54,933 nucleotides of DNA from Desulfuromusa sp. (GTDB lineage: Bacteria; Desulfobacterota; Desulfuromonadia; Desulfuromonadales; Geopsychrobacteraceae), in the NCBI GenBank assembly GCA_027858895.1, contig JAQIBX010000153.1:1-54933 (forward strand), in the 5' to 3' direction. A program made the position numbers and the translations under genes. Numbering within the stretch: position 1 is the stretch's first letter; each line of letters starts with the position of its first letter. The notes beneath the pieces were generated by a model. The model had not been told where the DNA came from, searched no databases, and saw only the letters and a list, made by a program, of their open reading frames with translations. Below, piece after piece: positions 1-54,933 of this stretch.

Positions 1-86
1 GCCGGAATAAAAACAGAGGGAGTGGTGCGCGAAAAAACAGCCTATATTTCTAACCTACTGATTTATAATGGTTAAATTTTTTTCTT

Positions 87-115
87 GACGGGGCCAATAT
101 AGAATGTCCCCCGTC
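87..115. repeat. GACGGGG...CCCCGTC palindrome at the broken end of a kinase gene
   Basis: GACGGGG (87-93) and CCCCGTC (109-115) form a 7-bp perfect inverted repeat around an AT-rich centre. It looks like a REP-type palindrome. It lies just before the point where recognisable sensor-domain coding begins (about 150-180). In frame 1, bases 1-75 encode 24 residues ending in TAA, which could be the tail of another gene but is too short to identify. Family assignment of the repeat is a guess. Confidence 0.4.
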
Positions 116-288
116 TATACGATTCATACTTTACACATAACTACTTTCTTTTCAGCTTAAAGAGTTTACATTTAAAAACTGCTGAGCAATTTCCTCTGCG
201 TATTGGTATTATTGCAAAAGACAAGGCATTCATTGCCCCAGCGATTCCCCCTTCTTCACAGATTACATTTTATCCGACCTACCAGAGT

Positions 289-1887
289 ATGCTAAACGAC
301 TTGCTTTCAGGGAAAGTTGATTATTTCATTGCAAATGATACCAATCTTAATTTTTCTATCAAAGGACAAGAACTTCTCAAACTCTATTACCCGAAAAAAC
401 CTTTTTATCAGCACCATGTTAGAGCCGGGACATTACAGAAACGAAGCCATTTGCTGGGAGATGTCAATGCAGGAATGCAAGCGATCACCAATTATGAACG
501 TCAGGCGATTGTCAACGAGTGGTCTCCAAGTATGGTCGGATACAGATTTTCATGGGAAATTATTGGTCTGTCGACTGTCGTCCTTTTATCTATCATCATA
601 ACAATCATAATCTGGTTGATGAACATCAAACTTAAAGGACAAGTTACAGAACAAACCTATAGGTTGGAAGCACAAAAGAGGGAACTGGAATCGGACATTC
701 AACGTCGACAGCTGCTTGAAGGGGAACTACAACACGCCAAGATTTTAGCTGATACAGCCAATAAAGCAAAATCACAATTCCTCTCCAATATGACCCATGA
801 GTTGCGGACACCTTTACGAGGGGTTCTCGGCATGAATGAACTACTTGCTCGGACACCATTAAGTGAGCAGCAACAACAGTTGGTAGAAACGGTGCAAAAT
901 TCTGGGCAGGATCTGTTGTTGATAATCAACAATATCCTTGATTTCTCAAAAATCGAATCTGGGAATCTACCTCTTGATAATGTCGAGTTTGATTTACCGA
1001 CAGTAATTGAGGGTGAGCTTCAATTACTGTCTGAAAGTACTCAGGATAAAAGCCTAAATCTTTCCGGACGGATTGACTATAAGGCGTTATGGAGAGTTAA
1101 GGCAGACCCTGTTAAGCTGCGACAAATACTAGTTAATCTGATTAGCAACGCAATTAAGTTTACTCTGCAGGGTGATATTCTGGTTGAGGTAACCCTTGAA
1201 GAAATTTCTAATAATCATGGGTATTTTCAATTTACAATTCAGGATACTGGAATCGGTATGACTCAGGAGGATTTGAAACGGGTTTTTTCAGCCTTTACTC
1301 AAGTTGACAGCTCTCAAGAGCGTAAATTTTCTGGTTCTGGCCTTGGGTTAGCTATTGTTCGACAATTGGTTGATTTGATGGGGGGAGAGATCAGCATAGA
1401 AAGTCAGCTGCATCAAGGAAGTTGTTTTAAGGTTACACTTCCGTTTGAGTTGGTTGAACAACAGCAACCAGAGGTCCCTGACTTCTTGAAAAATAGCCGG
1501 GTTCTCCTGCAAGTTGAGAACCCCTTTACCAGAGAAACGTTGCAACAAATGCTTTCTGTCTTTGGGTGTCAGGTATCTCCCGTAGCAACCGGAGAAGAAG
1601 CTTGGAATAGACTTGTTACTGTCAATGACAAGAGTAATTCTTTTGATATTGCGCTTATCGAAGCAAAATCAAGTGTGAGTGATGGTGATTTGTTATCTGA
1701 AAAAATCAGTCGGGAGGCAACTCTAAGTAGATTATCAGTTATCGGAATTTGCCATCGCTCGTTTTTGTTGGTATCTAATGTCCCAATCCAGGTTATCACT
1801 TTGGAGCGCCCGGTTGCCTGGTGTCAACTTATCACAGCACTAAAAAAATGTAGTCCATGCGGGGAGAAGGACATAGGTATAGTCTGA
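289..1887 (+). CDS. Hybrid-type sensor histidine kinase, N-terminally truncated
   Basis: The 532-residue product begins inside a periplasmic solute-binding sensor domain (SBP_bac_3 type). A hydrophobic segment at about residues 90-112 follows, then a coiled-coil linker and a HisKA domain with the H-box NMTHELRTPL (His170). The HATPase domain has an N-box (LISNAIKF), DTGIGM and GSGLGLAI. The C-terminus resembles a receiver fold, but the usual phospho-Asp strand reads IALIEAKSS, so it probably cannot accept phosphate. The same frame stays open upstream to 103 and still encodes sensor-like sequence (RIGIIAKDKAF at about 205), yet no ATG precedes 289. The first lobe of the sensor is missing, so this is probably a decayed or truncated gene. 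The catalytic core itself is intact. No partner response regulator is adjacent. Confidence 0.75.
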   Translation: MLNDLLSGKVDYFIANDTNLNFSIKGQELLKLYYPKKPFYQHHVRAGTLQKRSHLLGDVNAGMQAITNYERQAIVNEWSPSMVGYRFSWEIIGLSTVVLLSIIITIIIWLMNIKLKGQVTEQTYRLEAQKRELESDIQRRQLLEGELQHAKILADTANKAKSQFLSNMTHELRTPLRGVLGMNELLARTPLSEQQQQLVETVQNSGQDLLLIINNILDFSKIESGNLPLDNVEFDLPTVIEGELQLLSESTQDKSLNLSGRIDYKALWRVKADPVKLRQILVNLISNAIKFTLQGDILVEVTLEEISNNHGYFQFTIQDTGIGMTQEDLKRVFSAFTQVDSSQERKFSGSGLGLAIVRQLVDLMGGEISIESQLHQGSCFKVTLPFELVEQQQPEVPDFLKNSRVLLQVENPFTRETLQQMLSVFGCQVSPVATGEEAWNRLVTVNDKSNSFDIALIEAKSSVSDGDLLSEKISREATLSRLSVIGICHRSFLLVSNVPIQVITLERPVAWCQLITALKKCSPCGEKDIGIV

Positions 1888-2222
1888 TTATCAAAAATCA
1901 GGTTTTATTTTTTGAAAACTAAATTTTGGAGACTCTGCCTCATTTTCAACTGCTCTGCCAGCGTTTATTTTTGGCTCAGAACCTCATAAGTTAATCCAAA
2001 TAAATTTCTTCTTTGTCTGGGACTTCAGACATAACCCAAAATGATTTTAGATTTAGGCGAAAGTATTGAATCGGAAGGAAATATTCTCTATTGACCTGCT
2101 GTAACCCTTGTCGTACAAATTACAGTTTACCTTATTTTCAGCGTTGAAAATCATGTTGCGGACAGTTTGATCTCCTTCTTTTGAAAATCTGAAGTTTTAT
2201 GCTGCTCAGAAAAGTCTGAACA
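1888..2222. other. Intergenic, no gene seen
   Basis: This 335-bp AT-rich gap separates the kinase from the CLC channel gene. No convincing reading frame, terminator with a T-run or standard promoter stands out. The bases just before the CLC ATG carry no clear Shine-Dalgarno sequence. Confidence 0.5.
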
Positions 2223-4034
2223 ATGAAGAAAAATCATTTGCCAACTTTATTTCCTTTATACACTCGCAAGTTGCGGAGACTGACCCATCAGTTTCTCAGT
2301 CATTTTAAAATCAGTGAAAATACTTTTCTCATAATCCTTGCGGTGATTGTCGGTTTGCTCGGTGGTTTGGGAAACTACCTGTTTCGTAAGACGATTGAAC
2401 TGATCCATTGGGCGGTTGTTGAGCAGAGTTTTGAACTGTTTGATATCTCTCTTGAACATTGGTCGATGCAACGAATTCTGGTGATGTTTCTCCCTGCCAT
2501 CGGTGGGTTGTTAGTTATTCCACTGTGGATGCTGTTTGCCAAGGATTTGAAAGGTGGGTTCTCCGGGTTTCTGGTCAAGGTCAACCTGAAGGGTGCTAAA
2601 TTGCCATTTCGGCCTCTTTTCACCAAGGGTCTGGCGTCTGCCATCACTCTTGGCACGGGCGGTAGCGCTGGTCAGGAAGGGCCGATTGCTGTCATCGGTG
2701 GAACCATTGGCAGCCAATTCGGTAAAATGTTCAAGATGAGTGGCGATCGGATCAAGGTGCTGGTAGCTTGTGGTGCGGCTGCAGGTGTTGCTGCAACTTT
2801 TAATGCTCCGCTTGCCGGAGTGTTCTTTGCTACGGAAATTGTTCTTCTCTCCTCTTTCGAGGTGGCCAGCTTTACTTCAATTGTTATTGCCAGCGGGATG
2901 GCGACGGTTGTTTCCCGTGCGCTCCTCGGTAATGTCTCAGAAGTTGTGACCCCACCATATTTTCTGGGTAGTTTCTGGGAAATTGGGTTGTATGTTCTGC
3001 TCGGCTTGCTTATTGGTGCTTTGGCGGCTGGATTCATCTACCTTCACTTTAAAATCAAAGATCGGATTGATGCGATCAAGCTGCCGCGTTTGAGCAAGCC
3101 GATTCTTGGCGGGTTGGCGGTTGGGTTGATTGGAATTGGGTTGCCGCAGGTTTTTGGCAACGGCTATGAATTTATCGGCACGGTTCTGCTCGGTCAGCAC
3201 CCCTGGTATTTATTGGCGCTATTGGTCATTGCTAAAATGGTGGCAACCTCAATTACTCTCGGTTCAGGGATGCCGGGAGGTTTATTTGCCCCCTGTCTTT
3301 TTTTGGGAGCTGTCGCAGGTGGCGCATATGGGCAGGTTCTAGAGTTGATTTTCCCTGATGCCGGGCTTTCCGCCGGAGCTTATGCACTGGTCGGGATGGG
3401 GGCTTTTCTGGCTGCGGCGACCCATGCTCCGATGACTGCCATCTTCCTTTTGTTCGAGATTACCGACAGTTATCAGGTCATTGTTCCGATCATGTTGGCC
3501 TGTGTTATCGGGACGTCTGTCGCTCGACATTTGAAAAAAGACAGTTTGGAAACGGTGGAGTTGACCCGCCTTGGTATCGATCTGGAAGCGGGAAAAGAGC
3601 GCAATATTATGAAGGGACTTGCTGTCGGTGATGTGATGTCTCACCGGGTTGAAACTGTCCCTGAGAATATGACATTGGGAAACTTTGCCAAGTTTATTGA
3701 GCAGACTCATCATACTAATTTCCCATTGGTTGACGAACTTGGGGAACTAACCGGAATTATATCGGTTCAGGATTTTATGGGGGTGGTGTTTGAAAAGGAA
3801 CTGATGGATCTGATTGTGGTCAAGGAGCTTGCTACCACAGATGTTATCACAGCGCATGCAGAGGAAGATCTGGATACTGCGATGCGCAAGATAGGTTATC
3901 GCAATATAGAACAACTTCCGGTCGTTGATCGCGAAACCCATCGTCAACTCTATGGGATTATTTCTCGGCGCGATATGATTTCCGCCTATAATCGCGCTCT
4001 GATGAGTCGAACATTGGGGGAACAGGATGGCTGA
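2223..4034 (+). CDS. CLC-family chloride channel/transporter with C-terminal CBS pair
   Basis: This 603-residue polytopic membrane protein moves chloride or another anion across the inner membrane. It carries the CLC signatures GQEGP (gating-type Glu152) and GSGMPGGLFAP in the second half. Where the E. coli exchanger has its internal proton glutamate (Glu203), this protein appears to read ATEIV, so channel-like or altered coupling is possible; that alignment was made by eye. Residues from about 467 to 595 form two CBS domains (MSHRVETVPENMTL onward, then TTDVITAHAEEDL), which in relatives bind adenine nucleotides and modulate gating. The start has no strong ribosome-binding site, but residue 1 precedes a typical charged cytoplasmic N-terminus. 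The gene overlaps uvrD by 8 bp, so the two are probably co-transcribed. Confidence 0.92.
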   Translation: MKKNHLPTLFPLYTRKLRRLTHQFLSHFKISENTFLIILAVIVGLLGGLGNYLFRKTIELIHWAVVEQSFELFDISLEHWSMQRILVMFLPAIGGLLVIPLWMLFAKDLKGGFSGFLVKVNLKGAKLPFRPLFTKGLASAITLGTGGSAGQEGPIAVIGGTIGSQFGKMFKMSGDRIKVLVACGAAAGVAATFNAPLAGVFFATEIVLLSSFEVASFTSIVIASGMATVVSRALLGNVSEVVTPPYFLGSFWEIGLYVLLGLLIGALAAGFIYLHFKIKDRIDAIKLPRLSKPILGGLAVGLIGIGLPQVFGNGYEFIGTVLLGQHPWYLLALLVIAKMVATSITLGSGMPGGLFAPCLFLGAVAGGAYGQVLELIFPDAGLSAGAYALVGMGAFLAAATHAPMTAIFLLFEITDSYQVIVPIMLACVIGTSVARHLKKDSLETVELTRLGIDLEAGKERNIMKGLAVGDVMSHRVETVPENMTLGNFAKFIEQTHHTNFPLVDELGELTGIISVQDFMGVVFEKELMDLIVVKELATTDVITAHAEEDLDTAMRKIGYRNIEQLPVVDRETHRQLYGIISRRDMISAYNRALMSRTLGEQDG

Positions 4035-6273
4035 TCTTCTGGATGCGTTAAATGAGCCGCAACGGCAGGCGGTTCTGCACGAGGATGGGCCATTACTTTT
4101 GTTGGCTGGTGCTGGTTCAGGAAAGACCCGTGCTCTGACTCATCGGGTTGCCTATCTGATTTGTGAACGCGGCGTTCCCGCATGGAAAATTATGGCGGTC
4201 ACCTTTACCAATAAGGCGGCGACGGAAATGCGTGAGCGCCTTGAAGCTCTGCTGGGGCAGGGTGAGCTCCCCTGGATATCAACTTTTCACTCCAGCTGTG
4301 CCCGCATTTTGCGACAGGAAATCCACCATCTTGGGTACGGTAAAGATTTTTCTATCTATGATGATCAGGATCAATTGCGCCTGCTGCGCGATCTTCTCAA
4401 GGCGCAGAAAGTTTCTGAGAAAATATTAAAACCACGTGCGGCCGCATCCTTCATTGATCGGGCAAAAAATCGTGGGTTGATGCCTGACTCGCTTGATGAG
4501 GTTCGCTCGGATGAGCAACTGCTGGCAGAATTATACGCTCAATATCAAAAGAAGTTGAAAGCTGCCAATGCCGTTGATTTTGGTGATCTACTGTTGTTGA
4601 CAGTACGTTTGTTTGAAGACTATCCGGAGGTTCGCCAGCGCTGGCAAGAGCGTTTTTCTCATCTGCTGATTGATGAATTTCAGGATACCAACCGGGTTCA
4701 GTATCGGTTGATACAATTGCTGTTAGGGGATAAAATAAACCTTTGTGTGGTTGGCGACGATGATCAATCGATCTACCGTTGGCGGGGGGCTGAAGTTGAT
4801 AATATTCTTGGTTTTGACCACGACTTTTCCGATGTGAAGATCATCCGTCTGGAGCAGAATTATCGTTCATCTCAGACGATTCTGCAGGCGGCAGGGGGGG
4901 TTGTCGGTCATAACAATGATCGTCGAGAAAAAGAGCTCTGGACTGATAATCCAGCAGGGGATGCTATTCATATAGAAGCATCTCCCGATGATCTGGATGA
5001 GGCGCGATTTGTTGCTGGAGAGGTTGGGCGACTGCAAACTCAGGGCCTTGGTTTGCGCGATATTGCCGTCTTCTACCGAACCAATGCTCAATCGCGAGCC
5101 ATTGAAGAAGCTCTGCGTGGCAGTCGAATTCCTTATGTGATGTTCGGCGGAGTGAAGTTTTATGCTCGGCAGGAGGTTAAAGATGCTCTTTCCTACCTGC
5201 GCGTACTGGTGAATCCGAGCGATTCTCTGGCGGCTCGACGCATTATCAATGTTCCGGCGCGGGGGATTGGTCACACAACTGTTGAGCGGATTGCCGCATT
5301 TGAAGCGGAGGGTGTCGGTTTCCTTGCTGCCTGCCGTTTGGCATTGCAACATAATGCGTTAAAAGGTGCTGCAGTCAGGAGAGTGACCGATTTTCTGATT
5401 TTGATCGATGCTTTCACCGTTCGGCTGGAGCGGGTTCCTTATCCGCAATTGATGGCCGAATTGATTGATGAAAGTGGCTATGGTCCGGCGCTCAAAGAGG
5501 AGGCGGAACAAGCTTTAACTGGCGATGGTCGCCAGGAGGCAAAAGGGCGGCTGGAGAATCTTGAGCAACTTTTGGTTGGGATGGAAGAGCATGCCACTGT
5601 TGATGGATCGGTATACGATTACTTGGAACAGATTGCCTTAATCACCGATCTTGATAAATATGATGCGACCCAGCAACGAGTGACCTTGATGACGCTGCAC
5701 TCTGCCAAGGGGTTAGAATTTCCAGTCGTCTTTATGACCGGAATGGAAGAAGGGTTATTTCCCCATTCCCGTTCAGGTGATCTGGGTGAGGATCTTGCCG
5801 AGGAACGGCGACTCTGCTATGTCGGGATGACTCGGGCGATGCAGAAGCTGTATCTCTCACATGCGCGGCGCCGGCGGGTTTATGGAACCTACCAGTTTAA
5901 TCCGCCAAGCCGGTTTTTGGCTGAAATTCCACCAGAGTTGCTGGCTGATTTTGAATTGGCCGTGACAGATAATGAAAGTCCTGCGACTGTTCATAACCTG
6001 GCGTCTTTAGCGGATTTGGTTGCTGAAAAAGAAATAAATCTTCCGCCAGAAAATAAGGTTTCTGCCCCGAGTTACCAGTCCCCAAGTCGAGAAAGTGCGC
6101 CAGATGATGCTGGTAGTTTGCGCTTGGGAGCACGGGTGCGGCACGTCAAGTTTGGCATTGGAAGCGTGCGAAGCCTGGAGGGCAGTGGCGATAAGCAGAA
6201 GGTGACAGTTTATTTCAATTCGGTAGGCACAAAAAAATTATTGTTGAAGTTTGCTGGTCTGATGCCGGTCTAA
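4027..6273 (+). CDS. uvrD: UvrD/PcrA-type superfamily 1 DNA helicase
   Basis: This 748-residue 3'-5' DNA helicase is expected to act in nucleotide excision and mismatch repair and in clearing RecA or stalled polymerase. All SF1A motifs are visible in order: Walker A AGAGSGKT, TFTNKAATEMRERL, the Walker B region DEFQDTNRVQ, GDDDQSIYRWRGA, LEQNYRSS, TLHSAKGLEFPVVF and CYVGMTRAM. The last about 45 residues (RVRHVKFGIGSVRS) match the PcrA/UvrD C-terminal Tudor-like tail that contacts RNA polymerase. Length is normal for the family. The ATG lies inside the 3' end of the CLC gene (8-bp overlap), and the next gene starts 4 bp after the stop, so the three form one transcriptional unit. Whether uvrD or pcrA is the better name cannot be settled from sequence alone. 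Confidence 0.95.
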   Translation: MADLLDALNEPQRQAVLHEDGPLLLLAGAGSGKTRALTHRVAYLICERGVPAWKIMAVTFTNKAATEMRERLEALLGQGELPWISTFHSSCARILRQEIHHLGYGKDFSIYDDQDQLRLLRDLLKAQKVSEKILKPRAAASFIDRAKNRGLMPDSLDEVRSDEQLLAELYAQYQKKLKAANAVDFGDLLLLTVRLFEDYPEVRQRWQERFSHLLIDEFQDTNRVQYRLIQLLLGDKINLCVVGDDDQSIYRWRGAEVDNILGFDHDFSDVKIIRLEQNYRSSQTILQAAGGVVGHNNDRREKELWTDNPAGDAIHIEASPDDLDEARFVAGEVGRLQTQGLGLRDIAVFYRTNAQSRAIEEALRGSRIPYVMFGGVKFYARQEVKDALSYLRVLVNPSDSLAARRIINVPARGIGHTTVERIAAFEAEGVGFLAACRLALQHNALKGAAVRRVTDFLILIDAFTVRLERVPYPQLMAELIDESGYGPALKEEAEQALTGDGRQEAKGRLENLEQLLVGMEEHATVDGSVYDYLEQIALITDLDKYDATQQRVTLMTLHSAKGLEFPVVFMTGMEEGLFPHSRSGDLGEDLAEERRLCYVGMTRAMQKLYLSHARRRRVYGTYQFNPPSRFLAEIPPELLADFELAVTDNESPATVHNLASLADLVAEKEINLPPENKVSAPSYQSPSRESAPDDAGSLRLGARVRHVKFGIGSVRSLEGSGDKQKVTVYFNSVGTKKLLLKFAGLMPV

Positions 6274-6277
6274 AAAT

Positions 6278-9200
6278 ATGCTGAAAACACAGAGACAATT
6301 TACCCTGCTGCTGGTGGATGACAATCCAACCAACCTATTGCTGTTGGTTAAGATCATCGAACTTGATCTGCCAGAGGTACGGGTGTTAACGGCTGCCACT
6401 GCCATGAAAGGGTTAGAACTGGCGGAACAGGAGCAGATTGACGGCGCTTTTATTGATGTGCAGATGCCACAGATGAACGGTCTTGATATGTGTCGTCAGC
6501 TTCGAGCAAAGTCACGTACCGCTGCTATTCCACTGGTTTTAATGACAGCTCATATTGCCTCTCCGACAATGCGTGCCGAAGGACTTGAGGTTGGAGCCCA
6601 CGATTTTATTTCTCAACCGATCAGCAATGTCGAGATGCTGGCACGGATTAAGGTCATGCTGCGACTGTGCGAGAGTGAACAGCGTTCACTTGAAAATAAC
6701 CAGCAACTGCAACAACAAGTGACGGAGCATGCAGATCGCTTGCGCTGGATCAGTGGTTTGTTGATTTCTGGTGATGGTTCACTGGCAGGGTTGGATCAAC
6801 AATTACTTCGCCACTTGAGCAATGAATTACCCGATCCGGCAACGATTGATGACACATTGTTCTTTGAAAAACTGGTGACAGAATTTCCACTTCCCTGGCG
6901 ACGCACCCTGTTGAAACTGTCTTTGCTTGACAGTGTTCCAGTCTCTCTGGCGCATAAGTTGAGTGAGATTACTGACGTCGCTGCAGTTTTTGATTACCTG
7001 AGCCGGCATCAGCTTTCGCTGATAAAAATGCTGGACGGAGAAAACTATTTATTTCTCAGGCCACAGGTCAGGGATATGTTGCGTAAAAAAGCGGAACAAA
7101 ATCTTTCGGCAAAGGATCGCCAGCAGGTCTCCTTGATTGCAGCGGACTGGTATCGGCAACAAAAAGATTTTTCAGCGGCCCTTCGCTGCCTGATTTATGC
7201 GAAAGAGTATGCCGTTGTTTCGCAGTTGCTCAGCCAGCTTGGTTTTGCTTTACTGGATAATAATTATCGATCCCAAATATCTCCTCTGATCAATCAGATT
7301 CCACAACAGATTGCGTTTGACTGTGGTTGGCTGGCATTGTTTCGCGGTTGTAATGATATCTATGAGCAATCTTCCGGAACAGTGAACTGGCTGGATTTGG
7401 CGGGCCATTACTTCCAGGAGACTTCTGATCGGCGGGGAGAATTATTAACCTTAGCCCAACAGGTTTCCCAGTCGATTTTTATTGATGGATTTTTTGAACC
7501 ATGGGGTGATCGATTGGTGCATTTCAGAGCGCTGGTTGTTGAGCAGTCTCCTTTGTTAGAACCAATTGAACGATTGAAAGTTGCTTTTTCGCTTGGTTTA
7601 GTTGAACTGTTTTTTACTGAAAATTTGACTGCTGTCGATTTGATTCTGAAAGATTCTTTGGCCGAAGCGCAGCAGCTGAATTTAGTAGAGCAACAGTTTG
7701 AACTGAATCTTCTCAGGGTTTTGTACTCTTTACGCCAAGGGCGTTATCTGGTCCTTCGGACGGTTCTGGAACAGTGCTTGAGATTGGCAGTTGACCGGCC
7801 TGATTTGCCACACCGTTTCTGGTTGGAAGCTGTCGCCTGTATTTTTCTCCGTGATTCTGGCAATTTGTCCGGCTTGGGGAAACAGCAGCAAATTCTGGCA
7901 GGATACAGTCCTTATGGGATTCAACAGAACACGGTGGTTGCTACTCTGATCGGTTATTATCAAGCCACTTTGTTGTTGGCGAGCGGGAAAATACAGTCTG
8001 CAGGCGAAGTCCTGGATGTGGCGTTACTTGAAGGGAAAACGGTCAATAGTATCTATTTACGCAGTCGTTTGCTGCAATTGCGTGGCTGGATACGGGCTTT
8101 GTCTGGGGAAAAAATTGGCGCGCTGGCGGATCTTGAAGCGGGGTTGGAGTTGCATAGCCAAAGTGCCGTGAGCTTATATGGTTTGGAAAACCTCCTTTTT
8201 GCTGGCTGTACTTGCTACTCTCTGGGGGATTTTGCAGGCGCATCGACATATTTTTCTCAAGGTTTGGCTGGATCGAAAGCTCACCATGAGGAACGCTTTC
8301 GTGGTGGTTTTCATGCTTGGCTCGCGGTGGCACAACACCAATTGGGAAAACGAGAAGAAGCCGCTAAAAATACAACAGAATTTTTAGATCAGCTGCAAAG
8401 ACATCGGCTGAATTTTTTCTGGGGGTTTATCCCTGAAATTCTCGGAGATCTTGTACCGCTTCTTGGCCTGCACGATCAACGCCGATTGTTACAACCACTA
8501 CTGGAGGAGCACCTATTATCGGCTCTTGATGGGAACAATAATCAAATTCCGTTGCTCAGAGTCAGCTGTTTGGGAAAGTTTCAGTTGGCATTGGAGTGGA
8601 AAACATTTGATCTGAGTCAGGTCGGGCAGGCCTCCAGACAGATTTTTGCCCTTTTGGTTGTTGCTCCAAATTGTAGTTTAAGTCTCGAATTGATGATGGG
8701 GATATTGTGGCCGGACAGTTCTCCGCGTAAGGCTAGAAACAGTTTTGATACCGCCCATTCTCGCTTGCGTAAAGCTTTGGAAGAATGTTTTGGCAAGCAG
8801 ATTCGCAGCGATTATCTGGTTTTAGAAAAAGGGATGCTGTCATTACGCCATGTGCAGATTGATAGTGTTGTGTTTGCCGAAACTATGGGGAAAGTTCGCT
8901 ACCATATGCAGCGAGAAAACTTCTGGCAAGCAGAACATGCGTTGTGGAAGATGGATCAACTTTGGGGAGGAGAGTTCTTGTCTGGATACGATTTGGATGG
9001 TGAACTGCCTCTTCAGCGCGAACAGTTGACTCTATCGCGTCTGGAACAACTGGGTCTGCTTGCTCGGCTGTTACAACGGCGGCAACAGCCAAAAGAAGCG
9101 GCTGGACTGTTACAGTGCGGGTTATTGCTCGATCCAACTCAGGACGCTATGATCCGACAATTATTATCCCTGTATCGACAGCAGCAGAATTATGTTGCGC

Positions 9201-9295
9201 TGGGTTTATTGTTGGAAAATTATCGTACCGCTTTACGGAATGAAGAATACGAGCCTGAAGAGATTGAAGAACTTATTGAAGCATTAGGCACATAA
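6278..9295 (+). CDS. Receiver + MalT-like WH/TPR + SARP (BTAD) transcriptional regulator
   Basis: This is a 1005-residue cytoplasmic regulator. Residues about 8-125 form a response-regulator receiver with the acidic pair VDDN and phospho-Asp60 (FIDVQMP). The normally invariant Lys-Pro near the end of the domain reads SQP, a Gln replacing the Lys. Residues about 150-290 resemble the winged-helix and arm segment that follows the NTPase in MalT/LAL regulators, but no Walker A NTPase is present. A long helical TPR-like region follows to about 740. From about 755, LRVSCLGKFQLAL begins a SARP/OmpR winged helix with DNA-binding features (FALLVVAPN, LMMGILWPDSS), followed by a bacterial transcriptional activator (BTAD) TPR domain. 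The gene starts 4 bp after uvrD. Targets are unknown. The domain calls come from pattern recognition. Confidence 0.8.
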   Translation: MLKTQRQFTLLLVDDNPTNLLLLVKIIELDLPEVRVLTAATAMKGLELAEQEQIDGAFIDVQMPQMNGLDMCRQLRAKSRTAAIPLVLMTAHIASPTMRAEGLEVGAHDFISQPISNVEMLARIKVMLRLCESEQRSLENNQQLQQQVTEHADRLRWISGLLISGDGSLAGLDQQLLRHLSNELPDPATIDDTLFFEKLVTEFPLPWRRTLLKLSLLDSVPVSLAHKLSEITDVAAVFDYLSRHQLSLIKMLDGENYLFLRPQVRDMLRKKAEQNLSAKDRQQVSLIAADWYRQQKDFSAALRCLIYAKEYAVVSQLLSQLGFALLDNNYRSQISPLINQIPQQIAFDCGWLALFRGCNDIYEQSSGTVNWLDLAGHYFQETSDRRGELLTLAQQVSQSIFIDGFFEPWGDRLVHFRALVVEQSPLLEPIERLKVAFSLGLVELFFTENLTAVDLILKDSLAEAQQLNLVEQQFELNLLRVLYSLRQGRYLVLRTVLEQCLRLAVDRPDLPHRFWLEAVACIFLRDSGNLSGLGKQQQILAGYSPYGIQQNTVVATLIGYYQATLLLASGKIQSAGEVLDVALLEGKTVNSIYLRSRLLQLRGWIRALSGEKIGALADLEAGLELHSQSAVSLYGLENLLFAGCTCYSLGDFAGASTYFSQGLAGSKAHHEERFRGGFHAWLAVAQHQLGKREEAAKNTTEFLDQLQRHRLNFFWGFIPEILGDLVPLLGLHDQRRLLQPLLEEHLLSALDGNNNQIPLLRVSCLGKFQLALEWKTFDLSQVGQASRQIFALLVVAPNCSLSLELMMGILWPDSSPRKARNSFDTAHSRLRKALEECFGKQIRSDYLVLEKGMLSLRHVQIDSVVFAETMGKVRYHMQRENFWQAEHALWKMDQLWGGEFLSGYDLDGELPLQREQLTLSRLEQLGLLARLLQRRQQPKEAAGLLQCGLLLDPTQDAMIRQLLSLYRQQQNYVALGLLLENYRTALRNEEYEPEEIEELIEALGT

Positions 9296-9296
9296 T

Positions 9297-9316
9297 GATG
9301 GCTAAGCCATCTTATT
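9297..9316 (+). terminator. Weak terminator-like hairpin GATGGC-TAA-GCCATC
   Basis: A 6-bp stem with a 3-base loop begins one base after the SARP-regulator stop codon and is followed by the T-rich CTTATTACTTT rather than a clean U-run. It probably ends the clc-uvrD-regulator transcript. A closely related string (GCTTAGCCATCTTATT, 19997-20012) occurs beyond the Bax-like gene. Confidence 0.4.
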
Positions 9317-9368
9317 ACTTTCTGCGAGTGTATCTTGCATATTAATAAACGAAGGAGAATCGAGAATC

Positions 9369-10238
9369 ATGGCAAGTTGTGAAGGTTGTAACGACAGTTC
9401 CTGCTCAATCAAACAGCAAGGAAATCCACAGGATCAACAGTTCCAGATGCGACAAGCTCTGGATAAGCGGATGTGTGGAATTAAAAATAAAATCATTGTT
9501 ATGTCGGGTAAGGGTGGAGTCGGTAAAAGTACCACGGCAGTCAATCTGGCTCTGGCTCTGGCGGAACAGGGAAAAAAGGTTGGCTTGCTCGATATTGATA
9601 TCCATGGACCAAGTATTCCGAAGATGTTGGGATTAGAGGGTGAACGCCCAAATGCTGATGATGAAGGGATTCATCCATTGGAAGTTTCCGGTCTGAAACT
9701 GATGTCGATTGGTTTTCTGCTGGCATCAACCAGCGAAGCAACGATTATGCGTGGACCCATGAAGCATGGTGCTATTCAACAGTTGTTGGCCGATGTCGCC
9801 TGGGGTGAACTCGATTATCTGCTGCTTGACTGCCCTCCGGGAACCGGAGATGAGCCTTTGAGTGCAGTACAGCTAATTGGCTCAGGGTCGGCTGCGGTGG
9901 TTGTCACTACCCCGCAGGACGTTGCTTTGACCGATGTGGAAAAATCACTCAGCTTTTGTCGTGAGTTGAAGTTACCGGTGGTAGGGTTAGTTGAAAATAT
10001 GAGTGGTTTTATCTGCCCGCACTGTAATGAGAGATCGGACATTTTCAAAAGTGGCGGTGCCAAAAAATTGGCAGAAAAAACCGGTGTTCCATTGTTGGTT
10101 CAAATTCCATTTGAACCATTGGTGGTGATCGGTGGCGATGCCGGGAAACCACATATTCTTCAGTACCCCGATTCAGCCGCCAGTCAGTCGTTGCGTCAGG
10201 TTGCAACAGCGGTCGTTGAGTTCAATGTAGACAAATGA
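9369..10238 (+). CDS. Mrp/NBP35-type Fe-S cluster carrier P-loop ATPase
   Basis: This 289-residue cytosolic ATPase of the Mrp/ApbC/NBP35 family holds and delivers Fe-S clusters to apoproteins. The N-terminus MASCEGCNDSSC gives three cysteines (4, 7, 12) like the NBP35-type cluster motif. The deviant Walker A is GKGGVGKST at about residues 46-54, followed by LLDIDIHGPSIPKMLGL. The C-terminal CPHC at about residue 218 is the bridging cluster site of the dimer. The ATG is preceded by GAAGGAGAATCGAGAATC, a good ribosome-binding site with slightly long spacing. It stands 73 bp after the regulator gene and 26 bp before gatC, which suggests it heads the gat operon. Confidence 0.92.
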   Translation: MASCEGCNDSSCSIKQQGNPQDQQFQMRQALDKRMCGIKNKIIVMSGKGGVGKSTTAVNLALALAEQGKKVGLLDIDIHGPSIPKMLGLEGERPNADDEGIHPLEVSGLKLMSIGFLLASTSEATIMRGPMKHGAIQQLLADVAWGELDYLLLDCPPGTGDEPLSAVQLIGSGSAAVVVTTPQDVALTDVEKSLSFCRELKLPVVGLVENMSGFICPHCNERSDIFKSGGAKKLAEKTGVPLLVQIPFEPLVVIGGDAGKPHILQYPDSAASQSLRQVATAVVEFNVDK

Positions 10239-10264
10239 TAGCCAACTTATTGTAGGGATGAGTG

Positions 10265-10552
10265 ATGAAAATCAGCGAGAAAGATGTTGAGCATGTGGCT
10301 CGATTAGCCCGGTTGACTCTTGAGCCGGCAGATTTAACAATCATGACTGGTCAGATGGATGCTCTCCTTGGTTATGTCGAGAAACTGAATGAACTTGATA
10401 CCGAGGGCGTTGAGCCCATGGCACATGCGGTACCGATGTCAAATGCATTTCGCGACGATGAAATGAAGCCGCCTATCGGCATTGAGCGGGCATTACAGAA
10501 TGCTCCTGCCGCTGCTGCAGGATGTTTCAAGGTTCCCAAGATTATAGAATAA
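10265..10552 (+). CDS. gatC: Asp-tRNA(Asn)/Glu-tRNA(Gln) amidotransferase subunit C
   Basis: This is a 95-residue GatC, the small belt-like subunit that stabilises the GatA-GatB complex converting Glu-tRNA(Gln) and Asp-tRNA(Asn) to the amide forms. The protein opens MKISEKDVEHVARLARL, the standard GatC start, and ends in VPKIIE as usual for the family. A GTG three bases earlier would give Met-Met, but the ATG at 10265 fits the family and the upstream GTAGGGATGAG better. It is followed by a palindromic repeat and then gatA. Nothing unusual in the coding sequence. Confidence 0.95.
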   Translation: MKISEKDVEHVARLARLTLEPADLTIMTGQMDALLGYVEKLNELDTEGVEPMAHAVPMSNAFRDDEMKPPIGIERALQNAPAAAAGCFKVPKIIE

Positions 10553-10573
10553 TGGTGGCGTTGTAGGACAATC

Positions 10574-10634
10574 GGGGACTGAATTCATATTCTGTCTCCC
10601 GACTTGTCCGGGGACAGACCGAAGGTCAGTCCCC
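10574..10634. repeat. REP-like palindrome between gatC and gatA
   Basis: GGGGACTGA (10574-10582) pairs exactly with TCAGTCCCC (10626-10634). Inside lies a second pair, CTGTCTCCCG and CGGGGACAG. The nested arrangement and the GGGGACTGAATTC-type sequence resemble the REP elements mobilised by REP-associated tyrosine transposases. It sits 16 bp before the gatA ATG and could fold in the mRNA. Confidence 0.6.
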
Positions 10635-10650
10635 TAGCTTTGGAGTGTTT

Positions 10651-12108
10651 ATGAAGTTCCATGATTTAACAATTCAAGAAATTCGCCAGAAACTGAGATC
10701 TGGCGTGCTGACTTCGGTTGAATTAACTCAGGCTTGCCTGGCGCGGATCAAAGCAACCGATGACCGGTTGAATGCCTTTATCACTGTTTGTGAGGAGGAA
10801 GCTCTCGCTGCTGCCGCCGTGGCGGATCAACAGCTGGCTGCAGGAGATACCGGGTTGTTAACCGGCATTCCGGTTGCGGTCAAAGATATCTTCAATACCC
10901 TGGATATTCGAACCACCTGTGGATCCAAGATTCTGGCTAATTATGTTTCTCCTTATGATGCAACTGTTGTTGCCAAGCTGCGTCAACAGGGAGCGGTGAT
11001 TGTCGGGAAGCTGAACATGGATGAATTTGCCATGGGCAGTTCCAGCGAAAATAGTGCGGCTGGTGTGGTGCGTAATCCCTGGGATACGGAACGGGTTCCA
11101 GGCGGATCGTCTGGTGGCAGTGCCGCTGCGGTTGCTGCGGGTCAAGTGGTGGCGACCCTGGGAACCGATACTGGTGGGTCGGTGCGGCAACCGGCCTCTC
11201 ACTGCGGAGTTGTCGGCCTCAAACCGACCTACGGACGGGTTTCCCGCTATGGGGTGGTCGCGTATGCGTCGTCGCTGGATCAGGTGGGTCCGGTGGCGGG
11301 CAATGTAGAGGATTGTGCCTTAATGCTCGGGGTGGTTGCTGGTTATGATCCTGCTGATTCGACTTCGGTCGATTGTCCGGTTCCCGATTATCTGGAGAAC
11401 TTGAAAGACGGAGTTGCTGGAAAGAAAATTGGTCTGCCGAAGGAGTATTTCATCGCTGGTCTGGACCCTGATATCAAGCGGGCGGTGGAAGCGGCCATTG
11501 AAACCTATCGCCAGTTAGGCGCTGAAATTGTTGAGGTCAGCCTTCCTCATACCGACTATTCGGTCGCTTGTTATTACCTGATTGCTATGGCAGAAGCATC
11601 GAGTAACCTGGCGCGCTACGATGGCGTGCGGTTTGGCTTACGGAAAGATATCGGCAAAGGTTTGACCGGCATGTATCAGCAGACTCGGACAGCCGGTTTT
11701 GGTGATGAAGTAAAGCGACGAATCATGTTGGGAACCTATGCCCTCTCTTCGGGTTATTATGATGCCTATTATTTGAAAGCGCAGAAAGTACGAACCCTGA
11801 TTCGACACGATTTTCTCGCTGTTTTTGAGCAGGTCGATCTGTTGTTGACCCCGGTTGCGCCCACCCCGGCATTTAAAATTGGTGAAATGGTCAATGACCC
11901 CTTGCAAATGTATTTGTCCGACATCTTCACCGTGCCAATAAATCTGGCTGGAACGTGTGGTTTAAGCCTCCCCTGTGGTTTGAGTGCGGGCGGTCTGCCG
12001 ATTGGTCTGCAACTGATTGGAAAGCCTTTTGCTGAAGCTGATATTCTTCAGGCGGCCTATGCGTTTGAGCAGGCGACCGACTGGAATGCACGGGTGCCAA
12101 AATTGTAA
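10651..12108 (+). CDS. gatA: Asp/Glu-tRNA amidotransferase subunit A
   Basis: This is a 485-residue amidase-signature enzyme. It hydrolyses glutamine and passes ammonia through a channel to GatB for tRNA-dependent amidation. The Ser-cisSer-Lys triad is visible: Lys in [10 protein letters not shown], the cis-Ser in [12 protein letters not shown] and the nucleophile region in [15 protein letters not shown]. The ATG at 10651 has TGGAG six bases upstream; a GTG two codons earlier overlaps that site and is less likely. Length and ends are normal for the family. It stands between gatC and gatB in the usual gatCAB order. Confidence 0.96.
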
Positions 12109-12115
12109 CCGGATT

Positions 12116-12185
12116 TGTAGGGGCGAACCTATGTGTTCGCCCTTCCGTCAGAAGGCAACCGGCGAATACAAGATTCGCCCCTACA
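12116..12185. repeat. TGTAGGGGCGAA...TTCGCCCCTACA palindromic repeat
   Basis: A 12-bp perfect inverted repeat (12116-12127 and 12174-12185) brackets a nested one, GGGCGAAC...GTTCGCCC (12121-12138). This GTAGGGGCGAA-type element is a recognisable dispersed bacterial repeat. It fills most of the gatA-gatB gap and ends 21 bp before the gatB ATG. Confidence 0.7.
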
Positions 12186-12206
12186 GCTGTTCAAACAGGA
12201 TCCAAA

Positions 12207-13646
12207 ATGAATTCAAGATATGAAGTTGTTATCGGGTTGGAAGTTCATGTCCAACTGACGACCAAAACGAAAATTTTCTGTGGTTGTTCCACCGGGTTTG
12301 GACAATCTCCCAATAGTCAGACTTGTCCAGTCTGTCTAGGCTTGCCTGGCGCGTTACCGGTACTCAACCGACAGGTTGTTGATGATGCTATCAAGGCGGG
12401 GCTGGCAACCAATTGCCAAATTGCTCCCGATTCAATTTTTGCCCGGAAAAACTATTTTTATCCCGATTTGCCGAAAGGTTACCAGATTTCCCAATTCGAA
12501 CTGCCAATTTGTGAACATGGCTGGCTCGACATTGAAACCGAAGGCTCGGGGAAAAAACGGCTTGGAATTACCCGGATTCATATGGAGGAGGACGCGGGGA
12601 AATTGCTGCACAATGAGGACAACAGTTCATCGGTTGATTTAAACCGGGCTTGTACCCCGTTGCTGGAAGTGGTTTCCGAACCCGATATGCGCAGTTCTGA
12701 GGAGGCGATTGCCTATCTCAAACAGCTTCATCAGATCGTGGTTTATCTTGGCATCTGTGATGGAAACCTGGAAGAAGGCTCCTTCCGCTGTGATGCCAAC
12801 GTTTCGATTCGTCCCTGGGGACAGAAGGAATTGGGAACCCGATCCGAGCTGAAAAATCTCAACTCTTTCCGCTATATCAAACAGGCAATTGAATATGAGG
12901 TGGAACGGCAGATAGATGTTATTGATGCGGGAGAAAAGGTGGTGCAGGAAACCCGCCTATTCGATCCAGATGCCGGGGTCAGTCGCTCGATGCGTGGCAA
13001 GGAGGAGGCTCACGATTATCGTTATTTTCCTGACCCCGATCTGCTGCCGTTGCAGGTTTCTGCTGACTGGGTGGAACAGGTTCGCAGCAGCTTACCTGAA
13101 CTTTCAGCGGCCAAGTTACAACGTTATCAGGATGAAATGGGCCTGCCGGTCTATGACGCCGGAGTTATTTCGGCAGATCGTCAACTGGCAGAATATTTCG
13201 AGGCATTAGTCGAACAATATAATCAGCCAAAAATCTGTTCCAACTGGGTGATGGGCGAAGTTCTTGGGGCGCTTAAGGAGAAGAACCTGACGATTGACCA
13301 ATGCCCGGTGTCGCCGGAATTGCTTGCCGGAATTCTGCAGCGGATTGATGACAATACAATCTCTGGGAAAATTGCCAAGACTGTTTTCGAAGAGATTTGG
13401 CAGAATGGCAAAACAGCCGATCAAGTCATTGAAGAAAAAGGGCTGAAGCAGGTAACGGATACGGGAGAGATAGAGGCAATTGTTGCGGCGGTAATTGCTG
13501 CAAATCCGGGGCAGGTTGCTGAGTATCGGGCGGGCAAAGAAAAATTGATGGGCTTTTTTGTTGGTCAGGTGATGCAGGCCAGTAAAGGGAAAGCAAACCC
13601 GGGAATGGCGAATGCGTTGCTGAAAAAGAAATTGACCGAAATGTAG
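12207..13646 (+). CDS. gatB: Asp/Glu-tRNA amidotransferase subunit B
   Basis: This is a 479-residue GatB, which binds the mischarged tRNA, phosphorylates its Glu/Asp side chain with ATP and accepts ammonia from GatA. It opens [13 protein letters not shown] and shows the zinc-site cysteines FCGCS and [20 protein letters not shown] marks the kinase centre. The C-terminal YqeY-like tail ends in [17 protein letters not shown]. The start ATG is preceded by CAGGATCCAAA. Its TAG stop codon lies inside the left arm of a downstream palindrome. Confidence 0.96.
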
Positions 13647-13670
13647 GGGCACGGCGCGCTGTGCCCCTAC
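13643..13670. repeat. GTAGGGGCAC...GTGCCCCTAC hairpin overlapping the gatB stop
   Basis: A 10-bp perfect inverted repeat (13643-13652, 13661-13670) has an 8-base loop. The left arm contains the gatB TAG stop (13644-13646). It shares GTAGGGGC with the repeat at 12116. No U-run follows, so it is a repeat or mRNA-stabilising hairpin rather than a classical terminator. Confidence 0.65.
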
Positions 13671-13709
13671 TGAATCGAAATAAATTCTATTCTGGTTGGA
13701 GAAAAAAAG

Positions 13710-14777
13710 ATGTCGACCTGTCCTGTTGATTCTCGTGTTATTCGCCCGATCCGTTTTATTGCTGGTCAATGCCAAATGCTGGATCAACGTTTACTGCCTG
13801 TAGAAGAGGTCTGGCGCACTTATAAAACTTATCAGGAAGTTGCTGAGGCAATTCGTACCATGGTTGTACGCGGAGCTCCAGCAATCGGCGTGGCAGCCGC
13901 GATTGGTGCCTGGTTTGGGGCTCGGGATATTGAAACAGAGTCAAGTTGGGAATTTTATCAGGAGTTCGAGAAGGTCTGTGCGGTTCTGCTCGCCACCCGA
14001 CCCACGGCTGTTAATCTTTCCTGGGCGCTGGAGAGGATGAAACATTTTACTCAATCCAACCTCGAGCGTAGCGTTATGGAACTGAAAATTGGTTTGGAAT
14101 ACGAAGCTCTGGCGATTACCCAAGAAGATGAAAAGGCAAATCGGCAGCTGGGGCAACATGGTGAATCGCTACTTGCTGATGGGGCTCGGGTTTTAACTCA
14201 CTGTAACGCGGGAGCACTGGCGACGGCGGCTTATGGAACCGCTCTTGGGATGATTCGGGCTGCGGTAGAGGCGGGCAAGAAAATTTCGGTAATTGCCGAT
14301 GAAACCCGCCCTTTCCTGCAGGGTGCACGATTGACCGCCTGGGAGTTACAAAAGGAGAATATTCCCGTTACTTTGATCTGTGACAATATGGCCGGCTACC
14401 TGATGAGCAAAGGGGAGATCGACTGTGTCATTGTCGGCGCTGACCGGATTGCCGCAAATGGCGACGTTGCAAATAAAATTGGAACGTATACTGTGGCGAT
14501 TCTGGCTAAAGAACACAACCTCCCATTTTATGTTGCCGCACCGATTTCGACCATTGATCTAAGTTTGAGCGATGGCACCCTGATTCCTATTGAAGAACGG
14601 GATGGCCGGGAAATCACCCATTTCAAGGATCTGCAGCTGGCTCCTGAAGGGATCAGTGTCCGCAACCCTGCCTTCGACGTCACTCCGCATCGTCTCGTTA
14701 CGGCTATCATTACTGAATACGGCATTGTCGATGGCGATTATCTGACCGGGCTAAACCAAATTGTCAATCGTCGCTAA
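13710..14777 (+). CDS. mtnA: S-methyl-5-thioribose-1-phosphate isomerase
   Basis: This 355-residue enzyme converts 5-methylthioribose 1-phosphate to 5-methylthioribulose 1-phosphate in the methionine salvage pathway. It shows the MtnA/eIF2B-like signatures [30 protein letters not shown] (catalytic Cys), [17 protein letters not shown] and [18 protein letters not shown] (catalytic Asp). The start ATG follows GGTTGGAGAAAAAAAG, a strong site. Only 10 bp separate its stop from the chosen glnE start. No other mtn genes lie beside it, but a homocysteine methyltransferase and metF lie within 12 kb. Confidence 0.95.
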
Positions 14778-14787
14778 AAGGTTTCAA

Positions 14788-17700
14788 ATGATCCCGGAAC
14801 AGCAAGAGATCAAGACAAAATTGACTTTACTGGATGCTGATGGGGGTGATGGCGAGGAAGCTCTGCTCGTCTGGCTCGACAGTTTTGCCTTGCTTGAAGG
14901 GCAAAAAGCGAAAACCGATCTAAAGTTGATTAGTGAGCGGCTGCAGGATCAAAATTTACTGACTGAAATTCTGGCAGAGGCTTTTACGACGGCTGATCCA
15001 GACTGTGCTTTGAATGTTCTGGAACGACTGTTTGATGTTGTTGCAATCGATCAATTAACAATGATTTTGACCAATTCCACGCGGCGGCGGCAGTTGTTGA
15101 CGGTTCTCGGGGGCTCCCCTTTTCTGGCTGGAATTCTCTGCCGCCGCAAAATGTATTTCGAACGCTTATTTATCGATGGTGAAATAGATCATTCCCGCAG
15201 TGAAACGCAGATGTTGAACGATTTGCGTGAATCGATCCCTGATGATGCCGACTTTTTAGAATTGCAAGCGGGTTTGCGCTGCTATAAAGCGGCTCAAATT
15301 CTGCGTATTGGCAGTCGTGACCTGTGTGGTTTTGCTGTGCTGATCGAGGTCATGGAGGAACTATCAGGACTCGCGGCAGCATGCTTACAGCGTGCATATG
15401 AACTCTGTGGGTTGCAATTAGAGGAAGAATACGGGCAACCACGGCAGGAGGATGAAGCGGGGGACACTCGAATTGCGACCATGACCATCCTTGGAATGGG
15501 AAAGTTTGGCGGTCATGAACTGAATTTTTCCTCCGACATTGACCTGATTTATTGCTATTCATCCACTCGTGGTGAAACCTCCGGTGGTCGTCGTGGAGAA
15601 AAAATCAGTCTGCACCGCTATTTTGTCAAGTTGGCGGAGCTGCTGACCAGGGCTCTGCATCAGGTCACTGCCGATGGTTTTGTTTTCCGGGTTGATACTG
15701 GATTGCGCCCTGATGGCAATAACGGTGATTTGGCGGTCTCTATAAATGGTGCCGAAGCTTATTATGAATCATGGGGGCAGAGTTGGGAGCGAGCGGCGTT
15801 AATTAAAGCTCGACCAGTGGCTGGGGACATTGCCTTAGGAGACGAGTTGCTACAACGGCTCAAGCCATTTATTTATCGGCGCTATCTCGATTTTGGCATG
15901 ATCGAGGATATCAAGTTGATGAAGCAGAAAATAAACACCAGCCTCAGTCGCAAGGAGGAAGGGGAGCGCAATCTGAAGCTGGGACGGGGTGGAATTCGCG
16001 AGATCGAATTTTTTATTCAGACACAACAGCTGGTGAATGCTGGTACGCGACCGCAATTACAATGTCGTAACTCGTTACAGATGTTGCAGTTGCTGCAAGA
16101 AGAAGAGCTGATCACGCCGGCAGATCAACAGTCGCTTGGCGAGGCGTATCAGTTTTTAAGGGTGGTTGAACACCGGATACAGGTTGTACAGGAGCAGCAG
16201 ACCCATTCTTTGCCACAGCACCAGCGGGAACTTGATGTGCTGGCACGACGTTGTGGCTTTACCAGTTATTCTGAATTCTTTTCAGAGCTGGAACAACATC
16301 GCCAGAACGTCAGTCATATTTTTAAAGATTTATTTTATTCAGCAGAGGAAGAGGAGCAGGAGGTTCGTCCTGAGGTCAATTTTATCTTTGATCCTGAGTC
16401 TGACCCCGATCTGGTCAAAGACCTTCTTGAAGAAAAAGGTTTCACTAATCCAGGGGCTGCTTATGACCGTTTATGGGTGTTGCGTGGCGGCGATCCGAAC
16501 AAACGTTTAACCCGACGCGGTCGACGCTGTCTGGAAGCACTGGCACCACTGTTAACAGAAGAATTACTTGCTTCACCAAACCCGGATCAGGCACTGAATA
16601 ATCTGGAAGCTTTTTTACGCGGTATCCGAGCCCATAATTCTTTTTTCTCTCTGTTGGTTGAAAATCCGGCAATTGTTAAATTATTGATTGCTTTGTTTGG
16701 TTCGAGCCAATTGCTTTCGCGGATTTTTATCCAGAGGCCAGAGCTTCTGGATACGCTGGTATCACGCTCTTATATTGTTGCCACTAAGGATCGCCGCCAG
16801 TTGTATGCCGATCTGGTTGCTCAAATGGCTTTGGCAGAAGATTATGAATTACAGTTAGATGGCTTGCGCCGTTTTCGCAATGAGGAGTTTTTGCGCATTG
16901 CTCTGAGTGATTTGTACGGTCAGGTGAAACAGGGAGAGGGAGCAAAACAGCTATCCTGGCTCGCTGACGTGTGTCTGGAACAAGCGTTTAAAATGGCACG
17001 AGATGAACTGGCAGGTCGATTCGGAGCCCCTTTTTCAGTTGGTACAGATGGACAAAAGGAAGAAACCGCTTTTGCCATCATCGGCATGGGGAAATTAGGT
17101 GGACTTGAGTTGAACTATCACTCAGACTTGGACATTATATTCATCTATGAACAGGAAGGGGAAACCCGGCCGGTCGTGGGAACTGATTCTGAGCGGTTCA
17201 GGCAGATCAGTAATCATGAATATTTTGCCAAGCTGGCACAACGGATTATTACTGTCCTTACTCTGGTGACTCGAGAAGGGTCGGTGTACAAGATTGACAC
17301 CCAGTTGCGGCCATCGGGAAATCAAGGGCCATTAGTGACCAGCCTGGCGGCATTTCAGCGTTATCATCAGGATTCAGCACAGCCTTGGGAACGGCAGGCT
17401 CTGACCAAGGCACGGGTGGTGTGTGGACCTACGGTATTTACTGATCAGCTGCAGCAGGTTGTTTCCAGATTGACTTTTGAGCGACCGGTGCCAGAAAATT
17501 TGCAAACGGAAATTTACCGTCTACGGCAGAGAATGGAAATGGAGAACGCCCGGGAGCGTGATGATCTGTTTAATATTAAGACGGGTCGTGGCGGGATGGT
17601 CGATGTAGAATTTATCACGCAATACCTGCAACTTTTACATGCTGACAAGATTAAGTCGCTGCGCATACAAAATACTGTTAATTTGTTGGAATGTATGGCG

Positions 17701-17991
17701 GAACAGCATATTCTATCGCAGGATGATGCCAAATTATTGATAAGTGGTTATAAGTTTCTCCGGCGCTTGGAAAATAAACTCCGACTTTTGTATGATCAGT
17801 CAATTAATGAAATTTCTGCCCACAATAAGGGATTTAGAAGGGCTGCCCGCAGCCTTGGTTATGGTGGCTCGGGGTTGCAGCCGGAACAGAAATTTCTCAA
17901 AGAATACCGAACTGTGACCGGGGAAATCCGTGAGCTTCTGGATAAATATCTTAAACCACAAGCGGTTCTTGATGGAGGGGACTTGCTATGA
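14788..17991 (+). CDS. glnE: Bifunctional glutamine synthetase adenylyltransferase/deadenylase
   Basis: This is a 1067-residue GlnE. It adds and removes AMP on a Tyr of glutamine synthetase in response to PII state and glutamine. Both nucleotidyltransferase domains are present: GMGKFGGHELNFSSDIDL at about residue 236 (deadenylylase half) and GMGKLGGLELNYHSDLDI at about 766 (adenylylase half). Each is followed by a helical GlnD/GlnE regulatory bundle (GRGGIREIEFF, GRGGMVDVEF). A TTG at 14761 would extend the frame back into mtnA; the ATG at 14788 has AAAAGG six bases upstream and is preferred. A PII gene (35640) lies elsewhere in the window. The stop overlaps the next ATG by 4 bp, indicating translational coupling. 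Confidence 0.95.
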   Translation: MIPEQQEIKTKLTLLDADGGDGEEALLVWLDSFALLEGQKAKTDLKLISERLQDQNLLTEILAEAFTTADPDCALNVLERLFDVVAIDQLTMILTNSTRRRQLLTVLGGSPFLAGILCRRKMYFERLFIDGEIDHSRSETQMLNDLRESIPDDADFLELQAGLRCYKAAQILRIGSRDLCGFAVLIEVMEELSGLAAACLQRAYELCGLQLEEEYGQPRQEDEAGDTRIATMTILGMGKFGGHELNFSSDIDLIYCYSSTRGETSGGRRGEKISLHRYFVKLAELLTRALHQVTADGFVFRVDTGLRPDGNNGDLAVSINGAEAYYESWGQSWERAALIKARPVAGDIALGDELLQRLKPFIYRRYLDFGMIEDIKLMKQKINTSLSRKEEGERNLKLGRGGIREIEFFIQTQQLVNAGTRPQLQCRNSLQMLQLLQEEELITPADQQSLGEAYQFLRVVEHRIQVVQEQQTHSLPQHQRELDVLARRCGFTSYSEFFSELEQHRQNVSHIFKDLFYSAEEEEQEVRPEVNFIFDPESDPDLVKDLLEEKGFTNPGAAYDRLWVLRGGDPNKRLTRRGRRCLEALAPLLTEELLASPNPDQALNNLEAFLRGIRAHNSFFSLLVENPAIVKLLIALFGSSQLLSRIFIQRPELLDTLVSRSYIVATKDRRQLYADLVAQMALAEDYELQLDGLRRFRNEEFLRIALSDLYGQVKQGEGAKQLSWLADVCLEQAFKMARDELAGRFGAPFSVGTDGQKEETAFAIIGMGKLGGLELNYHSDLDIIFIYEQEGETRPVVGTDSERFRQISNHEYFAKLAQRIITVLTLVTREGSVYKIDTQLRPSGNQGPLVTSLAAFQRYHQDSAQPWERQALTKARVVCGPTVFTDQLQQVVSRLTFERPVPENLQTEIYRLRQRMEMENARERDDLFNIKTGRGGMVDVEFITQYLQLLHADKIKSLRIQNTVNLLECMAEQHILSQDDAKLLISGYKFLRRLENKLRLLYDQSINEISAHNKGFRRAARSLGYGGSGLQPEQKFLKEYRTVTGEIRELLDKYLKPQAVLDGGDLL

Positions 17992-19883
17992 ATAAAAATA
18001 TTTTGATTATTGATGATGACCGCGATTTGCGCGACTTTTTACAGCAGGCACTTTCAGCCGCTGGTTTTCAGGTCGAAACATGCGATCGTGGTGCAATTGG
18101 CTTGCGCAAATTGTTGACGGAAGATTTTCAGCTGGTTTTGATCGATATTAATATGCCGGAAATTTCTGGACCCAATATATGCAGGGCGTTACGCAAACAT
18201 GATAATACCCGAAACCTGCCAGTTGTAATGATTACGGCCACTTTCCACAGCCCTGAACAGATTGCCGAAGCGAAACAAGATTACGGTGCCGACGATTTTT
18301 TACTTAAACCCTTCACGGGAACAGATTTACAGCATTTGCTGGAACGCGTTTTTTCTCCGGACGAAACTGCGGAAGACACCACTCAGCAAATTCAGCATCT
18401 TTCTGATTACACAGTCCCACTGCAACTGCAACAACTTTACCGGGAAAAAGCGACCGGGTTACTGCATCTGCAGCGGGGAGATGCAAAAAAAATCATCTAT
18501 ATCAAAGAAGGTTATCCGGTTTTTACCCGTTCTAATGTTTTAAGTGAGTGCCTTGGACGAATGTTGGTCAAAGAGGGGGTTATTACGCAGGTTGATTGCG
18601 ATCAATCGGTTGAAAAAAGTAAGGAATCGGGACGTTTGCAGGGAACCGCCCTTATTGAAATGGGCTTGTTGACTCCTCAGGAAGTACAAGCAGCGTTGGT
18701 TCGTCAGGTGACAAATAAACTGCTCTCAACCTTTGCCTGGCGGAGCGGTACTTACCAATTTGTTCCAGGTAAGGATTTTAAAAAAAATATCACCAGGATT
18801 AAATTGACGCCCGCCGCTTTGATTATGCAGGGGATTGACCAATACTGGATTCCAAAACAGTTGGATGATTTCCTCTACCCTTTCAGCGAAGATTATCTGA
18901 AGCAATCCAGTAATCCTCAATATCGTTTTCAGGATATAGAATTGAGCAAGCGGGGGGAGGCCATATTTAAAACTTGTCTGGGAACAAAGACGTTAGACAG
19001 GATTCTGCAACAGCACCCGCTGGCTCGGCGAGAAGTTCAGAAAGTTTTGGCGGCGCTGATGATTTCTGAAATGCTGGAACGTAGTACCATTCCCGAAAAG
19101 GGCGTGATTGACGATCTCTCTGAAGGGGCTGGAACTGAAATTATTGATGAAAAATTGCGGCATAAAATTCTTGATGGTTATAAGCGTATCATGGATTCTG
19201 ACTATTTTGAAGCGTTGGGGCTTGGGCGACAGTGTGGACCAGGAGAAGCGCGGAAAGCTTACTATCGCCTGGCCAAAGAATATCACCCGGATCGCTTTCT
19301 TGGGAGTGGTTTGTCAAGTGAGATGAGTAGCAAAGTTAAAGAAATGTTCCAGTATATCACTCAGGCATATACGATTCTCAGTGATCCTGATACTTGTTCT
19401 GATTATCTTGATGAATTGGTGGCGGGACCAAGGAAGTCAATTGATATTAATCAGGTCATTGAGGCAGAAACATCCTATCAGGAAGGACGTGCTCTGCTGA
19501 AGGTCAGACGTTTTAGTGCCGCTGCTAAAGCGTTGCAAAGATCGATAGAGTTAAGCCCACAAGAGTCGGAATATATGACCTTTTTTGCTTGGGCACTATT
19601 TAAATCTGCCCCGGAAAAACCTGATGCTCAGAACCAGGCACTGGAGGTTTTGTTGGCATCTCGTGAAATAAATCCAAGTTTTGATTTGACTCATCTCTAC
19701 CTTGGTTATGTTTACCAGTCCCAGGCAAAAGAGCGGCAGGCGGAAAAATCTTTCGAAATGGCAGTTAAGGCTAACCCCAATGGCACAGAAGCGTTACGCG
19801 AATTACGCCTGATGAATTTGCGTCGTGAACAAGCGCCTCAATCAAAGGGAATGTTCAACAAATTCATGAAAAAGAAAGATTGA
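17988..19883 (+). CDS. Receiver + DUF4388-like + J-domain + TPR protein
   Basis: This is a 631-residue cytoplasmic multidomain protein. Residues 3-120 form a complete receiver (IIDDDRD, phospho-Asp in LIDINMP, Thr in MITATF, Lys in LLKPF). Residues about 135-260 look like the DUF4388 (PATAN) region common in delta-proteobacterial signalling proteins. From about 402, YFEALGL leads into a J-domain with its HPD motif (YHPDRFL), normally the site that stimulates Hsp70 ATPase. The C-terminus has three TPR-like repeats (about 490-615). It overlaps glnE by 4 bp (ATGA) with GGAGGGG upstream, so it is probably made with GlnE. The function is unknown; a link from phosphorylation to DnaK or to protein assembly is inference. 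Confidence 0.8.
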   Translation: MNKNILIIDDDRDLRDFLQQALSAAGFQVETCDRGAIGLRKLLTEDFQLVLIDINMPEISGPNICRALRKHDNTRNLPVVMITATFHSPEQIAEAKQDYGADDFLLKPFTGTDLQHLLERVFSPDETAEDTTQQIQHLSDYTVPLQLQQLYREKATGLLHLQRGDAKKIIYIKEGYPVFTRSNVLSECLGRMLVKEGVITQVDCDQSVEKSKESGRLQGTALIEMGLLTPQEVQAALVRQVTNKLLSTFAWRSGTYQFVPGKDFKKNITRIKLTPAALIMQGIDQYWIPKQLDDFLYPFSEDYLKQSSNPQYRFQDIELSKRGEAIFKTCLGTKTLDRILQQHPLARREVQKVLAALMISEMLERSTIPEKGVIDDLSEGAGTEIIDEKLRHKILDGYKRIMDSDYFEALGLGRQCGPGEARKAYYRLAKEYHPDRFLGSGLSSEMSSKVKEMFQYITQAYTILSDPDTCSDYLDELVAGPRKSIDINQVIEAETSYQEGRALLKVRRFSAAAKALQRSIELSPQESEYMTFFAWALFKSAPEKPDAQNQALEVLLASREINPSFDLTHLYLGYVYQSQAKERQAEKSFEMAVKANPNGTEALRELRLMNLRREQAPQSKGMFNKFMKKKD

Positions 19884-19885
19884 TG

Positions 19886-19969
19886 GCGTTGCAGTGCGGC
19901 CGATCTACAGCGTTGCAGCAGTTTTCCGGATCTTGACCTGCCTTATGTAGGCCTGCACCCCGGAAAAAC
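19886..19969. repeat. Direct repeat plus inverted repeat after the J-domain gene
   Basis: GCGTTGCAG occurs at 19886-19894 and 19910-19918. GTTTTCCGG (19921-19929) pairs with CCGGAAAAAC (19960-19969) around a loop of about 30 bases that has its own small fold. It may be a dispersed repeat or a loose transcription terminator between convergent genes. Confidence 0.4.
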
Positions 19970-20017
19970 GACTATGCCTTGTATATAGAAATTTTTGCTT
20001 AGCCATCTTATTTTTTT

Positions 20018-20728
20018 CTACTGGTCGTAGATTGTGAAATTATTGAAGCGAATGATAGCGGAAAGCTCCTTACCGTATTCCGCCCCCTTTTCTGAATAAC
20101 GGTCTAACTTTTTGACCAGTTCATGCGGGTTATTTGTTTCCATTTTTAGTATTCTGAACTCTCTGTAGGCATTGCCACGCGCCAGAGTACGATAATAATC
20201 ACGGATAGAGGCCTTAACCGAGCCATATTTCTTTATCCAGATGGTTTTCTCCCCGCGCTTTTCCCCTGCCGCAATTCGCGCCTCATCTTTGTTGAATGAC
20301 CAGATACCAAACACATTATAAGCCTCTCTGAAAAAACGGGACGTTGCCCAGGAGCTTTCCATTGCGGCTTGCGCTATGGCGATGCTTTGAGGATGTGGTT
20401 TGAGGGCCATCAGCAACTCTTCATTGTTTGTTGCTTTGTATTCTTTTTTTAACGCGATAAGCCTGTCATTATTATGATCCGCTAGTACCAATGCTGCTAT
20501 ATCCTGATATCGTTGCATCAGGTCGGCATGGACTTCACTTACAGCGGGGACAATAGCCGATTTAAACTGTGCTTTTTTTTCTTGTACTGATATCTCTGGA
20601 ACCCTGATCTCTGCAACAATTTCTTTTTTCTCTTCCTTTTTTGCAGTCCGTAGTAAGGGAACTGTTATGGCCAGAAGTGCAAAAAAAAGAATGATCAACG
20701 CCATAGATATAAACGGATATTTCTTCAA
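20018..20728 (-). CDS. Bax-like glucosaminidase-domain protein
   Basis: This 236-residue envelope protein has an N-terminal hydrophobic anchor (FISMALIILFFALLAI) and a C-terminal glucosaminidase domain of the Bax/FlgJ type that would cleave peptidoglycan. The motif IAQAAMESSWATSRF holds the likely catalytic Glu, followed by AYNVFGIW and YGSVKASIRDYYRTLARG, typical of Bax. The start is TTG at 20728 with GAGGA eight bases upstream; an ATG eight codons in (MALII) would cut the anchor short. It stands alone, convergent with the J-domain gene. Physiological role uncertain. Confidence 0.8.
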   Translation of the reverse strand: MKKYPFISMALIILFFALLAITVPLLRTAKKEEKKEIVAEIRVPEISVQEKKAQFKSAIVPAVSEVHADLMQRYQDIAALVLADHNNDRLIALKKEYKATNNEELLMALKPHPQSIAIAQAAMESSWATSRFFREAYNVFGIWSFNKDEARIAAGEKRGEKTIWIKKYGSVKASIRDYYRTLARGNAYREFRILKMETNNPHELVKKLDRYSEKGAEYGKELSAIIRFNNFTIYDQ

Positions 20729-20866
20729 ATTTTCTGTCCTCTCTTTCCTGTAGCACTCAAGGTAATTTTCCTGCGACTACTGATATCACAAGGGTTCGTA
20801 TGCCATAAGGCATCTGACCAGCATGAATGATATTGATCCGATATCCTACTTTTTTGCCTTGAATTG

Positions 20867-21655
20867 TCAAGTATTGCGTTGAATGATTGCTTTATCTTGT
20901 TTTGTTAATTTCTGATCGAGTAGATAACGGGGCTGAACATTGCCGATAGCACTGATCATACTGTTGCGTATTTCCGGTATTTCTCTGGTAAGATTTTTGA
21001 CTAATTGTTTCATCTGTTGCCGCTTCTGATCAACTGCTCCGATAATTGGACAAGAACAGGGGATAATTGGAAATTTTTGTAAGCGGCTGAATTCTTCAAT
21101 CGCTGTTTCTTCAACATAGACCAGCGGGCGGATGACAACATGTTGACTATTGTCCGCTAAGAGTTTGGCGGCCATCGCAGCCAGGGAACCACCATAGAAT
21201 TGGTTCAAGAGGAGGGTTTCGATAAAGTCGTCCAAGTGGTGTCCAAGGGCGATTTTGTTGCAATCAAGTTGTGTTGCCTGATCATAGAGATTTCCACGCC
21301 GCAAGCGTGCACAAAAAGCACAATAGGAGGTACCGGGGCGGAGTTTCTCTTTAATAATCTGGGAGCTGTCCGTTGTTACCATCCGATAATTGAAGTGGTG
21401 CTGCTGCAGATGCTGTTCAATCAACTGCTTGTGGTAGCCCGGAAAACCCGGATCGATATTGACAGCAATCAGATCAAATTTGACCGGGGCTTTTTTTCGC
21501 AATGCTTCCAGAACATGCAGCAGCGTGTAGGAATCTTTGCCACCCGATAGCCCAACCGCAATTCGATCACCTTCCTCAATTAAATCAAAATCACCGACCG
21601 CTTTGCCAGTTTGACGTTTGATTCGGTTGAATATTTTTTTGGCTGCAGCGGTCAC
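20867..21655 (-). CDS. TtcA-like tRNA thiolation enzyme (PP-loop ATPase)
   Basis: This 262-residue PP-loop protein is of the TtcA/TtuA family, which adenylates tRNA and inserts sulfur (2-thiocytidine 32 for TtcA). It shows SGGKDS in VGLSGGKDSYTLLHVL, YCAFCARLRRG (the CxxC of the Fe-S site) and LGHHLDDFIETLLLN. PCSCPIIGA is the region of the third conserved Cys. The start is GTG at 21655 with GGGGAG eight bases upstream. It is divergent from the lytic transglycosylase gene. The exact target position cannot be told from sequence. Confidence 0.88.
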   Translation of the reverse strand: MTAAAKKIFNRIKRQTGKAVGDFDLIEEGDRIAVGLSGGKDSYTLLHVLEALRKKAPVKFDLIAVNIDPGFPGYHKQLIEQHLQQHHFNYRMVTTDSSQIIKEKLRPGTSYCAFCARLRRGNLYDQATQLDCNKIALGHHLDDFIETLLLNQFYGGSLAAMAAKLLADNSQHVVIRPLVYVEETAIEEFSRLQKFPIIPCSCPIIGAVDQKRQQMKQLVKNLTREIPEIRNSMISAIGNVQPRYLLDQKLTKQDKAIIQRNT

Positions 21656-21851
21656 TCGTATAACTCCCCTGAAAGAAAAGCCTTTGTAATAGAAAATCAG
21701 AAAAATGACAAGTGCGATGGCTTAGTCCTCTTATGGCTTTTTGTTAAATCAGCAAGTTTTTCATCAGCAAAATACTATCTCGGTTCGAATTTTGCTTAAA
21801 GATCAACAAGAGTGTTTTCTCTGCATAAAATTATGTTGTGAAAGGGTTATG

Positions 21852-22595
21852 ATGAGTATCGATCCAACAAAAATGGCTGGTGGGTTCGGGATACCTTCAC
21901 TGCAGAAAATAGCTGCTGATCCTGCAGATAGAAATAATCAGAGATTTAATCAAGTTTTGGACCGAGCAGTTAACCATTCGAAAACAATCGAAAATTCTCA
22001 GTTGCAGGCGGCTGAGTTAGCGAAATTTGCGCAGTTACGGCTATTACAAGGACTATTCTCCATCGATGAGGGAAAAGCCGATGATGGTTTTTATCCAGAC
22101 TTTCAATCGGTTGATTTACTGCAAAAAATGGCCGCTCAGCAAAGTCAAATCCTTGACAAGTATTACGCAAACCAGCAGCCCTCTCTCCTTAAGCCAGAAC
22201 AGAAGGGGCGCAGTGAAATTGAACAGATGATCGATCAGGTAGCCAAAATAGTCAGCCTGGCCCCTGAGTTGATCCGTTCTGTTGTTACGGCGGAAAGCGA
22301 CTATGATCCTACGGCTGCATCGCATGCCGGGGCGCAGGGCTTGATGCAATTGATGCCAGCAACGGCCCAGGAACTTGGGGTGCAAGACAGCTTTGATCCG
22401 CTGCAGAATCTGTCTGGTGGGTGCCGGTATCTTAAACAGTTGCTGGTAAAATATGATGGTGATCTTGACCATGCCCTGGCTGCCTATAACTGGGGGCAGG
22501 GAAATGTTGATCGGCATGGGTTGAAGAATATGCCTGAAGAAACTCGCAACTATCTGGCGAAAGTCAAAAACCTGCTTGAACCGCATCCAACTTAG
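21852..22595 (+). CDS. Lytic transglycosylase, SLT domain
   Basis: This 247-residue protein ends in a goose-type lysozyme-like SLT domain that cleaves the MurNAc-GlcNAc bond. It has catalytic Glu148 in VVTAESDYDP, then HAGAQGLMQLMPATAQELG and ALAAYNWGQGNVDRHG. The N-terminal 100 residues are helical with no recognisable domain and no clear signal peptide, so export may depend on a specialised route such as flagellar or rod-type export. The frame is open back to a TTG at 21741, but the ATG at 21852, five bases after AAAGGG, is the best start; an ATG one codon earlier is possible. It is convergent with the DUF1499 gene. Confidence 0.82.
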   Translation: MSIDPTKMAGGFGIPSLQKIAADPADRNNQRFNQVLDRAVNHSKTIENSQLQAAELAKFAQLRLLQGLFSIDEGKADDGFYPDFQSVDLLQKMAAQQSQILDKYYANQQPSLLKPEQKGRSEIEQMIDQVAKIVSLAPELIRSVVTAESDYDPTAASHAGAQGLMQLMPATAQELGVQDSFDPLQNLSGGCRYLKQLLVKYDGDLDHALAAYNWGQGNVDRHGLKNMPEETRNYLAKVKNLLEPHPT

Positions 22596-22620
22596 ACTTT
22601 TAGCTGCTTTCTTGTCCGCA

Positions 22621-23088
22621 TTATCGAACCACTCCGCGACTGATGAGCGTGGTTCTTAATGTCTCTATCCGGCGCTGATTGACACCAAAGTCTGAATATC
22701 CCAAACGTGATGCAGAGCGCACCGCAATGATCCCTTCAGCGGGACGCAGGTGCAGTTCAAGGTCATCAACAAAGCCGAACACGCTGCTTCGACATTCAGC
22801 GTGAAGATACTCTGGCGTTTCATTCACGATACGCGTACGGGGTAGCTCCGCTACGATCTCTCGAGCAGCGGCCCAGGCCTCACCGGGATCTCCATCAATT
22901 TGAAATGGAGAAGTTTTGTGGCCGCTGTCATGGGCATCGCTTGATAGGCAGTTCGGTGAAGCTGGACAGGGAGCGAGTTCAGAATCAGAGACTCCGAGGT
23001 TCGAGGGGGTTTTGCCCGAACAGGAAATAAGAGGCATGCTGGCAAGCAGAAGTACGGTTCCGATGGTGAAAATCCTGGAAATTGACAT
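22621..23088 (-). CDS. DUF1499 family lipoprotein
   Basis: This is a 155-residue protein with a lipoprotein signal (FTIGTVLLLASMPLISCS, lipobox ending at Cys23), so it is expected in the periplasm attached to a membrane. The body matches the DUF1499 pattern: CPASPNCLSSDA, then AWAAAREIVAELPRTRIV, YLHAECRSSVFGFVDDLEL and VRSASRLGYSDFGVNQRR. The biochemical role of this family is not known. The ATG follows GAGGAGAAAGC, a strong site. Single gene, convergent with the lytic transglycosylase 25 bp away. Confidence 0.85.
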   Translation of the reverse strand: MSISRIFTIGTVLLLASMPLISCSGKTPSNLGVSDSELAPCPASPNCLSSDAHDSGHKTSPFQIDGDPGEAWAAAREIVAELPRTRIVNETPEYLHAECRSSVFGFVDDLELHLRPAEGIIAVRSASRLGYSDFGVNQRRIETLRTTLISRGVVR

Positions 23089-23281
23089 GCTTTCTCCTCA
23101 ATATGATTTAACGATTAGATGTAATGTTTTTTTTGAAAAGTTATTTTAACACTTCTTTCCCGAAACTCTTGAATTGTCCAATTGGGCAAACCCAGGCGAG
23201 TTTATTAGCTGCGAATCTATTTTGACATGATATTCTATAAACGTACAGGAGGGGACTGTAAGCTTTCACAGCTGCTAAATT

Positions 23282-23310
23282 TTGACAAAGGCGTAAACAC
23301 TCGAGATAAT
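23282..23310 (+). promoter_or_regulatory. Sigma-70 promoter of the homocysteine methyltransferase gene
   Basis: TTGACA (23282-23287) and GATAAT (23305-23310) are separated by exactly 17 bp, about 45 bp before the ATG at 23356. This is the cleanest housekeeping promoter seen in the window. A second TTGACA at 23222 has no matching -10 element. Confidence 0.65.
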
Positions 23311-23355
23311 AGGGCCCGAGGGTCGATTCAGTGCGACCATGAAAAGGATGGCAAC

Positions 23356-24234
23356 ATGAATATCACACTTCTAGATGGAGGGCTGGGCCAGGAACTCCTG
23401 GCGCGTTCTGCGTCAAAGCCGACCGGGCTATGGGCGACACAGCTATTAATTGACCGACCTGAATTGGTGCGTGAGCTGCACCGCGATTTTTTCTTGGCGG
23501 GTGCGGATATTGCCACTACCAACAGTTATGCTATTCATCGAGATCGCTTGAGACCTTTTGGCATTGAGCACCGCTTCGCCGAACTGCACCGTCAGGCGTG
23601 TCTGCTGGCAGTTTCAGCAAGGGATGGGCACGGTCGGGGACTGGTTGCGGGGTCTATGGGGCCAACAGGGAGGTCCTATCGCCCTGATCTTGCCCCTTCA
23701 GCGGAGAAAGCCGCCGATCTTTATGCTGAGATTGCAGCCTTACAAGAACCTTATGTCGATATATACCTTTGTGAAACCATGTCATCTGTGGAACAGGCAC
23801 GTGGGGCAGTGATGGGTGCAAGCTCAGGGAATAAACCCGTTTGGCTTGCGGTGAGTGTTGACGACGAGGATGGTTCACAGCTCCGCTCTGGGGAGGCAAT
23901 TACAGAGATACTTCCGCTGATCTCAGAATTTAATCTCGAAGCATTATTGGTTAATTGCTCGACCCCCGAGGCAGTTAATCAAGCGATACCCTTTTTGGTA
24001 AACCAAAACATTCCCATTGGCGCTTACGCCAACGGATTTGTGGAAATTGCGACGAATTTCATGAAAGAGGGGGCGACTGTCGATTTATTGAAAACCCGTG
24101 CCAACCTGGGACCAAAGATTTATGCGGACTTTGTCGAAGGCTGGATCAGGCATGGCGCTACTATTGTCGGGGGGTGTTGCGAGATTGGTCCGGCTCATAT
24201 CAAGGAGCTGGCCAAGCGATTGAAAAATGGGTAA
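23356..24234 (+). CDS. Homocysteine S-methyltransferase family protein
   Basis: This 292-residue zinc enzyme resembles MmuM/BHMT, which transfer a methyl group from S-methylmethionine or a betaine to homocysteine to make methionine. It opens with the family's LLDGGLGQEL and has the three zinc cysteines: Cys201 (VNCST) and Cys274-Cys275 (GGCCEIGP). The frame is open back to 23227, but that part lies over the promoter. The ATG at 23356 has AAGGA seven bases upstream and starts where homology does. The methyl donor cannot be told. It fits with metF and mtnA in methionine supply. Confidence 0.9.
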   Translation: MNITLLDGGLGQELLARSASKPTGLWATQLLIDRPELVRELHRDFFLAGADIATTNSYAIHRDRLRPFGIEHRFAELHRQACLLAVSARDGHGRGLVAGSMGPTGRSYRPDLAPSAEKAADLYAEIAALQEPYVDIYLCETMSSVEQARGAVMGASSGNKPVWLAVSVDDEDGSQLRSGEAITEILPLISEFNLEALLVNCSTPEAVNQAIPFLVNQNIPIGAYANGFVEIATNFMKEGATVDLLKTRANLGPKIYADFVEGWIRHGATIVGGCCEIGPAHIKELAKRLKNG

Positions 24235-24341
24235 AACTAAACATGGCAACCCAACCAGGAGTCATCTTGCTGGTCTGGTTATTTACCGGCGCAAGACTAA
24301 GAACATAAATCTACGTTAATTTTTTTTGTGGGAGTTGGATT

Positions 24342-24926
24342 TTGAAGATTCTATCGATTAATGGAAGTAGAAGGAAACAGGGAAATACAGAATTCCTCAT
24401 TCAGTCAATCCTGGCTCCCGCTAAAAAAAAAGGAGTCCAAGTAGAATCAATTTTTCTCGGTGACTACAGTATTGGTGCTTGTACTGGATGTGAGGGGTGT
24501 AGCAGGTCATGGGAATGCATTATCAAAGATGATTTTGCTCAGGTTGTCAAAAAGGTAGATGAGGCAGATGGGATAGTCCTCGCATCACCAACCTACTGGT
24601 ATTCTGTCACCTCCGATATGAAGCGCTTTATTGATCGGTGTTACAGTCTCATCCAGTTTCCTGTTAACCGAAAAAAATGGATCGGAAAATATCAGGGAAC
24701 TGAAAAAGTCTGTGTTACTGCGGCGGTTTGTGAACAATCAGAAGCCTCAATGATCGGAAACACCATGTCACTGTTGACTGATTTTTCTAAGGACATTGGA
24801 TTGGATGTTATCGAAACGGTAAAAGGCTTGGGATTCTTTGAGGCTGGTAGCATCAGAGCTGACCATAACCTCTTGCAAAAAGCAGAAACAACAGGACAAA
24901 ATCTGTTTGATCTCTTGAAAAGGTAA
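24342..24926 (+). CDS. Iron-sulfur flavoprotein / NADPH-dependent FMN reductase
   Basis: This is a 194-residue flavodoxin-fold protein. ILSINGSRRKQGNTEFL is the FMN phosphate-binding loop, and SPTYWYSVTSDMKRFIDR is the second flavin contact seen in the NADPH-dependent FMN reductase/ISF family. Cys47, Cys50, Cys53 and Cys59 give CxxCxxCx5C, the compact 4Fe-4S motif of iron-sulfur flavoproteins, so it probably carries both FMN and a cluster and transfers electrons. The start is TTG at 24342 with GGGAG eight bases upstream; no nearby ATG fits the first strand. Substrate unknown. Confidence 0.85.
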   Translation: MKILSINGSRRKQGNTEFLIQSILAPAKKKGVQVESIFLGDYSIGACTGCEGCSRSWECIIKDDFAQVVKKVDEADGIVLASPTYWYSVTSDMKRFIDRCYSLIQFPVNRKKWIGKYQGTEKVCVTAAVCEQSEASMIGNTMSLLTDFSKDIGLDVIETVKGLGFFEAGSIRADHNLLQKAETTGQNLFDLLKR

Positions 24927-25046
24927 CCCCGCATTTTTTAATGTCCCAGGGCCCGCCTTTCGATAGAACAAAAACTGCTTAACCTTTCATTTCCGGTTAA
25001 ATACATAAACCAAGGAACACTTGTATTTTCAGTGCCTGATCGTTAC

Positions 25047-26000
25047 TTAAAAAATAGCCTTGACGATTTTTTGCGTATTGTCGGAAACGCCATAGGTGTA
25101 GATGTGCAAGCTGGGAACATTATGCGCAACCAGATCTTTTGACTGGTGGATGGACCACTCGGTTCCGACCACTTTTGCATCGTCATTATCTTTGCATTTG
25201 GCAAGTTCTGTCGCCAGTTCTTGCGGCAGATTGATACTGAAGAGTTTGGGCAATACGGTCAGTTGGTTTTTGAGATTGATTGGTTTAATGCCGGGAATAA
25301 TCGGCACATTGATGCCTGCCGCACGACATTTATCGACAAAATCATAATAGACCCGGTTGTCAAAAAACATCTGCGTCACAATATAGTCTGCTCCGGCAGC
25401 TATTTTCTGTTTCAGATAGTCCAGATCTGTCTCAAAATTTGGTGCCTCAAAATGTTTTTCTGGATACCCGGCGACACCGATGCAAAAGTCCAGAGGCGCA
25501 CTGTTTTTCAAGTCAGATTCCAGATATTTTCCACCGCGTAAGTTGATGATCTGCTCGACAAGTTCGGTGGCATTGGCATGCCCATCTGCGTTTGGATGAA
25601 AAACATGATCCGTTTTTAAGCCATCTCCCCGCAACGCCAGGACGTTGTTGATTCCCATAAAGTTGAGGTCGATCAACACATGTTCTGTCTCGCTTTTTGA
25701 AAAGCCGCCACACAGAATATGTGGAACGACCGGGATGTTGTACTTGTGTTGAATGGCTGCGGCAATCGCGACTGTTCCCGGACGTTTACGCACGGTTCTT
25801 TTTTCGATCGCTCCATCTGGTCGCTCGATAAAGACCATCTCATCACGATGGGTGGTGATGTTGATATATTTTGGATCAAAATCGACCAGGCTTTCGACGG
25901 TGCGATAAATTTTACCGGCGTCACTTCCTTTGAGTGGAGGAAGCAGTTCAAAGGAAAAAACGGTTTTGTCGCTATTGTTGATGATGTCGATCACGTTCAT
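25047..26000 (-). CDS. metF: Methylenetetrahydrofolate reductase
   Basis: This is a 317-residue FAD-dependent TIM-barrel enzyme reducing 5,10-methylene-THF to 5-methyl-THF, the methyl donor for methionine synthesis. It opens with FSFELLPPLKG, where the Glu is the catalytic residue, and shows THRDE, the NNVLALRGD loop and ADYIVTQMFFDN. Length (about 300) fits the bacterial enzyme. AGGA lies seven bases before the ATG. It is a single gene with its own promoter-like TATAAT about 95 bp upstream and is convergent with the iron-sulfur flavoprotein gene. Confidence 0.93.
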   Translation of the reverse strand: MNVIDIINNSDKTVFSFELLPPLKGSDAGKIYRTVESLVDFDPKYINITTHRDEMVFIERPDGAIEKRTVRKRPGTVAIAAAIQHKYNIPVVPHILCGGFSKSETEHVLIDLNFMGINNVLALRGDGLKTDHVFHPNADGHANATELVEQIINLRGGKYLESDLKNSAPLDFCIGVAGYPEKHFEAPNFETDLDYLKQKIAAGADYIVTQMFFDNRVYYDFVDKCRAAGINVPIIPGIKPINLKNQLTVLPKLFSINLPQELATELAKCKDNDDAKVVGTEWSIHQSKDLVAHNVPSLHIYTYGVSDNTQKIVKAIF

Positions 26001-26057
26001 GTTGCAATCCTAAAAGGCTGAGTATCTGATTGTGAAAATAATGGATATTTGCGTTTA

Positions 26058-26098
26058 ACTGCTGTCAGCAGCAGTGCTGCCCTTTTTAACGCATTATA
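26058..26098 (-). promoter_or_regulatory. metF -10 element and 5'-leader hairpin
   Basis: On the minus strand a perfect TATAAT (26098-26093) lies about 95 bp before the metF ATG. About 20 bp downstream is the stem ACTGCTG...CAGCAGT (26058-26064 with 26069-26075, 4-base loop), within the first 30 nt of the predicted transcript. No good -35 sits at 17 bp, so an activator may be needed. The sequence does not look like a SAM riboswitch. Confidence 0.4.
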
Positions 26099-26588
26099 GG
26101 TAAATCGACAATCATCTTTTTCAATCTATCTGCCGTTATAGGCTCTCTCCTGTTTTTATGTGAACCCTGTTGTTTTGGGATATTTGGGATTAATTGTTGA
26201 AAATGTCCCATTAACCTGAGAACGACATCGCGATAAAATCGGCCCATACTGTTGAAGTTTTGTCGATCAACATGAGTGCATAATGCCTATCAAAATTCCT
26301 AAGGAGATACGAAAACGTATTTTGGCAAGATATTTGATTGATAGATCGAGGGCATTTGCCGACCACCGCTGTTACCGGTCACAACTGCTAAGTTTTGAAA
26401 TCGTCTCGGGCCGCAATTATTGCTTTGCAGGAATTTTGAAAATCTGTTGTCTTTTACTGGAGGGATCTACAAATGTCGATAATACAACATGTCAGACAGA
26501 GAAAGTTCATTTTCAGATTTTACATAGCCATAGAGGACAATTTAGTAGGCTCTGTTAGCGAGCGGGGTGGCGAATGTGCGGGAAAAAA
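26099..26588. other. Intergenic between metF and hipA, no credible gene
   Basis: A weak hairpin GGGATATTT (26177-26185) with AAATGTCCC (26201-26209) is present. A 91-codon plus-strand frame (26283-26558) has a composition unlike its neighbours and no recognisable domain. I see nothing else. Confidence 0.4.
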
Positions 26589-27854
26589 TTAAATACGAAA
26601 ATCTTTTTGAAGATTAGCCCAATGAGTTTGTAGTTTATCTTTGTGCCCATCATTCATAGGCAGTTCTTTTATTCCCTCTGGCCATAAACTTCGTGCTTTT
26701 TCCATGGTGTCATCAAGATGTGGCTTTATAGCGCGCCATGGTACACCAGCTCGCTTGGCCCACGCCTCAAAGTTTGCATAAGTGATGTCATACCATTCTT
26801 TCGTCTTTCCCAGGTTGAGTGCATATTGCCTTTCGTTATCAATATAAACGCTCGTGGTGACGATGTCATAGGCAGGGGAAAGTCGCGGTGTGACTTGATC
26901 AGAATAGAGCAAACTCCAGTTTTTTAGGTGCGCATCGCCATTGGCCAACAGAATATTAACCAGTAGACGCTTGGCGAACTGTTGCGTATCAGCCAGGCCG
27001 TTGCCAGAGAAGCTGTAAAGAATTTTAGCTATTTGTTCGTAGCTTGCGGAATTGTATTTTTCATGTGGGTACTTCACCAATACTTGCGCAAAGTCTTCCA
27101 TATGAATTCGCTGATCATTATTACGATCGAAGCGCTTTATCGCAAATGCTAGTTGCTCATCGGGCAAGTTGATTTGCGGCAAGTTGTCGAGCTTATCCAG
27201 TTCCACCAGCTTTATTTCGGGCACATCAGCACCTGCCATGGATGCCAACGTCATCGCTGTGAATTCATTGACCGGCACATCTTTGTGTTTGGTTGAAGGT
27301 GTCTTTATGATCCAGTCGCCAAGGACATCTCCTTTGGCTAGGTTGTAGCGACCATCCTTTTGCTTCATTGAAAACTTCATCTGGACGCCAGCGAGAGAAA
27401 ATTTGTTTTCCCGAGTGACCTTCTCAAACTTAACGGCTATAGCTTTGCCGTGAGCAGACAAAAAACTCGCTGGAACCTCGTCTGGCCCCAACGGTTCAGC
27501 AACCAACGCGCCAGGTAAATCTTCCCCCAGATACGAGAATAGGTGAAATTCGTTATCGACATGCGCTTTGAGGCCCTGGGCAATCAGCTCCCTTAATGAC
27601 CCCTCCGGAAGCAAATTGGATAGTGTGGGGTGCAGTTTATGCTTGCACGACCAAGGCTCCGCCATCAGCTTTTCTGAGTGTGGGAACTCGGGGTGGGTAA
27701 TTAAGCTGAACGTCGGACGCGCTGCATCAGATTTAAATTCATCCGCAAAGCTCAATACATTTCGACCGTTCTGAAAACCGGCAAGAAAGCCAACCAGTCT
27801 TCCGTGCAATCTCAGCCTTAGTACGTTGATTTCATCTGCATCGCGATTGCTCAT
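26589..27854 (-). CDS. hipA: HipA-family serine/threonine kinase toxin
   Basis: This is a 421-residue type II toxin of the HipA family. HipA kinases phosphorylate an aminoacyl-tRNA synthetase (GltX in E. coli), slowing growth and promoting persistence. The N-terminal couple_hipA-like domain (GRLVGFLAGFQNGRNVLSF) precedes the kinase core: FSLAGVQMKFSM (Gly/Ser-rich loop region), DWIIKTPS (ATP Lys), ANGDAHLKNWSLLY (catalytic Asp and Asn) and SPAYDIVTT (metal-binding DxVTT). All catalytic positions look intact, so the toxin is probably active. It overlaps hipB by 4 bp, antitoxin first, as is usual. Confidence 0.92.
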   Translation of the reverse strand: MSNRDADEINVLRLRLHGRLVGFLAGFQNGRNVLSFADEFKSDAARPTFSLITHPEFPHSEKLMAEPWSCKHKLHPTLSNLLPEGSLRELIAQGLKAHVDNEFHLFSYLGEDLPGALVAEPLGPDEVPASFLSAHGKAIAVKFEKVTRENKFSLAGVQMKFSMKQKDGRYNLAKGDVLGDWIIKTPSTKHKDVPVNEFTAMTLASMAGADVPEIKLVELDKLDNLPQINLPDEQLAFAIKRFDRNNDQRIHMEDFAQVLVKYPHEKYNSASYEQIAKILYSFSGNGLADTQQFAKRLLVNILLANGDAHLKNWSLLYSDQVTPRLSPAYDIVTTSVYIDNERQYALNLGKTKEWYDITYANFEAWAKRAGVPWRAIKPHLDDTMEKARSLWPEGIKELPMNDGHKDKLQTHWANLQKDFRI

Positions 27855-28189
27855 AGATCATCCTCAAGGATATTCTGCCATGGGTCGTCAGATAGGATTT
27901 TCCTTTTATTGTCCATTGCCTGCTTTGATGGTTTTTGCCCTGACACCAGATCCGGTTCGGCACTTTCAAGCACAGCTATTACGGCACGCACCTTTTCTTT
28001 GGGGATAAGCATCAGTTCATTGTTAAGGCCTTTTGCAATCAACTCCAGAGTATCTAGCCGTGGATTACCCTTGGACTCCAAGCGTTGGTATTGCTGACGG
28101 GATACTCCGATGCGCATCATCATGTCTTTTTGCTTAAGTCCCAGCTTTAAGCGTCTTTTTTTGAGCTGCTTAAGTAGAGAGTCTGTCAT
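27851..28189 (-). CDS. hipB: HipB-like XRE-family antitoxin
   Basis: This is a 112-residue helix-turn-helix protein (KLGLKQKDMMMRIGVSRQQYQRLESKG) of the XRE/Cro type followed by an acidic C-terminal tail (LSDDPWQNILEDDL) that could contact HipA. HipB-type antitoxins bind HipA and repress their own operon. The frame is open back to 28354, but the ATG at 28189 has AGGAG seven bases upstream and starts at the domain boundary. It precedes hipA with a 4-bp overlap. Repeats of GTTGCT upstream are candidate operators. Confidence 0.88.
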   Translation of the reverse strand: MTDSLLKQLKKRRLKLGLKQKDMMMRIGVSRQQYQRLESKGNPRLDTLELIAKGLNNELMLIPKEKVRAVIAVLESAEPDLVSGQKPSKQAMDNKRKILSDDPWQNILEDDL

Positions 28190-28250
28190 TGTAAACTCCT
28201 GTATTGCTTTTCGGGCCACAGGAAACATATTAGCTTCCTTATTCCGATTA

Positions 28251-28331
28251 AGCAACCCATGAGTTGCTATCCGTAGGGCTGGCAGGAATTTTCTGTGGAA
28301 GAAACATGTGTGTTGCTTTTGCGGGGTTGCT
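28251..28331. promoter_or_regulatory. Candidate HipB operator region with AGCAAC/GTTGCT repeats
   Basis: AGCAAC (28251-28256) and GTTGCT (28263-28268) form an inverted repeat with a 6-base spacer. GTTGCT recurs at 28312-28317 and 28326-28331. All lie 60-145 bp upstream of the hipB ATG, where an autorepressing antitoxin would bind. Function is inferred from position only. Beyond it, 28332-28513 shows only a near-palindrome GTAAATTTT-G-AAATTTTAC (28392-28410). Confidence 0.4.
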
Positions 28332-28513
28332 GTGAGTTCAGTTAGGGGCGACAACTATGGTGGCACAGGGGGAAACTCATTCGCATAAGTAGTAAATTTT
28401 GAAATTTTACCTTCTAGGATGTAGCACAGATTTTTTGTTTTCTACATTCAGCTTCTGTTATTGGGTTAAAGGCCTTTCGGTATTTTCCATACTAGATTCT
28501 GAAGTGCCTTATT

Positions 28514-28837
28514 TTATAGCCCGTTAAGGAGTTTGTAATACTCTTGGAGAGTCTGAAATGATTGCATGGTGGTCTTGTACAAAATCCAACTGAGAACAAG
28601 GATTCCTATGCTGAGCCCAATCTTCCATGCCCAGGATGTTTGTGGCCGCCACCAGATCAAAGGTAGCGCTAACGGTCCCACACTGGCGAGAGCGATAATA
28701 ATAGTCGACTTTCTGAAATACCACGGTTCTTTCTCTTCTTCCACGCGTGGTGGTACTGCGTTTAGAAATTCCCCACAGTGCTTACACTTGATCGCTTCAT
28801 CCTGAATTTCTTCAGCACAAAAGGGACATTTTTTCAT
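28514..28837 (-). CDS. Zinc-ribbon membrane protein at the end of the efflux operon
   Basis: This is a 107-residue protein. It opens [24 protein letters not shown], a four-Cys zinc ribbon (CxxC...CxxC), then a short charged linker and two hydrophobic segments (about 45-65 and 70-90). The ribbon would face the cytoplasm and the helices sit in the inner membrane. Two ATGs in a row are possible (28840 and 28837); the upstream one overlaps the RND stop codon, and GGGGAG lies six bases before the downstream one. Translation is coupled to the RND pump, which hints at an accessory role, but no function is known. Confidence 0.72.
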
Positions 28838-28839
28838 CA

Positions 28840-31800
28840 TCAACTCCCCATTTCAGAATGCTGTCTGGCATGTTCCTCTTTGAAACCAAGCAGCCGTCTG
28901 ACATCTTCCAGAATCATGTAGAGTGCAGGAACCAGCAGTAAAATAATTCCAGTACCGAAAAGAATCCCGAAACCTAAAGAAATGGCCATTGGAACCAGAA
29001 ACTGTGCCTGAACACTGGTTTCCAGAATCATTGGCGTCAGGCCGAAAAAGGTGGTTAATGACGTCAGGATAATTGGACGAAATCGCCGGGTTCCTGCAGA
29101 AACGATTGCGTCGTACAGAGCCATCCCTTCGCGGCGGTTGCGGTTCGCTTTATCGATTAACAATAATGAATCATTAACCACCACGCCGGCCAGGGCAACC
29201 AGGCCGAACATGCTCAAAAGGCTCAGGTTGAAACCCATGATGATATGGCCAAGGACTGCACCGATCATCCCGAAGGGGATGGCTGCCATGATCAGCAGAG
29301 GTTGACTGTAGCTCCGAAATGGAATGGCCAGCAGGGCGAAAATGGCAATCAGAGATAATTTAAAACCACCGAGCATGCTTCCAAGTGATTCCTTGCGTTC
29401 TTTTTCTTCCCCCTCCATATCCCAACTCAAGCCGGGGTAATCCGCAACCAGCTGTGGAAGAAGATTCTGTTTCAAGTCGGCAATGATCTCCTGAGCGTTG
29501 CTCTGCTCATTGTCTACGGTTGCTGAAATATTGATAACCCGTTTTCGGTCGGTCCGATTAATTTCCGAAAAGCCTTGTCCTTCGATCACTTCTGCTGCTT
29601 GCAGTAACGGAATTGCCTGACCGCTGGGGGTGCGAATCCGCATTGTCTCAAAATTCCACAATTCACGCCGGTTGGCGTCGGGATAGCGAACCATCACCTT
29701 AATTTCATTGCGCCCACGCTGCAGCCGCAGCGCTTCCGCCCCGTGAAAGGCGGCCCGGATCTGACGGCCCAGGTCGGTTTCAGTGATTCCCAGGGTTCGT
29801 GCTGCTGGTTTAAGCTTCAGTTTGATTTCTCGTTTGCCCCGCGCATAGGTGTCCTCAATGTCACTGATTCCCTGATATTCTGCCAAGGCCTTCCGGATAC
29901 GTTCAGAAGATTTCTCCAAAACTGAAAAATCCTGATGAGCTAGCAGGACATCAATATTGGCTCCCATTCGCACCAGGTTGGAGCGGAAGGTCAGGGAATC
30001 GAGCCCCGGGATTTCGCCGACTTTTTTACGCCAAGCGGCAGATATTTCTGTTGCCGGAATATTACGAATCTCGCTTTTTGTCAGGAACATCGCAATATTA
30101 CTTGTATGGGTTGCTGTGACACTGGATCCGCCACCTGGCCCGCCACCTGAAATATTGCCGCCGACTACAGTATAAACATTGCGGAGAATGCTATCCCCGG
30201 CTGGACGCTTATCATTATATTCGGAGACTGTTTCCATCCCTTTTTTCAGGATCAGATCAGCAACCCGTCCGGTTTCTTCGATCGGTACGCCCCGGTTCAT
30301 TTGGATTCCGACCGTGATTCGGTCGCCATCCACCTCTGGCATGAAGGTGAATTTGATCAGTCCGTTTTTAACCACCCCGACAGTTATGAGTAAGGCCACA
30401 ATTCCCACCGCCAGGGAGATATAGCGGTAATTGATATTCAACCTCAGCAACCATTGATATGGGCCGTTAATAAAGCGATCCATCCCGCCACTGAACCAGC
30501 CGCGAACTTGCTCAATGCCCCCGAGTATCCCCCCATTGGTTGGCCGGGCTTTGCCGGAACTCAAATGGGCGGGCAGAATCAGCAACGACTCGACGAGGGA
30601 TACCAGCAATAGGGTGATGACAATAATCGGGATCACCTGGATGAATTTTCCCATCATTCCAGTGACAAAAATCAGCGGTAGAAAGGCCGCAACCGTGGTC
30701 AAGATTGAAAATGTGACCGGCACCGCAACTTCGAGGGCTCCATCGATGGCGGCCTGCGCATAAGGCTTGCCACGCTGCCGGTGTTCGTAGATGTTTTCAC
30801 CGACAACGATGGCGTCGTCGACGACAATCCCGAGCGCCAGGATGAAGGCAAACAGCGAGATCATATTGATTGAGACTCCGAGCCAGGGCATGATAAACAA
30901 CGTGCCGAAAAACGAGATTGGAATGCCGAGCATGACCCAGCCGGCCAGGCGTATTTCCAGGAACAGGCCAAGGATTATAATGACCAGCCCCAGCCCCAGT
31001 AGAGCATTTTTTTGCAACATACTCATGCGGCTGTTGAAAATTTCTGTGGTGTCGTTCCAGATTGCCAGTTGCAGGCTGCCGGGCAGTTTGGGGCCATTTT
31101 CTTCAACGTAGGAGATAATCCTTGCTGAAATCTCGGTCGGTTTCTGTTCGCCAATGCGAAAGACCTGAACCATTGCCGCAGGCTTGCCGTCAAATCGGCC
31201 ATAGGTTTCGCTGTCGGCAAACCCGTCGACCACATTAGCAATATCTCCCAGCTTGACCTGGGTTCCATCCGAGTTCGCCAAAATGGTGATATCGGCATAT
31301 TCAGGGCCCCAGTAGCGGCGCTCTTTGGTTCTGAGCAGAATCTCGCCGCCCGTGGTTTTAATTGTCCCGCCCGGCAGGTCGAGAGAAGCAGCACGGATCG
31401 CTGCCGCAACCTGGTCAAGGGTCAGGTTATAGCGTTGCAGGGTTCGTTCTGGAATTTCGATCGTGATTTCAAACGGGCGTACGCCACCGAGGTCAACTTG
31501 GGTGATATCCGGTAGCTCGAGTAATTCATCGCGGATCCGTTCGGCCTGTTCGCGCAGAACCCTCTCTTTAGCCTCTCCGTAAATCACCAGCGAGATAACT
31601 TCTCGGCGGTTGGACAACTTGCTGATGACCGGTTTTTCAGCATCCTCAGGGAATGTGGTGATCCGATCAACTTCACTTTTGATATCCTGCAGGACATCAT
31701 CGACATTTTCGTCAGAGTAGATTTCAGCTATGACCGTTCCAAATCCTTCGTTAGCAGTCGCCTTGAGCTGTTTAATCCCATCGACAGCTGTCAGGCTCTC

Positions 31801-32007
31801 TTCAACTTTGATGATGATTCCTTCTTCGACTTCTTCAGGACCGGCACCGGGATAGGCAACCGACACCGAAACACGATCGAGAGAAACTTCGGGGAAGACT
31901 TCCTGTTTGATGCTGGGCGCCATAATGACGCCTCCGAGGATCAGAACCAGCATCAGCAGGTTAGCAGCCACGTGGTTCAGGGCCATCCATTTAACTGCTC
32001 CTCTCAT
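28840..32007 (-). CDS. RND-family multidrug efflux pump, inner-membrane permease
   Basis: This is a 1055-residue AcrB/HAE1-type proton-driven trimeric transporter with twelve membrane segments and two large periplasmic loops. The N-terminal helix is [20 protein letters not shown]. The TM4 proton relay has the Asp-Asp pair in [18 protein letters not shown]. The TM10 position holding Lys940 in AcrB appears to read [12 protein letters not shown], an Asn, as in some other RND branches, so the proton relay differs from AcrB. It overlaps the adaptor gene by 4 bp and is third in the order OMF-MFP-RND. Substrates cannot be predicted. Confidence 0.94.
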
Positions 32008-33191
32008 TGCAGGTTCTCCTGTAGTACCGGTCGCAGAAGTATTCCGTCAGTGGCCCCTGAGATGGTTGTCAATACCAGTTGTTCGCCGGCCTGAATACCA
32101 CTCTTGATCAAGATTTGTTGTTTTTCCCGGCGCAGAATATCAACTGAGCGCAAACTGAGACGTTTTTCGCTATCAGCAATCCAGACCAGATTGTCTGAAT
32201 GCAATGCTTTTCGCGGGATACTGATGATATTCGCAAATTCTTCACCCTGCAGTTCAATATCAACAAACAAACCATTGGGTAAGGTGGGCTGATTCAGTGT
32301 GTTTTTCAGCTGGTAGGGATCTTCAACTATAACTACGACGGTTGCCATGCGGCTGTTGGGATCGATTTCACCCAGACTGCGGATCAATTTTCCATGCCAG
32401 ATAGCGCTGTTGTTATCAGGGAGACGAATTGTGGCAGCTGACACTTTCTTTTGCGTGCCAGCTGGGATAGTGAGCCAGGTCAGCTCTCTTGCAGGCAAGG
32501 GAATGTAGATTTCGGCTCGATCGGTTCCGGCAAAGCTGCCGATACTGGTTCCAGCGCGCAAGTATTGGCCCAGGTCAACCTGTTCCTGACTGATCCGCCC
32601 GTTAAAGGGGGCTTTTAGTTCGGTGCGCTGCAGATTGAGTTGAACTTGCTGCAGATTTGCTTCTGCGGCGGCCAGATTGGCCTGTTGTTGCTCTACTTGG
32701 ATTTCTCGGGTCACCAGTGGGCCGGGCTTGCCTTTGTCGTCAAGATCGATTCGTGCCCATTCGGCTAGCGCCACCTTGGCTCGTTCACGTTCTGTTGTCA
32801 GCGCCACTTGAACCTGAGCAATCTCGGCGCGCGCTTTTTCCGTGGCTAGTTCGAAGTCCCTGGTCTCAATCTTCAGTAACGTTTCGCCTTTTTTGAACAG
32901 GCCGCCGCTGACCAGTTGTGGTGAAATCCAACTGACTTTGCCGCTGACCTCAGGGACCAGGGCAATCTCTTGTTCTGCCTGAACTGTTCCTGTCGCGTGG
33001 ACTTTCACCCGGTGGGTTATGGCTTTAAGTTCGACAACATCGACCAGCACCCCTTGTTGTGGCGGGCGTTGTCGCTGTGGAGTTTTTTTCAGCTTACCCA
33101 TCATATTAAATCCGACCAAGCCGATAATCAGAATCAGCAAAGGGAGGATGATTTTTAATGCCAGTCGTGATTTGTTTTTTGGATCAGTCAT
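32004..33191 (-). CDS. RND efflux periplasmic adaptor (membrane fusion protein)
   Basis: This is a 395-residue HlyD/AcrA-type adaptor linking the pump to the outer-membrane channel. An N-terminal membrane anchor (LALKIILPLLILIIGLVGF) is followed by the lipoyl/barrel half HATGTVQAEQEIALVPEVSG, a coiled-coil hairpin (about residues 100-190, rich in Gln/Ala/Glu) and the return half LKAPFNGRISQEQVDLGQYL. The ATG at 33191 has AGGA eight bases upstream; an ATG three codons earlier (33200) is also possible. It overlaps the OMF gene. Confidence 0.92.
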   Translation of the reverse strand: MTDPKNKSRLALKIILPLLILIIGLVGFNMMGKLKKTPQRQRPPQQGVLVDVVELKAITHRVKVHATGTVQAEQEIALVPEVSGKVSWISPQLVSGGLFKKGETLLKIETRDFELATEKARAEIAQVQVALTTERERAKVALAEWARIDLDDKGKPGPLVTREIQVEQQQANLAAAEANLQQVQLNLQRTELKAPFNGRISQEQVDLGQYLRAGTSIGSFAGTDRAEIYIPLPARELTWLTIPAGTQKKVSAATIRLPDNNSAIWHGKLIRSLGEIDPNSRMATVVVIVEDPYQLKNTLNQPTLPNGLFVDIELQGEEFANIISIPRKALHSDNLVWIADSEKRLSLRSVDILRREKQQILIKSGIQAGEQLVLTTISGATDGILLRPVLQENLQ

Positions 33192-34596
33192 TTGTTCCAT
33201 CCTGCTTTTTATTCAGCGTTTGCCGTTGTTGGTTGATTTCTGCTGCCATCCAGCTGCCACCCAGTGCTCGTGCCAGGGTGATTCTGTTACTGAGTTGTTG
33301 ACGGTGGTTGGTCAGTTGCAGGCTGAGAATCTCCAACTGAAAAATTTGACCGAGTAACACATCCCTGCTGTCGATTAAGCCGTAGAGATAATTGTTCTGC
33401 GTGAGTTGCAGATTGTTATGATTAATCTGGCGCTGTCGTTCCAGTCTGGTTGCACTGGCAGTAGTGTTGATTTCAGCGACTAAGGCGTTTTCCACTTCTT
33501 GAAAGGCGGTCAGCAGTGTCTGCCGATAAGCGGCTAGATTTTCAGACCGAATCGCTTTCTGTCGTTCTGTTTCGGCTTGGCGGCGACCACCGTCAATCAA
33601 TGGTTGTGCCAGCCCGAGCGCCAGATTCCAGAAGGTTCCTTCAATATCTCCCGCGGCCAGATGGGTCGCTGAACGCCCCAAGGTTGCCGAAAGATTGATG
33701 GCCGGAAGTTGATCTGCCAGAGCTGCGGCCAGCTCCCGATCTGTGGCCTCAAGTTGCAGGAGTGCCGCTGCGACATCGGGACGACGGGTCAAAAGATCGG
33801 CCGGTAGGCCAATATCTACCACGTTGTTCAATTGTGGTAGCTCATTTCTGTCGATAGAAACGCTTCCAGGGAATTGCCCGAGAAGTAACGCAATACTGTT
33901 CTGTGCTCGAACCAAGGCGGTTTGACGTTCTGGAACAAGGGTTTCAACGCTGGCCAGATTCTGTTGTGCCTGGTAAACCTCACTGGCAGTTGACAGTCCC
34001 GCCCGGTAACGTTCTGTCACTGTCTGCAGAAAATCACTTTTGCGCGCAGCCTGTTGTTTGAGTAATTCCAGCTGTGCTTGTTGTTCCACAGCGAGAAAAT
34101 ATTGCTCGGTCAATTGTGCGCTCAAACTGAGCAGCAGCGCCTGAACGTCCCTTTCACCCGCCAACTGCCGTAACTCAGCGGCTTTGTTTTTGTCGCTGAG
34201 TTTATTCCACAGGTCAACTTCGTACCCCGCCGCAACAGAGAGGCGTGCAGTCGTCGCAGATGTATTGCTGAGGATTCCGGGTGAGCGGTCGCGGCTGAGT
34301 GACCCGTTCAGATTGAGCTGCGGCCAGAGCGTGGAACCCGCTATTTTTTGCAATGCTTCCAGTTGCTGAAGTCGATACAGCGCCTGGCGCAGATCAAGAT
34401 TGTTGGAAAATAATTGTTGCTGCAGCTGATTTAGCTGTGGATCGTGGAAATCTGTCCACCAGCGTTCCGACAGTTGCACCAACGGTTCAGCTTGTTGGAT
34501 TGCATAATCTCCGGGGGGTGCAGAAGGCTCAAGTGGCGCCATTCGGAGCGGATTACAGGCGTTGAGCAGTAACAGGGAAAGGAATAACAGTCTCAT
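33184..34596 (-). CDS. RND efflux outer-membrane factor lipoprotein (TolC/OprM type)
   Basis: This is a 470-residue outer-membrane efflux channel. The signal MRLLFLSLLLLNAC ends in a lipobox Cys14, as in the NodT/OprM lipoprotein branch. The mature protein holds two repeats of the long helical OEP domain (about 60-255 and 265-450) with GYEVDLWNKLSDKNKAA and DLLTRRPDVAAALLQLEA, both family landmarks. It starts 4 bp inside the TetR 3' end, so it is translated right behind the regulator. Confidence 0.93.
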   Translation of the reverse strand: MRLLFLSLLLLNACNPLRMAPLEPSAPPGDYAIQQAEPLVQLSERWWTDFHDPQLNQLQQQLFSNNLDLRQALYRLQQLEALQKIAGSTLWPQLNLNGSLSRDRSPGILSNTSATTARLSVAAGYEVDLWNKLSDKNKAAELRQLAGERDVQALLLSLSAQLTEQYFLAVEQQAQLELLKQQAARKSDFLQTVTERYRAGLSTASEVYQAQQNLASVETLVPERQTALVRAQNSIALLLGQFPGSVSIDRNELPQLNNVVDIGLPADLLTRRPDVAAALLQLEATDRELAAALADQLPAINLSATLGRSATHLAAGDIEGTFWNLALGLAQPLIDGGRRQAETERQKAIRSENLAAYRQTLLTAFQEVENALVAEINTTASATRLERQRQINHNNLQLTQNNYLYGLIDSRDVLLGQIFQLEILSLQLTNHRQQLSNRITLARALGGSWMAAEINQQRQTLNKKQDGTND

Positions 34597-35227
34597 TCTG
34601 GGGTCTCCAGTCCGGCGAGAACATATTTCATCAATTGTTCAATCAGGGTGTTGTGATCAAGGGGTTGGGGCAGCTCTGGGTTATTAAATGCAGAAAGGCT
34701 GCCCATACACATGACATGGCTCATAGTGCCAATGATGAACTGGAGTCGTGCCAACAGGATCGCCGGAGGAAGTTGCGGTAAGGCTAGATGCAGAGCTTCG
34801 AACAGCACCTGAAAGATGGGTAGAGCCAGGTCCAGAAAACAGTTACGCACTGTTGCGTCGGGTTCACTCAGAGAACGTCCAATCAAAGAGATAAAATCCC
34901 GGGCTCCCGGACTGGAATTGCGGAATTCAAGAGTGGGTTCAATAAAGGCGCGCAACAGGGCTTCCGTGTCAGGAAGGGTGGAGCTTTTTTGTGCCTGGGC
35001 AAGGACTTTTTCAATTTTTTTTGCCGGATTGTATTTAAAGGCAGCAGTCGTCGTTCTATGACTGCCTGGAGCAAGGCTTCTTTAGAACCGAAGTGATAGT
35101 TGACCGAGGCCAGGTTGGCTTCAGCCAGGCTGGTCAGTGCTCTGAGCGACGTATTATGAAAGCCCTCACGAGCAAACAACTGCTCAGCACCATCCAGAAT
35201 CCTGGTTTTAGTATCGCATGGTGGCAT
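34593..35227 (-). pseudogene. TetR-family repressor of the efflux operon, broken by a 1-base deletion
   Basis: The N-terminal half (from ATG 35227) encodes a TetR helix-turn-helix (TKTRILDGAEQLFAREGFH, then SLAEANLASVNYHFGSKEAL). The C-terminal half in another frame encodes the ligand domain (AFIEPTLEFRNSSPGARDF... to AGLETPE). The switch falls at a run of eight A on the coding strand (T8 at 35015-35022). Adding one A restores a continuous protein of 211 residues through RQKKIEKVLAQAQKSS, whereas the present frame runs into an unrelated tail. The C-terminal half resembles the CecR/YbiH type. AAAGAG precedes the start. It may be a true loss, a phase-variable or slippage-dependent gene, or a sequencing error. 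Its position at the head of the operon makes it the likely efflux repressor. Confidence 0.85.
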
Positions 35228-35285
35228 AACAACTCTTTCCAATGAATAGGTGGATGGCAGCAAAATCGGGACTGTTTGAATGCAT

Positions 35286-35381
35286 GGGGGCTGTCCCATG
35301 CTTTTACGAAGCAAACCACCTCAGTCCTATAGTTCGTAAACTCTCGGGACAGCCCCCGATGATCCTGGGGACCGTCCCGAG
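35286..35381. repeat. REP-like nested palindrome near the TetR gene
   Basis: GGGGGCTGTCCC (35286-35297) pairs exactly with GGGACAGCCCCC (35346-35357). A second pair shares its right half: CTCGGGAC (35343-35350) with GTCCCGAG (35374-35381), extendable to GTAAAC/GTTTAC with a 2-base bulge. It resembles RAYT-associated REP elements. It lies 60-150 bp upstream of the TetR gene on one side and 180 bp from the glnK promoter on the other. Confidence 0.65.
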
Positions 35382-35563
35382 TTTACTAAAAGATTCTTTA
35401 TTTAAACACTTGTTTGAAACGGGTGTCAATATTGGGGAATGGGTTTTATGAAATAAATTTCCGCTGCTTATCGAGTGGGCAGGCGGATATTTTTTTGCCT
35501 AAAAAAAGAGCATAAAGCTCTGTTTCTGATAATAATAACTTTTAAATACAGACAGTTATGATT

Positions 35564-35580
35564 TTGGCACGCTGACTGCT
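35564..35580 (+). promoter_or_regulatory. Sigma-54 promoter of glnK-amtB
   Basis: TTGGCACG-N4-CTGCT matches the -24/-12 consensus TTGGCACG-N4-TTGCW at all but one position, with the GG and GC at the required spacing. It lies 60 bp before the glnK ATG. This indicates RpoN and an NtrC-type activator, turned on by nitrogen limitation. I could not identify an enhancer site with confidence in the 35382-35563 stretch. Confidence 0.85.
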
Positions 35581-35624
35581 ATAGCAACTATCGATAACTA
35601 GACCGGAAGCCGTAATTTTTTTAA

Positions 35625-35978
<354 letters not shown>

Positions 35979-36030
35979 ACCAATCGATAAACGTTTAATT
36001 CAGACGTTCAATATAAAAGGAGAACAAAAG

Positions 36031-37386
36031 ATGAAAAAGCTCATTGCTGTCCTACTCGCCGGGTTACTGGTGCTGCCCACCCTGGTTTTGGCCGAAGACG
36101 CCCCGGTTTCTGAGATGACCTATATCCTCAATACCTTTTCCTTCCTCGTGATGGGAATCCTGGTCATGTGGATGGCCGCCGGTTTTGCCATGCTTGAAGC
36201 TGGCCTGGTTCGTTCCAAGAACGTGGCCACCATCTGTCTTAAAAATATCTCCCTGTTCGGAATCGCCGGCATTCTGTTTTATATCGTCGGCTACAATCTG
36301 ATGTATGCCAACGTAGACGGTGGATTTATGGGCAGCTTCGGTTTTTGGAGTGCTGACGATACAGCAGCCCTCGCTGGTGATTACTCTGGCGGCTATTCCG
36401 GCGCTTCTGACTGGTTCTTCCAGATGGTTTTCTGTGGTGCTGCCTGTTCGGTTGTTTCAGGGTGTGTTGCTGAACGAGTCAAGCTCTGGGGGTTTTTGGC
36501 CTTCTGCGTCATCTTGACTGGCTTTATCTATCCCATCCAAGGTTCCTGGGGCTGGGGTGGTGGCTGGTTAGCTGAACTGGGTTTCTCAGACTATGCCGGT
36601 TCCACAATCGTTCACTCGGTTGGTGGTTGGGCTGCTTTGACCGGTGCTATTATCCTCGGGGCACGAAAAGGCAAATACGGTAAAGGTGGTCGGGTCAATC
36701 CACTGCCTGGTTCCAATATTCCCATGGCAACGCTGGGAACCTTCATCCTCTGGATGGGTTGGTACGGATTTAACGGCGGTTCTGTTCTTGCTCTGGGTGA
36801 TGCTGCTTCTGCGATTGAAATGTCCAACGTTATGGTCAATACCAATATGGCCGCCTGTGGCGGGATGATTGCTGCCATGATCATGGTGCAGGTCATGTAT
36901 AAAAAGGTGGATGTCACTATGGCCCTTAACGGTGCCTTGGCTGGCTTGGTGTCGATTACTGCCGGTCCAGCAACTCCCTCCCTAGGGGCCGCCGTTCTGA
37001 TTGGTGGTGTTGGTGGTGTTCTGGTTGTACTCGCGGTGCCATTTTTCGATAAGCTTAAAATTGATGATGTTGTTGGTGCTCTGTCAGTTCACCTGGTTTG
37101 CGGAATCTGGGGAACCATGGCCGTCCCGATCACCAACCCTGAGACCAGCTTCTTTACTCAGCTGATCGGTGTTCTAGCAACTGCCGCCTTCGTCATTATC
37201 ACCAGTTCTATTGCCTGGTTGGCTCTCAAATACACGATCGGTATCCGGGTCAGTGAAGAAGATGAAATGCTCGGTTGTGATTCCAGTGAAATCGGTATGG
37301 AAGCCTACCCCGATTTCCAACGGGTCAGTATCGGTGGTTCCTCGGGTATCTCTGGTTATACTTCATCTTCGGTGCAAAGAGGCTAA
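36031..37386 (+). CDS. amtB: Ammonium transporter
   Basis: This is a 451-residue Amt/Rh-family trimeric ammonium channel. A cleaved signal-like N-terminus (KKLIAVLLAGLLVLPTLVLAED) is followed by eleven membrane helices. The twin pore histidines are visible in STIVHSVGGWAALTG and ALSVHLVCGIWGTMA. The C-terminal cytoplasmic tail (GIRVSEEDEMLGCDSSEIG) matches the conserved region that transmits gating. The frame is open back to 35821, but that stretch overlaps glnK in another frame; the ATG at 36031 has AGGAG eight bases upstream. It is followed by a strong terminator. Confidence 0.95.
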   Translation: MKKLIAVLLAGLLVLPTLVLAEDAPVSEMTYILNTFSFLVMGILVMWMAAGFAMLEAGLVRSKNVATICLKNISLFGIAGILFYIVGYNLMYANVDGGFMGSFGFWSADDTAALAGDYSGGYSGASDWFFQMVFCGAACSVVSGCVAERVKLWGFLAFCVILTGFIYPIQGSWGWGGGWLAELGFSDYAGSTIVHSVGGWAALTGAIILGARKGKYGKGGRVNPLPGSNIPMATLGTFILWMGWYGFNGGSVLALGDAASAIEMSNVMVNTNMAACGGMIAAMIMVQVMYKKVDVTMALNGALAGLVSITAGPATPSLGAAVLIGGVGGVLVVLAVPFFDKLKIDDVVGALSVHLVCGIWGTMAVPITNPETSFFTQLIGVLATAAFVIITSSIAWLALKYTIGIRVSEEDEMLGCDSSEIGMEAYPDFQRVSIGGSSGISGYTSSSVQRG

Positions 37387-37416
37387 GGAGAGGCAAAGCA
37401 AGATTGTTGCATGGGG

Positions 37417-37454
37417 AAAAGGTGCCGCTGTATTTAGCAGCGGCACCTTTTTTT
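37417..37454 (+). terminator. Rho-independent terminator of glnK-amtB
   Basis: GGTGCCGCTG (37421-37430) and CAGCGGCACC (37438-37447) form a perfect 10-bp stem with a 7-base loop, followed by seven T. On the minus strand the stem is followed by only four T, so it may also weakly stop the gsp transcript that converges here. Confidence 0.93.
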
Positions 37455-37488
37455 AGTGTGGGAAGATTAGATCGAGGTTTTTTTAAGG

Positions 37489-38337
37489 TTACTTGAATAA
37501 CAACTCTGATAAAGCCCCGGAGAGTTTTAATTCATAACTGCCATTGGGTGTTTGACGTGAACCCAGCGTCAGCAAGTCAATAAGCATGGGATCAATTTGA
37601 TCTTCTGGACGCATTTCTATCTTCATATTGACCTGCGTTGAAGCCATGTTTCGACCTAACAGGAGAGACCCCTTCCCATTGATTTGCAAGTCTCCCTTGT
37701 CAGCTCTAAGGGTCATAATTTTAAAGGAACGCCCACGCCCTGTGCCATTAATGGCAACATCCCCAAGATTGAGAGACAATGGCAGGTCGCTATTCCCTGT
37801 GACGTTGACACCCTTAAGTGTCAACGCCACAAGGCTTTCGGTAGTTTTCCCCAACGGAACAACACTTGCCAACGTCATTTTTTCCAGTTGGCCGGACACT
37901 TTAATTGCCTGCTCTTTTGGCAATAACAGACCAAGGTTAAGCTGAGATGCCGCTGCGCTCAAGGTCCCATCGCGAGACATATCTGCCCATAGTGTCCCTC
38001 CAAACAACTGCATATCCAGACGCACACCCGGATTTTTGGAAAGCAGGGTCAACCACTGTGGAGTAATAGAAAAAGAGTCAATTGAGATTGGAGGCCAAAG
38101 TGGTTTTTCTGGTCGAATCAGAAAATCTGAGCCTTCAATAGCCAGGAAACCCATTTTTATTTCTCCCTGATCCACAATAATATGACCTTGTGTCTCTATA
38201 GCGGAGATAATTTTCTGCTTGACCTTCATCTCGGGGAAAGAAAATAAAAACCCTGCGGACAAGCCCAAAATAAATAAAATAAGAGCAACTAAAACTATTT
38301 TAGATTTGCTGAATAGCATTGATATAGTGTGTTTCAT
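37489..38337 (-). CDS. gspN: Type II secretion protein N
   Basis: This is a 282-residue inner-membrane protein with one N-terminal helix (IVLVALILFILGLSAGFLF) and a periplasmic beta-rich domain with AsmA-like repeats (LDMQLFGGTLWADMSRDG, INGKGSLLLGRNM), as in the GspN proteins of delta-proteobacterial T2SS clusters. The role of GspN is not well defined; it is dispensable in some species. It overlaps gspM by 4 bp and is the last gene of the cluster, converging on the amtB terminator. Confidence 0.82.
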   Translation of the reverse strand: MKHTISMLFSKSKIVLVALILFILGLSAGFLFSFPEMKVKQKIISAIETQGHIIVDQGEIKMGFLAIEGSDFLIRPEKPLWPPISIDSFSITPQWLTLLSKNPGVRLDMQLFGGTLWADMSRDGTLSAAASQLNLGLLLPKEQAIKVSGQLEKMTLASVVPLGKTTESLVALTLKGVNVTGNSDLPLSLNLGDVAINGTGRGRSFKIMTLRADKGDLQINGKGSLLLGRNMASTQVNMKIEMRPEDQIDPMLIDLLTLGSRQTPNGSYELKLSGALSELLFK

Positions 38338-38873
38338 GTTGAGTTCTTGCCATAGACAGAAACTGTCATCGTAAGGTCGAGCTGTGACGAATTATCAAAT
38401 CTTTGCTTAACCCGAAATTTTTTTACCTGCATCTGACTTGCGGGTGACTCAACCTTCCAAAGTAGCTGTAACACCAGCTCAAGTGATAATTTTTCAAGCT
38501 TAATGTCAAGGTTATCGACACGCATCTCCCCTTGTATCTGTGGCGGCTGTGGGCGAATATAGCTTAACTTTTCGCGACTAGTTATACTGGAAGCCAGCTC
38601 TTCCACCTTTGCCAGTGGTGACAACGAGCCTTTGTTGCTCAATGACTTCTGAGCTTTGTCCAATTGTCTTTTTAACGATTGATACTCAGCCTGCAGGCTT
38701 CTCACTTCTTCGAGCTGAAGCTGTTTGGCAGCAATCTTCTTGTCAAACCGTTGCAAAGCATTATGATAGGGCTGATAGACACCATAAAAAGCAAACATTA
38801 CCAAAACAATGGCGATCCCGACGATTAGAAATACTTTTTCACGCTTTTCCAATTGATCAATACGATTGAACAC
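38334..38873 (-). CDS. gspM: Type II secretion inner-membrane platform protein M
   Basis: This is a 179-residue bitopic protein with a short cytoplasmic tail, a membrane helix (VFLIVGIAIVLVMFAFYGVY), a coiled coil (about 45-90) and a ferredoxin-like periplasmic domain, the layout shared by GspM and PilO. It pairs with GspL in the platform that couples the GspE ATPase to pseudopilus growth. The start is GTG at 38873 with AGGA seven bases upstream. A miniature transposon ends 13 bp before the start codon. Confidence 0.82.
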   Translation of the reverse strand: MFNRIDQLEKREKVFLIVGIAIVLVMFAFYGVYQPYHNALQRFDKKIAAKQLQLEEVRSLQAEYQSLKRQLDKAQKSLSNKGSLSPLAKVEELASSITSREKLSYIRPQPPQIQGEMRVDNLDIKLEKLSLELVLQLLWKVESPASQMQVKKFRVKQRFDNSSQLDLTMTVSVYGKNST

Positions 38874-38886
38874 AATTTTTTCCTAG

Positions 38887-39054
38887 CTAGCAGTCTGTCG
38901 GACTAACAGGGCTGAAGCGAAAATTTGGCCGTTTGTGATCAGATTTTGGCTCATTTGAGAGTAATAGCCATAGCTATTGGTCGAAAAGGAGCTGAAATCT
39001 GAGCCAAACAGACGAATTTGCAGCCAGCTCATTGATAGTCCGACAGGCTGCTAG
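38887..39054. mobile_element. Miniature inverted-repeat element (MITE) between gspL and gspM
   Basis: CTAGCAGTCTGTCGGACTA (38887-38905) and TAGTCCGACAGGCTGCTAG (39036-39054) are terminal inverted repeats matching at 18 of 19 positions. CTAG at both ends (38887-38890, 39051-39054) could be a target duplication around a 160-bp body. The interior is a loose palindrome centred on AATAGCCATAGCTATT and encodes nothing. The gspL stop codon TAG (39053-39051) lies in the right-end CTAG. It is non-autonomous; the mobilising transposase is not in the window. Confidence 0.82.
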
Positions 39055-40436
39055 TTTGGGACAAGATCCAAAAATAGACGAAAGTTAATTTTATCCCCTT
39101 TAAGTGCCATTTGAGCATCAGCAACCCGAATATTTTTTACGAGAGGCGATTTTTCCAACAATTCTGTCATCTTATTAATCGCATCAAATGACGTGGCATT
39201 GCCGTTGATATTGACCTCCCCCTGACCCACACTGAGCTCCTGAACTTCAATCGGAATGATACCCGTGGTCTCAGAGAGAATCTTCAGAATTGATAGAATT
39301 TGGGGCTGAGAGCTGCCAATGATAGTCGTATTTTCGCGCAATTCCCTGATACTGCTTTTCATTTGTAGAGGGATATCAACTATTGCGGTTGTTGGTGGAA
39401 ATGTTTGATGAAAAAGTTGAGCCATCTCTCCTTGGAGAGCGTCCACCTGGATTGCCTTGGTTCGATATTGAACAATAGCAGCCGTAGCGACAATCAGCAC
39501 AGTGATGGCTATCAGGCCAGCGGTAACCCACAGAGTTCTTTTGAGCTTTTGCCATTCACCTTTTAAAGCATACTTACCACTGCGAAAATTAAAGGATTTC
39601 CATTGTTTTGTCTCAGTAGCCCTGTATGCCAAAGCAGTTGCATGAATAAAGACCGAAGGAATATCTTCACCAGCTAACCTCAAAACAAGTTCTTTGGCTT
39701 CGTAGCCAATATCATTCAGTTTTTTGGTGAGGACCTCGCCGTCGACATCGCCGAAAATGAAAATGGGCGATTTCACATCTTTACTGATCGCCATAAGAGC
39801 CTGAATTTCTCTTGAAATACTTCGTATATCATCCTCGTTCTCAGGCTCAATTTTTTTAGGCAACAGTCGGTAGTCGGTCAGCTCTCCAGATTGAATTTGG
39901 CTGATGGTGGTCTCTTGAGAGTTGACTGCAATCAGAATCGCATCTTTTGTGCTTTCAGCGACAAGTGGCACCAGTGAAAAGGGGGGCAAATCAAGTATGT
40001 GCAAGGGAAGCTCAGCCTGCTGAGCAGCAGCCAAAAGGTTTTCCACTGTTTGCCGGGGAATTGCAGCTGCAGTGACCCGCGATACCCCGTCAGAATTCCT
40101 GGTATTTATAATTGCGTTGGTCATACAGTCCTCTATAGGGACTGGAATCTGCGAACTCAAAGAAAAGGGGACAGCCGCCTCTATCTTTTTTGTCTCATGG
40201 AAGGGAAGCTCTAGTTTACGGACATAAGCCGTCTTCGCCGGTAACGCTGCTGCCAACCGGTCTCTTATGCCGAAGTGACCATCAAAATTTTCACACAGAT
40301 CCGCTAGCTGGTCAGATAACCCTTCACCCTGACTTGAGAAAAAACCAATTCTTTTCAAGTCGTTTTTTTCGTATTCCAGCAGAGTTAAGTAACTGCAATC
40401 TGTTCCAATATCCAATCCAATAAAACGCTTCTTCAT
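39051..40436 (-). CDS. gspL: Type II secretion inner-membrane platform protein L
   Basis: This is a 461-residue protein with an actin-like cytoplasmic domain of the PilM/GspL fold (FIGLDIGTDCSYLTLLEYE at the start, LPAKTAYVRKLELPF), a membrane helix at about 297-320 (WVTAGLIAITVLIVATAAIV) and a periplasmic ferredoxin-like domain. The cytoplasmic part binds GspE and the periplasmic part binds GspM. The stop codon is contributed by the CTAG of the adjoining MITE. It lies five bases behind gspK. Confidence 0.88.
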   Translation of the reverse strand: MKKRFIGLDIGTDCSYLTLLEYEKNDLKRIGFFSSQGEGLSDQLADLCENFDGHFGIRDRLAAALPAKTAYVRKLELPFHETKKIEAAVPFSLSSQIPVPIEDCMTNAIINTRNSDGVSRVTAAAIPRQTVENLLAAAQQAELPLHILDLPPFSLVPLVAESTKDAILIAVNSQETTISQIQSGELTDYRLLPKKIEPENEDDIRSISREIQALMAISKDVKSPIFIFGDVDGEVLTKKLNDIGYEAKELVLRLAGEDIPSVFIHATALAYRATETKQWKSFNFRSGKYALKGEWQKLKRTLWVTAGLIAITVLIVATAAIVQYRTKAIQVDALQGEMAQLFHQTFPPTTAIVDIPLQMKSSIRELRENTTIIGSSQPQILSILKILSETTGIIPIEVQELSVGQGEVNINGNATSFDAINKMTELLEKSPLVKNIRVADAQMALKGDKINFRLFLDLVPN

Positions 40437-40441
40437 TACAA

Positions 40442-41398
40442 TTAAATTGTCCTTATATAAGACAAGACGTTATTTTTTTTATTAAACCGGGTTTCAAGTG
40501 AACGTCTGCCATCATTAATAACGGCTTCAGCGGAAATCTTATAAAATTCGCTTGTCGTGCCTAGCAGCCTTTGGCTTTCAAAAGATCTCATCAAGCTGTA
40601 TTGATCCTCAGGTAGTAGGGTTTTCAAGCTTTTAATAGACTGGATGGGAGCATCACGTCGATTGTCAATGATAAGGTCAACAGTCTGTTCTTCCAGCTTT
40701 GCACTCAGAGACAGGAGCACTTCACGCCCGGCGGTGTTAATGTTTGTTCGTTTACTGTCAGCAACCGATAAATATGGACTGACGATCTTAAATATCTCAT
40801 CCGTAAATCCCTTCACCAGCAGAAGGTCTTCAAGTGATTCGATAGAGCCATTCTTACACCCATAGGGCTCCGCCAAGCTCTGGTAATATGAACTTTCAGC
40901 CCCGGCAACGGGCATTTCCAAATCATCGGTCTGAATGAGTTGAAAGGGTTCATCTCCCTGGTCCAGCCAGTCTATAACAGCTGCTGTTAGCTCAGCAGGC
41001 TGATCAATTTCAAGTGATAATAGCAAGCGGTAAAAACGGTCGACAACAACCGTTTGTGGATTATTTCCGCTCACCAGCGAATTCACCGCCAGCTTCCCGT
41101 CTAAATCCTCTACAGTCATAGTAACAAAGCCCTCTCCCACCGGATAGTTAATAACCCCTCCACCCCAGACCTCAGTAGGAGAATCATAATCGTTATTATC
41201 CAATAAAAGCAGTTTTTGACCTGCTGTAATACCACCACGTGCAAGATAGTAGGCCCTGGTACTATCACGAAAGGTTTCGGCCAGATGCTGTTCTATCAGT
41301 GTAGAATATGCAAGCTCCATGAGAATGGAGGTCAGCAACGTAACAACAATTAAAACAAGTAAAAGAGCCATCCCTTTTTCGCTGTTTTTTCTTTTCAT
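40442..41398 (-). CDS. gspK: Type II secretion minor pseudopilin K
   Basis: This is a 318-residue pseudopilin that caps the pseudopilus tip with GspI and GspJ. The prepilin leader is MKRKNSEKG with cleavage before MALLLVLIVVTLLTS. It lacks the Phe+1 and Glu+5 of the other pilins, and the missing Glu+5 is characteristic of GspK. The large alpha-helical domain and late helix-hairpin-like TNINTAGREVLL region match the family. It overlaps gspJ by one base (TAATG). Confidence 0.9.
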   Translation of the reverse strand: MKRKNSEKGMALLLVLIVVTLLTSILMELAYSTLIEQHLAETFRDSTRAYYLARGGITAGQKLLLLDNNDYDSPTEVWGGGVINYPVGEGFVTMTVEDLDGKLAVNSLVSGNNPQTVVVDRFYRLLLSLEIDQPAELTAAVIDWLDQGDEPFQLIQTDDLEMPVAGAESSYYQSLAEPYGCKNGSIESLEDLLLVKGFTDEIFKIVSPYLSVADSKRTNINTAGREVLLSLSAKLEEQTVDLIIDNRRDAPIQSIKSLKTLLPEDQYSLMRSFESQRLLGTTSEFYKISAEAVINDGRRSLETRFNKKNNVLSYIRTI

Positions 41399-42060
41399 TA
41401 TTGAGAACCGGCCACAGGGAACTTAAATGCTGTTAAAAATGAAATTTCTTCTCCTTCTTTATCATATGCGGTGAGCAGAACTTCAAGCATATCGGGAAAG
41501 CCCTGAAGTTTTTCATCCCACTGATTTTGCCAAGTTTTTTCTGAAAGAAAACGGATTCTGAAGTTTTTGATCCCGGTAGCCATCCGCATTGCTGGAAAAT
41601 CCTGGCCACTCAGGCTGCCCCAAAGAGGCTTTTCCGTCCTCAGAATAACATACCTGCTATCTTTACTTTCTCGATCCTCGACCAGCTCATACCTGACTGC
41701 AACAAATCTGGTACCATTGATATTCAAAGAGGATGCTGCTGTAGTACTCAGTTCAAAAAAAAGCTCACCTTTTTCATTTAATCCACCCCGTAAGATATTT
41801 GTATCACTGCCATTATGAACATACACCCCATGAATTTCACGGCCAATCCGGTCGAGAATCACGCGAGCCTGATGGTAGGTTTCACTATTGCGGTCAAGTT
41901 TGTCCTTCGTCGCGCTGATGGAAGTAAAAACACCGTATATTGATGAAATAGCAATCGCAAATATACTGATTGCTATCAGAACCTCTATCAGGGTAAACCC
42001 CTGTGGCCGCTCCGAGGAAGATTGCTCAAAAAATGAAGGAATCGATCGACACAAACTCAT
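41398..42060 (-). CDS. gspJ: Type II secretion minor pseudopilin J
   Basis: This is a 220-residue minor pseudopilin. The leader ends in RPQG before FTLIEVLIAISIFAIAISS, with Glu+5 present. The frame is open upstream to 42090, but the ATG at 42060 gives a normal leader (MSLCRSIPSFFEQSSSERPQG). The start overlaps gspI by 35 bp. With GspI and GspK it builds the tip complex. Confidence 0.9.
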   Translation of the reverse strand: MSLCRSIPSFFEQSSSERPQGFTLIEVLIAISIFAIAISSIYGVFTSISATKDKLDRNSETYHQARVILDRIGREIHGVYVHNGSDTNILRGGLNEKGELFFELSTTAASSLNINGTRFVAVRYELVEDRESKDSRYVILRTEKPLWGSLSGQDFPAMRMATGIKNFRIRFLSEKTWQNQWDEKLQGFPDMLEVLLTAYDKEGEEISFLTAFKFPVAGSQ

Positions 42061-42430
42061 TTTTATCTCTATTCCCCCACACAACATCAACCGTTACCAT
42101 GCGCACAGAGGCCAACGGGGTTTCTGAAAAACTGATTTCCCACTTATATTGGTCGTGCGGCTCCTCAAAGCTCCCCTGGCTGGCCTCCTGAAGCAGAACA
42201 CCGTCGGATGCAGCTTCTACTTCACTCATTTTGTATTGAGCCAGGAAGGTGGCCTGAGTCATTCTTTGTAAAAACCCATGGGTTGCAATCGTCCGGTTAT
42301 TGAGCGCTTGAAGAGAAATCAGAGCAATACTCATGATAGCCATAGCGATCATGACCTCAAGCAGAGTAAAGCCACCAGACTTCGTTTTATTTACGCTTTG
42401 AATCTTATTGAATGACACAAGCAACGGCAT
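42026..42430 (-). CDS. gspI: Type II secretion minor pseudopilin I
   Basis: This is a 134-residue minor pseudopilin. The leader ends KSGG before FTLLEVMIAMAIMSIALISL, with Glu+5. The small globular domain fits GspI (ARFLAQYKMSEVE-like helix, here ATFLAQYKMSEVEAAS, a GspI landmark). It lies 48 bp behind gspH and overlaps the gspJ start. Confidence 0.9.
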   Translation of the reverse strand: MPLLVSFNKIQSVNKTKSGGFTLLEVMIAMAIMSIALISLQALNNRTIATHGFLQRMTQATFLAQYKMSEVEAASDGVLLQEASQGSFEEPHDQYKWEISFSETPLASVRMVTVDVVWGNRDKNEFVSIDSFIF

Positions 42431-42478
42431 AAATCATTTCCACTATAAATGCTGATTTTTAATCACTACCTGGGTGAG

Positions 42479-42997
42479 TCAAAATTCTCGATAGCCCTCA
42501 TACCTTTCACTGTGACCCGTCAATGAGTTAAACTGTACGGTCAGGATTTGATTCTCTGCGCCACTCAGATGAACCGTCGATCCCTCTATCCACCCGGATG
42601 GAAGTATCCGTACGGGAATCTCTCCGCTACTGAAAGAGCCCCGACCAGAGATTGTGACATCCATGAAACGGATGCCCTGTTTTAATTTTATCTCCTCTGG
42701 AATTCTTTCAACGTTCGTGACACTCCCATCAACTTCAATAACCACGGCTCGATAAGACCCACTATCCAAATTATAAATTATTCGATGTTCCCTTGATGAG
42801 AGCGCAGCTTCATTAAATAGATATTTTATGGTCCAGGATAGCCTCCTGGCTGAATGCTGCAGACCTCCCTCCCCTATATGAGAAAAATGGGGAATAGCAA
42901 CAATCGAGAACATGCCAACCAGAAAAAGCACAATTGTCAGCTCAAGAAGAGTAAAGCCGGAAGAGTTATTAGAACTCCCAACTGTTGATATCGGCAT
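42479..42997 (-). CDS. gspH: Type II secretion minor pseudopilin H
   Basis: This is a 172-residue pseudopilin. The leader MPISTVGSSNNSSG precedes FTLLELTIVLFLVGMFSIVA, with Glu+5. The C-terminal beta-rich domain is of the GspH/FimT type. The frame is open to 43048, but the ATG at 42997 gives a normal 14-residue leader and has GGAGGTGAGGGAG just upstream. It overlaps gspG by 29 bp. Confidence 0.88.
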   Translation of the reverse strand: MPISTVGSSNNSSGFTLLELTIVLFLVGMFSIVAIPHFSHIGEGGLQHSARRLSWTIKYLFNEAALSSREHRIIYNLDSGSYRAVVIEVDGSVTNVERIPEEIKLKQGIRFMDVTISGRGSFSSGEIPVRILPSGWIEGSTVHLSGAENQILTVQFNSLTGHSERYEGYREF

Positions 42998-43406
42998 CAA
43001 CTCCCTCACCTCCCGACTCCCGATCAGCACCGTATGAGATGATATCATAATCTTTACTATGTGGTCCCGGTGAGAGGTAAAGGTAGTTCCCTTCCCATGG
43101 ATCCAGTGGAACTTTTTTTAGGTATCCGCCCTCAGGGTATTTGGCCGGAATTCGCCCGGTACTCGGGATACTGGCAAGAGCATTAAGCCCCTGCTCTGTG
43201 GTCGGATAAAATCCATTATCCAATTTGAACATCCCGAGCGATTCCTCTAACCCTTTAATGTCGAGCTGAGCTTTTGTGATCCTCGCCTGATCAGGACGAT
43301 CGAGGAGTTTGGGAACAACAATTGAGGCCAATATGCCAAGGATCACCACAACAACCATGATTTCAATGAGTGTAAACCCTCGAGCGTCGGAACATTGCTT
43401 TTTCAT
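42969..43406 (-). CDS. gspG: Type II secretion major pseudopilin G
   Basis: This is a 145-residue major pseudopilin. The leader MKKQCSDARG precedes FTLIEIMVVVVILGILAS, with Glu+5. The calcium-site C-terminal motif region follows YPTTEQGLNAL and includes VPLDPWEGNYLYLSPG and DIISYGADRESGG, all GspG hallmarks. It polymerises into the pseudopilus that pushes substrates through GspD. In Geobacter sulfurreducens a GspG homologue (OxpG) is needed for insoluble Fe(III) reduction. It lies 23 bp behind gspF. Confidence 0.95.
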   Translation of the reverse strand: MKKQCSDARGFTLIEIMVVVVILGILASIVVPKLLDRPDQARITKAQLDIKGLEESLGMFKLDNGFYPTTEQGLNALASIPSTGRIPAKYPEGGYLKKVPLDPWEGNYLYLSPGPHSKDYDIISYGADRESGGEGVDADINSWEF

Positions 43407-43429
43407 GATAAAAATCCTTTGAAGTATTT

Positions 43430-44644
43430 TTAAAATCCCTGGCTCGCTTCAAAAAGCGGGAGCAGAATGGCGAGAACAACAAAACCCACAACTCCACCCA
43501 TCACCAAAATCAAGATTGGTTCCAGGAGTGAAAGAAGACTGGTAATTGATAAATCAGTTTGATGATCATATGAGTCTGCCACGCGCGACAACATCGATTC
43601 TAACTGCCCACTTTTTTCCCCGGCAGCAGTCATCTGCGCAACCATAGGTGGAAAGACCGCCGACTCTTTTAGACTTTTTGCTAAAGAGCCTCCTTCCTGG
43701 ACATGGCGGCGTGCCTTATCGATTGCATCCCTCAGCACGATATTTCGCAGTAGACCCTTGGAAATATCCAGAGCTTTGAGCAGTGGAACCCCGCTTTGTA
43801 ATAACGTTCCGAGAGTACGAGAGAACCAGGCCGTTGAAATAAGCAAGTTCAAACGACCAAAAATAGGAATTTTGAGCAATATACTGTCAGTTTTATGTAA
43901 CCCGGCTGGTGTTTTGCGGTAACGTTGAAACGCAACAACAGCCGCGATAATTATAGCCAGAAATACAATCCACCAGTTCTTAACCCCATCACTTAAGGCA
44001 ATCAAAAGCTGCGTCGGCCACGGCAGAGCACGGTCTAAGTCAGTGAGCATAAGGGTTATCTTTGGCACCACGAAAATAAAAAGAAATGTCAACACTCCTG
44101 AACCGACCAGAACCATCAGAAGCGGATATGCCGTCGCTGCCTGTATCCGTGATTTGATACGCGCCTGTTCATCAAGAAAGTCTGCCAGCTGAAGGGTCAC
44201 CTGATCCAACGTACCACTACTTTCACCAACCTGGATCATGTTGACGAAAAGATCTGGGAAAACCTTGCTATAACCATCCATAGCTTCGTGCAAAGAGGAG
44301 CCCTGAAGTATTTTTTCTCGAATCGCCATAAGGGTGTTACCCAATAAGGGCTGATCCGTTTGTTCCCCGAGAGTTAGTAATGATTCGTCTAGTGAGATTC
44401 CAGCACTCAAAAGGGTTCCCAGTTGACGCGTTGTTGCAGCAAGATCCGCCGAAGTCACCTTGCGGTTGAAGCCGAATGATTTGAACAACCCGGAAGAAGG
44501 CGATTCTGCAAGTTCACCAAGCTCAGTAATGAAGATCCCCTGCTGTGACAGTTTTTTCACTACCGCTTTACGCCCGGTACCATCAGCCTTGCCTGAGACT
44601 TTATGTCCCTTTACATCAAATCCCGAATACTCAAAAAAAGGCAA
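43430..44644 (-). CDS. gspF: Type II secretion inner-membrane platform protein F
   Basis: This is a 404-residue polytopic platform protein with two GspF domains (about 68-190 and 270-392), each containing the LxxLL-rich cytoplasmic bundle (SLDESLLTLGEQTDQPLL and VPLLKALDISKGLL), and three membrane helices (about 170-190, 220-240, 375-397). It sits above the GspE ring and is thought to rotate with it to add pilins. Two bases separate it from gspE. Confidence 0.94.
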   Translation of the reverse strand: MPFFEYSGFDVKGHKVSGKADGTGRKAVVKKLSQQGIFITELGELAESPSSGLFKSFGFNRKVTSADLAATTRQLGTLLSAGISLDESLLTLGEQTDQPLLGNTLMAIREKILQGSSLHEAMDGYSKVFPDLFVNMIQVGESSGTLDQVTLQLADFLDEQARIKSRIQAATAYPLLMVLVGSGVLTFLFIFVVPKITLMLTDLDRALPWPTQLLIALSDGVKNWWIVFLAIIIAAVVAFQRYRKTPAGLHKTDSILLKIPIFGRLNLLISTAWFSRTLGTLLQSGVPLLKALDISKGLLRNIVLRDAIDKARRHVQEGGSLAKSLKESAVFPPMVAQMTAAGEKSGQLESMLSRVADSYDHQTDLSITSLLSLLEPILILVMGGVVGFVVLAILLPLFEASQGF

Positions 44645-44646
44645 TG

Positions 44647-46371
44647 TCAGACCTCCTCCTGGGTAACACGGAGAACTTCTTCAAGGGTGGTTTCCCCTTG
44701 CAGAGCTTTAGCAAGTCCGGCAGAACGAAGCGGTTGCATGCCTTTTTGCTTCGCCATCTTGCGAATACTTGCGGCATCCTTATTTTTCAGCAGCAGATCA
44801 CGAACTGCGTCATCCATTGCCAGCAACTCATAAATCCCGGTTCGCCCCCAATAACCAATATTCATACAGCGGTCACAACCACGCCCAGCAAAAAAAACCG
44901 GGTTGGCCGGAAGCCCTTCATCCTTCAGTTCCTCCAACAGCTCTGCAGGCGGGATAGATTCTTCACGACAAAAAGGACAAATCTTGCGCACTAACCTCTG
45001 GGCCAGGATACCAACGATACTGGATGCTGCAAGGAACGGTTCAACCCCCATCTCCACAAGTCTGGTTAAAGCTCCCGCCGCATCATTGGTATGTAGAGTG
45101 GAAAAGACCATATGCCCAGTCAACGCCGATTGAATGACGATTTCAGCCGTTTCCTGATCACGAATCTCTCCGACCATGATAATATCGGGATCCTGCCGCA
45201 ATATCGATCTTAGCCCATTAGCAAAGGTCAAGCTGATCTTGGGGTTGACCTGTAGCTGACCAACGCCCGAAAGTTGATATTCAATCGGATCTTCTACCGT
45301 AATAATATTTTTTTCGAGGCGGTCCAAACGCGTCAGGGCTGAATAAAGGGTGGTGGTTTTCCCTGAGCCGGTTGGCCCTGTGACCAGAAAAACCCCATGT
45401 GATTTATTGATCATAGCGGAAACTTGGTGCAGCAGATTTTCTTTAAGACCAATCTCCTCCAAAGTCAGAATACTCGATGCCTTATCAAGCAGTCGTAAAA
45501 CCACCCGCTCACCAAATGCCGTAGGCAGGGTTGAAACCCTGACATCGATATCCTGGCCTGCAATCCGGACTCTCAAGCGACCATCCTGGGGCAAGCGCTT
45601 TTCGGCAATATTTAACTGAGACATGATCTTAATGCGCGAGATAATTCCGGCATGTGCTTTAAGTGGAGGCTTCAGGACACTGTAGAGGATACCGTCAATC
45701 CGGTAACGAATCATCAGTTCATTTTCAAACGGTTCAATATGAATATCGCTGGCACGCTCTTTATATCCTTGAGTCATCAAACTATTGACAAAGCGAATAA
45801 TAGGCGCTTCGTCAGAGGTATCCAGCAAATCCTCCGGCTCGAAATCCCGAGCCAGATCTGTCGTGTGATCCCCCTCTATTTCTTCAATAACATTATGGGC
45901 CTCACCAGCCTTACCTTCATAACTTTTGTTAATTGCTCTGAGTATTTCAGCCGCTGGAGCAAGGCAAGGTTCAATCGTCTCTCCGGTCAGCGCACCAAGA
46001 TCGTTGAGCAATGATGAGTCAAGTGGGTCAGCCACAGCAACGAGAAGACGGTCGTCAATTCGCTTGATCGGGTAGCATCTTTTCTCTTTGGCATAGCCGA
46101 TAGGAATGAGTGTGAGCAGGTTTTTCAGCTTTGACTGCTCGGGCAACTCTCGGTAAAAAATCAGATTTTGCTGCTCAGCCAAGGCTTCCGCCAGAACCAT
46201 CTCGGAAACGTTTTTTTTGCTTAATAAAATCTCCCCCAGCCGCAAGCCACTTTGCTGTTGTTCGATAAGTGCCGAGTCGATAGCTGTTGCGGCAACTGAG
46301 TAGTTTTTACTCAGGATCTGACCCAGGAGCTGCCATTTATTGTTGCTCAAAATCTCAACCCCACCGCTCAT
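44647..46371 (-). CDS. gspE: Type II secretion ATPase E
   Basis: This is a 574-residue hexameric secretion ATPase. The N-terminal GspE/MshEN domains (about 1-160) bind GspL. The motor has Walker A GPTGSGKTTTLY at about 332, an Asp box, Walker B-like IMVGEIRDQETAEI and His-box STLHTNDAAGAL. The zinc-binding motif CPFC...CDRC at about 465-510 is typical of GspE. The ATG overlaps the gspD stop by 4 bp. Confidence 0.95.
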   Translation of the reverse strand: MSGGVEILSNNKWQLLGQILSKNYSVAATAIDSALIEQQQSGLRLGEILLSKKNVSEMVLAEALAEQQNLIFYRELPEQSKLKNLLTLIPIGYAKEKRCYPIKRIDDRLLVAVADPLDSSLLNDLGALTGETIEPCLAPAAEILRAINKSYEGKAGEAHNVIEEIEGDHTTDLARDFEPEDLLDTSDEAPIIRFVNSLMTQGYKERASDIHIEPFENELMIRYRIDGILYSVLKPPLKAHAGIISRIKIMSQLNIAEKRLPQDGRLRVRIAGQDIDVRVSTLPTAFGERVVLRLLDKASSILTLEEIGLKENLLHQVSAMINKSHGVFLVTGPTGSGKTTTLYSALTRLDRLEKNIITVEDPIEYQLSGVGQLQVNPKISLTFANGLRSILRQDPDIIMVGEIRDQETAEIVIQSALTGHMVFSTLHTNDAAGALTRLVEMGVEPFLAASSIVGILAQRLVRKICPFCREESIPPAELLEELKDEGLPANPVFFAGRGCDRCMNIGYWGRTGIYELLAMDDAVRDLLLKNKDAASIRKMAKQKGMQPLRSAGLAKALQGETTLEEVLRVTQEEV

Positions 46372-48371
46372 TGATCGACGTCTGAAACTTGTTTGGAAAA
46401 AGTGTCTTGTAATTCTTCTGGCATAAACTGTTTGGCAGAATTCTTATTTTTTGAGGTGATAGCGAGCAGATCCCCCGGGCTATTGATGATGCTTGGAGTG
46501 ATAAAAATCAATAGGTTGGTTTTCTGCTCGGTTACTTTTTTATGTTTGAACAACCAGCCCAGTCCCGGGATATCTCCCAAAATTGGAACCTTTGACATGG
46601 TTTCCTGAGAATTAGTGCCGATAAGACCACCAAGAACAACCGTGTGCTGACTTTGCGCCAGAATAGTGTTCTGGATGAGCCTTTTAGTCAAAGTAGGCCC
46701 AACCTGGTCAACGTTACCAACACTGGTTGCCGCGAGGTCGGTAATTTCTTGAAAAATGTCAAGTTTGACCAGATTATCTTCTATAATCTGCGGGGTAAAA
46801 CGTAAAGTTAATGCAACATCTTTCCGCTCTACTGAAACCGACTGGGATAGACTACTACTGTCTGTCAAGCGTTCAGTGATAATCGGGACATTGGAGCCAA
46901 CAATAATTGTGGCCTCTTTGTTGTCTGAGGTTAAAAGACGTGGAGCCGAAAGAATATTTATATCTCCGTTTTTTTCAGAAAGATCTATCAAGGCAGAAAT
47001 TGCTGGGACTGTGACAGGGTTGCCATCGAGTCCATTGACTGTGATCGGATTAAATAATCCGCCCAGTAAAATTCCTTCGATTGTTTGCGAGAGCAGACTT
47101 GGAACTCCGGAGTCGGCAGCCGCCAGGCTACCAAGATTTGCAGCACCAGTATTGAGGTTGCTGGTGCCAAAGGCCAGCCTGTCGCTGCCCAGGTCAATAG
47201 CCCCGGAAAGAGAGGCTCCAAGTTCCCGAGTCGCGGCCATAGACACTTCAAGAATCAATGCTTCAACGTAAACCTGCTTCCTTTTAATATCCAGTCCCTC
47301 AATGATCTTTTTTATAACATTATAGTCATCATGCTGTGCATTGATGACCAGAGCGTTCGTCGGCTTATCGGGGGTAATGGTAACGGGTGTTGAAGACAGG
47401 GGCGTTGTATTGTCTTTTGACCCATTTGCTTGGGTTTTTATTTCTGCTTGAATCCCGGTTAGAATTTGGTTGAGGGTCTCCGCAAGAGTCGTTGCATCGG
47501 CATTTTCAAGTTTGTAAATATTGATGTTGGATTTTTCTTCCGTAACGTCTCGATCCAGAATCTCAATCAAATGTTTAACTTTTTCTAAACCCTCCGCATC
47601 GGTCAACACAATTAAAGAGTTTGTACGAGCGTAAGGAATGACTTTGCTGTTGCTGCCCACAGAGATTGAAAGGTTACTTTTTCTCCTCGTTTTGGTCGAG
47701 ACCCCCTGCTCCAACAGTATTTCCAGGCAGATATCGGCAACTTCTTTGGCATCAGCATGTTTGAGCTGAAAAGCAACCAGATCACCCGTCAAATCAGGTT
47801 GATCCAGTTGCTTCAGTATTTTTACCAGGCGCTCAATCGTTGCCGAGCTCTCTGTCAGGATAAGGGTGTTTGTTTTGGGATAAGCAATGATATTCCCGGT
47901 TGCCGGCATAAGTGGTGCAAGAACCGATTTTGCAATGGTGTCGACATCAAGGTAATCCAAACGTATCAACCGGGTAACGAACTGATCAGTCGCAAAATCC
48001 GCACTACTGTATTGGATCGGCAGGCTATCCTGACGGGCATTTTTAACCGAAACAATTTTATTGATTTTACCCGAGGGAACAACAGTGTATCCTTTGACAT
48101 TCAAGACCGTCATAAAAAGCTGATAAATCTCATCCAAGGTCATCACCTCAGGGGTGATGATGGTGACTTTTCCCTTGACAGTATCGTCGTAAAGAAAATT
48201 TTTCCCGGTCAGCTCACTTATTGTTTTTATCAGTTCAGTCAGCTCAATATCCTTGATGTCCAATGAAATCCGATCATCGGGCGGAGTTTCCGCATTCGCT
48301 TCAAACAAGAGCGGACTAGCACAAAGACAAACCAGGACCATAAATATGGTCAATATATTAGAGATTCTCAA
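46368..48371 (-). CDS. gspD: Type II secretion outer-membrane secretin D
   Basis: This is a 667-residue secretin. It has a signal peptide (LTIFMVLVCLCASPLLFEANA), the N0 domain (ISLDIKDIELTELIKTISEL), N1-N3 repeats and the C-terminal beta-barrel domain with VPIITERLTDSSS, LTLRFTPQI, VVLGGLIGTNSQET and VPILGDIPGLGWLFKHKKV. It forms the outer-membrane pore of the T2SS. The start is TTG at 48371 with AGGAG six bases upstream. No C-terminal S-domain for a GspS pilotin was recognised. Confidence 0.95.
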   Translation of the reverse strand: MRISNILTIFMVLVCLCASPLLFEANAETPPDDRISLDIKDIELTELIKTISELTGKNFLYDDTVKGKVTIITPEVMTLDEIYQLFMTVLNVKGYTVVPSGKINKIVSVKNARQDSLPIQYSSADFATDQFVTRLIRLDYLDVDTIAKSVLAPLMPATGNIIAYPKTNTLILTESSATIERLVKILKQLDQPDLTGDLVAFQLKHADAKEVADICLEILLEQGVSTKTRRKSNLSISVGSNSKVIPYARTNSLIVLTDAEGLEKVKHLIEILDRDVTEEKSNINIYKLENADATTLAETLNQILTGIQAEIKTQANGSKDNTTPLSSTPVTITPDKPTNALVINAQHDDYNVIKKIIEGLDIKRKQVYVEALILEVSMAATRELGASLSGAIDLGSDRLAFGTSNLNTGAANLGSLAAADSGVPSLLSQTIEGILLGGLFNPITVNGLDGNPVTVPAISALIDLSEKNGDINILSAPRLLTSDNKEATIIVGSNVPIITERLTDSSSLSQSVSVERKDVALTLRFTPQIIEDNLVKLDIFQEITDLAATSVGNVDQVGPTLTKRLIQNTILAQSQHTVVLGGLIGTNSQETMSKVPILGDIPGLGWLFKHKKVTEQKTNLLIFITPSIINSPGDLLAITSKNKNSAKQFMPEELQDTFSKQVSDVDQ

Positions 48372-48380
48372 GAAATTCTC

Positions 48381-49283
48381 CTAGTTGAGTTCATAAGTAA
48401 AAGTCATCGCCTCGCCCTTGCGTTCGACAGCCAGACTGAGCTGTCTCGCTTCACGCAGTTGCTGAAAAACCTGCAGCCCTGATTCTGGGCCATCCAGGGC
48501 TATGTCGTTAATATTGAGAATGACATCCCCGCGCTTGAGCCCCAGTTTGTTTAAAATGGATGCCCGCTTAAGCCGACGAATGATAAATCCATCCGTTTTA
48601 CCATTCGTGATCCGCGGTTGCATTAGTGCTAAACGCAGCTCGACAGGAAGATTTTGTCGCGTTTCTTCTGCGGTTCTCCGGGGCACGACCCAGTGTCCTT
48701 CATCTATCTGCTTAATCCCATCATCCGCTGATGATTTGCCCGACTGTGGCCGTGCAACATCAACTTCGACATCCCCGACGACCGACACATCTGTCAAGCT
48801 TTTATCCCGCTCTCTGATCTGAATACGATTTCTGAAAATCTTTTCTATCGTTCCATCATCAGGAAGCGTTTCATCCAGATGAAAGATCTCAAATTCCCCA
48901 TCTACCTTCATCAAAGCAAGTGAATTTTCACCAGCAGCGACGGTGCCAAGCAGAATTCGGTTAAAAGCTGCCATATTGCCCGTGCCTGAAACCGAACCAT
49001 TGGAAGACAGATCCTCGTCTTTCCCCAAGTCAACGGTCGCTGAATTTGAACGCCCTGCAGGATCAAAAAGATTGCGCTGTAAAATCTGGTTCAAATCAGC
49101 AGCAACGATAACCTTCACTTTTTCGGTTTTTTCTGGAACAGAGCGACGAGAGGTGCTCCCTTCCCAAGTCATGTTTGCATCAAGCCAAGCCCCACCTAAC
49201 AAACCACAGGCCAACCCCAGAAAAGCCAGCAACAGCAGGTTAATGTGCAGATAATATTTCTGATAAAATGCCAGCATTAGCAC
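48381..49283 (-). CDS. gspC: Type II secretion protein C with PDZ domain
   Basis: This is a 300-residue bitopic inner-membrane protein. It has a short cytoplasmic N-terminus, a membrane helix (INLLLLAFLGLACGLLGG), an HR domain (about 60-150, LLGTVAAGENSLALM) that contacts the GspD N0 domain, and a C-terminal PDZ domain (about 215-300, LNKLGLKRGDVILNINDI). It links the inner platform to the secretin and helps select substrates. The start may be GTG at 49283 (AAGG five bases upstream) or ATG at 49277. It has a 178-bp leader, unlike the packed genes around it. Confidence 0.9.
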   Translation of the reverse strand: MLMLAFYQKYYLHINLLLLAFLGLACGLLGGAWLDANMTWEGSTSRRSVPEKTEKVKVIVAADLNQILQRNLFDPAGRSNSATVDLGKDEDLSSNGSVSGTGNMAAFNRILLGTVAAGENSLALMKVDGEFEIFHLDETLPDDGTIEKIFRNRIQIRERDKSLTDVSVVGDVEVDVARPQSGKSSADDGIKQIDEGHWVVPRRTAEETRQNLPVELRLALMQPRITNGKTDGFIIRRLKRASILNKLGLKRGDVILNINDIALDGPESGLQVFQQLREARQLSLAVERKGEAMTFTYELN

Positions 49284-49302
49284 TGAAACCTTTTTTTTCT
49301 GT

Positions 49303-49332
49303 CACCCATAGGTGGAGAGATTTCCCTAAATC
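49303..49332 (-). promoter_or_regulatory. Structured leader ahead of gspC
   Basis: In the gspB-gspC gap two short perfect hairpins lie next to each other: GATTTCCCTAAATC (49319-49332) and CACCCATAGGTG (49303-49314), within 20-50 bases of the gspC start and separated from it by a run of eight T/A. They do not match the GEMM (c-di-GMP) consensus. They could be a cis-regulatory RNA or operator. Confidence 0.3.
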
Positions 49333-49461
49333 CGGGCGGTGAAGTCGTAGCATTTATTTAAAACGCAGGCAGCTTACCATATCAAATTACTAGGAGATAA
49401 CTTAAAATCCTCCCGATCATTTTACTATCAGTTTTAGCCCAACAATCATCTCTATTAAGAA

Positions 49462-50202
49462 CTATCCGCCAGGTGCATTCAACTCAAATAAATAACCATC
49501 GAGATTCAAAACAGTTGTTGTTGATTTAATTTCCTGAACAATTAAGCCATCTTTAATGCTGTCGTTTTCATGTAAAATTTTTCCATTAATGCGAACAATT
49601 CTTCTTGCGGGTTTAGAATTATAAAAATGTAATGATATTTCAAGTTGTGGCAGCTTCTGTTTGATCAAAAAAGGTAGCTCTGAATAGTTCTGTATCGGGT
49701 TCACTGCCTTTTCTGTTTTTGCCTGCGCCGAAGGTTTTTGTGCAGCTTCTTCTAACTGTATGTTCACTGTACTTGGTGCCACCCTTACTGGGATGGGTGG
49801 ATTGACTTCCTCAATTTTATACTCAAGTTTTCCTGGTTCTTCATCATCGGTGTCAGCAAGGAAGGTAGAGCTGGACACCAGCTCCCCCGATTTTTTTACA
49901 TGATCGACCAGGTCATTTTTTTCTGAAAGGGCGTCAGTGCTGCCCCGCAATACCGTCTTGTCAGCTAAAGGGCGATTGATTGTGCTCAATTCAGCAGCAT
50001 TTTTCGATTGATCATATTGGAAGTGACCTAAAAACCATCCGACCAGCAAGGTTCCTGAAAATATTGCGATCAGGGAGAAAACTTTTATTTTTTTACCCCT
50101 GGTCCGCCGCCGCAGGATCAGAACCTGTTTTTTTATTTTTATATTTTCCTTCTCGAAGCCCTTGTTTTCAGCTTTTTTAAGTGCATTGAGGATAAAAGAC
50201 AT
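49462..50202 (-). CDS. gspB: T2SS assembly protein GspB-like
   Basis: This is a 246-residue inner-membrane protein opening MSFILNALKKAENKG, the usual start of GspB/ExeB. It has a membrane helix at about 40-60 (VFSLIAIFSGTLLVGWFLGHF) and a C-terminal domain (LPFLIKQKLPQLEISLHFYN, RIVRINGKILHENDSI) that matches the periplasmic domain working with GspA in inserting the secretin through peptidoglycan. It overlaps gspA by one base. Confidence 0.85.
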   Translation of the reverse strand: MSFILNALKKAENKGFEKENIKIKKQVLILRRRTRGKKIKVFSLIAIFSGTLLVGWFLGHFQYDQSKNAAELSTINRPLADKTVLRGSTDALSEKNDLVDHVKKSGELVSSSTFLADTDDEEPGKLEYKIEEVNPPIPVRVAPSTVNIQLEEAAQKPSAQAKTEKAVNPIQNYSELPFLIKQKLPQLEISLHFYNSKPARRIVRINGKILHENDSIKDGLIVQEIKSTTTVLNLDGYLFELNAPGG

Positions 50203-51848
50203 CAGTCGGTGTCTCCCTCAAACAGTCTTGGCCCTGGCGTGTCAATGCCACGGTTAAGTTGAATGATGGTTTGCACTCCCAAAACACCATCGGGCGTCAG
50301 ATTAGACATGAATTGAAACTGTTTTAGCGCACCAAGAAGAGATCCTTCCAGTACTTTTTCTGTCCCTTTAACCTGATAGAGCCCATGCCGTTCCAGCGCC
50401 GCAGCAAGCCACCCAGTCATCCCGGACTGCTGACCGGGGAATAGCAACCCGGGAAAAGATGCTGGAGCCTTCCACAAAAGGAAATACTCGCCAAACCAGC
50501 GATTTTCCAACACGTCGATATCAAGCTCAATCGGTTTTTCAGCACCCAGAAACACAGCGCTATGACCGTTTAATCGTGATAACAGAGTATAAAATGGCAG
50601 GCCTTGATCATCATAAAGGGTTAAAATAACAGGTCGGTTTAATTTTTTTAGCCACTCGAAGCTGCCTTTTTTCTTAAGACATCTAAGGCCATGATCCTTT
50701 GCAAAAACACATGGCTCACTGGCACCGACACTGTAGTCAAGCATCCAGAGTACGGCAAGTTGAGAAAAAACGCTGTCGAAACTATTTCCAAAACCCAGCT
50801 TATCAGGCCATAGCGCAGGCAACGGTTCCAGGTCTGGTTTTTTTTCCTCAACTGAAAGTGAAGACTGAGCTGGTTCCACTGGTTGAGCAATTGAGACTGG
50901 ATTCACGTCCGGAGCTACTGCACTTTGCACTGCAGGCAGATTGATTCCAGATTCAGGGAAAATCGTTAATGCAAAAACGATAGCAGCTATCGCTGATAAA
51001 GAGAGCGCTGCGAGCAACCACTTTGATTGGTGATTTTTCAGTTCCAGGTCAAAGGTTTCTATGCCCGCCTGCTTAACTATGCCTCGGGTAACTTCTTCTT
51101 CCAGTTCCGTATAGGCGCCAAGCAGGGACCGGTCACACAGCAGATTGATCAGACGGGGTATCCCGCCGGTTAACTTATAGATCAATTTGTTGGCGCCATC
51201 AGTAAACAGAACCCGTTCTCCACCAGCAATATTGATGCGGTGCAAAATGTAGAGAGCCGTATCTTCCTCACTCAATGGACCTAGATGATAGCGAGCGGTA
51301 ATACGCTGAGACAACTGACTCAATTGCGGTCTGCGGATCAATTCCCTGAGCTCAGGCTGCCCGAGCAAAACAATCTGGAGTAATTTGTGCCGACTCGTTT
51401 CCAGGTTTGTCAAAAGCCGCAACTGTTCAAGCACATCAGCCGTCAGATTTTGTGCTTCATCAATAACAATGACGGTCTTCTTTCCTTGCTCGTTAATTTT
51501 AAGCAGGTGCTTATTGATCCTATCGATCATATTCTTTTTAGAGGCTTGTTCAGGTCTTTCGATCGACAGTTCATCACAAACCGTCTCGAGCAGCTCCAAG
51601 GCCGTAATTTTAGGATTAATGATGAAGGCAAAATTGATTTCAGGTGGGGCCTGCTCGAACATACATTTGCAGAGTGTCGTTTTACCCGTACCGACTTCAC
51701 CGGTGAGAAGGACAAATCCCCCCTCGGTTTGCAAGCCGAAAAGGAGATGGGCCAACGCTTCCTGATGGCTGTCACTCATGTAAAGGTAATTGGGATCCGG
51801 CGCAATTGAAAATGGTTTTTCATTGAGCCCAAAGTATTCAGCGTACAT
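50202..51848 (-). CDS. gspA: T2SS assembly ATPase GspA/ExeA with peptidoglycan-binding domain
   Basis: This is a 548-residue protein. The cytoplasmic AAA ATPase (about 1-265) opens YFGLNEKPFSIAPDPNYLY and has Walker A GEVGTGKTTL and Walker B VIVIDEAQNL, as in ExeA. A membrane helix lies at about 280-300. The periplasmic part holds a C39-peptidase-like fold (about 370-455) and a C-terminal peptidoglycan-binding domain (LKQFQFMSNLTPDGVLGVQTI). With GspB it positions the secretin in the wall. GGGG lies five bases before the ATG. It is the first gene of the cluster. Confidence 0.92.
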   Translation of the reverse strand: MYAEYFGLNEKPFSIAPDPNYLYMSDSHQEALAHLLFGLQTEGGFVLLTGEVGTGKTTLCKCMFEQAPPEINFAFIINPKITALELLETVCDELSIERPEQASKKNMIDRINKHLLKINEQGKKTVIVIDEAQNLTADVLEQLRLLTNLETSRHKLLQIVLLGQPELRELIRRPQLSQLSQRITARYHLGPLSEEDTALYILHRINIAGGERVLFTDGANKLIYKLTGGIPRLINLLCDRSLLGAYTELEEEVTRGIVKQAGIETFDLELKNHQSKWLLAALSLSAIAAIVFALTIFPESGINLPAVQSAVAPDVNPVSIAQPVEPAQSSLSVEEKKPDLEPLPALWPDKLGFGNSFDSVFSQLAVLWMLDYSVGASEPCVFAKDHGLRCLKKKGSFEWLKKLNRPVILTLYDDQGLPFYTLLSRLNGHSAVFLGAEKPIELDIDVLENRWFGEYFLLWKAPASFPGLLFPGQQSGMTGWLAAALERHGLYQVKGTEKVLEGSLLGALKQFQFMSNLTPDGVLGVQTIIQLNRGIDTPGPRLFEGDTD

Positions 51849-52109
51849 CTATGCCCCAGTGCTCTTCCCGTAAGTCCCTGTTTTATAGTCGATAAACATA
51901 TCCAGACCTACGTGAGTTGATGACCGAAAATGATTTAGCATACCTCGAGCCACGTGGGAAAAAAAGCTCTAAATCTGAGAGTTACTTGCCTATGCTGACT
52001 AAATAGCAAAGTTGACAGATGCAGATTGCGGTGCTAGCGTCCATCGTTAATTTTACCAGTAGAGCATGAAGCAGCCCCTCTATCTAAATCTTTTCTGCAG
52101 GCAGATTCA

Positions 52110-52709
52110 ATGCAAAAGCGCCACATAAATCCTCCCAAAAAAATTGATCTGGTCATTCGGGCTGCTCGTAAGCTGTTTGTCGAGAAAGGCTTTCGCGGTG
52201 TCGCAATACCGGAAATCGTTAAAGAATCAGGCGTCAGCGTCGGAGCTATTTATCTCCATTTCGACAATAAAGAGAAATTAGCCCAAACCGTTTATCAATA
52301 CACGCTGGATCAATTTACTGAGCAATTTTCTGAATGCTTAGCAGGCAGAGAAACTGCTCAAGACAAATTAAGTGCTTTTGCTGAGTTGGTTTTTGAACTG
52401 ACCGAAGAAGATCCGGATATGATGGAATTTATGCTATCCGCATGTAAAGAAATTCGCTCACATCTAATTATCCCCTTATGCACCAGCGATGCGTTCACTG
52501 AGGTGCAGCAAATTGTCAAACGTGGGATTACCTCAGGTGACATCAAGGCGGGGAATTACTTTCTTACGGCGATTTCTTACACTGGTGTCATTCTTCGTGC
52601 TGCTGATCTTCGCTTGCAGGGAATCATCGAACAACCACTTCATGACATTTCTGCCGAACTGATCGACAATGCCTGGTCCAGCATTTCGGCTGCGCCACTA
52701 CCAAGTTAA
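52110..52709 (+). CDS. TetR-family transcriptional regulator
   Basis: This is a 199-residue repressor-type regulator. The N-terminal DNA-binding helix-turn-helix is IPEIVKESGVSVGAIYLHFDNKEKLAQ. The C-terminal helical ligand domain has no assignable inducer. It is divergent from gspA (261-bp gap) and points toward the rhodanese-porin pair, with a 9-bp perfect palindrome in between. It could control that pair, gspA or itself. The start ATG has only a loose GCAGGCAG upstream. Confidence 0.88.
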   Translation: MQKRHINPPKKIDLVIRAARKLFVEKGFRGVAIPEIVKESGVSVGAIYLHFDNKEKLAQTVYQYTLDQFTEQFSECLAGRETAQDKLSAFAELVFELTEEDPDMMEFMLSACKEIRSHLIIPLCTSDAFTEVQQIVKRGITSGDIKAGNYFLTAISYTGVILRAADLRLQGIIEQPLHDISAELIDNAWSSISAAPLPS

Positions 52710-53091
52710 GAAACGACCATCACCCTACCCAGCTTTACTTGAAACTTCCCATGAAAAGCAAAGTTCCAACTCACGATAATTCAAAACAAAGAACCTGTTT
52801 CTTTATCAGACATGGTATAGCCATGATCAGCCTACCAATATGCCATCATTTAGTTCTATGCATATCCAGATATATTGAATGATAATATTAGTATAAATAT
52901 TTGATATTTATATGTTTTTCCGTTTAACATTAAATCAGCAGTTTTAATAAAATTACCCCTTGATCTCTCCATAAAAGCTCTGTAATTTAGCTTGGAAAGA
53001 GTAATCGTTCTTTCTTGTGTGTGAACTTTATAACCATAAAAGAAGAACTAACGCGCAGGCAAATAAGCCTGTAACTGCCAAAGGAGAGATT
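52710..53091. other. AT-rich intergenic region before the rhodanese gene
   Basis: This 382-bp gap holds no gene. Its notable element is the palindrome at 52892. The last part (53060-53091) carries the ribosome-binding site AAAGGAGA of the rhodanese gene. Confidence 0.5.
52892..52912. promoter_or_regulatory. Palindromic operator candidate TATAAATAT-TTG-ATATTTATA
   Basis: A 9-bp perfect inverted repeat with a 3-base centre lies in the gap, 180 bp downstream of the TetR gene and 180 bp upstream of the rhodanese ATG. Size and symmetry suit a dimeric repressor, and TetR is adjacent. Binding is not shown. Confidence 0.5.
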
Positions 53092-54432
53092 ATGTTTCGA
53101 GAGGTCAAGAAAAATTTTAGCAAGCTGAGCCTGATGCTGCTTATTGTAACTGCGGCGTTCCTGCTCTGGGGCTGTAGCGGAGGCGGAAGTGAATTCGATG
53201 CACCAGAAGCAACAAATTCGGCGCCACTTGCCGGACAGACCCAGAATGTATTGATCGATGCTGACACACTCAAAGCTTGGGTTGATGACGGTTTGGTCAA
53301 CAATGATGAAAGTTACGAAAATGTTGTCATTCTGACCGCCGGTGGATCTTATGATGCTGGCCATATTCCGGGAGCCCAGAACTGGAGTGTCTCCGGAATG
53401 GAGCGTTGGGAAGGTCCGGTGTACAGTGGCAATATGGTCCTCGATGGCCCGACGATGGATGCCATGTTGTGCGAATATGGTATTGATGAGCGGACCACTA
53501 TCGTGTTTGCCGGCAGTGGCAACCCTTCCCGTCTGTATTTTAATTTCCGCTATTGGGGGTTCCCCAAAGACAGACTTAAAGTCCTGAACGGCAACCAAGC
53601 AGCATGGACAGATGCAGGATACGCACTAACCACTGTTGTTCCCGCTGTGGCTGAAACGACTTTCGGTGTCGGCTACCTTCCTGCTATGAACCCGGATGTT
53701 CGTGCCTCACTCGATGAATTGATCAAGGCTGTGGATAGTAGTTCTGCCGTACCGTTGAACACCTATGAGGCGACCAATGCGGCAACCCCTGCAGTTGGAG
53801 GAATCTTCCCCGATTATAGCGATGGCGACGGTCCAAATGACGAAGATGCTTCCGACCGTACGATCTTCCAGGGGACTATATTGGGTGCGCAACAAATGGC
53901 ACGCATACCAGCTTTTTATGTTGATGGAGATCGTGGCAAAGAGATTGAGAGCGCCGCGAATATCCAAACATCCCTGGAAGCTCTCGGGATGGACGGCAGC
54001 AAACCGATCATCACCTACTGCCGTGCTGGTAACCTGGCCGCACAAGGTTTTATGCCGATTGATGTGACTCTCGGCTGGGATGTCATGGTCTACGACGGTT
54101 CTTGGAGTCAGTGGGGCAGCCTGACCAATGAAACGGATCTCGCTCTTGTCCCGAGCACCGATTACACTCTGCCGGCAGAATTGTCGGAATGGGCAACGGA
54201 TGTTCTCACCACGGGGAACGACGATGGCGTGACGATCGAAGATCCCTATTACAATTATGAGACACCCGGTACATTAATTGAGCAACCGAGACTTAGAGTG
54301 CTTGAAGGCGTTCTGAGTCCTTACGATGATGGTGCTAACAGCATCGAAATCGAAGACCTGGAATATTACAACACGCTGCCGGAAGGCGGAGCCGCAACGT
54401 CCACCTCAGGTGGTTCCGGCGGAGGTTGTTAA
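53092..54432 (+). CDS. Tandem rhodanese-domain lipoprotein (ExtH-like)
   Basis: This is a 446-residue exported lipoprotein. The signal LMLLIVTAAFLLWGC ends at lipobox Cys28. Two rhodanese folds follow. In the first (about 55-185: GSYDAGHIPGAQNW, then IVFAGSGNPSRL) the active-site Cys position is not Cys. The second (about 190-370) has ITYCRAGNLAAQ with Cys310 as the likely sulfur carrier. The C-terminus is unusual, TSTSGGSGGGC, ending on Cys446. The frame is open back to 53017, but the ATG at 53092 has AGGAG five bases before it and starts the signal peptide. A porin gene follows, recalling the ExtH-ExtI pair of Geobacter sulfurreducens. A redox or chalcogen-related role is inference. Confidence 0.85.
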   Translation: MFREVKKNFSKLSLMLLIVTAAFLLWGCSGGGSEFDAPEATNSAPLAGQTQNVLIDADTLKAWVDDGLVNNDESYENVVILTAGGSYDAGHIPGAQNWSVSGMERWEGPVYSGNMVLDGPTMDAMLCEYGIDERTTIVFAGSGNPSRLYFNFRYWGFPKDRLKVLNGNQAAWTDAGYALTTVVPAVAETTFGVGYLPAMNPDVRASLDELIKAVDSSSAVPLNTYEATNAATPAVGGIFPDYSDGDGPNDEDASDRTIFQGTILGAQQMARIPAFYVDGDRGKEIESAANIQTSLEALGMDGSKPIITYCRAGNLAAQGFMPIDVTLGWDVMVYDGSWSQWGSLTNETDLALVPSTDYTLPAELSEWATDVLTTGNDDGVTIEDPYYNYETPGTLIEQPRLRVLEGVLSPYDDGANSIEIEDLEYYNTLPEGGAATSTSGGSGGGC

Positions 54433-54448
54433 TAACATCACGTTGACT

Positions 54449-54484
54449 CGTGCCCCGCTCATTATTTTAGCGGGCTGGGGCACG
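54449..54484 (+). terminator. Hairpin between the rhodanese and porin genes
   Basis: CGTGCCCC (54449-54456) pairs with GGGGCACG (54477-54484), with an inner CCCGCT/AGCGGG pairing. No U-run follows, so it is more likely a partial terminator or mRNA-stabilising hairpin that sets the ratio of the two proteins. Confidence 0.5.
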
Positions 54485-54508
54485 CACATTTAAAAAGGAG
54501 ATAATCGT

Positions 54509-54933
54509 ATGAAAGTATTTAAGAAAGCAGCTTTGCTCTGCACCTTTGCGGCAGCATTCTGCCTGATCGCAAGCTCGGCTTTTGCCGGCCCAACCTGGTC
54601 GTTCGGTGATGAAGATCAAGGACTGATGAAATTGGAGTACAAGGGCCAGTTTCAGGTCCTCAATCGTGATACTGGCGCTGGACCGGCCCCCAGTGATGGC
54701 AGTGCGACTGAATTTAACTTCCGCCGGAACCGTCTGGCTCTGATGGGTGCCTGGGCCAATACCTTTGGTTTGTATGTGCAGACCGAATACACAGAAGACC
54801 GAAACATCCTACCACTTGGTGTTTCCGACGGCGCAGATGGTAACTTTCAAATACTGGATGCCGTTTTTCGCTTCAAGCTGAACAACAGCCTTAATCTGTG
54901 GGTTGGTAAATTCAAGTACAACTTGACCCGTGA
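54509..54933 (+). CDS. Outer-membrane porin, phosphate-selective-porin (O/P) type, partial
   Basis: The first 141 residues of a gene run off the window. A signal peptide (KVFKKAALLCTFAAAFCLIASSAFA) is followed by beta-strands typical of Porin_O_P: LMKLEYKGQFQVLNRDTG, FNFRRNRLALMGAWAN, FGLYVQTEYTED and LNLWVGKFKYNLT. AAAGGAG lies before the ATG. It sits 76 bp behind the rhodanese lipoprotein, the arrangement seen for ExtI, a porin-like protein implicated in selenite and tellurite reduction in Geobacter. That identity needs the rest of the gene. Confidence 0.82.
   Translation, partial: MKVFKKAALLCTFAAAFCLIASSAFAGPTWSFGDEDQGLMKLEYKGQFQVLNRDTGAGPAPSDGSATEFNFRRNRLALMGAWANTFGLYVQTEYTEDRNILPLGVSDGADGNFQILDAVFRFKLNNSLNLWVGKFKYNLTR

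Follow-up and report, generated by a model that had tools for sequence, protein, structure and literature searches.

The window analysed here, a 54,933-nucleotide stretch of contig JAQIBX010000153.1 from Desulfuromusa sp., carries a regulator gene between a helicase gene and an Mrp/ApbC-type gene (Table 1). The encoded protein consists, in this order, of a receiver, a linker, a MalT-type lid remnant with a winged helix, a TPR array and a C-terminal SARP/BTAD module. The open reading frame, Pfam matches and PDB profile matches agree on this layout, as a preliminary description had proposed when it joined a receiver to a MalT/LAL-like winged helix and TPR with a SARP/BTAD end in 1005 residues. 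The identical layout was found in two other genomes, G062 (one contig, locus L076) and G089 (six contigs, L023), and an assembly chimera in the source genome was therefore excluded.

Table 1 Features of the regulator gene and its neighbours in the window.
Feature	Residues	Positions	Strand	Basis or remark
uvrD/pcrA helicase gene		4027..6273	+	Pfam UvrD; 4 nt upstream of the regulator
Whole regulator gene		6278..9295	+	1005 aa, ATG start; full-length colinear relatives
Receiver domain	9-127	6302..6658	+	Pfam Response_reg, residues 11-125, E 2.6e-21
Predicted phosphoacceptor Asp60	60	6455..6457	+	Present in 37/37 receiver forms
Gln113 at the conserved Lys site	113	6614..6616	+	Q in 33/37, K in 4/37 receiver forms
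Linker	128-152	6659..6733	+	Variable, identity 0.38 within f1; position from joint alignment
STAND lid remnant with RWxxGL motif	153-190	6734..6847	+	Aligns to GWxxG of ATPase forms
MalT-type winged-helix domain (WHD)	191-275	6848..7102	+	PDB profile match to MalT 254-412
TPR superhelix	276-760	7103..8557	+	Colinear with ATPase form L056; hhalign across the whole body
OmpR-like winged helix of SARP module	761-860	8558..8857	+	Profile match to AfsR and EmbR
BTAD domain	861-1000	8858..9277	+	Pfam BTAD 861-994, 22.3 bits (cut-off 22.1, barely exceeded)
Mrp/ApbC-type P-loop gene		9369..10238	+	Pfam NUBPL P-loop NTPase; downstream neighbour, outside the switch

The preliminary description had proposed an HMM search of residues 130-750 against MalT, LAL and SARP profiles. 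In Pfam, nothing in residues 130-750 of the window protein attained the cut-off, and no NTPase family appeared at E<=1. A motif scan of the window protein found neither a Walker A motif nor a P-loop, consistent with the earlier statement that Walker A is missing where LAL regulators carry their STAND switch. A strict Walker A scan of the N-terminal part of the receiver-bearing proteins (receiver forms) was likewise empty. One chance Walker A match lies at residue 891 of L037.

Relatives were collected from GTDB contigs and by searches of the phylum, in which the best 5 candidates (E<=1e-30) or the best 2 (E<=1e-15) per genome were scored. The contig scan gave a single close relative, L043 (L016 is the same DNA), because its patterns were exact peptides. 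The alignment of receiver forms (A1) has 37 rows; L016 (identical to L043), L073 (identical to L042) and the truncated L019, L024, L026, L035 and L041 were omitted from it, and L082 and L083 duplicate L040 and L023.

The gene neighbourhood is conserved in f1, the family of the window protein. Of 37 f1 loci, 34 have uvrD upstream and three lack an upstream flank; mrp and/or gatC lies downstream in 35, and the remaining two run off the contig. In all five loci of a second family, f9, a hybrid histidine kinase gene and an LVIVD propeller gene precede the regulator, overlapping or at most 54 nt apart. No match to the f9 kinase (E<=1e-15, >60 bits) was found in the 16 neighbourhoods of ATPase-bearing homologs (see below) searched, of 10-16 kb each. 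In f1, no conserved kinase adjoins the regulator in the 19 comparable loci, which cover 1.1-4.6 kb upstream of ClC. The kinase gene at 289-1887 of the window was considered as a partner and rejected, as it had no match (E<=1e-10) in any of these 19 loci with the ClC-uvrD-regulator block. The f9 operon was also rejected as serving the window regulator, as the LVIVD propeller has no match in the genome of the window. A kinase serving f1 would have to be unlinked to the regulator gene.

Four of the five catalytic residues of the receiver, namely the acidic pair Asp14/Asp15, Asp60 and Thr90, were unchanged in all 37 receiver forms. The full DD, D, T, K set is missed at the Lys site, where the Gln reported in the preliminary description was seen at residue 113 and recurs in most receiver forms (Table 1). 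The four relatives with Lys are the g9 members. Among receivers of the same genome, sampled from 30 of 85 places, Lys was present in all 36 rows covering the site. Gln also occurs in 7 rows from L094, L096, L097, L099, L105, L106 and L109, which form a separate group. The residue was thus discarded as the mark of a special donor receiver: Gln receivers group apart, and the nearest receivers of other proteins have Lys or Arg in a poorly resolved tree.

By the definition given in the excerpted text of PMC12632262, Gln in place of Lys formally makes the domain a pseudo-receiver and the window protein an atypical response regulator. The domain might then provide an unchanging surface for dimerisation or docking and no longer switch by phosphorylation, with activity set by another signal or by the expression level. 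The prevalence of Gln against the uniform Lys of the same genome speaks for this, as does the missing neighbouring kinase of f1. We nevertheless consider such a role unlikely, since the acidic pair, Asp60 and Thr90 are invariant, Lys persists in g9, the kinase adjoins the regulator in f9, and the receiver is the best conserved of the seven segments compared (mean pairwise identity 0.72 within f1). Moreover, changes at DD, T or K do not necessarily abolish phosphorylation, at least as put in that excerpt (PMC12632262). The same observations leave the earlier suggestion of a phosphorylation-poor or unconventional switch not well supported. Gln probably alters how long the phosphorylated state lasts or how it is coupled, and does not abolish it.

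Downstream of the receiver, the linker is probably helical. The lid Trp (W157) was found in 36 of 37 receiver forms and in all 20 ATPase forms. A winged-helix His (column 261), present in 20 of 20 ATPase forms, was retained in 5 of 37 receiver forms and is absent from the window protein. We searched the PDB with a profile built solely from 21 receiver forms and covering residues 153-1003; it matched MalT (8bob, residues 254-412; E 9.2e-8), AfsR (E 4.2e-16) and EmbR (E 1.6e-7). Pfam TPR matches in the window protein itself were weak, and the ATPase form L056 matched TPR_MalT at 45.2 against the Pfam cut-off of 45. AlphaFold models from an alignment of the window protein and L043 were poor (mean pLDDT 39.6 for the full length and 45.0 for residues 1-340) and were not used.

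The main input could still be a small-molecule inducer that the TPR superhelix binds, as it does in MalT, with the receiver as an added second gate. The array is of full length and colinear with that of the ATPase forms, as this reading would have it, but of the seven segments it shows the lowest conservation (identity 0.37 within f1 and 0.21 between f1 and f9), and we judge the reading improbable.

The output module is C-terminal (residues 761-1000), not N-terminal. The BTAD match is stronger in relatives, at 37.2 bits in L046 and 42.0 bits in L076 (Pfam). No LuxR/GerE helix-turn-helix was detected in the window protein (no GerE match in Pfam at E<=1); the SARP module occupies this place instead.

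Twenty homologs of the same order (L044, L047-L051 and L054-L067) are colinear with residues ~150-1003 of the window protein but have a STAND-type ATPase at the N-terminus. Walker A was found in 19 of these 20 ATPase forms. Five of them were scanned with Pfam, and AAA_16/AAA_22 or TPR_MalT exceeded the cut-off in L044, L047 and L056. The genomes G062 and G089 encode an ATPase form as well as a receiver form. Profile-profile comparison by hhalign aligned the receiver-only profile with that of the ATPase forms over 850 columns (A6 4-853 to A2 241-1091, E 8e-150). In a rooted tree of 80 rows, which carried long-branch and uneven-composition warnings, all 37 receiver forms lay on one side of one branch (98.8 SH-aLRT). 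A careful mixture-model rooted tree of 36 of the 80 rows, including 14 receiver forms and leaving out L068 as a long branch, placed the receiver clade within the ATPase forms at 98/96, with a warning of uneven composition. The earlier proposal that a receiver replaces the MalT NTPase is thus strengthened by ATPase homologs of the same order and phylum, which have the same lid-WHD-TPR-SARP body and among which the receiver forms group. Going by the alignments, the receiver apparently replaced the N-terminal STAND ATPase, with the exchange point immediately ahead of the lid 'GW' motif and everything beyond it left as it was. An ordinary REC-SARP response regulator with an unrelated TPR block inserted, and so with no STAND descent, is strongly disfavoured and highly improbable: a short REC-SARP protein, L081 (405 aa), does occur in this order, but colinearity with the ATPase forms extends through lid, WHD, TPR and SARP alike, and the receiver forms nest among these ATPase forms.

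It is not certain that f1 and f9 go back together to a single receiver capture. The tree of the TPR-SARP part only, which had the same two warnings as the 80-row tree, needs two changes for the receiver forms. In the poorly resolved tree of the receiver only (126 columns), the f9 and f1 receivers are separated by three from other proteins (L091-L093). A further family, f20 (L069-L071), has a REC-TPR-SARP layout in which the receiver is OmpR-like and is accompanied by part of an OmpR-like wing; direct reading of L070 showed Lys at the receiver site. Different receiver kind and missing lid and WHD suggest that f20 probably arose by an exchange of its own; the TPR-SARP tree was also compatible with one event, a single clade for f1/f9 and f20 having a p-AU of 0.523.

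We compared the window protein with known regulators. It resembles MalT/LAL STAND regulators in its homologous winged-helix domain, TPR region and retained lid motif, and differs in having a receiver in place of the NTPase and a SARP/BTAD output in place of a LuxR-type helix-turn-helix. The ATPase-WHD-TPR-SARP regulators of the same order share its whole body and have a P-loop ATPase where it has the receiver. The REC-wHTH-BTAD response regulators, which we take to be the SAPR group (COG3947), share receiver input and SARP output, L081 being one such protein, but they are without lid, WHD and TPR, whereas ~630 residues separate receiver and SARP in the window protein. The f20 proteins likewise combine this TPR-SARP body with a receiver and differ in the features given above. 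Large SARPs such as AfsR also join a SARP module (winged helix and BTAD) to STAND-type TPR parts. AfsR, as described in the excerpt of PMC10936776, has the SARP at its N-terminus, contains a NOD and responds to ATP; in the window protein the SARP is C-terminal and the NTPase of the NOD is gone. BTAD makes up 0.6% of response-regulator outputs in the excerpted text of PMC10663231. BrpL, a BTAD-TPR regulator, is described as LuxR-family in an excerpt that makes no mention of a receiver (PMC5987052). The preliminary description knew of no named family with this layout, and none appeared in Pfam, among the 25 of 94 NCBIfam and 60 of 256 PDB matches listed, or in searches of the open-licence PMC literature.

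Our preferred reading, which we hold to be reasonably probable, is that the window protein is a response regulator built from a STAND (MalT/LAL-type) SARP regulator. An ancestor shared by two families of this order would have exchanged its N-terminal STAND ATPase for a receiver just before the lid, leaving the lid helix, winged-helix domain, TPR superhelix and SARP/BTAD DNA-binding module of the old machine. A histidine kinase would phosphorylate Asp60, and the receiver, in the former seat of the ATPase, would move or dimerise the lid-WHD-TPR arm. SARP modules freed or paired in this way may then bind to DNA and, like the SARP of AfsR, activate RNA polymerase. The more specific proposal, that a STAND (NLR-like) ATPase was swapped at the NTPase/lid boundary and the arm is now driven by aspartyl phosphorylation rather than ATP, with f20 as a separate receiver on the same body, is one that we hold with about even confidence.

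The receiver forms bear on how a signal passes from the NTPase to sensor and output in STAND proteins (MalT and AfsR, and distantly NLR and Apaf-1). They represent a natural removal of the NTPase in which the rest is kept and a well-understood switch is substituted; if this is true, they would tell which STAND parts signal transfer needs without the NTPase. Comparison of the two forms suggests that the His that is lost serves ATP and that the GW-type motif that stays serves domain coupling. If f20 did acquire its own receiver on this TPR-SARP body, the body would be pluggable into either energy currency. The receiver forms also offer a natural design for a SARP activator that answers to a histidine kinase.

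We analyzed the 1005-residue regulator with domain profiles and motif searches. As the preliminary description stated, one protein carries both an N-terminal receiver and a SARP/BTAD module. NTPase families were not matched at E ≤ 1 in the Pfam scan, and a motif search found no Walker A, in agreement with the absence of this motif stated there. In NCBIfam, the 25 of 94 matches listed were receiver portions of other proteins, all well under the cut-offs. The receiver carries D14, D15, D60 and T90, and the site of the conserved Lys is occupied by Gln113.

Features of the regulator and of other genes in the window
Feature	Position	Strand	Remark
Histidine kinase gene (HisKA, HATPase)	289-1887	+	Upstream of ClC-uvrD-regulator
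Regulator ORF	6278-9295	+	1005 residues encoded
Response_reg domain	residues 11-125		Pfam E 2.6e-21
BTAD domain	residues 861-994		Pfam 22.3 bits, barely above the cut-off of 22.1
Protein with receiver, DUF4388, DnaJ domain and TPR	17988-19883	+	Unusual combination

Homologs were searched with residues 139-1005 against 136 genomes of the same order, and 88 gave a match. Many matching ORFs were inspected individually, and three layouts have the whole body (lid, winged helix, TPR and SARP) or most of it. The first is the receiver form, about 1000 aa and colinear over the full length. It was assigned in 42 of the 44 genomes of f1, the family of the window (G057 and G072 gave no match), a count that includes several loci cut by contig ends, some without the receiver portion on the contig piece, and G070, assigned from identity and ORF length alone; it was also found in 5/5 genomes of family f9. 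The second, the ATPase form (977-1153 aa), has an N-terminal STAND-type ATPase and is homologous to window residues about 150-1003. Walker A is present in 19 of 20 such proteins, the exception (L051) having an apparently frame-shifted start. Three ATPase-form genes (L051, L122 and L131) have an N-terminal part seemingly out of frame or cut in the assemblies. Both forms occur together in at least five genomes (G053, G062, G066, G089 and G094). In the third layout, from family f20 (L069-L071), an OmpR-like receiver and part of an OmpR-like wing stand on TPR-SARP without lid and winged helix, probably a second receiver capture. A short REC-SARP protein without TPR (L081, 405 aa) was found in G008 of family f3; many f3 genomes match the SARP part only, in ORFs about as long.

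Profile A6, built from 21 receiver-form rows and no ATPase forms, aligned with the ATPase-form profile A2 over 850 columns (A6 4-853 to A2 241-1091; E 8e-150). In PDB, A6 matched MalT (8bob 254-412, E 9.2e-8) and AfsR (E 4.2e-16), and a mixed profile that includes ATPase forms (A3) matched MalT 217-418 (E 2.3e-19). Among five ATPase forms put through Pfam, matches above the cut-off were TPR_MalT in L056, AAA_16 and AAA_22 in L044, and AAA_22 in L047; L050 and L051 were under it for all three families.

A joint alignment of the two forms located the exchange point. Directly after the NTPase, ATPase forms have a conserved GWxxG, which we take to be the STAND lid. At this site, receiver forms keep W157 and G160 (each in 36/37), and the first Gly is Arg in 35/37. 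The His of the winged-helix motif FHHLFR is present in 20/20 ATPase forms but in only 5/37 receiver forms (L027, L028, L045, L046 and L052). In STAND proteins, such a winged-helix His touches the nucleotide. In the receiver forms, then, the nucleotide-binding part is missing, the probable contact His has drifted and the putative coupling motif is retained.

In a tree of 80 rows rooted with distant ATPase homologs, the 37 receiver forms lay on one side of a branch (SH-aLRT 98.8, with uneven-composition and long-branch warnings). A second tree, inferred carefully under a mixture model from 36 rows of which 14 were receiver forms, left out the long-branched L068 and carried an uneven-composition warning; it supported the group at 98/96, and 98% of its 200 bootstrap trees agreed. 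The tree of the TPR-SARP part alone, with both warnings, required two changes for the receiver forms and tolerated a single clade of these with the f20 forms (p-AU 0.523). In a receiver-only tree (126 columns), receivers of other proteins (L091-L093) fell between those of f9 and f1; therefore, f1 and f9 may represent separate captures of related receivers. We also surveyed 395 genomes of the phylum with a profile of receiver, lid and winged helix (E ≤ 1e-30, best five candidates scored per genome). Matches spanning all three were found in 7 genomes, all f1 or f9. Three more extended beyond profile position 200: L091 in G194, which had no body match on inspection, and those in G295 and G335, known from the profile match alone. 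A body-profile search (best two candidates per genome) gave 30 loci, 6 of them receiver forms of f1/f9. The remaining 24 had no receiver, and showed a strict Walker A (20), a Ser-first P-loop (2), a P-loop encoded upstream in an overlapping frame (1) or none found (1); the matching ORFs of 16 further loci (L178-L193) also had no receiver. On this evidence, ATPase to receiver is the better direction of exchange. The proposal that a receiver replaces the MalT NTPase is supported by the grouping of receiver forms and the colinearity of ATPase-bearing homologs with the body.

D14, D15, D60 and T90 are present in 37/37 receiver forms. The Gln noticed earlier at the Lys site recurs in 33/37; the other four (L027-L030, genus g9) have Lys, and the trees suggest that these reverted within the family. 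Other receivers of the window's own genome, sampled at 30 of 85 receiver places, have Lys in 36/36 rows covering the site, with a few rows duplicated by overlapping loci and one extra row ending before it. Seven receivers of families f41 and f72 (L094, L096, L097, L099, L105, L106 and L109) also have Gln and retain the acidic pair, Asp and Thr, probably by an independent Lys-to-Gln change. Of all segments compared, conservation is highest in the receiver: mean pairwise identity is 0.72 among f1 proteins and 0.55 when f1 is compared with f9 (TPR part, 0.37 and 0.21). PMC12632262 defines a pseudo-receiver as one without any one of five residues, and states that DD, T or K substitutions need not stop receiver reactions. 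Because this definition applies, yet the other four residues are invariant and conservation is highest, the receiver is formally atypical but looks functional. The suggested phosphorylation-poor or unconventional switch finds little support: the Gln is real, but the remaining catalytic residues and the conservation speak for a working receiver.

In f1, uvrD immediately precedes the regulator in 34/37 loci (L019, L024 and L026 have no upstream flank), mrp and/or gatC lie downstream in 35/37 (the other two reach the contig end), and a ClC gene lies upstream of uvrD in 19/19 loci checked further upstream. The kinase of the window was considered as the partner and rejected, as it had no match (E ≤ 1e-10) at this place in 19/19 relatives' loci, which cover 1.1-4.6 kb upstream of ClC. 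In f9, a kinase, an LVIVD-repeat propeller and the regulator stand in a row in 5/5 loci (L174-L177 and L211; the L175 and L176 regulators are 98% identical), overlapping or ≤54 nt apart. Three of these kinases, scanned in Pfam, have HAMP, HisKA, HATPase and two receivers, with CHASE8 in two; the other two were identified through sequence similarity. The receiver form thus sits in a kinase operon in f9 but resembles an orphan regulator in f1. Eight loci of other families (L214-L221) also carry the kinase, the propeller and an outer-membrane-like neighbour, but the 7.6-18 kb examined per locus contain no receiver-SARP regulator. The set that recurs in this taxonomic order comprises a hybrid histidine kinase, a propeller of ~1005-1082 aa and an outer-membrane-receptor-like protein (our reading; the one scanned had no Pfam family at E ≤ 0.001), frequently joined by a TPR protein, and only the five f9 loci have the regulator beside it. 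Around 16 ATPase forms (L194-L208 and L212; 10-16 kb), f9 kinase matches were absent at E ≤ 1e-15 and >60 bits.

Beyond the architecture, homology, exchange site, probable direction, kept catalytic residues and f9 kinase linkage read from sequences, we propose that a kinase would phosphorylate Asp60, that the signal would pass via linker, lid and winged helix into the TPR arm, and that the SARP modules would be freed or dimerised on DNA. In AfsR, the SARP module activates and ATP binding affects the full protein (PMC10936776), whereas the same role of ATP is impossible through a P-loop in the window regulator. The preliminary description knew of no named family with this layout, and none appeared in Pfam, among the NCBIfam and PDB sequence matches listed, or in the open-licence PMC papers searched. 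The novelty is limited to a variant, because both REC-BTAD response regulators (described in PMC10663231) and STAND-SARP regulators (described in PMC10936776) are already known; what is new is that a domain exchange, made at one defined junction, brings these two kinds together.
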